Source: Tumebacillus algifaecis
GTDB lineage: Bacteria > Bacillota > Bacilli > Tumebacillales > Tumebacillaceae
Assembly (NCBI RefSeq): GCF_002243515.1
Contig: NZ_CP022657.1
Location: forward strand, 774,001 to 838,000
Reading direction: 5' to 3'
DNA length: 64,000 bases
Positions 1 through 64,000 of this stretch are shown piece after piece. Position numbers and translations under genes: made by a program. Every line of letters begins with the position of its first letter. Positions within the stretch are counted from its first letter, which is position 1. Below the pieces are notes generated by a model that saw only the letters and a program-made list of their open reading frames with translations, ran no database searches and was not told the DNA's origin.

Positions 1-607
1 CCCCTTTGCGCAGATAGAACGTGTAACAGGTCTCATCGTCGCTGATCTCCCAGTTGTGAGCGAGATGAGGGCGGATCTCAGCAGTTGTCGGGTCGCAGAT
101 GACGAGCGTGTCAAAAATGTGATTGAGCACATGCAGTTCGGAGCGCAACATCGCGATGGCCGGATCGAGGTAGAACAAAGGATTGGAGTGGGTCAAGCGC
201 AGCGTGTCGAGCGCCTCGGTGCCGCTCTGGTCGGCTGCATGAAAGCCGAAGTGCGAGGACAGCCATGTCTCATAGCGAGTGTGCAGCGCGGGATACTTGC
301 TGCGGTAGGGCTCGATCAGTTGTGTGGCGGTGCGGAGATCGCCTGCGCGGACAAGCTCTTGGGCAAGGGAAAACAGCAGATCGGCAGGTGCGATCTGCAA
401 GGTGAGCTGGGAGGTATGGCCGCGTCCACGCCCAGGTTGCCAGTGCAGCCAGTTGTGCTCGGTCAGCTTTTTCAAAATCAGTTTGGCGTTGCGCGGGGTG
501 CAGCAGAGCATGTTCGCCACACCGGCAGAGGTGATCGGTACGGACTGCCCGATCACACAGCTTTGGAGCTGTTCGGTCAAACGGATATAGTGATGGACAG
601 CTTGCAT
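1..607 (-). CDS. SgrR-like transcriptional regulator with solute-binding domain (partial)
   Basis: The reading frame is open from an ATG at 607 to the window edge, about 202 residues, so the C-terminus is missing. The first ~110 residues match the SgrR N-terminal winged-helix type (begins MQAVHHYIRLTEQL). From about residue 135 the sequence resembles the start of a family 5 extracellular solute-binding domain (DPAIAMLRSELHVLNHIFDT, then PHLAHNWEISDD). SgrR-type proteins are cytoplasmic regulators that sense small ligands through this fused domain. The gene diverges from the ABC exporter at 723, so it may control that exporter; this is inference from position only. A GGAG-containing purine-rich stretch precedes the start. 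Confidence 0.8.
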   Translation of the reverse strand, partial: MQAVHHYIRLTEQLQSCVIGQSVPITSAGVANMLCCTPRNAKLILKKLTEHNWLHWQPGRGRGHTSQLTLQIAPADLLFSLAQELVRAGDLRTATQLIEPYRSKYPALHTRYETWLSSHFGFHAADQSGTEALDTLRLTHSNPLFYLDPAIAMLRSELHVLNHIFDTLVICDPTTAEIRPHLAHNWEISDDETCYTFYLRKG

Positions 608-722
608 GTCTCTTCTTTCCACTCCTTGTGCAAAAAGGTGAAACTTCAGTCTACAAATCTTACCCTTTTTCCAAGCGGCCTGCCAGCTTACGATGGGAGG
701 CAAGGAAAAGGGGGCGGTCTTT

Positions 723-2447
723 ATGTATGGCGAGCTGTTGAAAAAGGGACTTGGGCAGCAAAAGGGCAATGTGGTGGGACTTGGCGCCTTGCTGGCAGGC
801 GGAGCGCTGGTGCAGATCGGCAGTCCGCTGTTGCTGCGCAGGTACATCGATACCGCTCATGTTGGCGGCGCGCTGGACGTGCTGATCTGGGCTGCGTTCC
901 TGTTTTTGGTGTTGCAGGCGGTGCGGCAGGTCTTGCAGGTCGCGGGGACGTATCTGGCTGAGACGGTGGGGTGGACGGCGACCAATCGTCTGCGGACGGA
1001 GCTGTTTTTGCACAGCTTGAAGTTGGATCTAGGCTGGCACAAAGGAAAGACGGCAGGCGAGATGATGGAGCGGGTCGATGGAGATGTGACGGCGCTGGCC
1101 AACTTTTTCTCGCGGTTTGTGTTGAATGTGGCGGGCAATGTGCTGTTGCTCGCCGGGATGGTGGTGGTGCTCGCGCTGGTTGATGTGTGGGTGGGTCTGG
1201 CCTTTCTACTGTTTGTCGGCGGCGCGTTGTGGGTGCTCAATAGGATTCGGGAGATCGCAGTGCCACATTGGGTAGCGGCGCAGGCATCCCGTGCCGAGCT
1301 GTACGGATTTTTGGGGGAGCGGCTGGCCGGGCTTGAGGAGATCAAAGCAAACGGTGCAAGCGGGCATGTGCTGCGGCAGTTTTGGGCGCGGATGGCTGCA
1401 CTGTTTGGCAAGGAGCGGTCAGCCTATGTGCGCGGGCGGTCGTTGTGGCCGATGACTGTGGCCCTTTTTGCGGCGGGCTATGTGATGGTGTTTGTGCTGG
1501 GCAGTTTTCTGTACGATAGCGGACGGATCACGCTGGGCACGTTCTATTTGATGTTTAGCTATGTTGAGCTGTTGCGCGGGCCGCTCGATCAGATCACCGA
1601 AGAACTGCAGGATTTTCAAAAGGCGGCGGCGAGCGTGAAGCGGGTCGAAGCGTTGCTCGCGGTGCAAAGCAACGAGCAGGATACGGGTGATGCCGAGCTT
1701 GGCACTGGGGCGCTCGGGGTAGCGTTTTCCGAGGTGGAATTTGGCTATGGTGCGGAATCGGCGCTGGCAGGCGTGTCGTTTGCGGTGCGGCCAGGCCGCG
1801 TGCTCGGAGTGTTGGGGCGCACCGGAAGCGGCAAGACGACGCTGACGAGGTTGCTGTTGCGACTGTACGAGCCGCGGGCGGGTGCGGTGCAGGTTGGCAG
1901 TGTGGATGTGCGGGACGTGCCGCTGGCCGAGCTGAGACAGAAGATCGGCGTGGTGACGCAAGAGGTGCGCCTGTTTCGAGGGTCGGTGCGCGAGAATGTG
2001 ACCTTGTTTGACGCGATGGTGAGCGATTCGCGGATCGTCGAGGTACTGGAGGAGCTCGGGCTTGGCGAATGGCTGAACGGACTGGCGCAGGGGCTGGACA
2101 CGATGCTGGAGCCGGGGGGCGGGCTGTCGGCGGGGCAGGCGCAGTTGTTGTCCTTGGCTCGCGTCTTTTTGCGCGACCCGGGGCTGGTGATCCTTGATGA
2201 GGCGTCATCGCGGCTCGATCCGGCCACGGAGCGCTTGTTGGAGCAGGCGGTGCAGAAACTGCTACATGGCAGGACGGCGATCGTGATCGCGCACCGGATG
2301 GCGACGCTGCAGCAGGTCGATGACGTGCTGGTGCTGGAAGCAGGCCGCGTGCTGGAGTTTGGCGAGCGCGAGATGTTGCGTTCAAAAGCGGGCTCGCGGT
2401 ACGGGGAGTTGGTGCAGGTCGGCCATGAGGAGCGGGGACAGGGATGA
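723..2447 (+). CDS. ABC exporter half-transporter, catalytic-site subunit
   Basis: The protein has 574 aa: an N-terminal six-helix ABC transmembrane domain (to about residue 310) and a C-terminal nucleotide-binding domain. Walker A is GRTGSGKTT, the Q-loop lies in [10 protein letters not shown], Walker B ends in LVILDEASS with the normal catalytic Glu, and the H-loop is AIVIAHR. The signature is LSAGQ, not LSGGQ. ATG723 is preferred over the upstream ATG693 because AAGGGGG sits about 8 nt before it. It overlaps the next gene by ATGA, and the two together make a heterodimeric exporter of the BmrCD/TM287-288 type. Likely role: multidrug or peptide/lipid export at the membrane; substrate unknown. 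Confidence 0.88.
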
Positions 2448-4252
2448 GCAGGACAGAGACGAGTGCGCGCGGCTCCAAACGCGTCAGCTTTAAGCAGGGG
2501 GTGTGGCGGGTGAACATTTGGCGATTAGTGGGATGGTTGGTTCAGTTTCGGAGCGGGTGGTATGCGCTCGATGTCGCGCTGTGGGCGATCATTTTTGGGT
2601 TGCCGCTGTTGGCTGGGTGGATCGTGAAAGTGCTGTTTGATGCGGTCAGTGGAGCGGCTGATGTCGGCGTCGGCCCGTGGGGGCTGATCGTGGTGCTCCT
2701 GATGACGCTCTTGTTGCGAGCGATCGCGCTGATCGGTGGATTGTATGTGGATGCGACGTTGACGCTGACGTTGAAGTCGATTCTGCGCCGCAACGCGCTC
2801 TTTCATCTGCTACAAAAGCCGGGCGCTCAAGCGCTGCCCGACACTGCGGGCGACTCATTGGGACGATTGCGCGATGATGTGGACGAAATTGCCGATTTTA
2901 CCTCGTGGACGGCCGACCTGATCTACAAGCCCTTGCTGGCGCTGACAGCGCTTGGGGTGCTGTTTTGGATCGATCCGATGCTGACAGCGGTCGTGTGCAT
3001 CCCATTACTGGGCTTGATGGCCGCAGCCAATTTGGCCAAGCAGCGCTTAGAAAAATACCGCGTAGCCAATCGGGAGGCGGCGGGGCGCGTGGCCGGTTTT
3101 GCTGCGGAGTCGTTTGCGGCGGTCGGTGCGATCAAGTCGGCCGGAGCGGAAGAGCGGGTCACAGCGAAATTTCAGGAATTGAATGATCGGCGTCGCCAAG
3201 CTGCCGTAAAAGATCGTCTGTTCGCCGACCTGCTGGGGTCGATTTTTGAAAATGCGGTCGGGTTGGGCACGGGCCTGATCCTGCTGTTTGCCGCTCGGTC
3301 GATGCAGGACGGCAGTTTTTCGGTCGGGGACCTGGCTTTGTTCATCTTTTATCTCGACTGGCTTGGGAACATTCTGCACTTTCTTGGCCGTCTGATCGCA
3401 CGGGTGAAACAGGCCGAGGTGTCTGTCGATCGCTTGGTCGAACTGCAAGGTGCGCCTGCCGAGCAGTTGGTCGAGCATGCCGATGTCTATTTGGACGGCA
3501 GACTGCCGGAAGTGCCTTTTGTCGAAAAAAGTCAGGAGGATCGCCTGCAAGTGATGGAAGCAAAAGGTCTGACCTTTCGCTATCCCAGCTCAGGGCGCGG
3601 CGTGGAGAATGTGTCGCTCTGCCTGCACAAAGGGAGCTTCACGGTGATCACTGGGCGTGTGGGGGCAGGTAAGACGACCCTACTTCGCGCCTTGCTCGGG
3701 CTGGTCGCTCGCCAAGGTGAGGTGCGTTGGAATGGCGTAGAGGCCGCCGAGTTGACACCGCCGCGCACCGCCTATACCGCGCAGGTGCCACAACTGTTTG
3801 GCGAGTCACTGCGCGACAATCTGTTGCTCGGCATTCCAGAGGAGCGAGCCGATCTGGACGCCGCGATCCGTTCGGCAGTGCTGGAACAGGATGTAGAACG
3901 GATGGTGGACGGGCTGTCCACCGCGATCGGAGCGTCTGGAGTGAAGCTGTCTGGTGGACAGGTGCAACGGGTGGCGGCCGCGCGGATGTTTGTGCGAGAT
4001 GCAGAACTGCTGGTGTTTGATGATCTGTCTTCGGCGCTCGATCTGAAAACGGAGCGCGCGCTGTGGGAGCGGGTCATGGCGGGGCAGGATATGACATGTC
4101 TGGTCGTCTCCCACCGCCCGGCGGCGCTGATGCGGGCCGATCACATCATCTTGCTGAAGGAGGGCAAGGTGGAAGCGGAAGGGACGCTCGATCGGTTGCT
4201 CGCCGAGTCGGCGGAGATGCGAAAGCTGTGGGCTGAGCAACAGATGGAGTGA
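2444..4252 (+). CDS. ABC exporter half-transporter, degenerate-site subunit
   Basis: The protein has 602 aa with an ABC transmembrane domain and a C-terminal nucleotide-binding domain (Walker [10 protein letters not shown], signature LSGGQ, H-loop VVSHR). The residue after Walker B is Asp (LLVFDDLSS) where catalytic Glu is expected. This is the hallmark of the non-hydrolysing site of asymmetric heterodimeric exporters. The partner's altered LSAGQ signature would complete that same degenerate site, whereas this protein's LSGGQ completes the active one. The start codon overlaps the upstream stop, indicating translational coupling. Confidence 0.88.
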
Positions 4253-4385
4253 GCAGTTCTGCCGTTTTGATCGCGTGCAAGCCACTTTTTTTGCAAGCGG
4301 GGTGAATGATTTCAAGAGCCAGGGAAATGTGTTTCGATTTTGGCACTGCCTGTTCGCTCTAGCACCTCTTTTCTCAGGCACGAAA

Positions 4386-4412
4386 AAAACCTTCGCAAAT
4401 TGCGAAGGTTTT
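4386..4412. terminator. Bidirectional intrinsic terminator between ABC operon and oxidase operon
   Basis: Perfect 12-bp stem (AAAACCTTCGCA / TGCGAAGGTTTT) with a 3-nt loop. It has an A-run on the left, read as T-run by the minus-strand oxidase transcript, and Ts on the right. It sits just past the 3' end of the oxidase subunit I gene and downstream of the ABC exporter genes. Confidence 0.85.
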
Positions 4413-4420
4413 CGTGTTGG

Positions 4421-6064
4421 TTACCAAGTGCGCAGCGGAGGCGAACCAGGTGCCGGATTTTGTAGGATGTCGAAGATCGGATATCCGTAGGCGAGCAGGA
4501 TCAGCACAGCGGCGACGGTGAGCCAGATTCTCCATCTTTCGAGAATGCGTGGCGTTTGCTCTGCATTTTGTTCCATCTCTGCGATCGGATACTCCTCTTG
4601 TCCTTTCGGAGCGAAGCAGAGCAGGTAGATGAAAATGCCGATCATCAGCATCCCGCCGACGAAGAGCAACGCTCCGCCGATCGCCATCTGCTGGTAGTAC
4701 GGAATCCAACCCAGCGCCATCTCGCTGTCCATGTAGGTGGTGTAATCGGTACGGCGCGGGACGCCGAGCAGTCCCATGAAATGCATCGCACCCGACATGA
4801 AGAGCATGCCGACCGACCAGATCAGCGTTTGGATGATGCCGAGTCGGTTCACCCATTTGGTCAGCTTGCGTCCGGTCAGCGCCGGAACGAGCCAGTAGGA
4901 GATGCCGAAGAAGGTCAGTACGACCGAGGTGGCAACGGTCAGATGGAAGTGACCGACAACCCAGATCGTGTTGTGCACGACCGCGTTCATCTGGTTCGAC
5001 GCGTTGATGATGCCACCGATCCCAGCCGGAATGAACATCAGCATCCCGACCATCGGAGCGAAGAAGCGCACATCTTTCCAAGGCAATTTTGTAAACCAGC
5101 CGAACAGCCCTTTCGCCCCTCTGCGACGACCTGCCGTTTCGAAGACGGCAAACATCGAGAACGCGGTGAGCAGGGAAGGAACAACGACCGCCAGCGTCAG
5201 AATGACGTGGATAAACTTCCATTTTTCCGAGATGCCCGGCTCCATCAGCTGATGGTGGAAGCCGACCGGAATCGAGAACAGCACGAGCAGGATGAAGGCG
5301 AGACGCGCTAGAGAATCGGAGAACAGTTTGCCGCCGATAATTTTCGGGATGCAGACATACCAAGCGATGTATGCAGGCATCAACCAGAAGTAGACCAGCG
5401 GGTGACCGAAGTACCAGAACAGCATCCGCGAGAGCAGGACGTTGACCTCTGCGACCCAGCCGAACGACCACGGGATCAATTGGAACAGAACTTCGGCCGC
5501 CACGCCGAGCGTCGCGATCATCCAGAGCACAAGCGTTGCGATCGACATAAAGGCAAACAGAGGCGACATTTTGCCAGGGTTGTTTTTGCGCCAGCGGCGG
5601 TAGGCCGAGAACATGCCGAGTGCCGCCACCCAAGTGCCGACGATCAGGAGCGCCGCCCCGATGTAAAACCAAGGCGAGGCTTTCAGCGGTGCATAAAACG
5701 TATACAAAACGGAGGCGTCATTCAGCAGGATGGTCGCTACGACCATCGCCGTGCCGAAGAACATCAGCGCCCAGCCGATCCAGCCTGCTCGAAACGAGAA
5801 CGTGCTGAGTCCGCCCGTTGTTTTGGAAATTCCAGAGATCATAAAACCGATGATGAAGAACGTGGTAAATACTAAGGCCATCAATACGCCATGAGCGGTC
5901 AAAATCTGATAGTAGTTCATCCAATCGGGAAGTTCGATCATCCCGCCGCGCACCAAGCCTTGCAGCAGGCCCGCGATGGCGCCGATGCCAAATGCGAAGA
6001 AGGCGATGACGATGTAGGCCAGACTCATGCTGGCGTCGCGTTTGGGAATTGCTGTCGTCGTCAT
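4421..6064 (-). CDS. cbaA: ba3-type (type B) heme-copper oxidase subunit I
   Basis: The product has 547 aa and about 13 membrane helices. Heme and copper ligands are visible: low-spin heme His in TAHGVLMALVF, the CuB His with cross-link Tyr in GHPLVYFW, the His pair in GFHHQL, and the His of VGHFHLTV for high-spin heme and CuB. Length and sequence style are those of the compact B family (Thermus/Bacillus ba3) rather than caa3/aa3 enzymes. It reduces O2 to water and pumps protons. It is the last gene of a minus-strand operon with subunits IIa and II. AAAGGATGTGA precedes the start. No subunit III or cytochrome c gene is adjacent. Confidence 0.92.
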   Translation of the reverse strand: MTTTAIPKRDASMSLAYIVIAFFAFGIGAIAGLLQGLVRGGMIELPDWMNYYQILTAHGVLMALVFTTFFIIGFMISGISKTTGGLSTFSFRAGWIGWALMFFGTAMVVATILLNDASVLYTFYAPLKASPWFYIGAALLIVGTWVAALGMFSAYRRWRKNNPGKMSPLFAFMSIATLVLWMIATLGVAAEVLFQLIPWSFGWVAEVNVLLSRMLFWYFGHPLVYFWLMPAYIAWYVCIPKIIGGKLFSDSLARLAFILLVLFSIPVGFHHQLMEPGISEKWKFIHVILTLAVVVPSLLTAFSMFAVFETAGRRRGAKGLFGWFTKLPWKDVRFFAPMVGMLMFIPAGIGGIINASNQMNAVVHNTIWVVGHFHLTVATSVVLTFFGISYWLVPALTGRKLTKWVNRLGIIQTLIWSVGMLFMSGAMHFMGLLGVPRRTDYTTYMDSEMALGWIPYYQQMAIGGALLFVGGMLMIGIFIYLLCFAPKGQEEYPIAEMEQNAEQTPRILERWRIWLTVAAVLILLAYGYPIFDILQNPAPGSPPLRTW

Positions 6065-6099
6065 GTAAGTTCACATCCTTTTCTCAAGCTGCACTTCTG

Positions 6100-6567
6100 C
6101 TATTTCACTACGAGCTTGGCCATCATCATGTGGTGTCCTGCGCCGCAGTACTCGTTGCAGATGACCATGTATTCCCCCGCTTTCGTAAAGGTGGTCGTGG
6201 CGGTGTTGACATGGCCAGGCACGACCATCATGTTGACGTTGGTGCCGGGAATGGCAAAGCCGTGAATGACATCTTTGGACGTGGTGCGAAACGTGACTTC
6301 TGCGCCGAGCGGAATCACTTGTTCCGCCGGAGCATAGCCGAACGCGAAGGACGGCATGTTCAAGTCGTATTTGTTCTCGCCCTTCTTGACCAGACCTGGC
6401 TGATCGAACGGCGCGGTTTGATCGACCATCGCCGGGACGACTCGATTCAGATCGCTTGGCGGATGATGGCCGTGGGAAAAGGCATTGATCGCCAGCACGA
6501 TGATGAAAGCGACCAACGTCACTCCGCCAAAGATCAACCAGATTTTTTCAAATTTATGCAAGTGCAT
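6100..6567 (-). CDS. cbaB: ba3-type cytochrome c oxidase subunit II (CuA)
   Basis: The product has 155 aa: one N-terminal membrane helix (about residues 9-28) and a periplasm-facing cupredoxin domain. The binuclear CuA site is complete: His in KDVIHGF, then CNEYCGAGHHMM supplying Cys, Glu carbonyl, Cys, His and Met. Short length and one helix are typical of ba3 subunit II. It takes electrons from cytochrome c and passes them to subunit I. A GGGGAGGA ribosome site precedes the ATG. Confidence 0.92.
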   Translation of the reverse strand: MHLHKFEKIWLIFGGVTLVAFIIVLAINAFSHGHHPPSDLNRVVPAMVDQTAPFDQPGLVKKGENKYDLNMPSFAFGYAPAEQVIPLGAEVTFRTTSKDVIHGFAIPGTNVNMMVVPGHVNTATTTFTKAGEYMVICNEYCGAGHHMMMAKLVVK

Positions 6568-6606
6568 GTCCGTGTTCCTCCCCTCAACTGTTCTCCCAAG
6601 GGCAGC

Positions 6607-6774
6607 CTATTGCCGCTCCAGGAAGAGGAAAAATACGCTCAGCCAACTGAGGATGATGAGCGCACCTAAAATCATGACCGAAGCAAACGTGCCGCGCAGG
6701 GACGTCTCTTCTTCCGTCCGATGCGCAGTGGGCTTGTTCATTTCAGCATCCGTCTGCTTTTGCATCTGAGCCAT
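6607..6774 (-). CDS. Cytochrome c oxidase subunit IIa-like small membrane protein
   Basis: A 55-aa protein with a charged N-terminus and one C-terminal membrane helix starting at SLRGTFASVMILGALI, then LSWLSVFFLF. The SL(R/K)GT...LSW pattern is that of the COX2A family, the extra one-helix subunit of ba3 oxidases. ATG6774 is chosen because a strong GGAGGGAGG lies 8 nt upstream; the longer frame from 6804 lacks a site. It is the first gene of the oxidase operon. Confidence 0.85.
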   Translation of the reverse strand: MAQMQKQTDAEMNKPTAHRTEEETSLRGTFASVMILGALIILSWLSVFFLFLERQ

Positions 6775-6820
6775 CTTCGGTTCCTCCCTCCGGTGAATCT
6801 GCAACGAATTTCATACTTTG

Positions 6821-6826
6821 AGTATA
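6821..6826 (-). promoter_or_regulatory. -10 element of the ba3 oxidase operon
   Basis: TATACT on the minus strand, 47 nt upstream of the subunit IIa start. The -35 region (about 6844-6849) has no consensus, which suggests activator dependence. The NreC-like site centred at 6857.5 would lie near -43 from the inferred start at about 6814. Confidence 0.6.
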
Positions 6827-6850
6827 AAATTCACCCGAATCGGGCGGTAT

Positions 6851-6864
6851 CGGGGAACTCCCCG
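6851..6864. promoter_or_regulatory. NreC-like operator, oxidase promoter proximal site
   Basis: CGGGGAACTCCCCG: arms GGGG/CCCC around AACT. It fits the core GGG-N4-CCC of the known NreC site. Its centre is 36.5 nt upstream of the near edge of the -10 box, a position that would cover the -35 region. Confidence 0.6.
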
Positions 6865-6873
6865 AATGGCGAG

Positions 6874-6888
6874 GGGGGAACTCCCTGA
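6874..6888. promoter_or_regulatory. NreC-like operator, oxidase promoter distal site
   Basis: GGGGGAACTCCCTGA, a second copy 23 bp from the first (centre to centre). A weaker version (CGGAACTTCGGG) follows 21 bp further at about 6897-6908. The copies are therefore stacked at roughly two-helical-turn spacing. Confidence 0.55.
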
Positions 6889-6911
6889 ATCAACTTCGGA
6901 ACTTCGGGCCA

Positions 6912-6947
6912 CAAAAAAACAGCCAGCTCCGCGCGGGAGCTGGCTGT
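6912..6947 (-). terminator. Intrinsic terminator of the nreABC-like operon
   Basis: 12-bp stem ACAGCCAGCTCC / GGAGCTGGCTGT with a 5-nt loop, followed on the minus strand by a T-run. It lies just after the response regulator stop and before the oxidase promoter, so the two operons are separate transcripts. Confidence 0.88.
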
Positions 6948-6969
6948 AAAACAATTAGCTGTACAACAA

Positions 6970-7626
6970 CTATTCAAAATCGAGCAGACCCTTTTTCAGC
7001 GCATAGCGCACCAGTTCCGGCCTTGTTCGCATTTGCAGTTTCTCCATGATCTTCGCCTTGTGCGTCTCGACCGTTTTGACGGAGACGATCAATTGCTCGG
7101 CGATCTCTTTGTTCGAATAGCCTTTGGCGATGTATTGCAGGATCTCCTGCTCGCGGTCGGTCAGCACATGGAAGTTCTCCACGTCCTGCCCTTTTTGCAC
7201 GCGCTGGAGAAACTCGGTGATCAACGATTTGGTCGCCGTCGGGTGGAGATAGGCTGCCCCGACATGGACGGTGCGGATCGCGTTGATCAGGTCGAGGTCG
7301 GGTGCGCTTTTCAAAATATAGCCGGACGCGCCCGCCTGCAAGACGCGAAACAGATACTCTTCGTCATCGTGCATCGTCAACACCAAAATGTCGATCTGCG
7401 GAGCTGCTTCCTTTAGTCGAGCGGTGGCAGACAGACCGTTTTCGCCAGGCGGCATGCTGAGGTCCATCAACACGATGTCCGGTCGCAATTCCAGCGCTTT
7501 ATCGAACGCTTCTTTGCCATCGGCCGCCGTGCCGATCACTTCCATGTCGCTTTGCGCCCCGAGCAGCATCGACAGGCCGGAGCGAACGATCGCATGGTCA
7601 TCGGCGATCAACAAACGAATGGACAT
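6970..7626 (-). CDS. nreC: NreC-like NarL/FixJ response regulator
   Basis: The product has 218 aa: a receiver domain (ADDH acidic pocket, phospho-Asp in IVLMDLSMPP) followed by a LuxR-type helix-turn-helix (LTDREQEILQYIAKGYSNKEIAEQL... SVKTVETHKAKIMEKL). AAAGGAGG 8 nt before ATG7626 decides this start, which overlaps the end of the kinase gene. Together with the Fe-S kinase and GAF protein upstream it forms an NreABC-type system. The likely targets are the operators found in front of the oxidase operon and of this operon itself. Confidence 0.85.
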   Translation of the reverse strand: MSIRLLIADDHAIVRSGLSMLLGAQSDMEVIGTAADGKEAFDKALELRPDIVLMDLSMPPGENGLSATARLKEAAPQIDILVLTMHDDEEYLFRVLQAGASGYILKSAPDLDLINAIRTVHVGAAYLHPTATKSLITEFLQRVQKGQDVENFHVLTDREQEILQYIAKGYSNKEIAEQLIVSVKTVETHKAKIMEKLQMRTRPELVRYALKKGLLDFE

Positions 7627-8677
7627 GCTTAGGTCCTCCTTTCTCATCGAGTGGTATTGTTACCCCGATACGGGTGCCAGCGCCAGGCGCCGAGTCGATC
7701 TTGACGGTGCCGCCGAGCAGACTGGCCCGCTCGCGCATCCCAAACAGGCCGAGCCCCGTGCCTTTGATCCGCAGATGTTCAGGGTCAAAGCCGACTCCGC
7801 TGTCCTCGATGCAAATTTCGATCTGGTCATCCTGATCGGTCAAAGTGATCGCGAGCTGATCGGTGTCAGCATATTTGGCCGAGTTGGTCATCGCCTCTTG
7901 TAAAATTCGATACAGCGCGGTCTCCACCGTCGTCGCATAGCGGCGGCGTTGCCCGACCACAGTCAGTGTTGTTTCGATGCCAAACGTCTCTTCGAATCGC
8001 TTGAGGTAGGAGCGCACGGCAGGCACCAGACCCAGGTCGTCGAGCGCAGAAGGGCGCAGCTCGACCGACAGGCTTTTCACCTCTTCCAGCGTGCGCGACG
8101 TGAGCTTCTGCACTTCGTCGAGGTGTTCCTTGTAGGCCGGTTCCAGCGGCAATTGATTGACGACGCGAAGCCCGACCAAGATCGAATAGAGCGCCTGTCC
8201 GATCCCGTCGTGCAAGTCGCGGGAGATCCGTTTGCGCTCTTCTTCTTGTGCCTGGATCACATAGTTGGTCAACTGTCGCTGATGGCGTTCGCGTTCCATC
8301 CGCTGTTGTTCGGTGATGTCGCGCAAAATCAAAACCAGCGCGCCCAGCCCATCGGTTGGCAGGCGGGTGGAAGAGGCGGCGACAGGAATTTGTGCGCCGT
8401 TTTTGGTGCGGACGAACATTTCAAAGGATGGCATCTTCTGGCGTTTGGCGAAGCACTCGACACAGGTCATGTCCTCCGAGCAAGTCGCCATGCCGATGCA
8501 GACCTGACACAGGTTGAGGTTATGGATCAACTCTTCGGTCGAGTAGCCGGACAACGCTTCGAAGGCGTGGTTCGCGGCGATGATCGCCCCGTCTTTGTCG
8601 ATGACGAGAATTCCATCGCTAACATTTTGAAACAGCGATTCCAGAAAAGGAGTCGTTTCAGTAAGCGGAAACTTCAT
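7598..8677 (-). CDS. nreB: NreB-like oxygen-sensing histidine kinase with [4Fe-4S] PAS domain
   Basis: A 359-aa soluble kinase. The PAS domain (about residues 10-125) contains cysteines at 57, 60, 72 and 75, exactly the C-X2-C-X11-C-X2-C pattern that holds the oxygen-labile cluster in staphylococcal NreB, plus an extra Cys at 66. The dimerisation/phosphoacceptor segment RISRDLHDGIGQAL is HisKA_3 type, followed by an HATPase domain (DSGVGFDP, GTGLGLFGMRER). There are no membrane helices, so it is cytoplasmic. It starts 1 nt after the stop of the GAF gene. Expected: active without oxygen, phosphorylating the regulator downstream. Confidence 0.88.
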   Translation of the reverse strand: MKFPLTETTPFLESLFQNVSDGILVIDKDGAIIAANHAFEALSGYSTEELIHNLNLCQVCIGMATCSEDMTCVECFAKRQKMPSFEMFVRTKNGAQIPVAASSTRLPTDGLGALVLILRDITEQQRMERERHQRQLTNYVIQAQEEERKRISRDLHDGIGQALYSILVGLRVVNQLPLEPAYKEHLDEVQKLTSRTLEEVKSLSVELRPSALDDLGLVPAVRSYLKRFEETFGIETTLTVVGQRRRYATTVETALYRILQEAMTNSAKYADTDQLAITLTDQDDQIEICIEDSGVGFDPEHLRIKGTGLGLFGMRERASLLGGTVKIDSAPGAGTRIGVTIPLDEKGGPKHVHSFVDRR

Positions 8678-8678
8678 T

Positions 8679-9167
8679 TTATGGATTCACTCCCTCGTGT
8701 CCTTTTTCCTTACTATACACGGGGAAGTCGTGTCTGTGTATCCATGCGCGCAGTTCATTCGCTTTTGCCAAGATGCGCGCGACATCCTCGTTCGAAAATT
8801 CACGGTAGGAGCGGCAGCCGACCAGCATCATGCTGGGCACACACCCGCCGTCCGCTTCCATCGGGACCCCGACCAGCGACTTCAGCCCTTCGGCCAGCAG
8901 AATCGAGTATTCACGAGGGTCGTCCAAACTTTTCGGTTCGGTAAATTGCATCAGGAGCGGTCGGCCCATGCGGATCACGGTCCCGGCCAGCCCTTTCCCG
9001 GGGCGCAGCACGATGCGCTTGTAGCGATCGTTGCGGTTGCCGGAGACAAAGCGAAAGCGGATGACGTGCTCGGTTGGATCGGTTAATGCGATGGCGACAA
9101 AGTCCACTTCGATCTCCGTCCGAAGCCGATCCAGTTCTCGTTGAATCCTCGTATGCACATGCAGCAT
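8679..9167 (-). CDS. nreA: NreA-like GAF-domain protein (putative nitrate receptor)
   Basis: The product has 162 aa and is almost entirely one GAF domain (ALTDPTEHVIRFRF... GLAGTVIRMGRPLLM... LVGVPMEADGG). Length and position directly before the Fe-S kinase match NreA, the nitrate-binding partner of NreB in staphylococci. ATG9167 is chosen because GGAGGGGGTG precedes it and a TATAAT box lies just upstream; the longer frame to 9347 would run through that promoter. Whether it binds nitrate is not shown by the sequence. Confidence 0.78.
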   Translation of the reverse strand: MLHVHTRIQRELDRLRTEIEVDFVAIALTDPTEHVIRFRFVSGNRNDRYKRIVLRPGKGLAGTVIRMGRPLLMQFTEPKSLDDPREYSILLAEGLKSLVGVPMEADGGCVPSMMLVGCRSYREFSNEDVARILAKANELRAWIHRHDFPVYSKEKGHEGVNP

Positions 9168-9189
9168 CGACTTCACCCCCTCCCTGCAA

Positions 9190-9195
9190 ATTATA
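9190..9195 (-). promoter_or_regulatory. -10 element of the nreABC-like operon
   Basis: TATAAT on the minus strand, 22 nt before the nreA-like start. The -35 region is not consensus. An NreC-like site sits upstream at the same distance as in the oxidase promoter. Confidence 0.7.
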
Positions 9196-9219
9196 GCGAT
9201 TTCCTGCCGGGAATGCTCT

Positions 9220-9233
9220 CGGGGAACTCCCTG
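9220..9233. promoter_or_regulatory. NreC-like operator in front of nreA-like gene
   Basis: CGGGGAACTCCCTG. Its centre (9226.5) is 36.5 nt from the near edge of the TATAAT box, the same spacing as the proximal site of the oxidase promoter. Suggests autoregulation. Confidence 0.6.
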
Positions 9234-9419
9234 ATCTTCGGCCCAAGGAGCACTGGCAATGCAGCAAGGGGCGTGAAAGCATCTCTGGCAAGCGGTGTGG
9301 GGGAGAGTGTATACTGGTGATACATCAGTGTTGGCATCCTGTTTCATGCTGCTGGGTCCGTTCTGCTTTTGAAGAGGCTGAATGCCAAGGCGAATTGAGA
9401 AGGAAGGGGAACGGCTCTT

Positions 9420-10058
9420 TTGGTTAAAAAGATTCTGGTCGCCGCCTTGTGCGTCGCGATTATTGTGCTAGGTTATCAGTATAAAGATCCGTTTTTGGAA
9501 ATCATTGAGGCGGGCGGCGCTTTGTCGGTGCTGGTTTCGGTCGTGCTGGTCAGCATCTGCGTCTTCTTCCCGGTCGTGCCGTTCATTTTCCTGGTCGGCG
9601 TGATCGGGGCGGTGTTTGGGACGTTTACTGGGGCGGGGATCACGTTGGCCGGTCTGTTGCTCGGCACCTCGGTCATGTTCTTGATGGCGCGCTACGGCTT
9701 TCGCGGCTTTGCGCAGGGGATATTGGACAAGTATCCGAAAGCGAAAGAGTATGAAGGGTTTTTTGAGAAAAATGCATTTCTCAGCATTTTAGCGGTGCGT
9801 ATCGTCCCGGTCGTGCCGACGCAGGTGGTCAACATTTTGTGCGGCATTTCGAAAGTGCCGTGGGCGCTGTTCTTCGGGGCAACGGCGATCGGAGCTCTGC
9901 CGCGGATTTTGGTCTTCGCGTTTGTCGGCAACTCGTTTGAAGACAACAAACTGACCTCGATCCTCACCTATGCGGCCTACATGCTGATCATCATGGGTTT
10001 CACCTACATCTTTATGAAAAAGCGCATGGCTGAGCAGCAAAAGAAACAAGCGGAATAA
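9420..10058 (+). CDS. TVP38/TMEM64 (DedA-like) family membrane protein
   Basis: A 212-aa integral membrane protein with about five or six helices and a SNARE-associated-type core: FFPVVPFIFLVGVIGAVFG, then the loop ARYGFRGF and a second re-entrant segment LAVRIVPVVPTQVVNILCG with the conserved Arg-x-x-Pro. Family members act in lipid or small-molecule transport across the membrane. A TTG start is proposed (AAGGGG about 10 nt before it); no ATG is available. Single gene with its own terminator. Confidence 0.85.
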   Translation: MVKKILVAALCVAIIVLGYQYKDPFLEIIEAGGALSVLVSVVLVSICVFFPVVPFIFLVGVIGAVFGTFTGAGITLAGLLLGTSVMFLMARYGFRGFAQGILDKYPKAKEYEGFFEKNAFLSILAVRIVPVVPTQVVNILCGISKVPWALFFGATAIGALPRILVFAFVGNSFEDNKLTSILTYAAYMLIIMGFTYIFMKKRMAEQQKKQAE

Positions 10059-10067
10059 GTGGAAAAG

Positions 10068-10099
10068 GCAGGCTCCTTCTGGGAGACCTGCTTTTTTTT
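10068..10099 (+). terminator. Intrinsic terminator after the TVP38-like gene
   Basis: Stem GCAGG-CTCC / GGAG-A-CCTGC with one bulged base, followed by eight Ts. Confidence 0.85.
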
Positions 10100-10202
10100 G
10101 TGTGGTGACAGGTCAGCTTCCATCAGTCCCTTGCGCACAGGCGTTTACCCAATCGGCATAGGCTAGAGCAACGAGAATGCAACAGGGAGGAGTCAACCGA
10201 CT

Positions 10203-12920
10203 ATGGAAGCAGTGAAAGTGAAAGTCGCCGCCGCACATTGGCTGTCAGCCGTTCAGGATGTCACCGTGCGCGCACACCGCCAAGACCGTGAGCACAGCGT
10301 TCGGTTGCGCCTCGACGCCGCATTGCACACCTTGTCGCTGTGCGAGGAGGATGCGGACAGCGTCTATCAGATCACGATGCCGATCGACACCGAAACCAAC
10401 ACGGTTCGCCACACCTTGACCTGCAAGCTCACCGCCCGCAAACTGGCACCGCTCGTGGAGTGGTTCGCGCAGGCCCAACAGGGGGCGGTCACGATCACCG
10501 TGCGGAAAAATACACTGTCCTTGAAAAAAGCCGACCAGCATCTGTTGCTCCCAAGCCAACTCATCGCCAAGCCGTTTGCTGAGACGGAGCGCCTGTTCGC
10601 CGCCAAAGCAAGCACCGACCCAACGCAACAGGTGCGTTTTCTCATCGACGATCTTCCCGCGCTGCGCCGCTCGCTTGAACAATGCACCGACACCGCCCTG
10701 CGCGTCCGCGTCGGCGCAGGTCCTGGCGGCGGTGTGACCGTGTGCGACCACACCTACCCGGCCGAGTGCCGCGCCTCCGCCATCTACCTCTGGCCGCGTG
10801 GCGCTTTGCTCGACAGGCTGTCACAACTGCCTGTACCAAGTAAACTGTACGTCACGCTCTATGGGCAGACGGCGGTCAGCTTCTCCACCGCTGAGCCGTT
10901 TGCCAAAACGGGCCTGCATCGCGAGTTCCTGATCAAGCCGTACCCGCTGACCAACCTGTACATCGCCACGAACAGATCGACCAGCAAAAGCGAGGATTCC
11001 GCTCCGTGGAAGAGCATCTACCTGCCGCCTGCTCCCGACAACAAGCGCGTCAAAAGGACTCCACCGCTTCGTGACAGCCAGGAGGAGCGCGAGAACGAGT
11101 TGGCCGAACTCGCTTTGCGGCCTCGCCCTGAACGGCCAACCGATTCGGCGGCCCCAGCACCAAACAAAAGCGATCAACCGAAAGCGACCGCCGAACTGCT
11201 CACAACGCGGGAGATGAGCGAACAGACTGACGGTGTCATGACACGGAGCGCGTCCTCGCAAGCCGCCCCGCCTCGCGCGACCGCACTGGAACAGCTCGAG
11301 GCGCTACCCGGCCTCGCACATGTCAAAAAGCAGATCGCCGACATCGCACAGTTTGCCGCTTTTGAAAAAGAGCGCTTCCACGCGCTCGGCATCGCTCGCC
11401 AACGTCCGACGCTACACATGGCTTTTCTCGGCAACCCTGGCACTGGCAAAACGATCGTTGCTCGGTTGATCGGCAGGATCTGCCAAGAGCTGGGCCTGCT
11501 TTCCAAAGGTCATCTGGTCGAAGTGGACCGCAGTGCGCTCGTCGGCGCCTACATGGGTCATACGGAGCAAAATTTGAACAAATACACCAAACGCGCGCTA
11601 GGCGGAGTCCTTTTCATCGATGAAGCGTACACCTTGTTCAAAAAAGATTCGGCCAAAGACTTCGGCCTCACCGCGATCAACGGTCTGGTCAAACTGCTCG
11701 AAGACCACCGCGAAGATCTGGTCGTCATCGTCGCTGGCTATAAAAAGCAGATGAACGAATTTTTCGCCTTCAACCAAGGCTTGCGTGAACGCATCCCGTT
11801 CCATCTCGATTTTCCAGATTACGACAACGATGAACTGCTCGCCATCGCCGATTATCTCGCCAAACAGGATCACTATCACCTGACCTCGGAGGCCAAAGAC
11901 GCCTTGCTCAAGCGCGCCCAACGCGCAAAGCTCGATGACTCGTTCAGCAATGCGCGCACGGTGCGCAACCTGCTGGAAAAGGCGAAGATCAACCATGCGG
12001 TTCGTTCGAGCAATCGTACGGGCGAGCCATCAACGGAAGCCTACACCACGCTGACAGCCGCCGATTTTGAAGCGGGTGGACTGCCCGATGCGGAGACGCT
12101 CGATGATGTGCTGCGCGACCTCGATCGCTTGGTCGGTCTGTCAGAAGTCAAACGCCTGATCAAACGGATGGTCGCCATGCTTGCGCTGGAGCAACAGCGG
12201 ACCGCGTTTGGACTCGCAGACAGCCCGCTCACCCTGCACATGTCGTTCACAGGCAATCCAGGCACCGGCAAGACGACGGTCGCGCGGCTGATCGGACGTC
12301 TGCTGCGAGTGCTCGGCCTGTTGCCCAAAGGCCATTTTGTCGAAGCGTCACGCAAAGATCTTGTCGCAGGCTACATGGGGCAGACGGCGCTGAAGACGGG
12401 TGACAAAATCAACGAGGCGCTGGGAGGCATCCTCTTCATCGACGAAGCGTACGCCCTCGCCCGCAGCAAGCGCGAAGAGTTTGGAGCAGAAGCGCTCGCC
12501 ACGCTGATCAAAGAGATGGAGGACAAAAAAGAGCATCTCGCCGTCATCTTCGCAGGCTACACCAAAGAGATGGAAGAACTGCTCAAGCTCAATCCTGGTT
12601 TGAAAAGTCGGATTCGCTTTCACCTGCATTTCCCCGATTACACGGCGAGCGATCTCGTCGAGATCGTCAAACGCAAAGCGGAGCAGTCTCAGTATGTGTT
12701 GACCGAAGCGGCCGAAGAAAAGCTGTGGCGGTACATGATTCGCGAATGCTCGCTGGCCGATGCTGATTTTGGCAACGGACGCTTGGCGGAAAGCGCTTTT
12801 GAACGGGCCAAGATCAATCTCTCCACCCGGCTTGTGCAAACGGAAGGGGAGATTGAAAAAACGATGTTGATGACGCTTACCGAAGATGATTTTCATGCGG
12901 AGACGGGACCCTTGGCGTAG
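10203..12920 (+). CDS. Tandem CbxX/SpoVK-type AAA+ ATPase with novel, clamp-like N-terminal half
   Basis: A 905-aa protein. Two AAA+ modules of the CbxX/CfxQ/SpoVK kind fill the C-terminal part. Module 1 has Walker A GNPGTGKT at about residue 410 and Walker B VLFIDEAY at about 470. Module 2 has Walker A at about 684 and ILFIDEAY after it. Both keep the SKGH/PKGH and GYMG pore-type segments. Residues 1-260 have no obvious match; the strand pattern and the segment LTARKLAPLVEWF...VTITVRKNTLSLKK recall a DnaN-type sliding-clamp subunit. A charged linker (about 280-355) joins the parts. A GGGAGGAG site precedes ATG10203. Role unknown: an ATP-driven remodeller of a protein complex is the family expectation. 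It stands alone between two terminators. Confidence 0.85.
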   Translation: MEAVKVKVAAAHWLSAVQDVTVRAHRQDREHSVRLRLDAALHTLSLCEEDADSVYQITMPIDTETNTVRHTLTCKLTARKLAPLVEWFAQAQQGAVTITVRKNTLSLKKADQHLLLPSQLIAKPFAETERLFAAKASTDPTQQVRFLIDDLPALRRSLEQCTDTALRVRVGAGPGGGVTVCDHTYPAECRASAIYLWPRGALLDRLSQLPVPSKLYVTLYGQTAVSFSTAEPFAKTGLHREFLIKPYPLTNLYIATNRSTSKSEDSAPWKSIYLPPAPDNKRVKRTPPLRDSQEERENELAELALRPRPERPTDSAAPAPNKSDQPKATAELLTTREMSEQTDGVMTRSASSQAAPPRATALEQLEALPGLAHVKKQIADIAQFAAFEKERFHALGIARQRPTLHMAFLGNPGTGKTIVARLIGRICQELGLLSKGHLVEVDRSALVGAYMGHTEQNLNKYTKRALGGVLFIDEAYTLFKKDSAKDFGLTAINGLVKLLEDHREDLVVIVAGYKKQMNEFFAFNQGLRERIPFHLDFPDYDNDELLAIADYLAKQDHYHLTSEAKDALLKRAQRAKLDDSFSNARTVRNLLEKAKINHAVRSSNRTGEPSTEAYTTLTAADFEAGGLPDAETLDDVLRDLDRLVGLSEVKRLIKRMVAMLALEQQRTAFGLADSPLTLHMSFTGNPGTGKTTVARLIGRLLRVLGLLPKGHFVEASRKDLVAGYMGQTALKTGDKINEALGGILFIDEAYALARSKREEFGAEALATLIKEMEDKKEHLAVIFAGYTKEMEELLKLNPGLKSRIRFHLHFPDYTASDLVEIVKRKAEQSQYVLTEAAEEKLWRYMIRECSLADADFGNGRLAESAFERAKINLSTRLVQTEGEIEKTMLMTLTEDDFHAETGPLA

Positions 12921-12932
12921 GGTCCCGTTTTT
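12903..12932 (+). terminator. Intrinsic terminator of the AAA+ gene
   Basis: ACGGGACCC / GGGTCCCGT stem followed by TTTT; the left arm lies inside the last codons and the stop codon touches the right arm. Confidence 0.85.
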
Positions 12933-13088
12933 GTAATCATTTATAATTTACTTTGAAAGATTCTAAAAGCGGCAGGTTTCTATTGATAGATGTAGAATGT
13001 TGTGAAATAACGAAACTGCCTAAAAAGTAAGGTTAATTTAAAATCATTTCGTATCGAGCAAGCGCTACGCGAGGAGTGATTTACCGAT

Positions 13089-14588
13089 ATGACGAATTCA
13101 TCCGCACCGCAACAGGCGACGCTAAGCGGACGCATTAGCTCCGGCCCGAGCCAACTTTTACATGAAGAGATTTTGGAACCGCAATTTAGCTATGAATTGC
13201 ATCATTTTTTACCGTGGTACCTGTTGGTAGAAAAAGTGATGACGCTCGAATATGAGCGCCTCGGGCTCGTCTCTGCCGAAGCGCGCCGAGAGATCGGCAC
13301 TTTGCTTGCACAGATCAATACAGAGACGATCACCGCAGATCCGCAAGCGAACATGTCGGACATCGCCTTTGCGATCGAACGATTTGTCGAGACCCGCATG
13401 ACCGAGGAAGCTCCGGCGTGGCACATGGATCGCAGCCGCAACGATTTTCAAGCCTGTGCGCAGATCATGTTCGGGCGCGATCAACTGTTGCAGGTGATCG
13501 ACGAACTGTTCCATTTTTCACACGCTCTGCACCAATTGGCGCAGAAGACGGTCGATCTTCCGATGCCTGGCTACACGCATTACCAGTCGGCCCAAGTGAT
13601 CTCGCCGGGCTTTTATCTGGCGGCCGTCAATGAGCAGGTCTTGAAGACGATCTCTCGCCTGTCGTCGATCTATGATGACATCAACCGCTGCCCACTCGGC
13701 TCCGGCGCGATGGCAGGACTGGAACTGGCGTGGGACCAGAAGCGCATGTCCGATCTGCTCGGCTTTCACGAACCGGTGCGCCATGCGCTGATCGGCGTGG
13801 CCAACCGCGAATGGAGCCTGCGCATCGCAGGCGAGCTGTCCACGTTCTCCGTCAACCTCTCCCGCGTCGTGACCGATCTGATCGCGTGGGGCAGTACCGA
13901 ATATGGCCTGATCGACCTGCCAGACCAACTTGCAGGTATTTCGTCTGCCATGCCGCAAAAGAAAAATTTCCCGATCCTTGAGCGTATCCGAGGCCGGATC
14001 GCACACATTTCGGCGTACTATATGGACTTTGCGATGGGGCAGCGCAACACCGCCTACACCAATCTGGTCGAAACGTCCAAAGAGGCCGGTTCGAACGTCC
14101 TGACGATGTTCAAAACGATGCGCTCGGCACTCAAGCTGTTCACCGCCGTCATCGAGAATCTGACCTTTAAGGAAGAGCGGATGCGCGCGATCTGCGAACG
14201 CGAGTATTTTGGCGGTTTTACGCTGGCCAACATGCTGGCTTTGCACGGCGGTGTGCCCTACCGCAAAGCGCAGGTCCTCTCTGGGCGCTACATCATGGCT
14301 GCGATCGAGAACGGGCTCAAGCCGACCACCGTCGATCTCAACCTCCTGCAGACGGCGGCAGGGGATATGGGTCTCGATGTGTCGCTGACCGAAGAACAGC
14401 TTCGCCAAGCGTTCGATACCGATTACAACCTACAGGTCAAAAAATCGGTCGGGGCGACTTCGCCCGAGCGGATGCGCGAACTGTTAGCCGTGCAGGAAAC
14501 TGAAACGCAACAGTTACAGCAGATGATCGAGGAGCGCAAGGTGGCCGTGCAACATGCGTTCGATCTTGTGGAAGAGCTGCTCAAATAG
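13089..14588 (+). CDS. Argininosuccinate lyase-like enzyme (fumarase superfamily)
   Basis: A 499-aa member of the aspartase/fumarase superfamily, subgroup argininosuccinate lyase. Visible are the GYTHYQ region with the catalytic His, the mobile-loop signature ISSAMPQKKNFP with the catalytic Ser, and DRSRNDF replacing the usual GRSRNDQ. The changes next to RSRND, and the setting without other arginine genes, argue against a role in arginine synthesis. Expected chemistry: release of fumarate from an N-succinyl (aspartyl) adduct. First gene of a four-gene operon, with GAGGAGTGA upstream; the next gene starts 28 nt after its stop. Confidence 0.85.
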   Translation: MTNSSAPQQATLSGRISSGPSQLLHEEILEPQFSYELHHFLPWYLLVEKVMTLEYERLGLVSAEARREIGTLLAQINTETITADPQANMSDIAFAIERFVETRMTEEAPAWHMDRSRNDFQACAQIMFGRDQLLQVIDELFHFSHALHQLAQKTVDLPMPGYTHYQSAQVISPGFYLAAVNEQVLKTISRLSSIYDDINRCPLGSGAMAGLELAWDQKRMSDLLGFHEPVRHALIGVANREWSLRIAGELSTFSVNLSRVVTDLIAWGSTEYGLIDLPDQLAGISSAMPQKKNFPILERIRGRIAHISAYYMDFAMGQRNTAYTNLVETSKEAGSNVLTMFKTMRSALKLFTAVIENLTFKEERMRAICEREYFGGFTLANMLALHGGVPYRKAQVLSGRYIMAAIENGLKPTTVDLNLLQTAAGDMGLDVSLTEEQLRQAFDTDYNLQVKKSVGATSPERMRELLAVQETETQQLQQMIEERKVAVQHAFDLVEELLK

Positions 14589-14616
14589 ACCTGATCGACA
14601 GAAAGGACTGGACTCC

Positions 14617-15678
14617 ATGCTTCGTCAAGATATCATCGATGCGATCGGCAAGACCCCGCTTGTCAAACTGCGTTTGAACGACCGTGCCAAAGGGCAGGTC
14701 TATGCCAAGCTTGAACTGCTCAACCCGTTTGGGATGAAAGATCGCGTGGCGAAAAATGCGATTCTCGAAGCGAAGCGCAAAGGCATCCTGCAAGATGGCG
14801 CGCCGATCATCGAAAGCTCCTCCGGCACGATGGCAGCAGGCGTGGCGATCGTCGGCACCTACCTAGGCCACCCCGTGCACATCGTTACCGACCCGCGCAT
14901 CGACCCGATCACGGAGGCCAAGCTGACCTCGCTCGGCTGTCAGGTGCACATCGTGGAGAAAATGTCTCCAGACCGTGGCTGGCAAGGTTCCCGCCTCGAA
15001 CTGTTGGAGCAGCTCTTGCAAGAGCATCCGGGCTCTTTCTGGCCGCGACAGTACGAAAATCCGGACAACCCGGGCGCATATCGCGAACTGGCAGCCGAAG
15101 TGATGGAAGACATCGGCCCTGTGGACATCCTCGTCGCCGCCGTCGGCTCGGGCGGTTCGCTCTCCGGCACGGCGCGCGCTTTGAAAGCGTACAACCCCGA
15201 TCTGAAAGTGGTAGCTGTCGATGCGACCGGATCGGTCATCTTCGGTCAGCCTGACAACCCCAAGCGCTTGCAAGGCGGCCTTGGCAACTCGCTCGTCGCA
15301 CCCAACGTCGATTTTGCCGTGATGGACGAGATTCACTGGCTGAACGATGAAGAGGCGTTCGCCGCCACCTTGCAACTGGCTCAGGAAGAAAAAATCTTCG
15401 CCGGGAATTCCTCCGGTTCGGTCTTCGCCGTCGCGCGCTGGATCGCAAGCCAAGTCGGGGAGGACCAAAAAGTGCTCGCCATCTTCCCGGATCGCGGCGA
15501 CCGCTATGTAGACTCGATCTACAGCGAAGCGTACCGCATCGATAAGGGCGTCAACCGCCTGCATTTGCCAGACGACCCGGCTCACGTTTCCTATGACACG
15601 GTCGTCACCTCCTGGTCCTACGCCAAGATCGAAGTAAAAGGAGCCAACGTGAATGAAGAAGAAACTGCTGTTCGTTGA
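14617..15678 (+). CDS. Cysteine synthase-like PLP enzyme
   Basis: A 353-aa fold-type II PLP enzyme of the CysK/CBS family. The PLP Lys is in FGMKDRVAKN, the phosphate loop is GSGGSLSG, and the substrate loop reads SSSGTMA where true cysteine synthases have TSGNTG (Asn replaced by Thr). This points to a substrate other than O-acetylserine plus sulfide. The final ~35 residues are extra relative to CysK. ATG14617 (AGAAAGGAC upstream) is chosen over longer frames that overlap the lyase gene. Its 3' end overlaps the ATP-grasp gene by 26 nt. Beta-replacement on a serine derivative is the likely reaction. Confidence 0.85.
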   Translation: MLRQDIIDAIGKTPLVKLRLNDRAKGQVYAKLELLNPFGMKDRVAKNAILEAKRKGILQDGAPIIESSSGTMAAGVAIVGTYLGHPVHIVTDPRIDPITEAKLTSLGCQVHIVEKMSPDRGWQGSRLELLEQLLQEHPGSFWPRQYENPDNPGAYRELAAEVMEDIGPVDILVAAVGSGGSLSGTARALKAYNPDLKVVAVDATGSVIFGQPDNPKRLQGGLGNSLVAPNVDFAVMDEIHWLNDEEAFAATLQLAQEEKIFAGNSSGSVFAVARWIASQVGEDQKVLAIFPDRGDRYVDSIYSEAYRIDKGVNRLHLPDDPAHVSYDTVVTSWSYAKIEVKGANVNEEETAVR

Positions 15679-16897
15679 ATCGAACACCACCGGGACGGGC
15701 ATGCTCGCGCTGAAAAAAGCGGTGAGCTGGGGCCTGACACCGATTTTTTTGTGCAACAAACCGGAGCGCTACCTCGGTCTGGAAGAGACGGGGAGCGAAG
15801 TGATCGTCTGTGACACGAACAGCATCGAAGCTCTGAAACAAACGATCGAAGCAAACGTTGCCATCGAAGAGATCTGCGGATTTGCGACCACCTCCGAGTT
15901 TTACCTCGAAGCGGTGGCGACGCTGGCTACCGACTACGGTCTGCCGGGCAACCCGCCGGAAGCGATGCGCACCGCGCGCAACAAATCGCTGACCCGGCAA
16001 GCGCTGGACCAAGCGGGCGTCGGTCAGCCGCGCTTTGCGATCGTCAAAGGGCAGAGCGACCTCGAACAAGCGCTGGCAAGCGTCCCCGTTCCCTGTGTGG
16101 TCAAACCGGCCGACGACTCCGGTTCCAACGATGTGCTGCTCTGCAACACGCTGGAAGAAGTGGAGCAACACACGCTGAAAATCCTGGCGGTCACCACCAA
16201 TATGCGTGGACAAGCGACGGCGCAGACCGTGCTGATCGAAGAGTATGTGGATGCACCCGAATATTCGGTTGAGATGTTCACGTGGGAAGGGAAGACCACC
16301 TGCATCGGCATCACCGAAAAGAGCTTGACCGGGTTCCCTTACTTCGTCGAATCCCGCCACATTTTCCCGGCGAAACTTGCCCCGGAGGTCGAAGCGGAGA
16401 TTCGCGCTACGGTCAGCAAAGCGCTGGCCGCAGTCGGCGTGAAAAACGGCGCGACCCACACCGAACTCAAGCTGACGGAGGAAGGTGCGAAGATCATCGA
16501 GATCAACGCCCGTCTGGCAGGTGGGATGATCCCGGAGCTGATCCGCTTGGCGACAGGTGTGGACATGCTGGAACAGCAGATCCGTTGCTCCGTTGACGGC
16601 CCGAAAGACCTCGTCGTCGCTTATCAGGGACATGCGGGCATCAAGTTCATCATGGCGCCCGAAGAAGGGGTGCTTCGCGAGATCAGCGGCGTAGAAACGG
16701 CACAAAACTCTGCGGGCGTACAACAGGTGATCGTCACGGGCAAACCGGGCCAAGCGGTCCAACCGCCGCAGAACGCTTACCACCGCCTCGGTTCGATCAT
16801 CGTCAAAGGCGACACGTATGAAGAGACGACGACCGCTTTGGATACGGCGCTGGAGAAAATCGGCGTCGTGCTGGAAGCAGCGGTCGTCAAGAACTAG
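15653..16897 (+). CDS. ATP-grasp carboxylate-amine ligase
   Basis: A 414-aa ATP-grasp protein: an N-terminal pre-ATP-grasp domain (to about 115), the ATP-binding core (VVKPADDSGSNDV, then VLIEEYVDAPEYSVE) and the metal-binding EINARLAGG. The C-terminal part resembles L-amino-acid ligases of the BacD/BL00235 type. It would join a carboxyl group to an amine via an acyl phosphate. GGAG precedes ATG15653, which lies inside the 3' end of the previous gene, so the two are coupled. Most likely role here: condensing the unusual amino acid made by the two preceding enzymes with a second amino acid; this is inference. Confidence 0.85.
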   Translation: MKKKLLFVESNTTGTGMLALKKAVSWGLTPIFLCNKPERYLGLEETGSEVIVCDTNSIEALKQTIEANVAIEEICGFATTSEFYLEAVATLATDYGLPGNPPEAMRTARNKSLTRQALDQAGVGQPRFAIVKGQSDLEQALASVPVPCVVKPADDSGSNDVLLCNTLEEVEQHTLKILAVTTNMRGQATAQTVLIEEYVDAPEYSVEMFTWEGKTTCIGITEKSLTGFPYFVESRHIFPAKLAPEVEAEIRATVSKALAAVGVKNGATHTELKLTEEGAKIIEINARLAGGMIPELIRLATGVDMLEQQIRCSVDGPKDLVVAYQGHAGIKFIMAPEEGVLREISGVETAQNSAGVQQVIVTGKPGQAVQPPQNAYHRLGSIIVKGDTYEETTTALDTALEKIGVVLEAAVVKN

Positions 16898-16913
16898 GAA
16901 ACGGAGGCTCACC

Positions 16914-17966
16914 ATGATCGAATTACGCAGTGACACATTTACCTTGCCAACAGAAGAAATGCTCGAAGCGATTCCGAAGGCGGCGCTAGGCGATGACATC
17001 TACGGGGAAGACCCGACCGTCAAACAGCTTGAACAGCTCGCCGCCGAAATGCTCGGCAAAGAAGCGGCCATCTTCATGCCGAGCGGCACGATGGCCAACC
17101 TCGCCTCGCTGATGGCGCACTGCCCGCGCGGCTCGAAAGTGTTGGTCGGCAACGAGACGGACATCTACATCTACGAGGCGGCGGGCGCATCTGTCTGTGG
17201 CGGGATCATGTACGAGCCGATCCCGACTCAGCCGGACGGAACGCTGTTGATCGAAGACTTGGCCAAAGCTTTCCCCGACGACACGAGCGACCCGCAGTTT
17301 GCGCTCCCTTCGCTGATCACCATCGAAAACCCGCACAACCGGATGGGCGGCAAAGTGTTGCCGTTATCCTATCTGGAAGAGGTGCATCAGTTCGCGGCCA
17401 GCAAAGGACTGCCCGTGCATATGGACGGTGCGCGCATCTTCAATGCAGCGATCGCGCTTGGCGTGCCAGTTTGCGAAGTCGCGCAGTATGCGGACTCGAT
17501 CCAATTCTGCCTCTCCAAGGGGCTGTCCGCTCCGGTCGGCTCGATGGTGGTCGGCACGGCCGAGTTTATCGAAAAAGTGTACCGCCTGCGCAAAATGCTC
17601 GGTGGCGGCATGCGCCAATCGGGTCTCTTGGCAGCCGCTGGGATCATCGCGCTGGAAAAAATGGTGGATCGCCTCGCGGATGACCATGCGAACGCACGCC
17701 GTCTGGCCCAAGGTTTGAGCCAGATCGAAGGCATCGAAGTGGACATGGACGTCCCGACCAACATCGTCTTCTTCCGCGTCACAGCAGAAGGATATACGTG
17801 GCAGCGCTTTGTTGAAGAGTGCCGCCAAGCGGGTCTGAACATCGCGGAACTCGGACATGGCCGCATCCGTGCGGTGACCCATTCGGGCGTGACAACAGAG
17901 GATATCGACACGGCACTGGACATCATCCGCCATGTGCTGTCAAAAGAAGAAGTCCTGAGCGTATAG
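16914..17966 (+). CDS. ltaE: L-threonine aldolase family PLP enzyme
   Basis: A 350-aa fold-type I enzyme. Features: the N-terminal IELRSDTFTLPT signature, HMDGARIFNAA with the PLP-contacting Asp, FCLSKGLSAPVGS with the Schiff-base Lys, and the GGGMRQSG loop. Family chemistry is reversible cleavage of beta-hydroxy amino acids to glycine and an aldehyde. ATG16914 follows ACGGAGG; longer upstream frames overlap the ATP-grasp gene. It closes the four-gene operon. It could supply or trim a beta-hydroxy amino acid for the pathway, or simply be threonine catabolism. Confidence 0.88.
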   Translation: MIELRSDTFTLPTEEMLEAIPKAALGDDIYGEDPTVKQLEQLAAEMLGKEAAIFMPSGTMANLASLMAHCPRGSKVLVGNETDIYIYEAAGASVCGGIMYEPIPTQPDGTLLIEDLAKAFPDDTSDPQFALPSLITIENPHNRMGGKVLPLSYLEEVHQFAASKGLPVHMDGARIFNAAIALGVPVCEVAQYADSIQFCLSKGLSAPVGSMVVGTAEFIEKVYRLRKMLGGGMRQSGLLAAAGIIALEKMVDRLADDHANARRLAQGLSQIEGIEVDMDVPTNIVFFRVTAEGYTWQRFVEECRQAGLNIAELGHGRIRAVTHSGVTTEDIDTALDIIRHVLSKEEVLSV

Positions 17967-17983
17967 CTCAGGACTTCTTTTTC
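17947..17983. terminator. Convergent terminator shared by ltaE and a small minus-strand gene
   Basis: 14-bp stem AAGAAGTCCTGAGC / GCTCAGGACTTCTT followed by Ts; A-rich on the left, so it can work in both directions. The stop codons of both flanking genes lie in or next to the hairpin. Confidence 0.88.
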
Positions 17984-18087
17984 GATGATTTGTTCCAATA
18001 TTTGCGAAGGATAAAATAGAGCAGTACGAGAAAAGCAACATTCGACAGCAACCAAAAAATTATGACTGGCCAAGGCTGAAATTCCAT
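17968..18087 (-). CDS. Small single-helix membrane protein (39 aa)
   Basis: Short frame starting MEFQPWPVIIFWLLSNVAF with one membrane helix (about residues 6-27) and a basic tail (RKYWNKSSKKKS). AAGGATGTGA lies upstream of the ATG and a TATACT-like box further up (about 18131-18136). It ends inside the terminator that it shares with ltaE. Too short for family assignment; the helix plus basic tail and the ribosome site support a real gene. Confidence 0.5.
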   Translation of the reverse strand: MEFQPWPVIIFWLLSNVAFLVLLYFILRKYWNKSSKKKS

Positions 18088-18251
18088 TGTCTCACATCCT
18101 TACTGAATATCTATTGTGTTTCAGTATATCATAAAGTAGATATTTACTAAGACGTCTCTGGAATTGACAGCTTCAAGACGTTGTTTTTCACGATAAGCTA
18201 ATTGATTTCAAATGCGTAATAGGTAGCCGTGAGCGAAGCATTGAAACTATA

Positions 18252-18320
18252 GGAAGCGGGTCTCAACAAAGCCTTAGAGGTCATCTGCCACGTGCTGTCG
18301 AAACAAATAGTCCTAGCGTC
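18252..18320 (+). pseudogene. Decayed 3' fragment of a second threonine aldolase gene
   Basis: In frame this reads EAGLNKALEVICHVLSK followed by QIVLAS; the end of the intact aldolase upstream reads QAGLN...ALDIIRHVLSKEEVLSV. About 54 nt align at roughly 70 percent identity, with an internal deletion joining the QAGLN part to the ALDIIRHV part. A stop codon precedes it in frame. It lies about 300 bp past the intact gene, so an old tandem duplication or deletion is likely. Confidence 0.6.
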
Positions 18321-18374
18321 TATTTTCCCATCTGGCGTGAGACTTGAACTCGAAAACAAGGAGATCGAACAGCT

Positions 18375-18878
18375 ATGTGGGGTCTGCCCAAACTTTCTTC
18401 CATCAGAACAATCTTTCGTAACTTGAGAGGCCAAGCGATAGATTTTAAAACGATATCGGTCTATGTCACAGCACAAGAAGAGGTGTTGATCATTCCTTTT
18501 GGCACCTCAAAAAAGCTTTGGGGTGGCGCGTACAATCTAGACATCGTCCATGTGTTGGCGGCCGGGTTTTCTGATGAAAAGTTAGAAGCGAAAGCCTTTC
18601 AAGCGCTGGACGAATGGAACAGCATTGAGCCGGACGACAGCTCGTCACGATCGGTGCTCGAAAAACATCTCAACGTGAGTAGCTTTGCGGAGGCGATCCG
18701 CGAGATGAAACTGGTCGATGTCGGTTGGACTCCTACAGATGGCTACTATGTGGTTCCCACCAAGAACGAAGGCCCCAGCGGCTTTGTTCATCTGGAGCAG
18801 AAGATCCACTTAGGAGAAGACCTTGCGCCTGGACAACTGGCGACGGCGATTCGCACAGCAATCCAGCATTCCGAGTAG
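18375..18878 (+). CDS. Hypothetical protein, 167 aa
   Basis: No family recognised. Soluble, mixed alpha/beta: beta-rich N-terminal part (SVYVTAQEEVLIIPFG), a middle segment rich in acidic and aliphatic residues, and a C-terminal part ending in ATAIRTAIQHSE. The start is supported by AAGGAG 11 nt upstream. It is followed by the bidirectional terminator before ecsB. The presence of an aldolase-gene remnant just upstream suggests that this spot has been rearranged. Confidence 0.6.
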   Translation: MWGLPKLSSIRTIFRNLRGQAIDFKTISVYVTAQEEVLIIPFGTSKKLWGGAYNLDIVHVLAAGFSDEKLEAKAFQALDEWNSIEPDDSSSRSVLEKHLNVSSFAEAIREMKLVDVGWTPTDGYYVVPTKNEGPSGFVHLEQKIHLGEDLAPGQLATAIRTAIQHSE

Positions 18879-18916
18879 GCGAACCGAAAGTCGAGTGTGC
18901 TGGGAGCCATGCACAC

Positions 18917-18957
18917 AAAAAACCTGAGCTGGTCGTTCACCAGACTCAGGTTTTTTT
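18917..18957. terminator. Bidirectional terminator between the hypothetical gene and ecsB
   Basis: AAACCTGAG ... CTCAGGTTT stem with an inner CTGGT/ACCAG stem; A-run on the left and T7 on the right. The ecsB stop codon lies in the right arm. Confidence 0.85.
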
Positions 18958-20124
18958 CTCGTCCATCCGTTCCCGGAATCTTGTCGGTAGGTCATAGAAC
19001 GCCAGCAGATAAGCAAGCGCCAGCCCGCTCGGTAGATACCACCAAGGGAGCCCCGCGATCAGCACAGGCAGGATCAACAGCACAGACTGCACGACCATCA
19101 CGCCAAATGCTAACTGTGAATATCCCTTCAACTTCGCCTCTTCTTCCAGCGGATATAAGGCTAGTACGTCGGGATACTTTCGCTCCGTCGCGAGGTTCGG
19201 CATCTGCTTCCCGGTCACATACAGGGCCAGCAAATACACGCCCAGTCCCACCCACAGATTCGTCACAAAAAACAACCCGACAAACGCAGTCAGCGTGATC
19301 CGCAGGGCAATCCCGGAATACTCGCTATGTCGTAAAAATGTCCGCGTGTACAAAAACAAATACGGGTTCCCGCGTTCCCACGGCAACTGACGCAGCTTCC
19401 ACTCGCGCACACGGTTCTGAATTTCGGGCACATCCACAAAGAAGTTGGCAAACGCGAGATACTTCGCCACCACCTTTTTCTCCAAGGTGAACAGCTCCGA
19501 CCATGGATACCCATCCGGCCAGCGCCTGCGGACAAGGAACAGCAAGATTGGGAAGAACACCGCATACCAGAACCCTTGCAGGATCAACCACACCACTCCG
19601 ACATTTGCCAGAAAGCGCAGCCCGGTCTGCCAAGCAGGCTGTTTCCAAGCGATGCTCCGCCATTGTTCTTGCACGTTCCAGACTTTGACGACCAACAGCA
19701 ACAACCACACGAAGACAAATCCTGTGAGATCACCAATTTCAAATAAGTAAAAAGGTAGGGCAAGCCCGATCACAAACGTAAAACTTAGCGCTCCCATCCA
19801 ACTGCTATACCGCACCGCGCGTTGAAAATAGGTGTTCATGCGCGCCTCGGCAGGTAGCAAAAACACCAAATCAGGCTCCTTGATGAAAGTCCGGATCGTG
19901 CATTTTGTCAAATAGTAGGCCAGCACCACCGCCAAGAAAAGCTCCGAGGGAAACGAAGCGGGCACCCATTCCAACAAATACCGATAGACAAAAGCCACTC
20001 CGACCGCCACAAACGGCACCGACATCGGCAAGGCGACATTGCGACCCGCTTTCAAGAGGTAGACCAGCCCGTTCGTCCAGGAGGTCTTCAAGCGGTGGGA
20101 GAACAAGTCCGGCAAGTTCCTCAT
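18946..20124 (-). CDS. ecsB: ABC transporter permease EcsB
   Basis: A 392-aa membrane protein with about ten helices, matching EcsB in length and in the N-terminal segment LFSHRLKTSW. It partners with EcsA (ATGA overlap). In Bacillus subtilis the Ecs transporter affects intramembrane proteolysis by RasP, secretion and competence. A RasP/RseP homologue is present at 60901. Transported substrate not evident here. Confidence 0.88.
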   Translation of the reverse strand: MRNLPDLFSHRLKTSWTNGLVYLLKAGRNVALPMSVPFVAVGVAFVYRYLLEWVPASFPSELFLAVVLAYYLTKCTIRTFIKEPDLVFLLPAEARMNTYFQRAVRYSSWMGALSFTFVIGLALPFYLFEIGDLTGFVFVWLLLLVVKVWNVQEQWRSIAWKQPAWQTGLRFLANVGVVWLILQGFWYAVFFPILLFLVRRRWPDGYPWSELFTLEKKVVAKYLAFANFFVDVPEIQNRVREWKLRQLPWERGNPYLFLYTRTFLRHSEYSGIALRITLTAFVGLFFVTNLWVGLGVYLLALYVTGKQMPNLATERKYPDVLALYPLEEEAKLKGYSQLAFGVMVVQSVLLILPVLIAGLPWWYLPSGLALAYLLAFYDLPTRFRERMDEKKT

Positions 20125-20855
20125 TGCGACGACTCCTTCACAACACGCACAAACAGCTCATCAAGCGTCGCTCCAGGCATCGCGGACTGGGCCCGCATCT
20201 CGTCCATCGTCCCATACAGCGCGACCACACCGCGGCTCATCATCACAAAGCGATCGCAATACTTTTCCGCCATGCCGAGAATATGAGTGGACAGCAGAAT
20301 CCCCGTCCCTTGCGCTTTCATCTCCTCCAGCAACTCTAATAGTGCATGAATCGCCAGCGGATCGAGCCCGACAAACGGCTCATCGACGATCAGCAGGGCG
20401 GGCTGGAGCAAAAATGCGCAGAGGATCATCACCTTCTGCTGCATCCCTTTTGAAAACGTCCCTGGAAATGCGTCCAAATGATCCTTCATCCGAAAAATTT
20501 GCAACAGCCGCTCCGAACGCTCCTCGTAGACGGCTTCATCCAACCCGTAAGCCATCGCGGTGAGCTGCAAATGTTCACGCAGCGTCAACTCGGGATAGAG
20601 CTTGGGCGTTTCTGGCACGTAGGCGATCTGCGACCGGAACAAAGCCCGATTGCTCGCTAACGTCTCACCATGTAAGGAAACTGTACCCGCCAACGGCTCG
20701 ATCAGCCCCAGCACATGCTTGATCACCGTCGATTTTCCGGCTCCGTTCATCCCGACCATCCCAACCAACTCGCCGGCCTGCACGGTCAGCTCGACATCTT
20801 TGATCACTGGAACGTCTGCCTTATAGCCACCGGTCAATCCTGTTACTTCTAACAT
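20121..20855 (-). CDS. ecsA: ABC transporter ATP-binding protein EcsA
   Basis: A 244-aa ATPase. Walker A GMNGAGKST, Q-loop in IAYVPETPKLY, signature FSKGMQQKV (LSGGQ replaced by FSKGM, normal for EcsA and related ATPases), Walker B LLIVDEPFVGLDP. ATG20855 is preceded by AGGAGGT with 5-nt spacing; the frame extension to 20876 is not needed. First gene of the ecsAB operon. Confidence 0.9.
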   Translation of the reverse strand: MLEVTGLTGGYKADVPVIKDVELTVQAGELVGMVGMNGAGKSTVIKHVLGLIEPLAGTVSLHGETLASNRALFRSQIAYVPETPKLYPELTLREHLQLTAMAYGLDEAVYEERSERLLQIFRMKDHLDAFPGTFSKGMQQKVMILCAFLLQPALLIVDEPFVGLDPLAIHALLELLEEMKAQGTGILLSTHILGMAEKYCDRFVMMSRGVVALYGTMDEMRAQSAMPGATLDELFVRVVKESSQ

Positions 20856-20908
20856 ATGTACCTCCTGAATGCGCATCTAGTACCCACATTGTACCAGAAC
20901 ACAAATCA

Positions 20909-20947
20909 AAAGCGGTATGCCGAATGAACAGATCGGCATACCGCTTT
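20909..20947 (-). terminator. Terminator of the dppDF-ggt operon
   Basis: 15-bp perfect stem AAAGCGGTATGCCGA / TCGGCATACCGCTTT with a 9-nt loop, followed on the minus strand by a T-rich run, between the ggt stop and ecsA. Confidence 0.82.
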
Positions 20948-21007
20948 GTTGAAATAAAATGTGTCGATCATCTTGAGCGAGAAAGCGAAGTCTATCGGTG
21001 TTCGCTT

Positions 21008-22618
21008 CTAATAAGAAGCGACACATCCGTCCGTCCGCGCTTCTGTCCCGCCCATCAGCACGCCCGTCTCCGGATTGCGCCAGATGATCTGTCCGCGTCC
21101 GAAACTGCCCGAACCGACCGCCCAACTCACGCCATGACCGCGCGCCGCCAGCGCCTGAACAATATGATCGGGCGTGGAGTGTTCGATCTCCACCTGCTTA
21201 TCTTTCATCCATTGCCAGCGCGGGGCATCGAGTGCTGCCTGCGGGTTCAGTCCGAAGTCAACCGTGTTCATCACGACCTGTACGTGACCTTGTGGCTGCA
21301 TGAAGCCGCCCATCACGCCAAACGGTCCGACCGCCTGATCGCCTTTGGTCAAGAAGCCTGGGATGATCGTGTGATACGACTTTTTCCCTGGCTCCAAGCG
21401 GTTGTCATGCGTCGGGTCGAGGGAGAAGTTGTGACCGCGGTTTTGCAAACCGATCCCTGTGCCAGGCACGACCAGACCGGAGCCGAAGCCCATGTAATTG
21501 CTCTGAATGAACGAGATCATATTGCCTTCGCCGTCAGCCGCCGCCAGATAGACGGTCCCACCGCGCGGCGGTTCGCCTGCGACCGGAGTCAGTGCCGAGT
21601 GGCCGATCAAATTGCGCCGCTCATCCGCATAAGCGTCCGACAGCAAGTCCTCGACGCGAACGGTCATCTTGGTCGGATCGGTGATGTACTTCTGACCGTC
21701 GGCAAACGCCAGCTTGATCGCCTCGATTTGCTTATGATACGTATCGACCGAATCTCGCTGCGTAAACTCATAGCCCTTCAAGATGTTCAACGCTTGCAGT
21801 GCGACCAGCCCATGCCCATTCGGCGGAATCTCCCAAACGTCATAGCCGCGATAGTTCACACCGATCGGCTTCACCCACTCCGGATGATATGCTGCCAGAT
21901 CTTCCTTCCGAATGTATCCGCCATACTCCCGCGAATACGCATCCACTTTATCCGCCAACTCGCCGCGATAAAAAGCTTCTGCCTTCGTCTCCGCGATCAG
22001 TCGCAGTGTCTCTGCATGACCTGGCGACTTCCAGATCTCCCCGACTTGCGGCGCACGACCGTCCGGCGCAAATGTTGCAAACCAAGACTCATATTCCTCA
22101 CCTTTCAACTGCTTGGAGAACGTGGCAAATGCGCGTTCCCAATAATAGGCCAAAATAGGGGAGAGCGGATACCCTTCTTCCGCATAGCGAATGGCCGGGG
22201 CTAACACTTCGGTCAGCGGCAGTCGCCCAAACTTTTCGGACAGCGCGGCCCACGCACTGGGAGCTCCCGGCACGGTGACGGGAAGAAAGCCATATTTCGG
22301 CATCTCTTTGACGCCCGCCTTTTCCAGCGCTTCAATCGAAATCCCTTGCGGAGCTGGACCGCTCGCATTCAACCCGTGGAGTTCACCTTTCACCCAGACC
22401 AAGGCGAACGCATCGCCGCCAATCCCGTTCGAAGTTGGCTCGACTACGGTAAGTGCGGCAGCTGTAGCGATCGCTGCATCGATCGCATTGCCGCCTTTTT
22501 GCAAAACTTCTAACCCCGCCTGTGCCGCCAACGGCTGTGACGTAGCGACCATCCCATTGCGAGCATATGCGGTCATTCGCTTCGATCCGTATGGATGATG
22601 CAAAGCATCAAAATTCAT
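21008..22618 (-). CDS. ywrD: Gamma-glutamyltransferase family protein, cytosolic (YwrD-like)
   Basis: A 536-aa Ntn-hydrolase of the gamma-glutamyltranspeptidase family. The large-subunit signature GNAIDAAIA is present near residue 40. The small subunit would begin at the Thr of PRGGTVYLAAADGEGN, the autoprocessing and catalytic nucleophile, followed by SNYMGFGSG. No signal peptide is present, unlike secreted GGTs, so it acts inside the cell, as expected for YwrD-type proteins. It follows the two oligopeptide ATPase genes by 15 nt in one operon, so hydrolysis of imported gamma-glutamyl peptides is a sensible role (inference). Confidence 0.85.
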   Translation of the reverse strand: MNFDALHHPYGSKRMTAYARNGMVATSQPLAAQAGLEVLQKGGNAIDAAIATAAALTVVEPTSNGIGGDAFALVWVKGELHGLNASGPAPQGISIEALEKAGVKEMPKYGFLPVTVPGAPSAWAALSEKFGRLPLTEVLAPAIRYAEEGYPLSPILAYYWERAFATFSKQLKGEEYESWFATFAPDGRAPQVGEIWKSPGHAETLRLIAETKAEAFYRGELADKVDAYSREYGGYIRKEDLAAYHPEWVKPIGVNYRGYDVWEIPPNGHGLVALQALNILKGYEFTQRDSVDTYHKQIEAIKLAFADGQKYITDPTKMTVRVEDLLSDAYADERRNLIGHSALTPVAGEPPRGGTVYLAAADGEGNMISFIQSNYMGFGSGLVVPGTGIGLQNRGHNFSLDPTHDNRLEPGKKSYHTIIPGFLTKGDQAVGPFGVMGGFMQPQGHVQVVMNTVDFGLNPQAALDAPRWQWMKDKQVEIEHSTPDHIVQALAARGHGVSWAVGSGSFGRGQIIWRNPETGVLMGGTEARTDGCVASY

Positions 22619-22633
22619 CGGAGATTCCCCTTT

Positions 22634-23596
22634 CTAATACAGGTGGCAGGCTACGAAGTGCCCTTCCTGTGTTTCTTTCATCACCGGGCGCTCCGATTTG
22701 CACGATTCGATCGCAACCGGGCACCGTGTATGAAACGCACATCCTGTCGGCGGATTGGCCGGACTCGGCACATCGCCCGTCAAAATGATGCGTTCCCGTT
22801 TTTCACGCGGATTTGGACTTGGCACGGCCGACATCAGCGCACGCGTATAGGGATGCAGCGGATTTGCATACATCAGCCCTTTAGGGGCCAACTCCACCAG
22901 CCGTCCGAGATACATCACGCCAACGCGGTCCGAAATGTGTCGCACGACCGACAAGTCATGAGAGATAAAGAGATAGGTCAGGCCAAATTGCTCCTGTAGG
23001 TCTTTCATCAAGTTCAAGATTTGCGATTGAATCGACACGTCGAGCGCCGAGACCGGCTCGTCGGCGATGACCAGCTTCGGTTTGGTGATCAGCGCTCTGG
23101 CAATCCCGATCCGCTGGCGCTGACCGCCGGAGAACTGATGCGGATAGTACGACGCATGCTGTTCGGTCAGACCGACGATCTTCAAAATCTCCAGCACGCG
23201 CTCTTTGCGTTCAGCTGCCGAAGCCAAGCCATGAATCTTCAGCGGCTCCTCCAAGATCGCACCGACCGTCATCCGCGGATTCAGCGAGGCAAACGGGTCC
23301 TGAAAGACGATTTGCAAATCGCGACGCATTTTCCGCATCGCATCGTCCTTCAATTCGATCAAATTTTGGCCTTGAAACCAGACCTCGCCCGCCGTAGGTT
23401 CTGACAAGCGCATGATCGCACGCCCTGTGGTCGATTTGCCACAGCCAGACTCACCGACGATGCCGAGCGTTTCACCCTCCTGCACTACGAAGGAAACATC
23501 ATCGACCGCTTTGACATGGCTTTGCACTTTCGACAAGACCCCGTCGCGGATCGGAAAATATTTCTTCAATCCTTTTACTTCTAAAAGGGCACTCAT
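22634..23596 (-). CDS. dppF: Di/oligopeptide ABC transporter ATP-binding protein (DppF/OppF type)
   Basis: A 320-aa ATPase: Walker [10 protein letters not shown], signature [15 protein letters not shown], Walker [13 protein letters not shown], and a C-terminal peptide-transporter extension with Cys residues ([15 protein letters not shown]) of the kind that binds an Fe-S cluster in Dpp/Opp ATPases. AAGGAGG decides ATG23596, which overlaps the dppD-like stop by ATGA. Confidence 0.9.
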
Positions 23597-24591
23597 GCGG
23601 ATACCTCCTTGTCTGCGTTGCCAGCATGCAACCAACAACGGCATTGCTGTCCATGATCCAACTTGATGAGGGGAGGCATCTCGGCCAGGCAGCGCGCTTC
23701 CACATAAGGGCAGCGTGATGCAAAGCGGCAACCGCTCGTTACTGAGCCTGGCAAAGGTACGTTGCCTGGGATCGAATCGAGTCGTTCTTGATCTTGATCA
23801 ATCTTGGGGATCGAGCGCATCAAGCCTTGTGTGTACGGGTGAGCGGGAGCGTCGAACAGCGTATAGACATCCGCTTCCTCGACCACTTGACCTGCGTACA
23901 TGACCACCACGCGGTCACACATCTCGGCCACGACGCCCAGATCATGTGTGATCAGCATGATCGACGTGCCTTGCTTCTCTTTCAGTTCGCGCATCAGATC
24001 CAAAATCTGCGCTTGGATCGTCACATCGAGCGCCGTCGTCGGTTCGTCGGCGATCAAGAGCTCCGGCTCACAGCTCATCGCCATCGCGATCATCACCCGC
24101 TGGCGCATCCCGCCAGAAAGCTGATGCGGGTATTCATCTAGAATCTTCTCAGCGCGTGGGATGTTTACCTTCTTCAACATCGAGACGGAATGCTCCCGCG
24201 CCTTTTGTTTTGAATAACCAAGATGCAACATGACCGACTCGGACAGCTGTTGTCCGATCGTATACACCGGATTAAGCGAAGTCATCGGTTCTTGAAAGAT
24301 CATGGCAATCTCATTTCCGCGCACCTTGCGCATCGAAGCTTCGGAGAGCTCCAAGAGATTGTTCCCTTTATAACGGATCTCACCGCCTGCGATCAAGGCA
24401 CCCGTCTTTGGAAGCAGGCGCATGACCGACAGTGAGGTGGCGCTTTTTCCGCATCCAGATTCACCGACGATCCCCAGCGTTTCGCCTTTGCGGACTGCAA
24501 AATCCACGCCGTCTACGGCAGGGTTGACGCGACCTTCCCCAATAAAATGCGTCTTTAGTCCAGTGATCTCCAGCAGGTTGTTCATCTTCAT
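23593..24591 (-). CDS. dppD: Di/oligopeptide ABC transporter ATP-binding protein (DppD/OppD type)
   Basis: A 332-aa ATPase: Walker [10 protein letters not shown], signature [15 protein letters not shown], Walker [13 protein letters not shown], and the C-terminal Cys-containing segment [13 protein letters not shown]24591 is used; ATG24585 is equally possible. It is divergent from the solute-binding protein gene, so the transporter is encoded by two operons that share one intergenic control region. Confidence 0.88.
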
Positions 24592-24677
24592 CTCGACCCC
24601 GCTCTCCAACTTTTTCTTAAAAGAATTACGAATACTTTCTCAAAAACTTTTTGTTTAGTCAAGGTTGAATTTTCTGA

Positions 24678-24706
24678 TTGATTTATCTTTTCGGTGCGTG
24701 TATAGT
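24678..24706 (+). promoter_or_regulatory. Sigma-A type promoter for the peptide transporter operon
   Basis: TTGATT (24678-24683), 17-bp spacer, TATAGT (24701-24706), 65 nt before the solute-binding protein start. Confidence 0.65.
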
Positions 24707-24771
24707 GATACGAAACGAAAGCGATTCTTTGTTTTTGATTACGCATCGTAATGAAAGGGTGTAGAACAAAA

Positions 24772-26325
24772 ATGAAAATTAAACAAGGTAAAATCGCACT
24801 TTCCATCCTCTTGGCGGGCTCCCTGCTGGCCGCTGGCTGCGGTGATAAACCTGCCGCATCCGATCCGAAATCAGAAGGTAGCGGCACTGCGCAAAAAACT
24901 GGCGGCACTTTGAGCATCTCGCTTGACTCAGATCCGCCGAAACTGGACCCGTTCTCCTCCACGGCGCTTGTCGATCGCATGGTCTTCCAAAGCATCTTCG
25001 ACAAACTGGTCGATCTGGATGAAAAAGGCGACATCATCCCGATGCTGGCTGAAAAATGGGATGTTTCACCCGATCAAAAATCCTACACCTTTACGCTCAA
25101 ACAAGGCGTCAAATTCCACGACGGCACCGATTTTAACGCCGAAGCGGTCAAGTTCAACTTTGAGCGCAACATGGACAAAGCGTCGAACCGCAAGAACGAG
25201 TTGAATTCGGTCGAGAAAGTAACGGTTAGCGATCCGTACACCGTCAAGGTCGATCTGTCACAACCTTACGCACCGTTCCTGTCTGTACTCACCGACCGTG
25301 CAGGGATGATGGTTTCCCCGGCGGGCGTTGAAAAATACGGCGAAGATTTCCTCAATCATCCGATTGGCACTGGCCCATTCGTCTATAAAGAGCGCCAAAA
25401 AGGTTCTTCGATCACGCTCGAGAAGAACGCGAACTATTGGCAAAAAGGCCTTCCTTACCTCGATAAAGTCGAATACAAGATCATGAATGATGCGAACGTG
25501 GCGCTGATGAACTTGAAGAGCGGTCAAGTAGACATCACCAACAAATTCCCGTTCAAAGAGATCGAAAATGCGAAAAATGATACGAAGATCTCGGTCATCA
25601 ACGAATCGGGTCAAGGTTACCAAGGTCTGCATCTGAACACGACCAAAGCTCCGTTTGATGTCAAAGAGCTGCGCCAAGCGGTTGACCTGCTGATCGACCG
25701 CGATGCGATCGTTAAAGTTGTGCTCTCTGGGGCAGGTTCTCCGGCCCACTCGCCGTTTGCGAAGAGCCAATTTGCATACGGAGATTCTGACAAATCGGAA
25801 CAACCGAACGTTGATAAAGCAAAAGAGCTTTTGAAAAAAGCGGGTAAAGAGTCTGGCTTCACCTTCACCTTGAAGATCGGTACTTCTCCGACCAACCAAC
25901 AAGTAGGTCAAATGATCCAAAACATGATGAAGCCAGCTGGCATCACCGTCAACCTGGAAAAAGTGGAGTTCGGGACGATGCTCGAACAAGCGAAGACTGC
26001 CAACTATGAAGCGGTTGCGATCGGCTGGAGCGGACGACCGGACCCAGACCTCAACATCTATGATTTTGCAGTGACTGGCAGTTCGAACAACTACCCGCGT
26101 TACAGCAACAAGGAAGTTGACCGAATTTTGGGAGAAGCGCGTGTAGAAGGCGATCAAGCGAAACGCAAAGCGAAGTACGATGAAGCGATGCGCATTCTGA
26201 ATGATGAAGTGCCGTACATCTACTTCTACCATGATCACAACGTCTTCGGTCTGTCCAATTCGGTTGAAGGCTTCACCTACGTGCCGGATGGTTTGATCCG
26301 TACCGTCAAACTTTCGAAAAAATAA
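24772..26325 (+). CDS. Peptide ABC transporter substrate-binding lipoprotein
   Basis: A 517-aa family 5 solute-binding protein with a lipoprotein signal: basic start, hydrophobic stretch and lipobox LAAGC with Cys at residue 23. The typical SBP_bac_5 segments follow (GGTLSISLDSDPPKLDPF, then IPMLAEKWDVSPD). ATG24772 has AAAGGGTGT upstream; ATG24751 would add seven residues before the signal. Membrane-anchored on the outside, it delivers peptides to the two permeases encoded next. The pairing with a gamma-glutamyltransferase hints at gamma-glutamyl peptides or glutathione as ligand (inference). Confidence 0.9.
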   Translation: MKIKQGKIALSILLAGSLLAAGCGDKPAASDPKSEGSGTAQKTGGTLSISLDSDPPKLDPFSSTALVDRMVFQSIFDKLVDLDEKGDIIPMLAEKWDVSPDQKSYTFTLKQGVKFHDGTDFNAEAVKFNFERNMDKASNRKNELNSVEKVTVSDPYTVKVDLSQPYAPFLSVLTDRAGMMVSPAGVEKYGEDFLNHPIGTGPFVYKERQKGSSITLEKNANYWQKGLPYLDKVEYKIMNDANVALMNLKSGQVDITNKFPFKEIENAKNDTKISVINESGQGYQGLHLNTTKAPFDVKELRQAVDLLIDRDAIVKVVLSGAGSPAHSPFAKSQFAYGDSDKSEQPNVDKAKELLKKAGKESGFTFTLKIGTSPTNQQVGQMIQNMMKPAGITVNLEKVEFGTMLEQAKTANYEAVAIGWSGRPDPDLNIYDFAVTGSSNNYPRYSNKEVDRILGEARVEGDQAKRKAKYDEAMRILNDEVPYIYFYHDHNVFGLSNSVEGFTYVPDGLIRTVKLSKK

Positions 26326-26360
26326 TCCGGCTTGAGTATTGAGAAAGGAGGAGGATTTTC

Positions 26361-27317
26361 ATGACATTTCTGGTCAGGCGGCTGTTGCTCGCTGTTCCAG
26401 TCATTCTATTGGTAACGATCATGGTCTTCTCTCTACTTCATCTGCTGCCTGGCGACCCGGCGACTGTCATCTTGGGGCAGGAAGCGACGCCGGAAGCGAT
26501 CGAGGCGATGCGTGCCAACTTGGGGCTGAATGATCCGATCGTGGTGCAGTATTTGAAATGGCTCGGCGGTGTGTTGCAGGGCGACCTCGGTCGATCGCTG
26601 GTCGATCGGACCCCGGTAGCCGAACTGATCTGGCAGCGCTTGCCTGCCACGCTTGAATTGACGCTCGGTACGTTTGTGATCGCGCTTTTGATCGCCGTAC
26701 CGGCGGGAATTCTCTCGGCGGTCCGACCGAACTCCTGGGTCGATTACACCTCAACGTTCTTCGCTTTGGGCGGGATGAGTGTCCCACACTTTTGGCTGGG
26801 TATGATGTTTATCGTCTTCTTTGCGGTCAAGCTTGGTTGGCTTCCCGCGTCTGGCTATGTGCCGTTTACGGAGAATCCGTTGGCAAACTTGGCCGCGATG
26901 ATCATGCCGATGTTGGCGACCGGTTTGCGCGAATCGGCAATCTTGATGCGGATGCTGCGCAGTGCGCTGCTGGAGGTCATGCATGCCGATTACATCCGCA
27001 CCGCCTATGCGAAAGGGCACAAAGAGTCGTTTGTCATCTTCCGTCACGCGCTGAAAAATGCGCTGGTACCGGTCGTGACCACTTCCGGTCTGATCGTGGC
27101 CGGGCTGCTGGGGGGTCTGGTCATCACTGAATCGATCTTCTCGATCCCAGGTTTCGGTAAGTTGATCATCGAATCGATTTACAATCGCGACTTTGTAACG
27201 GTGCAAGGTGCAATTCTCGTGTCTGCGCTGATGGTTGTCGTCGTTAACTTACTCGTCGATATTCTGTATGCGGTGATCGACCCGCGCATTAAAGTTGGGA
27301 AGGGGGCGGAACAATGA
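26361..27317 (+). CDS. dppB: Peptide ABC transporter permease (DppB type)
   Basis: A 318-aa inner-membrane permease with six helices, the conserved N-terminal segment LLPGDPATVILGQEAT and the EAA loop HALKNALVPVVT. AAAGGAGGAGG precedes the ATG. It overlaps the next permease gene by ATGA. Confidence 0.92.
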   Translation: MTFLVRRLLLAVPVILLVTIMVFSLLHLLPGDPATVILGQEATPEAIEAMRANLGLNDPIVVQYLKWLGGVLQGDLGRSLVDRTPVAELIWQRLPATLELTLGTFVIALLIAVPAGILSAVRPNSWVDYTSTFFALGGMSVPHFWLGMMFIVFFAVKLGWLPASGYVPFTENPLANLAAMIMPMLATGLRESAILMRMLRSALLEVMHADYIRTAYAKGHKESFVIFRHALKNALVPVVTTSGLIVAGLLGGLVITESIFSIPGFGKLIIESIYNRDFVTVQGAILVSALMVVVVNLLVDILYAVIDPRIKVGKGAEQ

Positions 27318-28213
27318 GTGGAACAGCAGTCGGTCAATCTGAGGCGGTCGTGCAGAAAGCGCCCGCTTCGGAAAGCCAATGGAGGCTCTTTTTCCGCCGC
27401 TTCGCCAAAAATAAACTGGCGATCGTTGGCGCCTTGATCATCGGGATTCTGATTCTGACGGCCATTTTTGCTCCCTTACTGGCCACTCATGACATTTATG
27501 AGCAGGATTATAATGCCATTCTCGCGAAACCGGGAGATGGACATCTGTTTGGTACAGATGATCTGGGACGAGATGTCTTTTCCCGTCTGGTATACGGGTC
27601 TCGTCTCTCCTTGGAAGCAGCGGTGATCTCAGTCGGCATTGCGGTGTTAATTGGCGTGCCGATCGGACTGTTCACCGGATACTATCGCGGCTTTTGGGAT
27701 GAGTGGATCGTCATGCGAATTGTCGATGCGTTGCAAGCATTTCCGTCCATGATCTTGGCTCTGGCGATGGCCGCAGCGCTTGGCGGTGGATTTTTAAATG
27801 CGATGGTTGCGATCGGACTCGGATTTTTACCGTCCTTTATCCGCATTACGCGGGCACAGGTCCTGACAGTCCGGGGACTGGAATTTGTGCAGGCGGCAAA
27901 AGCGATCGGGGCGAGCAACATGCGGATCATGTTCCAGCATGTGTTGCCGAACTCGATGGGCCCATTGCTGGTCCAAATCACGCTGGCGATGGCTTCGGCG
28001 ATCATCGCAGAGGCGGGCCTGTCCTATTTGGGACTTGGTGCCTCTCCGGAAGAGCCGAGTTGGGGCTCGATGCTGCACATCGCACAGGGATATTTGAACA
28101 TCGAACCACTGCTGGCAGTCTGGCCAGGGATTGCGATCTTCCTCGTTGTGCTCGGTTTTAACCTGTTGGGGGACGGGATTCGTGAAGTGCTTGATCCGAA
28201 GCTGAAGCGATAG
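27314..28213 (+). CDS. dppC: Peptide ABC transporter permease (DppC type)
   Basis: A 299-aa permease: N-terminal OppC_N segment (FAKNKLAIVGALIIG), then LFGTDDLGRDVFSRLVYGSR, and the EAA loop HVLPNSMGPLLVQ. Third gene of the transporter operon; the ATPases are supplied from the divergent operon. Confidence 0.92.
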   Translation: MSGTAVGQSEAVVQKAPASESQWRLFFRRFAKNKLAIVGALIIGILILTAIFAPLLATHDIYEQDYNAILAKPGDGHLFGTDDLGRDVFSRLVYGSRLSLEAAVISVGIAVLIGVPIGLFTGYYRGFWDEWIVMRIVDALQAFPSMILALAMAAALGGGFLNAMVAIGLGFLPSFIRITRAQVLTVRGLEFVQAAKAIGASNMRIMFQHVLPNSMGPLLVQITLAMASAIIAEAGLSYLGLGASPEEPSWGSMLHIAQGYLNIEPLLAVWPGIAIFLVVLGFNLLGDGIREVLDPKLKR

Positions 28214-28248
28214 AAATTTCAGCAATGGGAGCAGGGGGATATTGAACT

Positions 28249-28737
28249 ATGGTCTATGTCTATTCGGAGCAAGAGCAGATGCCACCATTTGAAATGGATG
28301 AACTCGACAGGAACATACTTGAAGCACTGCATGAAAACGGTAGGATTTCGTACACAGATTTAGGGAAAATGATTGGCGTCTCGCGAGTGGCGGTGCAGGC
28401 GCGAATCAATGCAATGATGGAAGCGGGCGTAATTGAGCGTTTCACGGTGGTGATCAACCCGGCAAAGGTGGGAATTCAGGTCTCGGCGTTTTTCAACGTC
28501 GATATTGAACCGCAGTTTTTGGACCATGTGGCGGAGGAGTTGTCCAAAGAGCCAGCGGTAACCAGTTTGTACCACATGACGGGGCCGAGCACACTACACA
28601 TGCACGGAATTTTTACAAGCAATCAGGAGTTACAAAAGTTTTTGCTGGAAAAGCTCTATGCGATGCCGGGGATATCTCGCGTTGACTGCCAGATGTTGCT
28701 CAAGCGGTACAAGAGCCGAATGGGTATGAAATTATAA
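28249..28737 (+). CDS. ywrC: Lrp/AsnC family transcriptional regulator (YwrC-like)
   Basis: A 162-aa protein with an N-terminal winged helix ([32 protein letters not shown]) and a C-terminal RAM domain ([12 protein letters not shown]...). AGGGGGA precedes the start. In B. subtilis an Lrp-type gene (ywrC) is encoded with CHR-domain genes ywrA/ywrB and the gamma-glutamyltransferase ywrD. The same gene types are close together here, so I read it as the local regulator of the CHR protein, the transporter or both. Confidence 0.85.
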
Positions 28738-28773
28738 GGCAGTGATGGCTGTACTGGGAGGGAGGTGAGGAGT

Positions 28774-29307
28774 ATGTCCATTTGGGACCTATTTATCTCG
28801 ATGGCGCGTGCAGGCCTGCTCGGGTATGGCGGGGGACCGAGTGCGATCCCCTTGATTCGAACGGAAGTGGTCGAGCGATACCGTTGGTTGACCGACCAGG
28901 AATTCACTGACGCGCTGGCGATCGCCAATACCTTGCCCGGGCCGATCGCGACGAAGTTGTCCGCGTTTGTTGGCTTTAAAGTTGCTGGAATTCTAGGCGC
29001 TGTCTCTGCACTGATTGGTATGGTGGCTCCGACGGCGATCGCGGTGATTGTTCTCGTCAAACTGTTGTTGACGTACAAAGACAGTCCGTACCTCAAGGGA
29101 TTGATCAATGCGGTTCGTCCCGTCGTCGTCGTGCTTCTCTTGCAAACGGCATGGCAGTCCTCTCAAGGAGGCACGTTCATCGACTGGAAACCGATCGCGA
29201 TGGGTGTGATCGCAATGCTTGCGATCTTCTGGCTGAAGATCGACGCAGTGTATGTGATCTTAGCGGCGATGGTGCTAGGCGTGCTATTTTTCAGACCGGC
29301 TGTTTAA
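28774..29307 (+). CDS. Short CHR-domain (chromate transporter family) protein, unpaired
   Basis: A 177-aa membrane protein with a single CHR domain, about five or six helices, and the signature GYGGGPSAIPLIRTEVV followed by the NTLPGPIATK motif. Short CHR proteins normally come as two adjacent genes with opposite membrane topology; no second copy is present here. GGAGGT 7 nt before ATG28774 decides the start (GTG28765 is the alternative). It follows the Lrp-type gene by 36 nt. Confidence 0.85.
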   Translation: MSIWDLFISMARAGLLGYGGGPSAIPLIRTEVVERYRWLTDQEFTDALAIANTLPGPIATKLSAFVGFKVAGILGAVSALIGMVAPTAIAVIVLVKLLLTYKDSPYLKGLINAVRPVVVVLLLQTAWQSSQGGTFIDWKPIAMGVIAMLAIFWLKIDAVYVILAAMVLGVLFFRPAV

Positions 29308-29316
29308 TGAAGAAAG

Positions 29317-29349
29317 AAGGGAAACGGAGAAGCGGCCGTTTCCCTTTTT
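29317..29349. terminator. Terminator between the CHR gene and the nitroreductase gene
   Basis: AAGGGAAACGG / CCGTTTCCCTT stem followed by T-run on the plus strand and A-rich bases on the left; the genes are convergent. Confidence 0.85.
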
Positions 29350-29351
29350 GT

Positions 29352-30089
29352 TTACTCAAATCCAAACCCTTGATCGTCGAGAAACGCGCGTAGATGAGCG
29401 CGGGATGGATGGGCATATTTTTCGGAAATCTGTTTCGACCAATTGGTGTCGAGCTTGCCGCCGCTGCGTTCGCGGTAGTAGTCGTGCATCGTTTGATCGT
29501 AGTTGTCGATGCCAGCCGTGATTTGGCTTGTCCGGTATGTATTTTCATGGTACACCGCATCGCGGGACAGGCGCGGACGAGGTGAAGGCTCCTGGTCAGG
29601 AACGCCTACACACATGCCAAAGACCGGGAAGACCAACTGCGGCAGGTTGAGCAGTTCGGTGACGCCGGCCGGATTTTGGCGGATGCCACCGATATAGACG
29701 ATGCCAAGGCCCAGCGATTCGGCTGCCAACGCCGCATTTTGTGCCGCCAAGGACACATCGACAGTCGCGACGAGAAAGCTTTCTACATATTGTTTTTGCA
29801 TCTCCACGCCATGTTTGGCACAAGCCTGTTGCAAGCGATAGAGGTCGGCGCACCAAACGAGGAACAGACCGCACTCCTCCACATAATTCTGGTCGCCTGC
29901 GAGGTGGGCGAGTTGCTTTTTCAACGCCGGATCGGTGACGCCGATGACGCTGTACGCTTGGATGTTGGAACTGGAAGAGGCCATCTGCGCGGAGTGAACG
30001 ATCGTCTGGATCTGCTCTTCAGTCAGTGCTGTTGGTTTGAATTTGCGAATGGAGCGATGACCCTGCAACAGGTCGATCGTCTGGTTCAT
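29352..30089 (-). CDS. NfsA/NfrA-type NADPH-dependent flavin oxidoreductase
   Basis: A 245-aa nitroreductase-fold protein: FMN-binding HRSIRKFKPTALTEEQ, the dimer-interface segment SSSSNIQAYSVIGV, and YIGGIRQNP...LNLPQLVFPVFGMCVG typical of the NfsA/NfrA branch. It reduces FMN, nitro compounds or quinones using NAD(P)H. AAGGAGG precedes the ATG and TATAAT (30127-30132, minus) lies upstream. A long 8-bp repeat array begins about 90 bp beyond that -10 box. Confidence 0.88.
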   Translation of the reverse strand: MNQTIDLLQGHRSIRKFKPTALTEEQIQTIVHSAQMASSSSNIQAYSVIGVTDPALKKQLAHLAGDQNYVEECGLFLVWCADLYRLQQACAKHGVEMQKQYVESFLVATVDVSLAAQNAALAAESLGLGIVYIGGIRQNPAGVTELLNLPQLVFPVFGMCVGVPDQEPSPRPRLSRDAVYHENTYRTSQITAGIDNYDQTMHDYYRERSGGKLDTNWSKQISEKYAHPSRAHLRAFLDDQGFGFE

Positions 30090-30218
30090 GAGTATTCCTC
30101 CTTGGCTGTTGGTAGCATTTGCTTTTATTATAGCCTGAAACGGTTCGCTTGACTTGAAAGGACTTGAAGTTGTTGTGCGGGGGAACGGCTACTCCTCGCA
30201 TGGCGGTGCGGTGGTAGA

Positions 30219-30439
30219 GAGTGAAAGAGTGAAAGAGTGAAAGAGTGAAAGAGTGAAAGAGTGAAAGAGTGAAAGAGTGAAAGAGTGAAAGAGTGAAAGA
30301 GTGAAAGAGTGAAAGAGTGAAAGAGTGAAAGAGTGAAAGAGTGAAAGAGTGAAAGAGTGAAAGAGTGAAAGAGTGAAAGAGTGAAAGAGTGAAAGAGTGA
30401 AAGAGTGAAAGAGTGAAAGAGTGAAAGAGTGAAAGAGTG
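30219..30439. repeat. Perfect 8-bp tandem array, GAGTGAAA x 27
   Basis: 27 identical copies of GAGTGAAA (30219-30434) and a partial 28th unit. No sequence variation between units is visible. Because 8 is not a multiple of 3 and the unit has no stop on the minus strand, all three minus frames are open and read the same eight-residue period (FHSFTLSL); these are not genes. The array lies upstream of the nitroreductase promoter. Confidence 0.97.
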
Positions 30440-30900
30440 GCTTGTAGCTCGGATCGTTTCGGTTGAACCGCAAGGGGGCATGAGCGACAGAACGAGGACG
30501 AGGAACAAATGCAGTTACTAGCTATAACAACATGGTACTGCTCCTCGCACCGCAGATCGACGAATGGCTGGAAGCGGTGCAAAGATCCTGCCGAGAGTTG
30601 TACAGTTGTTTCTTTTGGGGATAATTTACAGAGGGTGTACCTGCAATTGCGACTGGTAGTAAATGGACGTTATAATGAGGGAACGAGAGTCGATGTTACA
30701 TCAAAAGGCCACAAGGTAGCGTTGATCATGAACGTGCAACTGCTGCTACGGACGACTGACGAAGTGGGAAGAATCAGCGTGTGTACCTGCGAACACTCGG
30801 GAATCAGGAGATGGTCGCGGACAAGTGCAGGTCTGGTGAACTGCCCCAGATTGGGGAGGGAGCCGATCTAATGAACGGCAAACCTGCTGGCCGAAGAGAG
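30440..30900. other. Intergenic region, no convincing gene
   Basis: A 120-codon plus-strand frame (30509-30871) has no recognisable family and atypical composition. A short stretch in another frame (NMVLLLAPQIDEWLEAVQ at about 30529-30583) looks gene-like and may be a remnant. A plausible promoter for the acetyltransferase gene lies at 30647-30676. Confidence 0.4.
30647..30676 (+). promoter_or_regulatory. Possible promoter of the acetyltransferase gene
   Basis: TTGCGA (30647-30652), 18-bp spacer, TATAAT (30671-30676). It would give a leader of about 230 nt before the gene; no riboswitch or T-box motif was seen in it. Confidence 0.45.
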
Positions 30901-30910
30901 GATGAGGAAG

Positions 30911-31498
30911 ATGAGCGTTAAACTGGAGCTGATCAGCATGACTGGGTCGCATGTTCGGCTGGAACCGATCACACTGGAACATGCGGTAGGGCTGTATGAA
31001 GCTGCCCAAGCGGAGGAAATTTGGACGTACTTGCCCTATCCGATCGATTCGCTGGCAAAGGCGCAATTTTTTATTGAAGAAGCGATCGAACAGGTGGCGA
31101 AAGGCACGGAGCTGGTTTTTGTGATCATCGAGCAGGGAACAGATCGTATCATCGGCAGCACACGCTATCTCGATATTTCGATTCCCCACCGAGGGCTTGA
31201 GATTGGCTGGACGTGGTTACATCCTAGCGTGTGGCGCAGTCAAGTCAACTCGGAATGCAAATATCTGCTGCTCCGCTATGCGTTTGAAACGCTCGGTTGC
31301 ATCCGTGTGCAACTGAAAACGGATGCGCGCAATCTCCGCTCGCAAGCGGCGATCGCCCGTCTTGGAGCGGTGCGCGAGGGGACATTACGCAATCACCGCA
31401 TCCTACCAGACGGTTACAGACGAGACTCCGTCTATTTTTCGATTCTCGACACTGAATGGGCCGACGTGAAAGCTCGTTTGGAAAGCTGGATCGACTGA
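30911..31498 (+). CDS. GNAT family N-acetyltransferase (RimJ/RimL type)
   Basis: A 195-aa GNAT protein: HVRLEPITLEHAVGLYEA at the start, core strands IGSTRYLDI and LEIGWTWLHPSVWR, and the acetyl-CoA loop and helix RNLRSQAAIARLGAVREGTL. The RimL-like class acetylates protein N-termini, amino groups of small molecules or antibiotics. ATG30911 (AGGATGAGG upstream) is preferred; ATG30902 would add three residues. It stands alone between two repeat arrays. Confidence 0.88.
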   Translation: MSVKLELISMTGSHVRLEPITLEHAVGLYEAAQAEEIWTYLPYPIDSLAKAQFFIEEAIEQVAKGTELVFVIIEQGTDRIIGSTRYLDISIPHRGLEIGWTWLHPSVWRSQVNSECKYLLLRYAFETLGCIRVQLKTDARNLRSQAAIARLGAVREGTLRNHRILPDGYRRDSVYFSILDTEWADVKARLESWID

Positions 31499-31526
31499 TG
31501 TGTTCTCATATGCTGATAGGTGAATC

Positions 31527-31555
31527 GGGCCTCGAATGTTTCGAGGCTTCTTTCT
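31527..31555 (+). terminator. Terminator of the acetyltransferase gene
   Basis: GCCTCGAA / TTCGAGGC stem, 3-nt loop, followed by a T-rich stretch. Confidence 0.75.
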
Positions 31556-31702
31556 GTTGTTGATACTGAGAACTTTTCTGTCAATGGAAGTAGAAGCTAC
31601 TCCGGTGGAGATGGAAAAGTGCAGGAAGGAAGGCGCTGTCGCTGGATGGGAAATGGTTTGATTTCGAGACGACCGCAACCAACCCTGCGTGGGAAGCGTA
31701 AC

Positions 31703-31876
31703 GGCTGAAAGGCTGAAAGGCTGAAAGGCTGAAAGGCTGAAAGGCTGAAAGGCTGAAAGGCTGAAAGGCTGAAAGGCTGAAAGGCTGAAAGGCTGAAACT
31801 GCTGAAACTGCTGAAACTGCTGAAACTGCTGAAACTGCTGAAACTGCTGAAACTGCTGAAACTGCTGAAACTGCTG
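31703..31876. repeat. Compound tandem array: GGCTGAAA x 12 followed by CTGCTGAAA x 8
   Basis: Twelve perfect 8-bp units (31703-31798) pass directly into eight perfect 9-bp units (31799-31870) and a partial unit. The two unit types differ by GG versus CTG before CTGAAA. Open minus-strand frames across it (repeating SAFQPF and SAV) are by-products. Confidence 0.97.
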
Positions 31877-32531
31877 TAGCGGGCCGGGGAATTACGCGCA
31901 TTTTTCTACAATGGCGGGAGCATTCTGCACGTGAACCCAAGCGCTTATGCGAAGTGGATTTGCATCGGCAAAGAATAGAAGAGGGGCTAGCTATGTTCTA
32001 CTGATATTGAGCGACCTCGCAGACAAGTAAGATGTGAACTTGCCTGATAGGAATATGAAGACAAAGGACAGATTTGTTTTTCTAAAAGTAGATGATTTGA
32101 CAGACAGCTGAGCTACTTCGTTCATTTTCGACAAATTATTTCTCGGGAAATGAAATATGCTGAGAGTAACGGTCGGACAGGCACCTGAATCCAGAGTCTT
32201 TTGTAGGAGAAATTATTGAAGTTGGCCACTCGATTGGCACAACGATCAGTGACATTCTAGCGGTAACAGCCCACCACAGAAAGTGTTGCCTTGCTGGAGT
32301 GTGGTGTGATTATCTGGTCGCGGTGTGCAAGATCAATCCAAGCGGCACATTAAATTTGAACGTCAACAGGCGTTTGAGTCGCAAGTTCCTCCTGCGAATT
32401 TCCATTCTAATCAAGACCCACCTGTAGCGATTCGCTCCACGCTTTTCCAAATTCCCCATTGCCTCGGAGCTCGTTTCCACTCTACACTGATGCTAGACCT
32501 ACCATTCTGTTCCACTTGTGAGGTGATCCCT
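31877..32531. other. Intergenic region without a supported gene
   Basis: No start-ribosome-site combination supports a gene. A frame without start codon (about 32178-32420) contains a protein-like stretch (PESFVGEIIEVGHSIGTTIS) and could be a decayed gene, but I cannot name it. The open frame joined to the histidine kinase gene upstream of 32532 is low-complexity and unlikely to be translated. Confidence 0.4.
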
Positions 32532-33764
32532 ATGTCTTTAGTGGCGCGAAACGAATCGGAGCATCAACGGATACCGTTCGCGTTTCGACTGTTGTCGATG
32601 ACAAGGATTGCAATGATTTTGTTGCTGTGCGGGACCTATTTTTTCTACAGTGAAGGCCCGAGCGGGTGGCAGAAAGTGTATGTCATCGTGGCGATGTGTT
32701 TGTTTTGTGTGAATCATGTATCCTTTCCTCGATTCTCTTTTCAATATGTGTTGTGGTTTATCGCGCTCGATTTTCTGCTTGCGGCAGGATTTGGCATCGT
32801 TTTTCTCGGACAAGGCTATCCCTATGAACTGTTCTTCGGCATCGTCGGGGTGACCTTGATGCTTGTGACCGACAGCAAGCGGATTGTGCTGACCGCATTG
32901 AGCGCGCTGGTTCTGGTCTGGAGCGGCATTTTGGTCGCCGAGTATCAGGTGATTGGTAAGCTGCATTGGTTGGCGACGGGGATGAACATGGGGTTTGTCA
33001 TCTTTGCCTTTCTGGTCGGTTCACTGATTCGTTTCTTTATGCAGTCGCGGGAAAAGGTTGGCGTGTTGTATGAGGAATTGGAGGAATCGCACCGCGCCCT
33101 TCGTGAATATGCTCGACAGGTAGAGATGTTGACGACAGTTCGCGAGCGCAACCACATCGCCCGCGAGATTCACGATACGGTTGGACATTCGATGACAGCG
33201 TTGCTTGTGCAGTTACAGGCGGCGCGAAAAATGCAGGAACGCGATTTGGAGCAGAGCGGGGAGATCTTGGTGCGTTGCGAGGATGTGGCGCGCTCCGCGT
33301 TGCAACAGGTGCGTTTGTCGGTGCAGGCGTTGCGTGAAGAGGAAACGCAGCAGAGCACGCTGGTGGAATCGCTGCGCCAATTGCTCGGAGACTTTGCTGA
33401 TCTGACCGGGCTGGAGACACAACTGCAAGTGCAAGGGCAATTGCAGATCGTGCCCGAAACGCTGAAGCCGACCATCTATCGCATCGTCCAAGAATCACTG
33501 ACCAATGCAAAGCGCCACGGAAACGCAACGAGCGCCAGCGTCTCGGTGCAGGTCTCGGAGCGAGAAGTGCGGCTGCGCATCTTCGACAACGGGACAGGTA
33601 CGGCAGAAGTGGTGCCAGGGTTTGGCTTGATCAATTTGCGGGAACGGGTGCTGGAATTTGGGGGAACTGTGCTCTTTTCCAGCCAGCAAGGGACTGGATT
33701 TAGCACGGAAGTCAGCTTTCCGCTGCAAGAGCAAACGTGGAAGTTTGGAGGGAGAAGCGTATGA
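32532..33764 (+). CDS. lnrJ: LnrJ-like sensor histidine kinase
   Basis: A 410-aa kinase: about six membrane helices (residues 20-180), a coiled linker, the HisKA_3 phosphoacceptor region (AREIHDTVGHSMTALLVQLQ), and an HATPase domain (NAKRHGNA, then FDNGTGTAE). GAGGTGAT before ATG32532 decides the start. It overlaps the response regulator gene by ATGA. The five-gene order kinase, regulator, ABC ATPase and two ABC-2 permeases is that of B. subtilis lnrJK-lnrLMN (yfiJKLMN), which senses and resists linearmycin-type polyenes. Confidence 0.82.
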   Translation: MSLVARNESEHQRIPFAFRLLSMTRIAMILLLCGTYFFYSEGPSGWQKVYVIVAMCLFCVNHVSFPRFSFQYVLWFIALDFLLAAGFGIVFLGQGYPYELFFGIVGVTLMLVTDSKRIVLTALSALVLVWSGILVAEYQVIGKLHWLATGMNMGFVIFAFLVGSLIRFFMQSREKVGVLYEELEESHRALREYARQVEMLTTVRERNHIAREIHDTVGHSMTALLVQLQAARKMQERDLEQSGEILVRCEDVARSALQQVRLSVQALREEETQQSTLVESLRQLLGDFADLTGLETQLQVQGQLQIVPETLKPTIYRIVQESLTNAKRHGNATSASVSVQVSEREVRLRIFDNGTGTAEVVPGFGLINLRERVLEFGGTVLFSSQQGTGFSTEVSFPLQEQTWKFGGRSV

Positions 33765-34447
33765 TTCGTGTGATCGTCGTCGATGATCAGAAGCTGATGC
33801 GCGACGGGTTGAAGACGATACTAGGCTTAGAAGAACAGATTGAAGTGGTCGGCACGGCGGCGGATGGTAGGCAAGCGCTGGAAGTCGCCAAAGCGACCGA
33901 GCCCGACATCGTGCTGATGGACATCCGCATGCCAGAGGTGGATGGGGTCCAAGGTGCCCGCATGATCCGCGAGCAACTGCCACAAACGAAAGTGCTGATG
34001 CTGACCACATTTAATGACAGCGAGTTGATTATCGATGCCTTAAATGAGGGGGCATGCGGTTATCTGCTCAAAGATATGCCGACCGAGGTGATCGTGCAAG
34101 CGATCATGACGGTGAGCGCAGGTGGCATCGTTCTCCCACCGGAGAGCACGGCACAGGTGGTGGCCGAATGGAAGAAAGCGCGGGAGTATACAGCGGTTGG
34201 CGAGCGAGAGCAGGGCCGAAGTGCATCACAGCCTTCGCTTGCTGATGACTTGACCGAACGGGAGCGCGAGGTGCTTCGATTGCTCGGGCAGGGAAGGAAC
34301 AACAAAGAGATTGGCGATACGTTGGTCATCACCGAAGGCACGGTGAAAAATCACGTCTCCAACATCATCTCGAAGCTTCAGTTACGTGATCGGACGCAGG
34401 CGGCGATCTATGCGGTGCGCCACGGCATGGCCTCTTTTGATACATGA
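33761..34447 (+). CDS. lnrK: LnrK-like NarL-family response regulator
   Basis: A 228-aa protein with a receiver domain (VVDDQ, phospho-Asp in IVLMDIRMPE, conserved Thr/Lys in LTTFND and YLLKDM) and a LuxR-type DNA-binding domain (LTEREREVLRLLGQGRNNKEI). Expected to activate the transporter genes that follow. GGAGGGAG precedes ATG33761. Confidence 0.85.
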   Translation: MIRVIVVDDQKLMRDGLKTILGLEEQIEVVGTAADGRQALEVAKATEPDIVLMDIRMPEVDGVQGARMIREQLPQTKVLMLTTFNDSELIIDALNEGACGYLLKDMPTEVIVQAIMTVSAGGIVLPPESTAQVVAEWKKAREYTAVGEREQGRSASQPSLADDLTEREREVLRLLGQGRNNKEIGDTLVITEGTVKNHVSNIISKLQLRDRTQAAIYAVRHGMASFDT

Positions 34448-34577
34448 CTTTTGGCATAGCAAGCGGCCCGTGGGTCGCTTTTTTCATGCTGCAAGATCTA
34501 TCGCACGAGGGATGGGAGACCGCTGTCGGCGAGGTAAAATGAAGTCAGCAAGCGAGAACGAAAGGAGTTGGCAAGTG

Positions 34578-35507
34578 ATGATTCAAGTGCAAGAGTTAAC
34601 AAAAAGTTTTGGCAGTCGTGATGTGGTGCGCGGCGTTTCCTTCGCTGTCGAAAAAGGTGAATCGTTCGGTCTGCTCGGGCCCAACGGTGCTGGAAAATCG
34701 ACGACCATCTCGATGATTTGCGGGTTGCTGAAGATCGACAGTGGTGATGTGATCGTCGGCGGCCAATCGGTCAAGCAAAACCCGGTCGGAGTAAAAGGGA
34801 AAATTGGAGTGGTGCCGCAGGATATCGCGTTGTACCCGACGATGTCAGCGTATGAAAATCTTGTATTTTGGGGGCGCATGTACGGGTTGAAGGGTGCGGA
34901 AGTGAAAAAGCGCGCCGACGAAGTGTTGGCGATCGTCGGCCTGTCAGACCGCGCCAAAGATGCGGTCGGGCAATTTTCCGGCGGGATGAAGCGGCGGATC
35001 AACATCGGGGCGGCGCTGATGCACCGACCGGAGCTTTTGATCATGGATGAGCCGACCGTAGGGATCGACCCGCAATCGCGCAATCACATTTTGGAGACGG
35101 TCAAAGAGTTGAACGTGCAAGGCATGACGGTGATCTATACCTCGCATTATATGGAAGAAGTGGAGTATCTCTGTGAGCGTGTGGCGATCATCGACCATGG
35201 GCAGGTGATTGCCATCGGAAGCCAGCAGGAACTGTGTGACCGTTTGACCAACGGATCGGTGATCAAATTGACCGTCGAAGGCGATCCAGACCTAATTGCT
35301 GAGCAGCTTCGCAACTTGTCCGGTGTGCAGATGACTACAGTCGAAGAACGCTCGGTGCTCGTGTTTGCCAAAGCAGCACGACAGATGCTTGGGGAAGTGG
35401 TGACAGCGGCGCTGGCGAACGGTGCACAGATCGCCGCAGTCGATGTACAGGAACCAAATCTGGAAACGGTGTTTCTGCAACTGACAGGGCGAACGCTGCG
35501 GGATTAG
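34578..35507 (+). CDS. lnrL: LnrL-like ABC transporter ATP-binding protein
   Basis: A 309-aa ATPase: Walker A GPNGAGKST, Q-loop GVVPQDIALYP, signature FSGGMKRRINIGAAL, Walker B LLIMDEPTVGIDP, and a C-terminal extension typical of drug-export ATPases. AAAGGAG lies upstream of ATG34578 (GTG34575 is an alternative). It starts 130 nt after the regulator gene, leaving room for a separate regulated promoter. With the two ABC-2 permeases it would expel membrane-active compounds. Confidence 0.88.
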   Translation: MIQVQELTKSFGSRDVVRGVSFAVEKGESFGLLGPNGAGKSTTISMICGLLKIDSGDVIVGGQSVKQNPVGVKGKIGVVPQDIALYPTMSAYENLVFWGRMYGLKGAEVKKRADEVLAIVGLSDRAKDAVGQFSGGMKRRINIGAALMHRPELLIMDEPTVGIDPQSRNHILETVKELNVQGMTVIYTSHYMEEVEYLCERVAIIDHGQVIAIGSQQELCDRLTNGSVIKLTVEGDPDLIAEQLRNLSGVQMTTVEERSVLVFAKAARQMLGEVVTAALANGAQIAAVDVQEPNLETVFLQLTGRTLRD

Positions 35508-35519
35508 GAGGTGAGCGGG

Positions 35520-36739
35520 ATGAAACTCTGGCAAATCGCATGGAAAGACGTGCGGATTCGCATGCGCGACCGCAAAGGTCTGCTCTCGATGATCGCGATG
35601 CCGCTTGTGCTGACCGCCATTTTGGGCGCGGCGCTCGGTGGAGTGTTCGATCAGGGGTCGGGCTCACTTCCGCAATTTGAAGTGGCTGTGTATCAAGGAG
35701 ATCAAGGGGCATCGGGAAAGAACTGGTCGAAGGCGTGTTGCAAAGCGAAGACCTGAAGCGGTCGATCAAGGTGACGAAGGTCGATTCGCCAGCGGCTGTC
35801 GAGCAGAGCGTACAAGACGGTACTGCGCAGGTCGGGTTGGTGATTCCACAAGGGTTTACAGAGCAGGTCAATACAGGAGGCAAAACGGAGCTCTCTCTGC
35901 TCCAAGACCCCGGTAAGCCGCAGACGGCACTGATTATGAGAAGCATTGTCAAATCCTATACGGAGCGAGTCTCTGCCGTCAATATCGCATCGTCAGCGAT
36001 CATCGGCGATCTGGCTCAGCACGCGGCTACGTCCGGTGGTGTCAATCAGGACCTGGGCAAGATCGCGCATGAGGTGGTCGAGGAGCTCACCGCTACGGTG
36101 ACCAATCCGAATGCGGGGGTGCTCGAGAAGCCGGTCGGGGAAAAAGAGGTTTCGGCGAAGCAATATTATGCGGCCGCGATGGCGGTGATGTTCTTGCTGT
36201 TCAACGCGACGGTCGGTGCAAAATCGATATTAAACGAACGTTCTACCGAAACGCTGTCTCGCCTGCTCAGCACGCCGACGAGCAAACTGTCCATCTTGCT
36301 GGGCAAATTTTTCGGAACGCTGTTTTTTGCCGTGTTGCAATTTGGTGTGTTGTTGATCGCCACCACGTACGCGTTTGGCGTGGAATGGGGTGATAATCTC
36401 GGACAGACGCTCGCCATCGCACTCAGCTATGCGGTCGCAGTCTCCGGCTTGTCGATGGCGCTGGCTTCCGTTTTAAAATCGGAGCAGTCTGCCGATGTGG
36501 TTTCCGGAATTGGGGTGCAAATCTTCTCCATCCTCGGCGGGTCGATGTTGCCGCTCGCACAGTTCCCCGAACTGTTGCAAAAAGTGGCGCTGGTCACTCC
36601 CAACGCTTGGGCGTTGATCAGTCTGACCGACATCATGACAGGCACCGAATGGCAAGCGTTGTATCTGCCGCTTGTGGTATTGCTCACACTTGGAGCGGCT
36701 GCGCTGAGCTTTGGTACCTGGCGCTTGGCGGCGCGATAG
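35520..36739 (+). pseudogene. lnrM: LnrM-like ABC-2 permease, interrupted by a frameshift
   Basis: The reading frame starting at ATG35520 (AGGAGGT upstream; MKLWQIAWKDVRIRMRDRK, first membrane helix) runs into a stop at 35756. The family-like sequence continues in the frame that carries GKELVEGVLQSEDLKRS and goes on to 36739 with five further helices. The switch falls at GGGG (35706-35709); one extra G restores a single frame of about 406 codons. So the gene is full length but frameshifted, either truly or through a homopolymer sequencing error. The neighbours are intact. Confidence 0.85.
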
Positions 36740-36752
36740 GAGGGAAAACGAA

Positions 36753-37910
36753 ATGAATCAGATACTGTCCTTGGCGATGTTTGAAATCAAAAAAGTGTTC
36801 CGCAATCGACGTTCGTGGATCATGATGTTTCTGATGCCAGTGTTGTTCACCTTTATCTTTGGTGGCTTATCGACAGGTGGCTCCTCCCAAACGCCGCTCG
36901 CCATCGTCGATCTTGATGACAGCAAGCTGTCCAAATGGCTGGGCCACCAGATCGCAGCTGATGAATCGCTGGACATCCGTCCGATGGAACGGTCAGCGGC
37001 CGACACAGCTCTGCACAATAAGAAAATCGCAGGCATTCTCGAAATCCCGCAAGGCTATGAAGCGGCATTGATCGCGAAACAAAAAGTGGACGTCACCTTC
37101 CGCCACGGACCAGACCTCGCCATCGCTAAGGCGATCCGCGGGACGGTGGAAGATGTGACAGCAAGGGCTGCGGTGCAGGTGCAAGCAGCAATGACGTGGA
37201 GCCAGCTTGGGGGCGGGGGAGATTGGCAAGCGCGTTTCGATACGTTAACAGCCAAAGCGGAAACTCCGCTGATCACCGTCGAGGCGCAAACGGTCACGCA
37301 AAACGGCCTGGCTAAACGGATGGAATACAAAAGCGAGCGATCGATCGGGTTTACGATCATGTTCGTCATGATGAGCTTACTCACCGTGACGGGCACGATC
37401 CTGGAAGCTCGCAAGACGGGCGTTTGGTATCGACTGCTCGCAAGCCCTAGTTCGCGGCTCCAAGTGATGAGCGGCTATCTCCTCGCCTTTTTCCTGATCG
37501 GTTGGATTCAATTTGCCATTCTGATGGGTCTTTCCTCGCTGTTGTTCGGTGTCATCTGGGGGGATTGGATCGCGCAGATCGTACTCGTATCCGCGCTGCT
37601 CATCTGTGTGGTCGGCCTCGGACTCTTGATCGCAGGTATCGTAAAAACGCAGGAGCAACAAGGGGCGATCGGCAGTATTGTCATCATCTCCACCTGTATG
37701 CTCGGCGGTGTGTACTGGCCGCTCGACATCGTGTCCGAAACGATGCAGAAAATCGCCAACTTTGTGCCGCAGACTTGGGCGATGGAAGGATTTACTGAGC
37801 TGATCGCACGCGGCGGAACATTGGCCGATATTGGACTGCAGGTCGGCGTGTTGCTCGCCTTTGGCGCAGCGTTTCTGTTCGCAGGCATTACTCGTGTGAA
37901 ATTCGAGTAG
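36753..37910 (+). CDS. lnrN: LnrN-like ABC-2 type permease
   Basis: A 385-aa permease: one N-terminal helix, a large outward-facing segment (residues ~50-190) and five C-terminal helices, with GTILEARKTGVWYRLLASP as the conserved cytosolic loop. It is the partner of the frameshifted permease upstream. AGGAGGG precedes the ATG. Last gene of the lnr-like operon. Confidence 0.88.
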   Translation: MNQILSLAMFEIKKVFRNRRSWIMMFLMPVLFTFIFGGLSTGGSSQTPLAIVDLDDSKLSKWLGHQIAADESLDIRPMERSAADTALHNKKIAGILEIPQGYEAALIAKQKVDVTFRHGPDLAIAKAIRGTVEDVTARAAVQVQAAMTWSQLGGGGDWQARFDTLTAKAETPLITVEAQTVTQNGLAKRMEYKSERSIGFTIMFVMMSLLTVTGTILEARKTGVWYRLLASPSSRLQVMSGYLLAFFLIGWIQFAILMGLSSLLFGVIWGDWIAQIVLVSALLICVVGLGLLIAGIVKTQEQQGAIGSIVIISTCMLGGVYWPLDIVSETMQKIANFVPQTWAMEGFTELIARGGTLADIGLQVGVLLAFGAAFLFAGITRVKFE

Positions 37911-38446
37911 CGGGTGGTGAAGGCCAGCCGGGATTGCGTTAGGTCTGACCTCCACCGTTCATTCGCTACCCGAGATGGCAACTGCACTTGCGTGTGATCG
38001 CGATACTTGTAGAACGGTGGTGGAGTCGTGCAACAAGACGTCTCCGCTTGCCGTACGGAAGGCATTTGCGACCTGTTACTGCTTGGAGTCTCAATCTCTG
38101 CGACGGTGAGCACAGTGAGCGATGATGTCAGACCTCATTTCAAATGAAAGTCAGCGATGATACGCAGGAATCTGTTTGCACACAGGGTGGTTTGACCGAT
38201 CCGATCAAATCCAAATGAGACTCCTTCGCAGAGCGGAGGAGTATGGGTTGATCGGCGATCTAAGGTGTGTGGAACGGGAGTTACTGAAAAGGGCAAACCG
38301 GGCTGTGCTGTGCAGGCTGGTGTGAGGGGTTCTAAGAGGTGGCTGTTGACCGGATTGGATTGAGCGCTTGATGGGGCAGGCGGTTTACACGGTGTTTTTG
38401 CCAAGGGAATGCGGTTGCGAGGCTTAACCACAGAGGGGCAATGCGA
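37911..38446. other. Intergenic region without a supported gene
   Basis: No coding signal was found on either strand. It contains an imperfect inverted repeat, CTCCACCGTTC at about 37950 and GAACGGTGGTGGAG at about 38012. No transposase or known RNA was recognised. Confidence 0.4.
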
Positions 38447-38929
38447 TTACAAGGCGAGTTTTTGCTTGATGATCATAATCTCCTGATCCTGCATGGCGTT
38501 TTTGAGCAGCTGGCGTTTCTCCGCTTCTTGAAACCGCTTGTCCAGCGCATAGACCTCCTCTTTTGTCGCACAAGTTTCCAGCACCAGCGCGATGTCAGTT
38601 TTGGTGGCCATGACCGCTTTCAACTCGGAGAACTCCGCTTTTGTCACCATGTTCTCCTTGACCTCGGCCAATGACGCTTCCAACGCGTCGATCCGACCGT
38701 CCAAGCGTTGTTCCAATGCATCGATCCGATCGTCCAAGCGTTGTTCCAACGCATCGATCCGATCATTCAACCGCCTTTCCAGCGAATCGATCTTATCATC
38801 CAAGCGCTGTTCCATCGTGTCAATGCGGACGATTAACGTGTCAAATCGTGAGGTCAATGCAGCCAGTGCGGCGTTGGTTTGCTGGAAGTTCTCGAGCAGG
38901 GCGCGCAACAGCTTTTGTGTTTCATCCAT
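38447..38929 (-). CDS. Coiled-coil protein with 11-residue repeats
   Basis: A 160-aa protein, almost all helix. Residues about 37-80 contain four consecutive 11-residue units of the type D(R/K)IDALEQRLD, a hendecad coiled-coil pattern, encoded by near-identical 33-bp DNA repeats. A second helical part with KAEF/KTDI/KEEV elements follows. AAGGAG before ATG38929 decides the start. No family assignment; an oligomerising scaffold is all that can be said. Confidence 0.7.
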   Translation of the reverse strand: MDETQKLLRALLENFQQTNAALAALTSRFDTLIVRIDTMEQRLDDKIDSLERRLNDRIDALEQRLDDRIDALEQRLDGRIDALEASLAEVKENMVTKAEFSELKAVMATKTDIALVLETCATKEEVYALDKRFQEAEKRQLLKNAMQDQEIMIIKQKLAL

Positions 38930-39014
38930 TGTGATCAGCTCCTTTGCAAGACCAATGTAGCAGACGAATCGAAGGAGTAGCAAACTTTTTTTCTTTTACA
39001 ATTTGCCTAAACAG

Positions 39015-39050
39015 AAAAGCCGATCGCTTCTCGATGCGATCGGCTTTTCA
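39015..39050 (-). terminator. Terminator of the SDR gene
   Basis: GAAAAGCCGATCGC / GCGATCGGCTTTTC perfect stem with an 8-nt loop, just beyond the SDR stop codon on the minus strand. Confidence 0.85.
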
Positions 39051-39058
39051 GGCACAAT

Positions 39059-39928
39059 TTACCCGTTCACAATCTCTCCACCATTCACATGAATCATCTG
39101 CCCAGACACGTAGGAGGCGTCATCTGAAGCCAAATACACATAGGCACCCGCCAACTCCTCTGGCTGCCCGGCGCGCCCCAACGGTGTGTCAGACCCGAAC
39201 TTCGCGACCTGCTCCGCGCTAAATGTCGAGGGGATCAGCGGCGTCCAGATCGGCCCAGGTGCCACTCCGTTGACGCGAATGCCTTGCTGAGCCAAATTGA
39301 GCGCAAGCGACCGGGTAAAGGTCACGACCGCCCCTTTGGTCGCTGAGTAGTCGATCAGTTCCTTGTGTCCTTGATAGGCGGTGATCGATGCCGTGTTGAT
39401 GATCGAACTGCCCGCCTGTAAGTGGGGCAAGGCTGCTTGCGTCAAAAAGAATTGCGCAAAAACATTGGTCTGAAAAGTCCGTAGCAACTGCTTTTGTGAA
39501 ATGTCCAGCAAACTTTTCTGCGGATGCTGTTCACCCGCGTTGTTCACCACGATGTCCAATCGTCCAAACGCCGCCAGTGTCTGCTCAACAATTTTCTGAC
39601 AGGTGCTGGCATCGGTCACATCTGCGGCGAGGATCAAACAACGTCTGCCGATCGCCTCCACGCGCTGTTTCGTTTCTTGGGCGTCGACATGCTCATTCAA
39701 ATACACGACCGTCACATCGGCGCCTTCCTTGGCGTAGGCATACGTGACTGCACGCCCGATCCCGCTGTCGCCGCCTGTGATGATCGCGACTTTGCCTTGC
39801 AGTTTGCCGCTCGCTTGGTAGGCAGGATTCTCCGAGATGGGTCGAGGTTGCATCTCCTGTTCAATGCCTGGCTGACTGCTCAGCGTCTTGGCTGGAAAAG
39901 AGGTGGGGTAGTTTTTCATAGCGCTCAT
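39059..39928 (-). CDS. SDR family oxidoreductase (general-stress YhdF/YhxC type)
   Basis: A 289-aa short-chain dehydrogenase with the long N-terminal extension of this subgroup (QEMQPRPISENPAY). NAD(P) loop TGGDSGIGRAV, NNAGEQH, the catalytic Ser (NTASITAY), YSATK with catalytic Tyr and Lys, and PGPIWTPL. AGGAG 9 nt before ATG39928 sets the start. Substrate unknown; relatives are often stress-induced. Confidence 0.88.
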   Translation of the reverse strand: MSAMKNYPTSFPAKTLSSQPGIEQEMQPRPISENPAYQASGKLQGKVAIITGGDSGIGRAVTYAYAKEGADVTVVYLNEHVDAQETKQRVEAIGRRCLILAADVTDASTCQKIVEQTLAAFGRLDIVVNNAGEQHPQKSLLDISQKQLLRTFQTNVFAQFFLTQAALPHLQAGSSIINTASITAYQGHKELIDYSATKGAVVTFTRSLALNLAQQGIRVNGVAPGPIWTPLIPSTFSAEQVAKFGSDTPLGRAGQPEELAGAYVYLASDDASYVSGQMIHVNGGEIVNG

Positions 39929-40016
39929 GACACCGCTCTCCTGTCGAAAAAGATTTTCACCCAATATCTATTCCCAAACCTGTTAAAATAAACACCAGAA
40001 GGGAGGGAACACCGTC

Positions 40017-40292
40017 ATGAGCATCGGAATCTTTTTCAGCGTCGTTCTGCTCTGTAATCTGTACGGCTACAACTTGATGTATCGCGACAAAAAACGAGCG
40101 CAGCAGAAGCGATCGCGCATCCCAGAAAAAACGCTCTTTCTTTGCGCCTTCCTCGGGTGCGGACTTGGCGTGTACCAAGGCATGAAGCATTTCCGCCACA
40201 AAACCAAACACGTATCCTTTCGCATCCTCTTGCCGATCGCAGCATTTTGGAACCTGATCCTTTACGCGGGCATCCTCTACCTGCTGCTGTGA
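40017..40292 (+). CDS. DUF1294 small membrane protein
   Basis: A 91-aa protein with two or three helices and the DUF1294 pattern YRDKKRAQQKRSRIPEKTLF, followed by GCGLGVYQGMKHFRHKTKH. Function unknown. GGAGGGA precedes the ATG. Confidence 0.82.
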   Translation: MSIGIFFSVVLLCNLYGYNLMYRDKKRAQQKRSRIPEKTLFLCAFLGCGLGVYQGMKHFRHKTKHVSFRILLPIAAFWNLILYAGILYLLL

Positions 40293-40320
40293 GGCTGTGC
40301 GGCGACAACGGCTCGACCAT

Positions 40321-41460
40321 TCACTTCGCTTGAGCTATCTTCCAGACGCGAAGCAAGCGCTCGGCCGCATCGGCTGTCCACTCGGCCGTCCGACCCATCG
40401 CTTCGGCCAGTGTGCATGGCCCCGGTACGATGGAGAAGGCGGCTACCACACCGAGCCGCTCCAACTGTGCGGCTGACAGCGCCAACTCCCCGCACAGCGC
40501 GAAAACGGGCACACCTTGCCGTGCCGCAGCCCGACTTACCCCCGCGATCACTTTGCCGGACAAGGTTTGCTCATCGAGCCTGCCCTCGCCGGTGATCACG
40601 AGGTCCGCCCCCTGTAGTCGCCGTTCCAACTCGACAGCCCCCGTCATCACCTCAATACCCGACCGCAATGTGGCGCCCAAAAAGACGGCCAGGGCTGCTC
40701 CCATCCCGCCTGCCGCACCGCCGCCTGGCAATTGGCGCATCTCCAAACCCTTTTGTGAGAACACGACCTCCCCAAACCGATCCAACGCTGCATCGAGCAG
40801 CGCGGTCATCTCCGGTGTAGCTCCTTTTTGCGGGCCGAAGATGACGGACGCCCCCTCCGGCCCGACCAACCGATTCTGCACATCGCTAGCCACCACAAAG
40901 GACGCTTTTGCAAGCCTGTGGTCCAACTCGTCCTCCGTGAACCGCGCCAGTCGGCCGAGTGCGCCACCACCCGCTTCCAAAGCCTCGCCGCGCTCATCGA
41001 AAAAGCGCATCCCCAACGCTTGCAACATTCCTGCGCCACCATCATTGGTCGCACTACCGCCAAGACCGATCACAAAGCGACGATAGCCGCTGTCAAGCGC
41101 ATGTGCGATCAACTCGCCTGTGCCTCGGCTGGTCGTCAAAAGCGGATTGCGCAGCTCTTCTGGCACTAGAGTTAACCCGGACGCTTGTGCCATCTCGATC
41201 ACCGCCGTCTTCTCGTCGCCGAGCACTCCATACATCGCCTGCACAGGTATCCCGAGCGGCCCGGTCACCGTGGCCATCTGCATGGTGCCGCCTGTGGCAT
41301 GCACCAACTGCTCCGCGGTCCCTTCACCGCCGTCAGCCAGCGGAATTTCGATCAGTTCCGCGTGCGGATCGACACGCATGACCCCTTCTCGCACAGCTGC
41401 ACAAACGGTTTTCGCATCCAGGCTCCCTTTAAATGAATCCACCGCTACGACCACTTTCAT
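40321..41460 (-). CDS. glxK: Glycerate 2-kinase (GlxK/GarK family)
   Basis: A 379-aa kinase: N-terminal VVAVDSFKGSLDA, PLADGGEGTAE, the GLGGSATNDGGAGMLQALG nucleotide loop, and GEGRLDEQTLSGKV. It phosphorylates D-glycerate to 2-phosphoglycerate. ATG41460 with GCGGAGGG upstream is chosen over the longer frame to 41547. No other glyoxylate genes are adjacent. Confidence 0.92.
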   Translation of the reverse strand: MKVVVAVDSFKGSLDAKTVCAAVREGVMRVDPHAELIEIPLADGGEGTAEQLVHATGGTMQMATVTGPLGIPVQAMYGVLGDEKTAVIEMAQASGLTLVPEELRNPLLTTSRGTGELIAHALDSGYRRFVIGLGGSATNDGGAGMLQALGMRFFDERGEALEAGGGALGRLARFTEDELDHRLAKASFVVASDVQNRLVGPEGASVIFGPQKGATPEMTALLDAALDRFGEVVFSQKGLEMRQLPGGGAAGGMGAALAVFLGATLRSGIEVMTGAVELERRLQGADLVITGEGRLDEQTLSGKVIAGVSRAAARQGVPVFALCGELALSAAQLERLGVVAAFSIVPGPCTLAEAMGRTAEWTADAAERLLRVWKIAQAK

Positions 41461-41622
41461 CTCGGACCCTCCGCTTCCATTTCTGCAATGCCCACTTCTT
41501 ACCACGCTAGCTGGCCAAAATCCTCCTGTTGAGCGGCACGCCGCCAATTGTCGGACCTTTGCACATTTGAAAGGAAGGGAGTAAGATTGAGCTTGTGAGA
41601 GAGATTGTAGGTGAATTTACAG

Positions 41623-42837
41623 ATGACGCAACTTGCAACAAATCTACCTTCCCAAACGAAAAGCATGCGCCCGTTCAGGCTTTATCTAGGCGGTAACTTT
41701 CTCGCCGCATGCGGCGAGTGGCTCGACATGGTCGCGCTCAATTGGGCTGTGCTTGCGCTGACAGGCTCACCCGTTCACCTTGGGATCATCAACGCCTGCC
41801 GTTTGATTCCGGTGTTTCTATTAAGCGTCCCCGCCGGAATTTTGGCGGATCGCTTTGATCGCAGGAAACTGTTGATCGGCATTCAAACGGCCACGATTCT
41901 GCTCACGCTGCTCATCGGTTGGCTGTTTTACATCAACAGTCCGTTTTGGCTGTTCGCGGTGGCTGTCTGCTTGCGCGCCATCTTCCAGACGATGGACCCG
42001 CCGATTCGCAATTCGATGATTCCCAATCTAGTCCCAGAACATTTTCTGGGGCGCGCCATCGCGATGAATACTGCGGCGCTCAACCTGTCGCGGATCATCG
42101 GGCCTGCCATCGCCGGTGTCCTGCTCGCCACTTTGGACACACAGGAAGTGATCTGGCTGGGCGCGGGGGGACTGCTGATCGAATGGATCGCCCTGTATGT
42201 CTTGCGCCCTGTGCAAAAACAGGTGCGGAGCAAGAATGGTATGCTCAAAGACGATCTGCAAGAGGCTTATTCCTTCATCAAGAACCAGCGCACCGTGCAA
42301 TCACTGTTGCTGCTAGCGGTGGTGCCGATGGTGTTTGGTTTTCCCTATACTTCGATGCTGCCCGTCTTCGTCGATCAACTGATGAATTTAGGACCGGGCG
42401 GCTTTGGCGCACTGCTTTCCGTCTCCGCGGTCGGCGCAGTTCTCGGATCGCTTTGGCTGTCCCTGCGCAACGAGCAAGCGCGGGCGGGGCGGTTGTTGAT
42501 CCTCTCCGTACTCGGATTCGGTTTGTCTCTGTTGCTGTTTGTGCTGTCCACCAACTTCTGGCTGGCCGCAGCGATGATGTTTCTCGTCGGATTGACCGGT
42601 CAAACTTACCGCACGATGAGCCGCATCACGATGCAGAAACAAGTGCCTGATCACCTGCGCGGGCGGATCATGAGCATCGCTCTGATGGACCGCGGCTTTA
42701 TCCCGCTTGGTGCGATTGTGATCGGTGCGGTCGCAGGTACCGCCGGAGCATTGTGGGCCGGAGTAATGATGGGGGCGGGCTGCCTGCTGGTCACGCTCGC
42801 TGTACTTTTCACGCGCCGTCAAATTTGGCAGATCTAA
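41623..42837 (+). CDS. MFS transporter (EntS-like)
   Basis: A 404-aa major-facilitator protein with about twelve helices; GGNFLAACGEWLDMVAL near the start and the motif-A loop GILADRFDRRKLL after helix 2. The group contains exporters of siderophores and drugs. ATG41623 (AGGTGA 8 nt upstream) is preferred over GTG41611. It diverges from the glycerate kinase gene. Confidence 0.85.
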   Translation: MTQLATNLPSQTKSMRPFRLYLGGNFLAACGEWLDMVALNWAVLALTGSPVHLGIINACRLIPVFLLSVPAGILADRFDRRKLLIGIQTATILLTLLIGWLFYINSPFWLFAVAVCLRAIFQTMDPPIRNSMIPNLVPEHFLGRAIAMNTAALNLSRIIGPAIAGVLLATLDTQEVIWLGAGGLLIEWIALYVLRPVQKQVRSKNGMLKDDLQEAYSFIKNQRTVQSLLLLAVVPMVFGFPYTSMLPVFVDQLMNLGPGGFGALLSVSAVGAVLGSLWLSLRNEQARAGRLLILSVLGFGLSLLLFVLSTNFWLAAAMMFLVGLTGQTYRTMSRITMQKQVPDHLRGRIMSIALMDRGFIPLGAIVIGAVAGTAGALWAGVMMGAGCLLVTLAVLFTRRQIWQI

Positions 42838-42974
42838 AAGTGGTGTCGGGAAGCGTCCCGGCCCCTTTTTTCTATCGAAAAATCAAATAGCCCCTTATTC
42901 GATTTCGATAACGCAAACCTCTCGAGATGGAGTAAAATGTTGTCAAACAGATTCGGGAGAAATTGGGGGGACTG

Positions 42975-43352
42975 ATGATGAGCTACACCTTTTCTGGCAT
43001 CGACCACGTCCAGTTGGCCGCACCGCGAGGCTGTGAGGAAACGGCCCGAAAATTTTTCACCGACCTGCTCGGCATGCAGGAATTGGAAAAACCAGAACCG
43101 TTACGGGCGCGGGGCGGCGCTTGGTTCATCTGTGGTGCTCAACAGATACACATCGGCGTCGAAGCGGAGTTCGCCCCGGCGAAAAAAGCGCATCCGGCCT
43201 TTGTTGTGCACAACCTCGATGCCTTGCTGGCCCGCTTGGATGCGCACGGTGCTGAGTATCAGCTCGATACGGCGCTTGACGACCGCAAACGTTTTTTTAT
43301 GAACGACCCGTGGGGGAATCGACTCGAATTTATGGAACTGGAGGGGAACTGA
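42975..43352 (+). CDS. VOC-family (glyoxalase/bleomycin-resistance fold) protein
   Basis: A 125-aa protein with the paired beta-alpha-beta-beta-beta pattern: GIDHVQLAAPRG, LLGMQELEKPE, HPAFVVHNLDALLARL, and the C-terminal MNDPWGNRLEFME with metal-ligand Glu. Could be a dioxygenase-like or resistance protein; the substrate cannot be told. It is 1 nt upstream of the MOSC gene, forming a three-gene group with the TrmO-like gene. Confidence 0.85.
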   Translation: MMSYTFSGIDHVQLAAPRGCEETARKFFTDLLGMQELEKPEPLRARGGAWFICGAQQIHIGVEAEFAPAKKAHPAFVVHNLDALLARLDAHGAEYQLDTALDDRKRFFMNDPWGNRLEFMELEGN

Positions 43353-43353
43353 G

Positions 43354-44016
43354 ATGGAAGTAGTACGTGTAAGCGTTGGTCGACCGCAGTCATTGACGCA
43401 TAACGGGCAGACGCTCAAGAGCGCGATCGATAAGCAGGCGGTGGCCGAGCGCGTCTTTTTGTCCCGCGTGAACTTCGAAGGGGATGAGCAAGCGGACCTC
43501 GTCCATCACGGCGGACCGGACAAAGCGGTCTGCGCCTACCCCGATGAACATTATGCGTATTGGGAAGAGACCTTGGGTGTCAAGCTTCCTGCCAACGCAT
43601 TCGGTGAAAATTTGACATTGCGCGGCCTGCCGGAATCAGAAGTCCGCATCGGCGACACGTTCCAGATCGGGGAGGCGGTACTGCAAGTCTGTCAGCCGCG
43701 CATTCCATGTGGCAAGATCAATATGCGAACTGGTGTGCCGAACTTTGTGAAAAAGTTTAAAGAGAGCGGCTTTACCGGTTACTACCTGCGTGTCCTGCAG
43801 GAAGGCTTTGTGGAGGCCAATCCGCAGATCAGGCGCTTGGAGCGTGGAAAAGGGCTGTCTATCGAAGCGATCAACCGCGTGCTTTTCCAAGAGCAGCAAA
43901 GCATCGCGATGTTAAAGAGCATCATTGCTGATGAAGTGCTGGCCGACTCGCTGCGCGATCATCTCACGCGCCAATTGGAGCAATTGGAACGAAAAGGGGC
44001 CGATGCGAATGCATGA
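43354..44016 (+). CDS. MOSC domain protein (YiiM-like)
   Basis: A 220-aa protein with a MOSC domain (LVHHGGPDKAVCAYP, ENLTLRGLPESEVRIGD, and CQPRIPCGKIN with the Mo-binding Cys) and a C-terminal 3-alpha domain. Relatives such as YiiM reduce N-hydroxylated compounds with a molybdenum cofactor. Overlaps the following gene. Confidence 0.88.
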   Translation: MEVVRVSVGRPQSLTHNGQTLKSAIDKQAVAERVFLSRVNFEGDEQADLVHHGGPDKAVCAYPDEHYAYWEETLGVKLPANAFGENLTLRGLPESEVRIGDTFQIGEAVLQVCQPRIPCGKINMRTGVPNFVKKFKESGFTGYYLRVLQEGFVEANPQIRRLERGKGLSIEAINRVLFQEQQSIAMLKSIIADEVLADSLRDHLTRQLEQLERKGADANA

Positions 44017-44491
44017 TCGGGACCAAGAGATCATCCTGCGACCGATTGGCATCGTGCGTTCCCCGCGCGAGGAAGCGATCGACGATTTCTGGGGTGGTGT
44101 CGAGTCGGTGATCGAACTCGACCCGGCACAGTTTACCGAAGATGTGACCGCAGGACTTCGAGATTTTTCGCATGTGGACGTCATCTTCTTTATGAACCGT
44201 GTGGACCCCGCGCGGATCGAAACTACCGCTCGCCATCCCCGCAATAACCCGGACTGGCCGAAAGTGGGCATCTTCGCTCAGCGCGCCAAAGGTCGTCCGA
44301 ATCGTCTTGGCGTCACCAACTGCCAACTGATCAGCGTCGAGGGTCTCCGCATCACCGTTCGTGGGCTGGACGCGATCGATGGCACTCCGGTGGTGGACTT
44401 GAAACCGTACATGCTGGAGTTTGGCCCGCGTGGGGAAGTCAAACAGCCAGAGTGGTCGCATGTGCTGATGAAGGAGTATTTTCTCGGATAA
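44009..44491 (+). CDS. trmO: TrmO/TsaA-like tRNA methyltransferase family protein
   Basis: A 160-aa protein with IGIVRSP near the N-terminus and the conserved GTPVVDLKPYM towards the end, as in TrmO (TsaA/UPF0066), the SAM-dependent methylase of N6-threonylcarbamoyl-adenosine in tRNA. ATG44009 is chosen (AAGGGG 9 nt upstream; ATG44003 is too near). The start overlaps the MOSC gene. Confidence 0.8.
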   Translation: MHDRDQEIILRPIGIVRSPREEAIDDFWGGVESVIELDPAQFTEDVTAGLRDFSHVDVIFFMNRVDPARIETTARHPRNNPDWPKVGIFAQRAKGRPNRLGVTNCQLISVEGLRITVRGLDAIDGTPVVDLKPYMLEFGPRGEVKQPEWSHVLMKEYFLG

Positions 44492-44545
44492 CTTTTCGAT
44501 CACAGGATACCCTATGAGCAGTAGGTGCAAAGGGGGTTTCTTCCA

Positions 44546-44887
44546 GTGACCGACGGAAAAAAACAAAGCTTTCGTCACTTCACCAACCAAAAACAGCTCA
44601 GGCTGACCGATGATCCCAACTATGACGTCAGCAAACTGTCGGGCGACAAGTCAACCGACAACCGCCAGTCCATCACTGAGCCTGCGGAAGATCGGATTGC
44701 GATGGAAACCGTTCAAGGCAATAGCGGCATGTTTATGCATCCGATGCATGACGTAACAGCGACCGAACATGTTCATGGCGACAAAGTTCTGGAAGCGTTA
44801 CAGCAAGAGCTGGACGAGTTCGAACTGGAAGTCGAAGGCGGGGATGGTCGCATCGATCCGCAAGAAGACGGTGGCCAGAACCTTTGA
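44546..44887 (+). CDS. Hypothetical acidic protein, 113 aa
   Basis: Unrecognised. GTG start supported by AAGGGGG with 9-nt spacing. Hydrophilic, basic N-terminus (KKQSFRHFTNQKQLRL), His/Met-rich middle (GMFMHPMHDVTATEHVHGD), acidic C-terminus. No membrane segment. A terminator follows it. Confidence 0.6.
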   Translation: MTDGKKQSFRHFTNQKQLRLTDDPNYDVSKLSGDKSTDNRQSITEPAEDRIAMETVQGNSGMFMHPMHDVTATEHVHGDKVLEALQQELDEFELEVEGGDGRIDPQEDGGQNL

Positions 44888-44920
44888 TGCGTTGCCTACA
44901 GAGTTGAGTTGAGGAAGTTG

Positions 44921-44956
44921 AGCAAGGGCCGAGCGTAAGACCTCGGCTCTTTTTCC
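44921..44956 (+). terminator. Terminator after the acidic hypothetical gene
   Basis: GCCGAG / CTCGGC stem, 8-nt loop, followed by TCTTTTT. Confidence 0.7.
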
Positions 44957-44975
44957 CATTGAAGGAGATGACCCT

Positions 44976-45794
44976 ATGAACCTGCTACAAGAACTCGAAA
45001 TCATCAAACAAAATGAGTATCAGCTTGCCGAATACCAAGACCTAATGTCCCTTACCAACTCGATTTTGGATCACTTAGGTTCTGCCGATTCCTATCTGCG
45101 TGACGACCTCGGCTACCTGACTTTGTCCAACTGGATCTATCAAAAAGACCTGTTCAGTGCAGAGCAGCTGGGGGAAATTCTGTCTCGGGTGGTAAGCGAC
45201 GAGATGTGGTTTTACAAAATTGGCGAAACGGGTACCGACAGCGTGTTTTTGCGCAGCTTCTCCAGCCTCGTCATCGCGTTGTTGCTGTTGCGTGATAACA
45301 AGAACCCCTTCATTACGCCAGACGAGTTTCGAATGATTCTTTCCCGTATGGTCGACTATTGCCAGCAAGAGCGAGACCTCCGCGGTTTCGTCGCGCACGG
45401 AGGCTGGGCGCATGCGGCAGCGCACGTCGCCGATGCGGTCGATGAATGTGTAAAGCATCGCTATGCCACAGCGGCAGACTGCGAACAGCTGTGGGGCGCT
45501 CTGCAGGCTTTGATTCGTCATGCGAAAGCTGTCTACGAAGCGGAAGAGGACGAGCGCATCAACAACGCGCTGTTTGCCATGATCGAAACGGGCAAGGTCT
45601 CGCTCGAGCAAGTCTGCGCCTGGCTCGAAGCTGAAGAGTACGAGGGAAGCGACTACAACGAAAGTTTCACGTTGCGCATCAACTGGAAACACCTCATCCG
45701 TAGTCTCTACTTCCGATTGAAGGACAACAACCTGCTTGGTGACAGCGAAGAGAGCCTGCTTGTGATCCAACGTCGTTTCGCACCCCCTTACTAG
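44976..45794 (+). CDS. DUF2785 family protein
   Basis: A 272-aa all-helical protein resembling DUF2785 (SNWIYQKDLFSAEQL, then GFVAHGGWAHAAAHVADAVDEC). The conserved HGGWAHAAAH motif could bind metal. Function unknown. GAAGGAGATG precedes the ATG. Confidence 0.8.
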   Translation: MNLLQELEIIKQNEYQLAEYQDLMSLTNSILDHLGSADSYLRDDLGYLTLSNWIYQKDLFSAEQLGEILSRVVSDEMWFYKIGETGTDSVFLRSFSSLVIALLLLRDNKNPFITPDEFRMILSRMVDYCQQERDLRGFVAHGGWAHAAAHVADAVDECVKHRYATAADCEQLWGALQALIRHAKAVYEAEEDERINNALFAMIETGKVSLEQVCAWLEAEEYEGSDYNESFTLRINWKHLIRSLYFRLKDNNLLGDSEESLLVIQRRFAPPY

Positions 45795-45807
45795 GTCCCC
45801 ACACAGC

Positions 45808-45841
45808 AAAAAGCCTTCGCTTACCAGCAGCGAAGGCTTTT
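45808..45841. terminator. Bidirectional terminator between the DUF2785 gene and helD
   Basis: AAAAGCCTTCGCT / AGCGAAGGCTTTT stem with a 7-nt loop; the genes are convergent. Confidence 0.87.
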
Positions 45842-45850
45842 GTATCTCGA

Positions 45851-47980
45851 TCAAATCTCCAGTTCTGATGCATAGAGCTCCTCATCCAAATCGGCGATCA
45901 ACGGCGAGGGTGCCCCTTCATACAACAACCACAGTTCATGCAACGCCCGGGTGCAACCGACATAGAGCAGTTTTGCATCCTGCGGCGAAAGTTCATAATG
46001 TTGTTCATCCACATCGGTGATCAGCACCGCATCAAATTCCAGCCCTTTGGTGAGGTACACGGGCAGCACCGACAGGCCGCCTTTGTATTCGCGCTGCTTG
46101 GAGTGGATCAGCGTGGCCGCAAGCCCGGCTTGCAACAATGCTGCATGCAGTTCCCGCGACTCCTCTTCGGTGCGGGCGACCACCGCCACGGTGCTATGCG
46201 TTCCGCTTTGCAAGCGCTGGACGGCTGCGATCACCGTCGGCAGGCGATCTTGTGCCGCCACTTGCGCCACGCGCACTTTTTCCCCGCTGCGGAAAACGGG
46301 AACGGCCAGCGTCAGCGCTTGCTGGGAGCGTTCCAGCACCACGTTGGCGAAGTTGATGATCTCCGTCGTCGAGCGATAACTGCGTTCCAACTGAAAGTAA
46401 GCCTGCTCCTCTTCGGCAAACAAATCGAGAAACTCCTGCCAGGAATGAACGCCTTGATAGGCATGAATTCCCTGCGACAGGTCGCCCAGAATGGAAAAGG
46501 AGTTGCCCCTGGTCTGATTTTTCAACAAAGCGACCTGAAAAGGGGAAAAGTCCTGCGCTTCATCGATCACCACATGGTCGAACATCTGCGCGCTATCGAT
46601 GCCCTGCAAACGATTGCGAATCAGAAGCAGCGGTGCCAAATCTTCGAGATCGACGATCTTCTTCTTAAACAGTTTGTTCGAAGCTTTCACGATCGCTTCG
46701 GGCAGATCGGTTGCCTCGCTGAACAGCTTTTTATAAAACGCAAACGGCGTCAGATCGGGCATTCCTTTTAAATAGGAGCGCAAACGCGCGTTGGCCTTCT
46801 TCTTCAATTCTTTGCGTTGCATCCCATCCCAAACCTGCTCAAGCTCCATCTCCAACCAGCGCTTGATCCGGCCTGTTACTCGCTCTCGGCGCTTGGCGAT
46901 CGGGTAGTGCTTATACTCGGTGTGGAACCATTCCTGCACGGTCGTTGCATCCAGCACGTGGCCGTCCCACGCTTCAAAGGATCGCTGTGGCACGTAATTT
47001 TGTTCGAACGCATCCAAGCGCTCCTCCACATATCGATAAAAACGCATCGAACCTTTCCAACGCCCAGGGGCGTTTTCATCGAGCACAGGACGCTTCGGTC
47101 CGATCGCAAACCACGTGGCGAGTCGCTCTGCCGGGTCGGCCAACTCCACGTCCCGCTCGAGCAGGTCCAATGCCCAATCGCTAAATGTCGTCTGCTGAAT
47201 TCCACCGACGCCAAGCTCTGGCAAGACGCCCGAGATGTAATCGAGGAACATCGAGTTCGGTGCAAAGATGATCATTTTCTCCGCCCGAATGTTCTCCCGA
47301 TACTGATAGAGCAGATAGGCCAAGCGATGCAGGGCGACCGTCGTCTTCCCGCTGCCTGCGACCCCTTGAATGACCAGCGCGGTGTTCTTGGCGGAACGGA
47401 TGATCTTGTCCTGTTCCGCTTGAATCGTCGAAACGATGTCCCGCAAGCGATTGTCCTTGTTTTCGCCAAGGCGGTAGAGCAGGAACTCATCGGCCACGTC
47501 GAGGTTGTCGCCGCCTTTGACATACGCATCGACGACGCGTTGCAAGATTTGCTTTCGGATCACGAGGTTGCGTTTCAGATAGATCAGCCCTTCGATCAGC
47601 CCTTCTGGCGAATCGTATGACGCCGTTTCATCTCCACCTGTGAACGAGTAGAACATCGAAGCGACGGGCGCCCGCCAGTCGATGACGAGCAGTTGTCCGG
47701 TCTGTTCATCCTCGACGCCAACCTTGCCGATATATAGCGGTTGCGGCGCATCGACGCCCGCTTCTTGAAAATCGAGGCGGCCAAAATAAGGCTCAACACC
47801 TGCGATCTGCAAATTGTGGCGCCTCGCCTCGCGAATGTTTTCCAAGGCTTGCTCGGTCAGATCGTCTCCATAATAGCGGGGGATCGTTTCGAGCGACTGC
47901 AACTGGCGGTCAATCTCGGCAGCGGCCTTTTCGAGCTGCTGCAGTTCTTCTTGATAGGCACTTTGAATCTCAGCTTCCAA
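45851..47980 (-). CDS. helD: HelD-like superfamily 1 helicase / RNA polymerase recycling factor
   Basis: A 709-aa UvrD-like ATPase with the HelD N-terminal coiled coil (residues ~1-60, antiparallel Glu/Leu-rich). Walker A is GVAGSGKTT at about residue 206, motif II VIDEAQDFSPFQ, then LERSYRSTTEIINFAN, and the C-terminal motif LTKGLEFDAVLITD. HelD removes stalled RNA polymerase from DNA. A TTG start is indicated by GGAGGT 8 nt upstream; no ATG fits. Confidence 0.87.
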   Translation of the reverse strand: MEAEIQSAYQEELQQLEKAAAEIDRQLQSLETIPRYYGDDLTEQALENIREARRHNLQIAGVEPYFGRLDFQEAGVDAPQPLYIGKVGVEDEQTGQLLVIDWRAPVASMFYSFTGGDETASYDSPEGLIEGLIYLKRNLVIRKQILQRVVDAYVKGGDNLDVADEFLLYRLGENKDNRLRDIVSTIQAEQDKIIRSAKNTALVIQGVAGSGKTTVALHRLAYLLYQYRENIRAEKMIIFAPNSMFLDYISGVLPELGVGGIQQTTFSDWALDLLERDVELADPAERLATWFAIGPKRPVLDENAPGRWKGSMRFYRYVEERLDAFEQNYVPQRSFEAWDGHVLDATTVQEWFHTEYKHYPIAKRRERVTGRIKRWLEMELEQVWDGMQRKELKKKANARLRSYLKGMPDLTPFAFYKKLFSEATDLPEAIVKASNKLFKKKIVDLEDLAPLLLIRNRLQGIDSAQMFDHVVIDEAQDFSPFQVALLKNQTRGNSFSILGDLSQGIHAYQGVHSWQEFLDLFAEEEQAYFQLERSYRSTTEIINFANVVLERSQQALTLAVPVFRSGEKVRVAQVAAQDRLPTVIAAVQRLQSGTHSTVAVVARTEEESRELHAALLQAGLAATLIHSKQREYKGGLSVLPVYLTKGLEFDAVLITDVDEQHYELSPQDAKLLYVGCTRALHELWLLYEGAPSPLIADLDEELYASELEI

Positions 47981-48167
47981 GATCAGTTACCTCCATATGA
48001 GATATTTCGCCATTCAGACGAGATGTTTCAATATATCACAGCGTCAGAGCAGAAACAAGAACGTTTGACTAGCCTAACTATTCGGATTATGATGTGTGTA
48101 AGATAGGTAAATTCGATTCCGTTCAATGATTTAGGGTAAGTGAAATCATACAGAAGGGAAATAGCAG

Positions 48168-50456
48168 ATGAATAATAACATCATTCGTTCACTCGTTGTG
48201 TTGCTGATTTTGTCACTGACCGCATTTCTCGGCCTGAATCAGATCGCAGCACCGAACGTGCTTCCGAAAGACGCTCCGGCCGATCAATTCTCCGCCGAGC
48301 GCGCGGCCTTGCACGTTGAGCAGATCGCCAAAGAGCCGCATTCGACTGGTACGGTCGAAGCGGCAAAAGTGCGCGATTATCTGCTTTCTGAATTGAAGAA
48401 AGCTGGACTCGATGCGCAGGTGCAAGAAGCGGATTCGGCCCGCGTCTCGCACGGTACAGTCTATTCGGGTCACATTCAAAACGTCATCGCGCGCCTCAAA
48501 GGGACGGCAGGCGGCGACAAAGCGATCCTGATCGCTGCCCATTACGATTCTGTCCAGACTGCTCCTGGTGCGAGCGACGACGGTGCGGCTGTCGGCGCGA
48601 TGCTCGAAACGCTGCGTGCATTACAAGCCGGCCCGCAGTTAAAACAGGATGTGATCTTCCTCTTCACCGACGGGGAGGAGGCAGGTCTGCTCGGTGCCAA
48701 CGCGTTTGCGAAAGAGCACCCGTGGGCCAAAGATGTCGGCATGGTGCTCAACTTCGAAGCGCGTGGCTACAAAGGGCCGTCCTTCATGTTTGAGACCAGC
48801 GACAGCAATGGCTGGCTGATGAACGAGTTCGCCAAAGCGGCCGAGCATCCGGTGGCTAACTCGATGCTCTATGATATGTACAAACTGTTGCCGAACGATA
48901 CCGACCTCACCGTCTTCAAACAAGCGGGGCTGGGCGGCTTGAACTTCGCGTATGCGATCGGTCTGAACGCCTACCACAACACGCTGGACAGCGTGGAGAC
49001 GATGGACCGTGAAAGCTTGCAGCACCACGGCTCCTACATGCTCTCTTTGACCAACCATTTTGGCAATCTGGACAGTTTGGAGAATCCGAAAGAGCAAAAC
49101 CACGTCTACTTCAACGTGTTCAAGCATGTGCTCGTTGACTATTCGCAAGCATGGGTGCTCCCGCTGACCGCTGTGGTCACGCTGTTGTTCCTGTTTGTCC
49201 TGATCACAGGACTGCGCCGTGGCGATGTGTGGGTGGGTGGCCTGTTCAAAGGCTTCCTCGGCTTCCTGCTCGCTGTGGGTGTTACGGGCGGCGTGGCGAT
49301 GGGCGCGTGGACGCTGGTCAACATGCTACAGTCCGACTTAGCGTACAACTTGGTCAACGACCCTGATTTCTTTAGCGTTTATTCGTGGGGCTTTGCCCTG
49401 CTCTCGATCGCGGTGTTCGCGATGATGTACGTCTGGATTCGCCGCTGGACGACGACGTCCAACCTGATGGGTGGTTCGATCATCTTGTTCTGGCTGCTCA
49501 CGCTCGCTGTCACCTTCCTGCTGCCAGGCGGGTCCTACCTGTTCGCGTGGCCGCTGTTCTTCTCCTTGATCGGTTGGTACTTCTTGATGAAGTCCAGAGA
49601 TGGCGAGATCAAGACGCTGCAAGATGCGGTGATCCAAACATTGTTCGCCGTACCGGCGGTGCTCCTGTTTGTGCCGATCGTCTATCTCGTGCTAGTGCTG
49701 GTCACGCTCGAACTGGCAGGTGTGGTCTTCGCGCTACTGGCGATCATGATGGGCCTGCTCGTACCGCACCTCATCTCGCTACTGGAAGTGCGCACTTGGC
49801 GCTTCCCGATCGCGATGGTCGGGTCTGCGTTGGTCATCTTCCTGATCGCAGGCTTTACGCTCGATATTTCCGATAAGAATCCGACGTTCGCCAGCGTCTT
49901 CTATGGGAAAAACCAAGACACTAACAAAGCGGTGTACGCGACCGCTTCCCCGCTCGACGATCCGTGGCTGGAGCAATTCCTCAGCGACGACCCGGAGAAG
50001 GGAAAACTCTCCGATATCTTCAACCCGTTGTTCACGCGTGACTATCGCTATGCGGAAGCGCCGGAGATCAAAGACGAGGCACCGAAGCTCGAAGTGGTTT
50101 CCGACACGACACAAGGGGATGTCCGCACCTTGAAGGTCAAATTGGAGCCGCAACGCAAAGCGACCGAGTATGCGGTCGCCGCGAAGACGGAGGCCAAAGT
50201 GATCGGAGGCAGTGTCAACGGCAAGTCGTTCCAACTTGACGTGGCGGAAGGCAAGACGTTCTTGGTCAACTACACGGCAGCGCCTGAAAAACCGCTGGAA
50301 CTGACTTTGCAGATTCAACCGGGAAGCAAAATCACGCTCAACGTGTTCGATACCACCTATGGCTATCCGAGCGTTCAAGGCAAATCCTACACCGAGAATC
50401 CGAAGACGATCATGGCTACCAAACGCGTCATGATCAGCAAGAAATACGAATTGTAG
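48168..50456 (+). CDS. M28 family membrane metallopeptidase (ERMP1-like)
   Basis: A 762-aa protein: N-terminal signal-anchor helix, an extracytoplasmic M28 zinc-peptidase domain (to about residue 305), then about nine membrane helices and a C-terminal soluble domain. All zinc and catalytic residues are visible: AAHYDS, GASDDGAAVG, FTDGEEAGLLG, NFEARG, AYHNTLDS. The peptidase-plus-multispan layout recalls eukaryotic ERMP1/Pff1. Substrate unknown; it would act outside the membrane. Confidence 0.87.
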   Translation: MNNNIIRSLVVLLILSLTAFLGLNQIAAPNVLPKDAPADQFSAERAALHVEQIAKEPHSTGTVEAAKVRDYLLSELKKAGLDAQVQEADSARVSHGTVYSGHIQNVIARLKGTAGGDKAILIAAHYDSVQTAPGASDDGAAVGAMLETLRALQAGPQLKQDVIFLFTDGEEAGLLGANAFAKEHPWAKDVGMVLNFEARGYKGPSFMFETSDSNGWLMNEFAKAAEHPVANSMLYDMYKLLPNDTDLTVFKQAGLGGLNFAYAIGLNAYHNTLDSVETMDRESLQHHGSYMLSLTNHFGNLDSLENPKEQNHVYFNVFKHVLVDYSQAWVLPLTAVVTLLFLFVLITGLRRGDVWVGGLFKGFLGFLLAVGVTGGVAMGAWTLVNMLQSDLAYNLVNDPDFFSVYSWGFALLSIAVFAMMYVWIRRWTTTSNLMGGSIILFWLLTLAVTFLLPGGSYLFAWPLFFSLIGWYFLMKSRDGEIKTLQDAVIQTLFAVPAVLLFVPIVYLVLVLVTLELAGVVFALLAIMMGLLVPHLISLLEVRTWRFPIAMVGSALVIFLIAGFTLDISDKNPTFASVFYGKNQDTNKAVYATASPLDDPWLEQFLSDDPEKGKLSDIFNPLFTRDYRYAEAPEIKDEAPKLEVVSDTTQGDVRTLKVKLEPQRKATEYAVAAKTEAKVIGGSVNGKSFQLDVAEGKTFLVNYTAAPEKPLELTLQIQPGSKITLNVFDTTYGYPSVQGKSYTENPKTIMATKRVMISKKYEL

Positions 50457-50471
50457 GATGCTGAAGTTTCT

Positions 50472-50502
50472 AGATCCCTCTGCCCAGAGGGATCTTTTTT
50501 TG
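50472..50502 (+). terminator. Terminator of the M28 peptidase gene
   Basis: AGATCCCTCT / AGAGGGATCT stem with 4-nt loop followed by seven Ts. Confidence 0.92.
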
Positions 50503-50633
50503 CGTGCGCCATGAGTTTGTCCAGTGCTTGTCCTGATGGCGAAAACAGCAGATTCAGCGTCTTCCGGTCGATGGGCGCATGCAATTTCTGTGCAAATGAT
50601 GTACGATGAAGAGTAGGACATCGGATAAAGGAG

Positions 50634-52061
50634 GTGTCAAGGCCTCTGGAACTCGGGGAAGTGAAAGCAAAAGAATTCCGTGCTCAAGTGGCGAGATGGA
50701 AAGAGGTAGCGGGAACACCAGCCCCAGAAGTTGAGTTCTTTCACAATTGGCCCAAGCACGAGCACTTGAACAAGGCGCAATTGCGTTGGTTTTTGTACTG
50801 GCGCAGGCTTTGGGAACGCGGAGTTGTGAAGAAGACGAGCCTGTCCTATATGATGATACACATTTACGAACTGCTCAGTTTGGAATATATCAAGCAACCG
50901 GAGAAGGCGGTCGAGCGGCTGATCCATTTTTACACAGAGTTTCATAACATCCAGCCCAAGCTCGACGTGACATTGGTGCGCTGGATTGGTGATCTCTATC
51001 TGAAGCTGAATGATCTGGACAACGCCTTGTATTGGTATACGAAAGGACCACTTGGCGACCTCTATGAAAAGCTGTCTTGGTACCGCTTTGGCGATCTGGA
51101 CATCCCGATGCCAGTATTGCTCAAGGTGGCGGGGATGGCCAAGACCGGATTTTACCGCGAGCGGATGCCAGGGATCGAAGAGGAGATCGAAGCGATGATG
51201 CATGTAGCGTTTCGAGCGTTTTACCGCCGCGAAGGGATGCATCCGTTAGATAAGTTCGCACGCTACACCGACGACCCAGTGATCTATCTGTTCTCAAACA
51301 CGCCGATTCACGAAAAATACGTTCTTGATGGTTATCGCCGCTACGACTATGCAGGCTCCTTCGTCCACTGGGTCAAGAACGGGCTACGTTGCGCCGAAAA
51401 TTTGATCCGCCGTACGGAAGGCAAGCCTTTGCTCAAATATGACGAAAGCGTCACCATCTATTTCGCGGAGTTGGAAGCGGACTACCCGGCCAAGCCAAAA
51501 GTGCGCGAAAAAGCTCCGCAGTTGCCAGAACCTGTGTTGTCGCGCGAACTTCCCGAGCAGCCGATCGAACTGGACCTCTCCAGGGTGCGAGCGCTTGCAC
51601 AGGAAACGGACTGGCTGGTCGAGATGATGTACGAAGGCTCGAAGGAAGAACTGCTGTTTGTTAAAAACGAGAGCGTCACCTCGAGCGCGATGGGGGAGTC
51701 GAACGAAGCGGAACAGGCTGAAACAACTGCCGACGACAGCAGTGCGGCTGTTTCCGAATCGCTCCTGCTCGCCCCGCTGTTTGCTGTGCCGGAAGCGGGC
51801 CAATTTGAAGATTTTTTTGCATCGCTAAGCTTTGCGGAGCAGGACTTCCTGCGGCATCTCAGCAGAAGCGGAGAGCAGCCCAGACGCACGCTGTCCGACT
51901 GGCTGAAAGGCAGGCGGATGTTTTTAGATGCGGTCGTGATGAGCATCAACGAGCAGGCGATCGACGCCGGGCTTGATCCGATTGTGAGCGACGACGGGGA
52001 AGCGATCGCTCTGGAGGCGGAATATGATGATGCGATGAGGAGGAGTTGCAACGATGAGTGA
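50634..52061 (+). CDS. TerB_N/TerB_C domain protein
   Basis: A ~475-aa protein. The N-terminal half (residues ~30-230; HNWPKHEHLNKAQLRWFLYWRRLW, YELLSLEYIKQPEKAVERL) is TerB_N type; the C-terminal part (about 380-460; FFASLSFAEQDFLRHL...GRRMFLDAVVMSINEQAIDAGLDPI) resembles TerB_C, with an acidic Ser/Glu-rich linker between. Known from comparative genomics as partner of DNA-processing ATPases and helicases. The start is uncertain: GTG50634 touches the ribosome site, GTG50661 is the next candidate. The 3' end overlaps the BrxD-like gene by 8 nt. Confidence 0.8.
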   Translation: MSRPLELGEVKAKEFRAQVARWKEVAGTPAPEVEFFHNWPKHEHLNKAQLRWFLYWRRLWERGVVKKTSLSYMMIHIYELLSLEYIKQPEKAVERLIHFYTEFHNIQPKLDVTLVRWIGDLYLKLNDLDNALYWYTKGPLGDLYEKLSWYRFGDLDIPMPVLLKVAGMAKTGFYRERMPGIEEEIEAMMHVAFRAFYRREGMHPLDKFARYTDDPVIYLFSNTPIHEKYVLDGYRRYDYAGSFVHWVKNGLRCAENLIRRTEGKPLLKYDESVTIYFAELEADYPAKPKVREKAPQLPEPVLSRELPEQPIELDLSRVRALAQETDWLVEMMYEGSKEELLFVKNESVTSSAMGESNEAEQAETTADDSSAAVSESLLLAPLFAVPEAGQFEDFFASLSFAEQDFLRHLSRSGEQPRRTLSDWLKGRRMFLDAVVMSINEQAIDAGLDPIVSDDGEAIALEAEYDDAMRRSCNDE

Positions 52062-53391
52062 AGCCACAGCAAGCAAACTGACGAGACGGCAAGCCAATGC
52101 CATCATCCAATCGATGGGCGGCGGCGTCGTGCCACAAGACGGCATTGAGCACGTCGTGGTCGGACGGGTCAAAGAGATCAGGCAACTGGTCGAAGATCTC
52201 CATCGTGCTGGCGACGGCCTGTCCTGTATGAAGTTTCTGATCGGCGATTATGGCACGGGCAAAAGCTTTATGGCGACTTTGACCCGCTTTATTGCCTACA
52301 AAGAAAATTTTGTCGTCGCCTACTCCGATCTGACTGCCAACCGCCGACTTTACGCCCATGATGGCAAAAGCGTGGCCACCTACTCCGATCTGATGCAAAA
52401 CCTCTCCACCAAATCAAAGCCAAATGGCAACGCGTTGCGCTCATTGATCGAGCGCTGGCTCTCCGACCTCCAGCATAAAGTGGCGGTCGAGCACGATTTT
52501 GACAGCCTGCCGGACGCATCGGACAGCCGCTTCACCCGTCTGGTCAGCATCGAAGTGCAAGCGGTGATCCGCGAAGTGCAGGAGCTGTCTGGCGGATTTG
52601 ACTTTGCCACCGTGCTGACCAAATACTACCAAGCGTACTTAAACGGTGATGAGCTCACCCAAGAGCATGCGATCAAATGGCTGCGCGGGGAATACCGCAC
52701 CAAAACGGAAGCGAAAAAAGACCTCGGTGTGCGCGATGTGATCAATGATGACAACTGGTTCGACTATCTGAAAGTGATGACCAAGTTTATCGCGTCGATC
52801 GGATATGGCGGCTTGCTCGTCCTGTTTGACGAAGCGGTCAATCTGTACAAAATCGACCACGCGGGGGCTCGAGGCAAGAACTATGAGCGCGTGTTGGAGT
52901 TCTACAATGAATGTACGCAAGGCCGTGCGGAGCACCTGATGTTGCTGTTCATGGGCACGTCCGATTTTCTCGAAGATGAGCGCCGTGGGCTTTTTTCCTA
53001 CAAAGCGCTGAAATCACGGCTACAGCCCAACCAATATGAAACGCAAGAATACCGCGACTTGCGCCAGCCTGTGATCAAATTGGCTCCTCTGTCGGCCGAA
53101 GAGTTATTCGTGCTCTTGCAAAAAATCCGCGACATCTATGCGGCACTCTATCAGGTCGAGCAAATCGCGGTGCTGGTCAGCGATGAGAACATCCTCGAAA
53201 TTGTGCAAAAAGCGCTCTCCCGTCCTGGAGGTGTTCAGTTTATCACGCCACGGGAACTGATCCGCGAATTTATCGGCATCTTGAACGTTCTGCACCAAAA
53301 TCCGGAGATGGACAAAGGCGACATTTTTATGGAGCGCCTCGAACTTGCCGGACAAGAATCGCGCCGCTTTGTGGGACGGACGCTTGACTAA
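52054..53391 (+). CDS. brxD: BrxD-like ATP-binding protein (DUF2791)
   Basis: A 445-aa AAA-like ATPase of the BREX BrxD family: RRQANAIIQSMGGGVVP and VGRVKEIRQL before Walker A GDYGTGKS (about residues 65-72), NFVVAYSDLT, and Walker B LLVLFDEAVNLYK near 255-265. BrxD occurs with the Lhr-like helicase BrxHI in type 2 BREX phage defence. It overlaps the TerB gene, so the two are one translational unit. No PglX, PglZ or BrxC gene is in the window. Confidence 0.85.
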   Translation: MSEATASKLTRRQANAIIQSMGGGVVPQDGIEHVVVGRVKEIRQLVEDLHRAGDGLSCMKFLIGDYGTGKSFMATLTRFIAYKENFVVAYSDLTANRRLYAHDGKSVATYSDLMQNLSTKSKPNGNALRSLIERWLSDLQHKVAVEHDFDSLPDASDSRFTRLVSIEVQAVIREVQELSGGFDFATVLTKYYQAYLNGDELTQEHAIKWLRGEYRTKTEAKKDLGVRDVINDDNWFDYLKVMTKFIASIGYGGLLVLFDEAVNLYKIDHAGARGKNYERVLEFYNECTQGRAEHLMLLFMGTSDFLEDERRGLFSYKALKSRLQPNQYETQEYRDLRQPVIKLAPLSAEELFVLLQKIRDIYAALYQVEQIAVLVSDENILEIVQKALSRPGGVQFITPRELIREFIGILNVLHQNPEMDKGDIFMERLELAGQESRRFVGRTLD

Positions 53392-53520
53392 GTGGAAGAA
53401 AAGGCAAGCTTACCGAATAAAAATCAGTAGGTAGGCTCATAGATCCGCTTTTTTTTCCGTGCAAATCCTACGCGTTGCGGATATAATATTGCAGGAACTT
53501 GAAGGGGAGGGACAGTTTGG

Positions 53521-54264
53521 ATGACATTACCGAGATACAAACGAGTGCTGATTAAATTGAGCGGAGCTGCGGTGGCTGGCCAAGACGAGTTTGGTTTTGA
53601 CCCTGATTCGTTGGAGCATATCGCCCGCGAAGTGCTGTCTGTGATCGACCTTGGCGTCGAAGTGGCAATCGTGATCGGCGGCGGAAATATCTTCCGCGGC
53701 AACGTTGCCGAGACGTGGGGCATCGATCGAGCGGAAGCGGACAACATCGGTGTCTTGGGCACGGTGATCAACTCGCTGATGCTGCGCGGCGTGCTGAAGG
53801 CGCGTTCTGACAAAGAAGTCCGCGTCATGACCGCCCATCAGATGAACTTCATCGCCGAGCCGTTCATTCGCCTGCGTGCGATCCATCACTTGGACAGAGG
53901 CTATATCGTCATCCTCGCTGGCGGCACGGGCCAACCGTACGTCACCACCGACTATCCGGCCGTGCAGCGCGCGCTCGAACTGCAATGCGATGCGATCTTG
54001 GTGGCGAAAAACGGCGTGAACGGCATCTTCTCCGCCGATCCGAAAAAAGACCCGCAGGCGCGCCGCTACAACTCGATCTCCTATGATGATGTGGTCCGCG
54101 AAAACCTCAAGGTGATGGACCAGTCGGCGATGATCCTCGCGCGAGACTTCGGCATTCCGCTCCACATCTTCGACTTCGATCAAGTTGACTCGATGCGCAG
54201 CATCTGCCTCGGAGAAAACATTGGCACGCACCTCTCTCCCACGACCACGTTGAGTCTGGAGTAG
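53521..54264 (+). CDS. pyrH: UMP kinase-like amino-acid-kinase-fold protein (divergent PyrH)
   Basis: A 247-aa protein with the UMP kinase layout: VLIKLSGAA, IVIGGGNIFRGN, DNIGVLGTVINSL, LAGGTGQPYVTTD, AKNGVNGIFSADPKKDP, MDQSAMILARD. Several positions differ from standard PyrH (GTGQP for GTGNP; TDYPAVQRA for TDTTAALRA). It is not in the tsf-pyrH-frr setting, so it may be a second copy. Own promoter likely (TATAAT at 53482-53487). GGGAGGG precedes the ATG. Confidence 0.82.
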   Translation: MTLPRYKRVLIKLSGAAVAGQDEFGFDPDSLEHIAREVLSVIDLGVEVAIVIGGGNIFRGNVAETWGIDRAEADNIGVLGTVINSLMLRGVLKARSDKEVRVMTAHQMNFIAEPFIRLRAIHHLDRGYIVILAGGTGQPYVTTDYPAVQRALELQCDAILVAKNGVNGIFSADPKKDPQARRYNSISYDDVVRENLKVMDQSAMILARDFGIPLHIFDFDQVDSMRSICLGENIGTHLSPTTTLSLE

Positions 54265-54291
54265 TCCCTTTGCAAAAAGGGGCTTTTTTTT
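54263..54291 (+). terminator. Terminator of the UMP kinase-like gene
   Basis: AGTCCCTTT / AAAGGGGCT stem (one G-U pair), 4-nt loop, followed by Ts. Confidence 0.85.
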
Positions 54292-54349
54292 ATGCTTTAC
54301 CTTTCCGTTACGTTAAGGTTTAGAATGAACGCTATGGAGGTGTTGCCCG

Positions 54350-55411
54350 ATGCGAACGGTACAGATCAAAGAGATCGCCGACAAGTTGCAAGTGTCAACA
54401 CGGACGATTCGCTGGTATGAGGAGAAGGGATTGATCACGCCGCAAAAAGATGAAAACAACGGATACCGCTCTTTTTCCGAACATGAGGCCTGGCGCTTGC
54501 AGACGATCATCTCCTTGCGCGAAGTGGGGATGGGGATTCCGGAGATCAAAAAGGTGCTCGATCAAATGGACGCAGGCGATGAGCAGGACGTGCTGTATTA
54601 TCTCGAACTGCAACGCGCCGTGATGTTTTCACAATGGATTGAACTGAAAGGGATGATTGAGACATTGGATCGCATGATTGGAACTGCGAAAAAGAAGCAA
54701 GAACTGGTCTGGGAGGACATCCACCAATTGGTGGACAGTGCCAAAGGTTTTCGCGACTTGCGCAAAACGTGGAAGGACCGCTGGGGCTTTGATCGCCAAG
54801 CGGCGCAGTATGACGAAGCGGTGTTGCGCGAACCGGAGTTTAACCCGCACCAAAACTACAACGAAGCGCTCGATCTGACCTGCCAACTGGTCAGTCCGCG
54901 CCAGGGCGAGCGGGGTCTTGACATCGGCACGGGGACGGGCAATCTGGCCGGACGTTTCTTGGCCCAAGGGATCGAGATCGCAGGGATCGACCAGTCGCGA
55001 GAAATGCTGCGGCAGTGTCAGGCCAAATACCCGCAGATGGAGACGAAGCTCGGCAATTTTTTGGCAATCCCTTACTTGGATGACCAGTTCGATTTTGTCG
55101 TCACCTCGTACGCGTTGCACCATTTGACAGACGAACAAAAGCTGCTCGCCTTCGAGGAAATGCGTCGTGTACTCAAGCCGCACGGACGGATCTGCATCAC
55201 CGATCTGATGTTTGAAAATAAGGCAAAGCGTGCAGAAGTGCAGGCGGCGTTCTACGCTGCGGGCCGAGAGGACCTGTGGGCGCAGATCGAGGATGAATAC
55301 TACGCCGACCGCTCGTTGCTCCTGAAGTGGTTCGAAGACAACGGCTATCTCGCGCAGGCCAAGCAGGTCAACGACTTTTTGCACATCCTATACGCCGTCC
55401 CGATCCGCTGA
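54350..55411 (+). CDS. MerR-type regulator fused to a SAM-dependent methyltransferase
   Basis: A 353-aa two-domain protein. Residues 1-75 are a MerR winged helix (IKEIADKLQVSTRTIRWYEEKGLI, NGYRSFSEHE), residues ~75-130 the MerR coiled coil. From about 140 there is a class I methyltransferase: motif I GLDIGTGTGNLAG, GIDQSREML, LAIPYLDDQFDFVVTSYALHHL, and the post-motif VLKPHGRICITDL. No Cys metal-binding pair. SAM or a methyl acceptor could be the signal sensed by the DNA-binding part, or the methyltransferase may be regulated by DNA binding; neither is shown. The SAH/MTA deaminase follows 80 nt later. Confidence 0.87.
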   Translation: MRTVQIKEIADKLQVSTRTIRWYEEKGLITPQKDENNGYRSFSEHEAWRLQTIISLREVGMGIPEIKKVLDQMDAGDEQDVLYYLELQRAVMFSQWIELKGMIETLDRMIGTAKKKQELVWEDIHQLVDSAKGFRDLRKTWKDRWGFDRQAAQYDEAVLREPEFNPHQNYNEALDLTCQLVSPRQGERGLDIGTGTGNLAGRFLAQGIEIAGIDQSREMLRQCQAKYPQMETKLGNFLAIPYLDDQFDFVVTSYALHHLTDEQKLLAFEEMRRVLKPHGRICITDLMFENKAKRAEVQAAFYAAGREDLWAQIEDEYYADRSLLLKWFEDNGYLAQAKQVNDFLHILYAVPIR

Positions 55412-55491
55412 CTCGAACAGGCTTGCGTTTGACGTAGCGTCAAGCCTTACAATCGGCTCGACACCAACTTTCCGAAAGGGGTAGTGAGAAG

Positions 55492-56796
55492 ATGAGCCTA
55501 TTGATTGAAAATGCGAGGATCGTCACGATGACAGGGGATACGGTCACGCCCGTGCTGGGGGACTTGCTGATCGAAGGAGAGTTGATCACAGCGGTGGGCG
55601 AGGTGCCGATCGAGAAAAAGATACAGGCAGATCAGGTGATCGACGCAACCGGAATGATCGCCATGCCCGGTCTGGTCAACTGTCACAACCATGCGGCGAT
55701 GAGCATCCTGCGCGGGTTTTCCGAAGATTTGCGACTGATGGAGTGGCTGTCTCAAAAAATGTGGCCGGCCGAAGCGCGCATGACAGCGGAGGATGTGTAT
55801 CTCGGGACGTTGTTGTCCACAGTCGAGATGATCAAATCGGGCACGACCACGTTTGCCGATATGTATGTGTTTACAGATGAGGTGGCGCGGGCGGTTGTCG
55901 ATTCGGGGATGCGCGGGGTGCTAACACGCGGATTGATCGAGATGGATGAAGGGCGCGAGGAGCGTTTCACCGAGGCGAGGTCACTCTTCGAAACATGGAG
56001 CGGGGCGGGAAATGGCCGCATCTCCGTCATGGTCGGCCCGCACGGTCCGCACACCTGCCCACCCAGCTATTTGAAACGGGCGATTGCGCTCGCGAAAGAA
56101 TTCGACGCGCCCCTGCACATCCATCTGGCGGAGACGACAGAAGAAGTGACGTTGATCAAGCAGGAGTACGGCCTGACGCCGACTGCCTATTTGCAAGAAG
56201 TCGGGCTGTTTGACCACCATGTGGTGTTGGCGCACAGCGTACATCTGAGCGCAGCAGACATTGAAATTTTGCGCCGTGCACAACTGCGAGGCGGCATCGC
56301 GCACAATCCGGTCTCCAACCTCAAACTCGGCTGTGGCATCGCCCCGATCGTCGAATATATGCAGGCGGGTCTCACCGTCGGTCTTGGCACTGACGGGCCG
56401 GGCAGCGCGACGACGCTCGATCTTTTTGAAGAGATCAAAGCGGCGGCCTGGATGCAAAAAGTGCGAACGTTCGACCCGACTGCGCTGAATGCCAGCCAAG
56501 TCCTGCAGATGGCGACTCGCGAAGGCGCAAAGGTCCTCGCCCTCGAAGATCGTATCGGCACTTTGGAAGCGGGCAAGCGGGCGGACGTGATCTTGGTGGA
56601 CCTGAACGCTGCTCATCTTCGACCTCATCATGACGTCTCCGCGCTGCTCGCATACAGCGCCAACGGTGCGGACGTGCATACCACGATCATCAACGGTGAA
56701 ATTCTCATGCGCGACCGCAAATTGACAAAACTTGACGAGCAAGCGCTGCTCACAGAAATCGAAACGCGCGCCAAGCGGATTGTGGAAGGGATTTAA
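55492..56796 (+). CDS. mtaD: 5'-methylthioadenosine/S-adenosylhomocysteine deaminase
   Basis: A 434-aa amidohydrolase: metal ligands in NCHNHAAM, IHLAE, LAHSVHL and GTDGPGSAT, with the MtaD features GFSEDLRLMEWL and HNPVSNLKLGCGIAP. It deaminates SAH or MTA to the inosyl forms, clearing methyltransferase by-products. It follows the MerR-methyltransferase gene on the same strand. AAAGGGGTAGTGAG precedes the ATG. Confidence 0.87.
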   Translation: MSLLIENARIVTMTGDTVTPVLGDLLIEGELITAVGEVPIEKKIQADQVIDATGMIAMPGLVNCHNHAAMSILRGFSEDLRLMEWLSQKMWPAEARMTAEDVYLGTLLSTVEMIKSGTTTFADMYVFTDEVARAVVDSGMRGVLTRGLIEMDEGREERFTEARSLFETWSGAGNGRISVMVGPHGPHTCPPSYLKRAIALAKEFDAPLHIHLAETTEEVTLIKQEYGLTPTAYLQEVGLFDHHVVLAHSVHLSAADIEILRRAQLRGGIAHNPVSNLKLGCGIAPIVEYMQAGLTVGLGTDGPGSATTLDLFEEIKAAAWMQKVRTFDPTALNASQVLQMATREGAKVLALEDRIGTLEAGKRADVILVDLNAAHLRPHHDVSALLAYSANGADVHTTIINGEILMRDRKLTKLDEQALLTEIETRAKRIVEGI

Positions 56797-56934
56797 GTGC
56801 GCAAACAGAAGGATAGAATGAGAAAGTAATCTTGATCGTCAACAGGAGCGGATCGCGCTTGCACCGACAGCCTGTCGAACTGCTCGCACCGATCAACTGA
56901 CGCTCTTCTGCACGAGGAATAGGAGGAAGCCGGA

Positions 56935-59124
56935 ATGACCTTTGAACTGCTCAGCCCGACCATCCAAAAGAAAATCTGGGATCTGGAGTGGCGCCAGTTC
57001 ACTCCGATTCAGGAAGCGGCCATTCCGGTCTTGCTCGAAAAGCGCCACTGCCTGCTGATGGCAGGAACCGCTTCGGGGAAGACCGAGGCGGCTTTTTTGC
57101 CGATCTTGAGCGCTTTGGAAAAGGCGGGGCAGACCGGGGAAGGTCTTAATGGATTGAAGGTCCTCTATCTGTCGCCGCTGCGTGCCCTGATCAATGACCA
57201 ATTTGAACGGATCGAACGCTTGACCGACACGCTCGACATCCCGCTGCTCAAATGGCACAGCGATGTCTCGCGCAGCAAAAAGATGACCTGGCTCGACAAC
57301 CCGCGCGGCATTTTGCAGATCACCCCGGAGTCGCTCGAATCACTCCTCGTCAACCATACCGAGAAAGTGCCTCGCCTGTTCCAAGGCGTGGAATTTATCA
57401 TTCTCGACGAATTGCACGCCTTTCTGGAAAGCGACCGCGGCCTGCACGTTCAATCCTTGCTCCACCGCATGCGCCGCTATCTGTTGCAAACTCCGGTCAT
57501 GGTCGGCCTGTCCGCCACGATCGGATCGCCCGAAGTTGCACAGCGCTACCTGTATGCGGATGATCCGGATGGCGTGGCCGTGCTCAACCCGGGCGACGAG
57601 AAGCGTCAGATCTTTTTGCAAGCCGACTATTTTGGAAAAGAAAACACCACCCTTCCCCAAGCGCTCGTGCGCGACATCTACGACCTGACCCGCTCGAAGA
57701 AAACGATCCTTTTTTGCAACTCCCGCGGCCAAGTCGAAGAGTTGACTCACAAGCTGAACGAAACGGGGAAACAGCTCAGCGGAGCGCTGTACACCAAGCG
57801 CTACTACCCGCATCACTCCTCGATCGACAAAGGAGAGCGTGAGTGGATCGAGGAGCAGATGCGCACGACCGCACAGCCGCTTACTGTCGTCAGCACCAAC
57901 ACGTTAGAGCTTGGGATCGACATCGGCTCGCTCGACCTCGTCGTGCAGCTTGACGCCACTTCTTCCGTCTCTTCGCTCAAACAGCGGCTTGGCCGCTCGG
58001 GACGACGCGCAGGGACCGACTCCTACCTGATGATGTACGCGACCGAAGAGGAGGACTTGGTGCAGGCGGTGGCGGTGACCGAACTGCTTTTTGACAAATG
58101 GATCGAGCCACCAGAGCCCAGAACGGCAGTCTACGATCTGCTGTTTCACCAGCTGCTCGCCCTCTGCACCGAGCGGCAGGGCGTGTTTCGCGACGAACTG
58201 CTTGAGGAGATCGCAGCCAACCCGACTTTTGCAGAGCTTGAGTCAACTCGTGTCCGTGAACTGCTGCAGTGGATGCTGGAAGAGGATTGGTTGGAAGTGG
58301 TCGAAGGCAGATGCATCCCCGGCATCCAAGGGGAACGACTTGTGCGCTCGCGGGATTTTTACTCCGTTTTCCAAACGCCGGTGCTCTACAAAGTGATGCA
58401 CGGCACGCGGCTGGTCGGCACGATCGAAGCGTCCCCGCTCGTCATGGCGGGGGAGACGGTGTTGCTCGGCGGGGCGACCTGGGAGATCACGGAGATCGAT
58501 GAGAAGCGGGGAATGGTCTATGTCATCCCCGCGTTTGATGGCAAGCGTCCGCTCTGGCTGTCCGGCGGGCGTCAGGTGCATCCGCAGATCGCAGAGCAAA
58601 TCTACGCGGTCTACACGGGCAACGAAGAGTACGACTACCTGAGCCCCCGGGCGTGGCATCGTTTGCAGGAAGCGCGCCTGCTCGCGAAAAGGCAAGGGTT
58701 TGAAGCAGGTGTGTGCGTGTTGCAAGAAGGGGCGCGAGCGTTGACCTTGTACGATTTTGCAGGCACTCGCCGCCAAAACGCTTTGGCCACCCTGCTGCGC
58801 GGCTGGCTTCGCGAACAAGGCTTGGGGCTTGTGATCAAGCAGAGCACTTTTTCGATCACGCTGGAAGGCGGCGAGATTCCAAAGGGATTTGCCAAAAAGC
58901 TGGTCACCTTTCTGGTCGAAGTGCTGACCCGCCATACGGAACTCAAATACTTGATGATGGGTCGCAGCGCCGAACCGGAAGGGGGTCCGGCCAGCAAATT
59001 TGCTGCATACTTGCCAATGAACTTTCAGCGTTGGATCGAAGACGAGATCGAACGCGATGTCGAAGGGCTGCGCGTCTGGGTGCAGGCGCAGAAGTGGAAA
59101 GCGGTGCGCGTTGGCGGTCGCTGA
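56935..59124 (+). CDS. brxHI: Lhr-like DEAD/DEAH helicase (BrxHI-type)
   Basis: A 729-aa superfamily 2 helicase: Q-motif-like FTPIQEAAIP, Walker A GTASGKTE (residues 44-51), motif II LDELHAF near 155, motif III LSATIG, and motif VI QRLGRSGRR, followed by winged-helix and C-terminal Lhr-type regions. Shorter than full-length Lhr (~1500 aa) and close in size to the Lhr-core helicases of BREX type 2 (BrxHI). It is separated from the TerB and BrxD-like genes by three genes on the same strand. AGGAGGAAG precedes the ATG. Confidence 0.85.
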   Translation: MTFELLSPTIQKKIWDLEWRQFTPIQEAAIPVLLEKRHCLLMAGTASGKTEAAFLPILSALEKAGQTGEGLNGLKVLYLSPLRALINDQFERIERLTDTLDIPLLKWHSDVSRSKKMTWLDNPRGILQITPESLESLLVNHTEKVPRLFQGVEFIILDELHAFLESDRGLHVQSLLHRMRRYLLQTPVMVGLSATIGSPEVAQRYLYADDPDGVAVLNPGDEKRQIFLQADYFGKENTTLPQALVRDIYDLTRSKKTILFCNSRGQVEELTHKLNETGKQLSGALYTKRYYPHHSSIDKGEREWIEEQMRTTAQPLTVVSTNTLELGIDIGSLDLVVQLDATSSVSSLKQRLGRSGRRAGTDSYLMMYATEEEDLVQAVAVTELLFDKWIEPPEPRTAVYDLLFHQLLALCTERQGVFRDELLEEIAANPTFAELESTRVRELLQWMLEEDWLEVVEGRCIPGIQGERLVRSRDFYSVFQTPVLYKVMHGTRLVGTIEASPLVMAGETVLLGGATWEITEIDEKRGMVYVIPAFDGKRPLWLSGGRQVHPQIAEQIYAVYTGNEEYDYLSPRAWHRLQEARLLAKRQGFEAGVCVLQEGARALTLYDFAGTRRQNALATLLRGWLREQGLGLVIKQSTFSITLEGGEIPKGFAKKLVTFLVEVLTRHTELKYLMMGRSAEPEGGPASKFAAYLPMNFQRWIEDEIERDVEGLRVWVQAQKWKAVRVGGR

Positions 59125-59335
59125 GCGAACAGAGCAGCGAGCGAGTTGTGATTTCGCTTCGAACGACAGGAGGAATCTTGCATCGCAGAGCTTTCTAGTC
59201 AATAATAGGAAAGAGCAACTTTGTGGCAGGAATGTTGATTCCGATTGTCGAATAGTATAGCGTCATAGGAGTAAAGCGTTACTGCTGTACCGCCTGTGCA
59301 CCGCAAACATTTGGGGGTTTTGGAGGGGATAGCTC

Positions 59336-59629
59336 ATGCAACTTGATAAACTGCGCGACAGAACGGTCGATCAGCTCTTCGACTCGATCCTCCAACTGCG
59401 CACGCTTGAAGAAGCATATAAGTTTTTCGATGACCTCTGCACAGTCAACGAAGTGCAATCTTTGGCCCAACGACTGGAAGTAGCCCGCATGCTCCGGAAA
59501 GGTCAGACTTACAACCAGATTGAAGCAGAAACTGGGGCCAGCACTGCTACCATCTCCCGCGTTAAACGCTGCCTCAACTACGGCACGGATGGCTACAAGT
59601 TTGTGCTCGATCGTCTAGAAGAGAAATAG
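59336..59629 (+). CDS. yerC: YerC/YecD family TrpR-like DNA-binding protein
   Basis: A 97-aa helical protein of the TrpR-like YerC family: LYRLRT-type start region (LFDSILQLRTLEEAYKFFDDLCTVNEVQSLAQRLEVARML), then a helix-turn-helix (TYNQIEAETGASTATISRVKRCL). In B. subtilis yerC lies just before pcrB, as here. TTGGAGGGG precedes the ATG. Confidence 0.92.
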   Translation: MQLDKLRDRTVDQLFDSILQLRTLEEAYKFFDDLCTVNEVQSLAQRLEVARMLRKGQTYNQIEAETGASTATISRVKRCLNYGTDGYKFVLDRLEEK

Positions 59630-59640
59630 TGCACAGAAAC

Positions 59641-59670
59641 CCTTGCTACTCTAGCGGCAGGGGTTTTGTT
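59641..59670 (+). terminator. Possible terminator after yerC
   Basis: AAACCCTTGC / GCAGGGGTTT stem (one wobble pair) with a 10-nt loop, followed by a short T stretch; it is near the pcrB ribosome site and may be leaky. Confidence 0.5.
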
Positions 59671-59695
59671 ATGACAAGTGAGAGGAGGCACCAGC

Positions 59696-60412
59696 ATGAT
59701 GATGAGTGAACAGCTGTCATCACCTTGGCGCCACTGGCGGCACGTCGTCAAACTCGACCCAGCCCGCACGATCTGCGACCAAGCTTTGCAAGCGATCGCG
59801 GCCTCGGGTACTGACGCCGTCTTCCTCGGCGGCACCCAAGACATCACCTATGAAAACACCAACGCGCTGCTTGGCCGCCTCCGCCGCCTCGCACCCAACC
59901 TCCCGCTCTGGCAGGAGATCTCAACTGTCGATGCGGTGGTTGACGGAGTGGACGGCTATGCTATCCCGCTCGTGCTCAACACTGCCGACCCGCACTGGCT
60001 GATCGGTGCGCACGCCGAAGCCATTGAAAAATACGGATCATGGATCGACTGGAACAAAGTGTTGGTCGAAGGCTATCTCGTTTTGCATCAGGCGGCGGCT
60101 GTGGCCAAACTTACCAAAGCCAATGTCAACCTGACCGCTTCGCAAGCGGCAGCCTACGCGCTTGCAGCCGAGACTCTTTTTTCCATCCCTGTGCTGTACA
60201 TCGAATACAGCGGCACGTTTGGCGACCCTGCACTGCTCGCCGAAATCGCCCGCACCACTCGTCGGGCTCATCTCTTCTACGGTGGAGGCATCGACTCCTA
60301 CGAAAAGGCGGCCGCGATGGCCGAACATGCGGATACGATCATCGTCGGCAATGCCCTGTATGCAGACAATTGGCGCACCGTTCTCGCCGACACGATCCGC
60401 GCTGTTAAATAG
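59696..60412 (+). CDS. pcrB: Heptaprenylglyceryl phosphate synthase PcrB
   Basis: A 238-aa TIM-barrel prenyltransferase: WRHVVKLDPAR, FLGGTQDITYEN, IPLVLNT, YIEYSGTFGDP, FYGGGIDSYEKA and ADTIIVGNALY (phosphate-binding ends). It joins a heptaprenyl chain to glycerol-1-phosphate. GAGGAGG precedes the first of three consecutive ATGs. In B. subtilis pcrA follows directly; here tRNAs, rseP and a Pnk-HD gene intervene. Confidence 0.92.
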   Translation: MMMSEQLSSPWRHWRHVVKLDPARTICDQALQAIAASGTDAVFLGGTQDITYENTNALLGRLRRLAPNLPLWQEISTVDAVVDGVDGYAIPLVLNTADPHWLIGAHAEAIEKYGSWIDWNKVLVEGYLVLHQAAAVAKLTKANVNLTASQAAAYALAAETLFSIPVLYIEYSGTFGDPALLAEIARTTRRAHLFYGGGIDSYEKAAAMAEHADTIIVGNALYADNWRTVLADTIRAVK

Positions 60413-60424
60413 GAAAGCATAAAA

Positions 60425-60451
60425 AAACCACCGACATCACATCGGTGGTTT
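60425..60451. terminator. Bidirectional terminator between pcrB and the tRNA-Pro cluster
   Basis: AAACCACCGA / TCGGTGGTTT stem with 7-nt loop, A-run on the left and Ts on the right. Confidence 0.87.
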
Positions 60452-60457
60452 TCACGT

Positions 60458-60534
60458 TGGTCGGAATGCAGGGATTCGAACCCTGGACCTCTCGCTCCCA
60501 AGGCGAGCGCGCTACCAAGCTGCGCTACATTCCG
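60458..60534 (-). tRNA. tRNA-Pro (anticodon TGG)
   Basis: 77 nt with encoded CCA. Acceptor stem CGGAATG/CATTCCG, anticodon loop CTTGGGA giving TGG, T-loop GGTTCGAATCC. Differs from its two neighbours only in the anticodon arm. Confidence 0.95.
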
Positions 60535-60561
60535 GCGTATGAACTTGGTGGGAAATAAAAA

Positions 60562-60638
60562 TGGTCGGAATGCAGGGATTCGAACCCTGGACCTCACGCT
60601 CCCGAAGCGTGCGCGCTACCAAGCTGCGCTACATTCCG
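60562..60638 (-). tRNA. tRNA-Pro (anticodon CGG), copy 1
   Basis: 77 nt with encoded CCA; anticodon loop TTCGGGA giving CGG. Identical to the copy at 60677. Confidence 0.95.
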
Positions 60639-60676
60639 ATCCTACAAAAAGCACGATGACAATCAAAGAGTAAAGA

Positions 60677-60753
60677 TGGTCGGAATGCAGGGATTCGAAC
60701 CCTGGACCTCACGCTCCCGAAGCGTGCGCGCTACCAAGCTGCGCTACATTCCG
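60677..60753 (-). tRNA. tRNA-Pro (anticodon CGG), copy 2
   Basis: 77 nt with encoded CCA, identical to copy 1. First of the three to be transcribed. Confidence 0.95.
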
Positions 60754-60809
60754 ATATTACCAATTTCGCAGTTGTTCGAGTGTGTGTTGCTCACCCGTCA
60801 ACGAGATAT

Positions 60810-60839
60810 AGAATAACATAGGGCGAAGAAGAGAGTCAA
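60810..60839 (-). promoter_or_regulatory. Promoter of the tRNA-Pro cluster
   Basis: Minus strand TTGACT (60834-60839), 18-bp spacer, TATTCT (60810-60815), upstream of the first tRNA. Confidence 0.65.
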
Positions 60840-60874
60840 TAGTTTTTTCGGTAAGAATTTTGGAGGAAAAGAAA

Positions 60875-60894
60875 ATCCCCTCCGAAGAGGGGAT
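60875..60894 (-). terminator. Terminator of rseP
   Basis: ATCCCCTC / GAGGGGAT stem with a CGAA/TTCG tetraloop, followed by T-rich bases on the minus strand. Confidence 0.88.
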
Positions 60895-60900
60895 CATCGA

Positions 60901-61938
60901 CTAATTCGAGAAGATGTTGAACACGTCTTTAAACGTCACGACCACCATCAACGTCAACAGGAACAGAATGCCAACGAAGTTGATGCTCGCTTCTCGTTCC
61001 AGCGAAATTCGCTTGCCGCGGCGTACCCATTCGACCAGCAGGAACACCAGTCGTCCACCGTCAAGCGCCGGGAACGGCAGGATGTTGAGCACTGCGAGGT
61101 TGACCGACAACAGGGCTACAATATACATATAATGCGGAACGCCATTATCGGATGCCTGTCCTGTGATGCGAATGATCTCCACGGGACCACCGATCTCTTT
61201 AAACGAGACCGCACCGGTCACCAACTGTTTAAAGCCATTAAAAGTAAGCGCGGTGAGCTCTCCGGTGCTGCGCAGCGCCTGCCTGGTGTTCTCACCGAAG
61301 CCGCCAGCTTTGACAAAGCTTGTCTGCTGTTGGAGGCCAATTCCGATCATCGGACGATTTTCTTCCACATTCATCTTCGGTGTGACCGTCAGATCGACAC
61401 GATTGCCATCGCGCAGCACGCCGATCTCCATCGGGGTGTCCGCATGTTTTTGCACAGCGCTGTTAAAATCGACTGGCGACTTCAGCTCTTTGCCTTCGAC
61501 CCATTTGATCTGGTCGCCGGCCAACAGACCGGCTGCCGCGCCCGGCTTGCCTTCCTGTACGCTGCCGACAAAGAGATTTGGCGTTGGTGCGCCGTAGATA
61601 TTGAACAGCAAGGCCAAAATCACGAACGCGCCGATGATGTTCATGATCACGCCTGCGACGATGACGAGAATCCGTGCACCGACGGGACGATTGTTGAAGT
61701 TGTCAGGTGCGGCTGCCGCTTCCGGGTTGTCCTCTCCGTACATCTTCACGTACCCGCCAAGCGGTATCCAATTCAATCGATACAAGACACCGTTTCGCTG
61801 GTGCTTGATGATCGACGGTCCGAAACCGACGGCGAATTCATCGACGCGGACGCCGGTGGCACGCGCAGCCCAGAAGTGACCAAGTTCATGGATGAAGATA
61901 AGGAACCCAAGTGCGAGTAGGGCCATCACGATGTTCAT
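60901..61938 (-). CDS. rseP: Site-2 intramembrane metalloprotease RseP/RasP
   Basis: A 345-aa membrane protease: HELGH zinc site at residues 17-21 in the first helix, one PDZ domain (about 125-200; PGAAAGLLAGDQIKWVEG), and the LDG motif (PFPALDGGR near 293). RasP cleaves anti-sigma factors, signal-peptide remnants and FtsL. Not in the usual cdsA-dxr neighbourhood, so it may be a relocated or second copy. The EcsAB transporter, known to affect RasP, is encoded elsewhere in this window. Confidence 0.9.
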   Translation of the reverse strand: MNIVMALLALGFLIFIHELGHFWAARATGVRVDEFAVGFGPSIIKHQRNGVLYRLNWIPLGGYVKMYGEDNPEAAAAPDNFNNRPVGARILVIVAGVIMNIIGAFVILALLFNIYGAPTPNLFVGSVQEGKPGAAAGLLAGDQIKWVEGKELKSPVDFNSAVQKHADTPMEIGVLRDGNRVDLTVTPKMNVEENRPMIGIGLQQQTSFVKAGGFGENTRQALRSTGELTALTFNGFKQLVTGAVSFKEIGGPVEIIRITGQASDNGVPHYMYIVALLSVNLAVLNILPFPALDGGRLVFLLVEWVRRGKRISLEREASINFVGILFLLTLMVVVTFKDVFNIFSN

Positions 61939-62136
61939 TTCGAGTCATCACTCCCATTCCTTCTATAATATGCAGGCAGTAGCATCCGAACATACTTATG
62001 AGCCGGATAAACAGAATATTCACGACCCATTATAACATAAGTTGGGACTTCTTGACTGTACGCCGCGTGCGATGATGTGTGTACTTTTCGAGAACAGCGC
62101 ATGATAATGAAAGAGAACAAAGGAGGGAGCGCCTCA

Positions 62137-63279
62137 ATGACTGTCCTCACGGTGCTGGTCGGCATCCCGGCCAGCGGAAAATCAGCAGTCGCCCGCGAAC
62201 TGATCGAAGCTACGAACAGCATCTGGATTCAGGGCGACAGGTCCCATCATGCGACATCTGGTGAACAGGATGTCCGCACAAACAGCGGAGATCTGGTGTT
62301 TCGAAAGTTGCAAGACCAACTGCGTACCGCGATGCAAAGCGGTCGCAACATTGTGCTCGACGCCAAGCTTCGCACGCCCACTTACCGCAAACCATACCTC
62401 GAACTCGCGCGAAAGCACGGTTATGCGACCGAGGCAATTTTTCTAAACGATCCGCTTGAGACGGCGCTCGCCAACAACGAAAAGCTCCGCGAGCAGGGTG
62501 AACTGTCGCTCTCAGAAGAGCAGCTTCGCCGTGCTGAACGTCTCCTGCAAATCCCGACCTATGCGGAGGGTTTCGACAAGATCAAAGTGCGCACAAAAGA
62601 GCCGATCGACGAGGAAGCGGCCGCATTTTTCCATGCGCACAAAGCGCGTCTAATCAAGGAGCCGTGCAAATTGATCCGCGAACTGGAGGCGGACGGGCGT
62701 TTAGAAAAATGGCTGCCAGAACTGCACAACGCAATTCCGGTCGATCAGCACAACCCGCACCATCATTTCACCGTCTATGAGCACATTATCAAAGCGAGTG
62801 AAACGGTTGCCGGCAGTTCGTTAAAAATGGTCTGGACGATGTTGCTCCACGACATTGGCAAAGCGTACCCCGGCATCAAACAGTTCCTCGGTGTCGTCAC
62901 CACCCCGTTCGGGCGCTGGCAAGCGAAAGACCGCGTGCTGATCGACAACGGTGCCGACATACGGGAAGGACGTGACCTAGGCGATTTTTATAGCGTGCAA
63001 GGTGAAAAAATTCCCAAGGCGCACATTAAAACCGATCTGAACGGACATTTCTACGACCACGAAAACCTCGGCGCGCAACTGTCTTATCGCATTTTGACAC
63101 GTTTTGGCTACTCGCACGATTTTGCGCTGAACGTGGCGACCTTGATCCAATTTCACATGCTGATGCCCCGCGATATCGTCACGGTCGAACTCGCGCAACT
63201 TCGCAAATTCTATGCAAAAACTGGCCCGTACGCTGCCGATCTGATGCTGGTTCGGCTCGCCGATACGCGCGGCAAATAG
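62137..63279 (+). CDS. P-loop polynucleotide-kinase-like domain fused to an HD phosphohydrolase
   Basis: A 380-aa protein. N-terminal P-loop kinase (residues 1-165): Walker A GIPASGKS at 9-16, WIQGDRSHH with the acidic residue after strand 2, VLDAK after it, and an ARKHGY/NDPLETALANN lid region, as in Pnk-type kinases. C-terminal HD domain (about 205-370): HHHFTVYEHI, LLHDIGK and FYDHENLGA. HD-Pnk enzymes that heal RNA ends combine the same two domains in reverse order. GGAGG before ATG62137 decides the start. Alone as an operon, with a terminator after it. Confidence 0.82.
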   Translation: MTVLTVLVGIPASGKSAVARELIEATNSIWIQGDRSHHATSGEQDVRTNSGDLVFRKLQDQLRTAMQSGRNIVLDAKLRTPTYRKPYLELARKHGYATEAIFLNDPLETALANNEKLREQGELSLSEEQLRRAERLLQIPTYAEGFDKIKVRTKEPIDEEAAAFFHAHKARLIKEPCKLIRELEADGRLEKWLPELHNAIPVDQHNPHHHFTVYEHIIKASETVAGSSLKMVWTMLLHDIGKAYPGIKQFLGVVTTPFGRWQAKDRVLIDNGADIREGRDLGDFYSVQGEKIPKAHIKTDLNGHFYDHENLGAQLSYRILTRFGYSHDFALNVATLIQFHMLMPRDIVTVELAQLRKFYAKTGPYAADLMLVRLADTRGK

Positions 63280-63291
63280 CAATTCCTCACG

Positions 63292-63332
63292 AGACGCGGC
63301 TCAGAGAACATTTTTGCTGCGTCTGTTTTTTT
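63292..63332 (+). terminator. Terminator of the Pnk-HD gene
   Basis: AGACGCGGC / GCTGCGTCT stem (one G-U pair), 15-nt loop, then seven Ts. Confidence 0.82.
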
Positions 63333-63346
63333 GTGGGCGAGAGTGC

Positions 63347-63376
63347 TTGGTTGGGAGAACTTATGTTTGCTATAAT
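63347..63376 (+). promoter_or_regulatory. Promoter of pcrA
   Basis: TTGGTT (63347-63352), 18-bp spacer, TATAAT (63371-63376), 45 nt before the start codon. Confidence 0.6.
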
Positions 63377-63420
63377 TAGCTACGATAAAAGAAGTAGAAC
63401 TGACATGAGGTGTTGCTCAC

Positions 63421-64000
63421 ATGTTTTCAATACAAGGCGGGGAGAAGATGCTTGAAAATCTCAATCCGCAGCAAAAAGAGGCGGTGTTGCACAGTGCAGG
63501 CCCGCTGTTGATTATCGCAGGGGCAGGCTCGGGCAAGACGAGCGTCCTCACCCGCCGCATCGCCTATCTGATCGAAGAGCGCCGCGTTGCGCCGTGGCAG
63601 ATTCTGGCGATCACATTCACCAACAAAGCGGCCCGCGAGATGCGCGAACGAGTCGAGAACCTGATTGGACCGACTGCGCATGACATCTGGATCTCGACGT
63701 TTCACTCGATGTGCGTGCGCGTTCTGCGCCGCGATGCCGATAAGCTTGGCTACACCAATTCCTTTACCATCCTCGATGCGGGCGATCAACTCACCGCCGT
63801 CAAGCAGTGCTTAAAGGAACTGAATCTCGACCCGAAAAAGTTCGACCCGCGCGGTCTGCTCGCCACGATCTCCAATGCGAAAAACGATCTGCTCACCCAC
63901 GAGCGCTTCGCTTCCACCGTCCGGGACGGCGACGTGTTTGGCGGCGTGGCTGCCCAGGTGTACGAAGCCTACCAAAAGAAACTCAAGTCGAACAATGCGC
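63421..64000 (+). CDS. pcrA: ATP-dependent DNA helicase PcrA/UvrD (partial, 5' end)
   Basis: The first ~193 residues of a superfamily 1 helicase: Q motif [12 protein letters not shown], Walker A GAGSGKT, motif Ia [11 protein letters not shown], motif Ib-like [13 protein letters not shown]. The frame is open to the window edge. GAGGTG 8 nt before ATG63421; ATG63448 is an alternative. PcrA unwinds DNA in repair and rolling-circle replication and is expected after pcrB. Confidence 0.93.

Follow-up and report, generated by a model that had tools for sequence, protein, structure and literature searches.

Putative NreC operators at the cytochrome ba3 oxidase and nreABC promoters of Tumebacillus algifaecis

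Genes and promoter elements of the nreABC-cba region

The window analyzed here is a 64,000-nucleotide stretch of the Tumebacillus algifaecis genome, and it contains the following elements (coordinates are window positions on the forward strand):

4421–6064, minus strand: cbaA, ba3 oxidase subunit I (best solved relative Thermus ba3, E about 1e-125; retains the cross-linking Tyr in GHPLVYF)
6100–6567, minus strand: cbaB, subunit II of the ba3 oxidase (by eye, with the CuA motif CNEYCGAGHHMM)
6607–6774, minus strand: gene that opens the cba operon, for a small membrane protein of 55 aa (kept in five family relatives)
6821–6826, minus strand: −10 box TATACT of the cba promoter, without −35 consensus (from the sequence and a sigma-70 scan)
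6851–6864, minus strand: proximal NreC-type operator of the cba promoter (exact; kept in relatives; GGGN4CCC and the −10 lie 26 nt apart)
6874–6887, minus strand: distal NreC-type operator of the cba promoter, 23 bp upstream of the proximal one
6919–6947, minus strand: hairpin resembling an intrinsic terminator (12-bp stem followed by a T tract, z −4.26), which separates nreC from the cba promoter
6970–7626, minus strand: nreC, response regulator of LuxR/NarL type (start placed at 7626 from the translation)
7598–8677, minus strand: nreB, PAS-HisKA_3-HATPase kinase with C-X2-C-X11-C-X2-C (from domains and orthologues)
8679–9167, minus strand: nreA-like gene, GAF protein of 162 aa (from domain and structure matches)
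9190–9195, minus strand: −10 box TATAAT of the nreABC promoter (from the sequence and its spacing to the box)
9220–9233, minus strand: NreC-type operator of the nreABC promoter

The cba products share with the ba3-type cytochrome c oxidases of Thermus thermophilus (CbaAB) and Bacillus (cbaAB; PMC3475470) subunits I and II, the CuA motif, the cross-linking Tyr and a small extra membrane protein. The nearest solved HCO is the Thermus ba3 enzyme, and the cross-linking Tyr, which serves in PMC3475470 as a criterion for distinguishing an oxidase from an NO reductase, is present in the alignment. By analogy with its family this oxidase should have a high affinity for O2; in Caldalkalibacillus thermarum, the abundance of ba3 is raised at most O2 levels under 4.2% and falls again below 0.42% O2 (PMC11551716). 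Because the terminator-like hairpin lies between nreC and the cba promoter, cba is most likely a separate transcription unit.

The nreA product has NreA as its sole NCBIfam match and the nitrate-sensor NreA as its best solved structures (E 7e-18), but it scores 96 bits against a curated NreA equivalog cut-off of 175 and is therefore called NreA-like here. NreB has a PAS domain with four Fe-S cysteines followed by HisKA_3 and HATPase domains, and NreC has a receiver and a LuxR-type (GerE) DNA-binding domain of the NarL family. The spacing of the NreB cysteines is that of the staphylococcal protein; the motif is invariant in all 22 NreB orthologues examined and occurs in none of 12 distinct divergent homologues aligned across the PAS region (of 19, leaving out 4 that aligned only beyond that region and 3 duplicates). 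The nreA gene is present in five of six Tumebacillaceae nre-cba loci (and, by eye, in genome G002) and at only two of the 17 cba loci outside Tumebacillus in genomes with NreB, L057 (a fragment at the contig end) and L072; in two loci, L063 and L070, the nre genes fall outside the cba locus as counted.

On the forward strand the proximal cba operator reads CGGGGAACTCCCCG (6851–6864) and the nreABC operator CGGGGAACTCCCTG (9220–9233), and on the gene strand the two promoters are CGGGGAGTTCCCCG-24 nt-TATACT and CAGGGAGTTCCCCG-24 nt-TATAAT, respectively. An earlier note on this DNA had described the two operators as identical and identically spaced: the spacing is indeed the same, but the 14-mers differ by one letter, and the distance of 36.5 nt that it gave from box center to the near edge of the −10 is in fact that to the far edge, the near edge being 31.5 nt away. 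Its observation that a −35 consensus is lacking agrees with our sigma-70 scan, which found no −35/−10 pair at either promoter. The second oxidase-promoter copy that it placed 23 bp upstream was also recovered, and a further conserved island lies some 22 bp upstream in both Tumebacillus and Brevibacillus. For the weak third copy, at about 6895–6908, the upstream sequences of five relatives show no counterpart, and it was not counted. If the −10 box occupies −12 to −7, the proximal cba operator is centered at about −43.5, so that relative to the −10 boxes and their predicted start sites the geometry fits a class-II layout (activator center near −41.5 to −44.5, −35 poor or absent).

The box in the genome and in related bacteria

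The exact 11-mer GGGGAACTCCC occurs four times in the 4,516,965 bases of the 4.52-Mb genome (the reversed-pattern control gave none); three copies are the operators of the cba and nreABC promoters and the fourth lies inside a coding frame read as ETF-quinone oxidoreductase-like. The motif alone was rejected as a genome-wide predictor, since with one mismatch allowed it gave 49 matches against 27 in the reversed control, and with two mismatches its frequency within the window was at chance level (15 against a mean of 15.5). As to the possibility raised earlier that the motif is frequent at random places, the exact 11-mer exceeds chance and the bare motif with mismatches is weaker. The proposed scan for the motif together with its distance to a −10 bore the idea out: box plus spaced −10 (GGGANNTCCC-N24-28-TATANT) has two matches genome-wide, the cba and nreABC promoters, and none in the control.

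Five other Tumebacillaceae genomes with the same cba have nreB and nreC just upstream of it and a box in the cba promoter. Other Tumebacillus and also Brevibacillus keep the box, its 26–27 nt spacing to the −10 and, about 22 bp upstream, the second box, although their spacer sequences have diverged; between the Tumebacillaceae and Brevibacillus-type promoters identity is 0.80 in the box, 0.67 in the −10 and 0.35 in the spacer. Three Tumebacillaceae cba promoters (G001, G003 and G004) have a perfect distal and a degenerate proximal box.

Presence of the box follows NreB closely: 22 of 23 cba promoters have it where NreB of the Fe-S type is present and 0 of 59 where it is absent, the single exception, L070, having an FNR box despite its NreB. 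NreB status is known for 79 of 80 cba loci; in the genomes searched whole, the best matches score either 398–459 bits or at most 188 bits. Excluded from the promoter counts were L061, whose contig starts inside cbaB and whose genome has NreB of the Fe-S type, and L109; L054 and L114 are from one genome. Fisher's test of NreB against box gives 3e-19 (L109 included), a value that overstates the case owing to shared ancestry among the loci and is not relied on here: on the CbaA tree box type changes three times, and the 22 NreC-box rows fall within one 27-row set that also holds two FNR-box rows. With the co-occurrence so clustered and the changes so few, the counts are not independent trials.

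When the box-plus-−10 pattern was run against 24 genomes it gave 27 matches, all in 15 of the 16 genomes with NreB and none in the 8 without, and the reversed control gave none; by position, 12 are at nre, 11 at cba, 3 at usp and 1 at a U32 gene. Of 21 nre promoters examined, 18 have their box at 26 nt from the −10; the other three, L048, L052 and L072, have no spaced box at nre, and in the last two nreBC adjoins cba on its downstream side. In nearly all cases counted nre and cba are neighbors. Neither L057 nor L063 counts as a case of the two being unlinked: the L057 contig ends 281 bases past cbaA, and L063 retains the box with the end of nreB some 10 kb upstream on the same contig. The usp matches and a box at the hybrid-cluster protein gene hcp of G002 lie on contigs other than that of nre or megabases away from it, as fits a trans-acting reader. 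Another match in G002, at a 193-aa open reading frame (C10) with no Pfam family, is most likely due to chance and was not taken as a target.

FNR boxes at the same promoter in other Bacillales

The Bacillus-type Fnr box has the consensus TGTGA-N6-TCACA. Such a box stands at the matching position in 46 of the 59 cba promoters without NreB and in the one exceptional promoter with it; its end is 21–22 nt from the −10 in 30 of these 47, it is centered at about −41.5 or −42.5, where the NreC box stands, and no promoter has both boxes. The Fnr cysteine cluster was confirmed at all 7 separately rechecked loci (of 30). Some cases speak against the FNR reading. Neither box was found, at one mismatch, in 13 promoters without NreB (L109 excluded), and 4 of 14 such loci (L109 included) have a Cys-cluster Fnr nearby. 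Two loci, L118 and L129, have an FNR box, yet the Crp-family gene near their cba lacks the cysteine cluster, and the whole L118 genome gave no Cys-cluster Fnr match.

Fnr with its C-terminal cysteine cluster, a one-component protein of the Crp family, and NreABC, a two-component system, are both Fe-S oxygen regulators, and in related Bacillales the Fnr box takes the matching class-II position at cba. Seven Tumebacillaceae genomes yielded no Fnr with the cysteine cluster. Outside this family at least 9 of 16 species with NreB have both sensors, so that the choice would lie with the promoter. Two cases within Brevibacillus run opposite to the rest of the genus: strain SYP-B805 has NreB and Fnr and a promoter with an FNR box, and Brevibacillus dissolubilis has an FNR box and is without NreB of the Fe-S type. 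We consider it probable that the oxygen sensor has been exchanged at the cba promoter, the NreC operator (about −43.5) of Tumebacillus and Brevibacillus replacing the FNR box (about −41.5) of most NreB-less Bacillales examined, so that an unrelated two-component Fe-S system reads it instead of Fnr. In relatives without an NreC box at cba, Fnr most likely plays the equivalent role from its box at about −41.5.

A proposed role for NreABC in oxygen control of ba3 oxidase

Comparison of these promoters gives a strong case, in our estimation, for NreABC as the oxygen-control unit of the cytochrome ba3 oxidase, with phospho-NreC as class-II activator of both the oxidase and nreABC as O2 falls, in place of Fnr. 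NreB, released from the action of O2 on its Fe-S cluster, would autophosphorylate and phosphorylate NreC; a phospho-NreC dimer would then bind GGGANTTCCC, centered at about −43.5 at both promoters, and stand in for the missing −35 box. A second dimer may bind about 22–23 bp upstream at cba, and the predicted outcome is more ba3 oxidase together with positive autoregulation of nreABC. The candidate phospho-NreC site, a GC-rich palindrome, is present and conserved at the target promoters, and the earlier suggestion that an NreC operator governs the two transcription units is supported by the co-occurrence with NreB, the conservation of box and spacing across genera and the usp and hcp boxes of relatives.

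The staphylococcal NreC operator has the consensus GGG-N4-CCC, and hybrid-cluster proteins are often tied to NO in other bacteria. The system of Staphylococcus carnosus and S. aureus shares with the present one a GAF protein, an Fe-S PAS kinase, a NarL-type regulator and a GC-rich palindromic operator, which two reviews specify no further than as such a palindrome (PMC8139620, PMC5694512). The staphylococcal regulon is nar, nir and narT, whereas here the boxes are on ba3 oxidase and nreABC; relatives have further boxes at usp, hcp and a U32 gene. NarG scored over its cut-off in none of seven Tumebacillaceae genomes and in one of 24 others, where the stretch just upstream of narG holds an FNR box but lacks an NreC box; a NarG-like match in T. 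algifaecis (30.6 bits, far below cut-off) was rejected as a nitrate reductase, the fragment scoring best, though likewise far below cut-off, as formate dehydrogenase alpha. Judged by the search for NarG, NreABC seems not to control dissimilatory nitrate reduction here, and to call the oxidase an unusual target for this system, as had been done, was an understatement. NreBC of Bacillus licheniformis, also among the Bacillales, has likewise departed from nitrate respiration: its NreC, when phosphorylated, binds at a site that was predicted from the S. carnosus NreC site, and the system controls sqr-pdo and senses sulfide, its PAS domain being reported as distinct from characterized ones (PMC9918477). 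The system described here differs in retaining the Fe-S cysteines and in having an oxidase as its proposed target. If our reading is right, NreABC is a broader Fe-S oxygen sensor than the name nitrate regulator implies, one that can be wired to oxygen respiration, and the cba promoter is a natural example in which either of two iron-sulfur oxygen sensors, unrelated to each other, can occupy one promoter. A further prediction is a regulator for a ba3-type oxidase in Bacillales; our literature searches turned up none.

NreC could bind the boxes and respond mainly to a signal other than O2, such as nitrate through NreA, NO or sulfide. The prevalence of nreA in Tumebacillaceae nre-cba loci and its resemblance to the nitrate sensor, the sulfide response in B. 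licheniformis and the box at hcp in G002 all lean this way, but the invariant four cysteines speak against it, as do the scarcity of nreA at cba loci outside Tumebacillus and of NarG (below cut-off in all 7 Tumebacillaceae genomes and in 23 of the 24 others), and we regard it as rather doubtful. It is also unlikely that NreC represses or has mixed effects, for example by shutting off cba at zero O2: some regulator may limit ba3 at very low O2, given its drop in C. thermarum, but both promoters lack a −35 consensus, their architecture is the same, and the box stands at the class-II activator position that FNR boxes occupy in relatives.

Activation by phospho-NreC as O2 falls must also be weighed against two readings that leave NreC out. 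LuxR/NarL-family regulators are numerous in these genomes and commonly use GC-rich palindromes, so another member might read the box; we think this very improbable with the box on nre itself in most promoters examined, tracking NreB presence, and its spaced form absent from the searched genomes without Fe-S-type NreB. A box that recurs by hitch-hiking or by chance as a relic of one ancestral promoter, with no present function, would agree with the confinement of NreC-box rows to one part of the CbaA tree. Such an origin is hardly credible beside the far higher identity of box than spacer across genera and the same box and spacing at the nre promoter and at distant usp and hcp genes.

The cba and nreABC promoters of the window

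The genes and promoter elements considered here all lie on the (−) strand and are the following:

4421-6064, ba3-type oxidase subunit I (CbaA), whose best solved relative is the Thermus ba3 enzyme (E about 1e-125)
6100-6567, ba3-type oxidase subunit II
6826-6821, −10 box TATACT of the cba (oxidase) promoter
6851-6864 and 6874-6887, putative NreC-type operator palindromes (NreC boxes) of the cba promoter
6947-6919, 12-bp terminator-like hairpin between nreC and the cba promoter
6970-7626, LuxR-type response regulator (NreC)
7598-8677, NreB kinase (PAS-HisKA_3-HATPase) with the motif C-X2-C-X11-C-X2-C
8679-9167, NreA-like GAF protein, whose best solved relatives are NreA structures
9195-9190, −10 box TATAAT of the nreABC promoter
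9220-9233, NreC box of the nreABC promoter

Alignment of subunit I to its solved relative showed the tyrosine that marks oxidases versus NO reductases, a criterion taken from the accessible part of PMC3475470. The NreA-like protein scores 96 bits, under the cut-off of 175. Two adjacent ABC exporter genes (693-4252, (+) strand) are convergent with cba, and their sub-cut-off family matches include CydC and CydD.

The two 14-mers lie where the earlier note had placed them, as does the second copy 23 bp away in the oxidase promoter. Its claim of identical spacing in the two promoters also held, but the 36.5 nt that it gave from box centre to the near edge of the −10 box is the distance to the far edge; the near edge is 31.5 nt away, and both distances are equal in the cba and nreABC promoters. 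A sigma-70 scan found no −35/−10 pair at either promoter, in agreement with the absence of a −35 consensus remarked on earlier. With the hairpin lying between nreC and the cba promoter, cba most likely forms a transcription unit of its own downstream of nreABC.

Box type and NreB in relatives

Among named relatives, Tumebacillus avium has the CbaA closest to the window's (86% identity), and all five other Tumebacillaceae genomes that have this cba carry nreB and nreC directly upstream of it and a box in the cba promoter. A species-genome scan gave at least 80 cba loci (L051-L130), for 79 of which the presence or absence of NreB of the window's Fe-S type is known, by locus for two Tumebacillus loci and by whole genome for the rest; the best NreB match in the whole-searched genomes was either 398–459 bits (54–61% identity, near full length) or at most 188 bits. 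We compared 82 promoters, namely those of L051-L130 minus L061 (unreadable) and L109, to which those of the window and of three more genomes of the family were added. An NreC box (≤1 mismatch) was present in 22 of the 23 promoters from genomes with NreB, the exception (L070) having a perfect FNR box (Fnr operator) instead. The 59 promoters from genomes without it (58 genomes) had no NreC box; 46 had an FNR box at ≤1 mismatch and 13 had neither. The two boxes co-occurred in none of the 82 promoters. The nre genes adjoin cba at nearly all NreC-box loci; in L063 the end of nreB is about 10 kb ahead of the cba box.

These counts are not independent, since box type changes few times on the CbaA tree (at least three, of which starred branches force two) and a single set of 27 rows (SH-aLRT 99) contains all 22 rows with an NreC box, alongside two FNR-box and three unlabelled rows. 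The ancestral box state is not readable from this tree because its root was not inferred.

In 22 cba promoters, the end of the NreC box lies 26 or 27 nt upstream of the −10 box in 19 if only the strict box is counted and in 21 if degenerate proximal boxes are allowed as well, which centers the box at −43.5 or −44.5, assuming that the −10 box occupies −12 to −7. At nre promoters the box is 26 nt from the −10 box in 18 of 21 examined; L048, L052 and L072 have no spaced box there, and in L052 and L072 nreBC is directly downstream of cba. FNR boxes end 21 or 22 nt upstream of a −10 box in 30 of 47 promoters (shuffled expectation about 0.25 per distance), that is, they lie at −41.5 or −42.5. Between five Tumebacillaceae and 16 other cba promoters, identity is 0.80 in the box, 0.67 in the −10 box and about 0.35 in the spacer, and another island of conservation, reaching 0.69, lies about 22 bp upstream of the box.

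Iron-sulfur sensors

All 22 NreB orthologues of the window's type carry the four-cysteine motif, and a fifth cysteine stands midway between the CX2C pairs (C-X2-C-X5-C-X5-C-X2-C) in all 22 listed and in the window's NreB. None of 12 distinct divergent NreB homologues from genomes without the window's type, aligned over the PAS region, has the four-cysteine motif. Five loci (L089, L095, L107, L121 and L122) have a divergent NreBC near cba (NreC about 60%, NreB 33–36%, order A-C-B or C-B) whose kinase lacks the four cysteines, and a box of the same type is found upstream of these genes in L089, L095, L121 and L122.

Outside Tumebacillaceae, 21 of 24 genomes without NreB and 9 of 16 with it have an Fnr that carries a cluster of cysteines at its C-terminus, confirmed in 30/30 loci taken, one per genome; the match in G023 is partial. 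Fnr matches in seven Tumebacillaceae genomes are weak (at most 138 bits) and extend no further than residue 228 of 237. Of 17 Crp-family proteins in these genomes, the 16 that were read (all except L226) lack the C-terminal cluster. Such an Fnr is encoded within about 10 kb of cba at 10/47 FNR-box loci, 0/18 NreC-box loci and 4/14 loci with neither box (L061 is unlabelled). In L118 and L129 an FNR-like box in the cba promoter is accompanied by a neighbouring Crp-family gene without the cluster, and the genome of L118 gave no match to cysteine-cluster Fnr.

Motif specificity and the predicted regulon

GGGGAACTCCC occurs four times in the 4,516,965-base genome; three copies are those of the window's promoters and the fourth lies within a frame read as electron-transfer-flavoprotein quinone oxidoreductase-like. 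The earlier note had proposed a genome-wide scan for the motif and its distance to −10 boxes. The bare motif proved insufficient, since at one mismatch it gave 49 matches versus 27 for the reversed pattern and at two mismatches within the window it was at chance level, but the motif with a −10 box at 24–28 nt was specific: its two matches in this genome are exactly the two promoters (reversed pattern 0), and seven Tumebacillaceae genomes gave 12 matches versus 1.

In 24 genomes the same pattern gave 27 matches (reversed 0), all in 15 of the 16 genomes with NreB, the sixteenth being that of L070; the eight without NreB gave no match. By position and neighbours, 12 of the 27 belong to nre and 11 to cba; of the remaining four, three precede universal stress protein (usp) genes and one precedes a gene of the U32 peptidase family, with Pfam checked for one usp gene and the U32 gene. 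The 12 family matches are at cba (3), nre (5), usp (2; G005 and G006), a prismane/hybrid-cluster protein gene (1) of G002, the only genome of the family with nreA and nreB but lacking a CbaA of this kind, and a 193-aa ORF with no Pfam family (1).

In staphylococci, according to two reviews (PMC8139620, PMC5694512), nar, nir and narT carry a GC-rich palindrome to which phospho-NreC binds, and B. licheniformis NreBC controls sulfide oxidation according to the part of PMC9918477 available. Within the open-licence literature, as far as its text was accessible and with subscription journals mostly outside its scope, no report of NreBC control of a ba3 oxidase was found. The accessible part of PMC11551716 describes ba3 in Caldalkalibacillus thermarum, a species other than those compared here, as the more abundant oxidase at most O2 levels below 4.2% and as declining once O2 is under 0.42%. 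A NarG search gave none over the cut-off in seven Tumebacillaceae genomes and one in 24 others (G010), where an FNR box, TGTGATTTTTTTCACA, is just upstream of narG and no NreC box was found near that upstream region.

The usp genes with this box and −10 spacing are in Brevibacillus (L193, L196, L194) and Tumebacillaceae (L141, L135), their products being two-domain in Brevibacillus and single-domain in Tumebacillus (Pfam on L193 and L141 only). At the hybrid-cluster/prismane gene of G002 (L140, position 1501) the spaced NreC box is preceded, at about 20 bp, by another box, and the U32 peptidase-family gene of G011 (L201, position 1501) has, by eye, a stacked near-match upstream of its NreC box.
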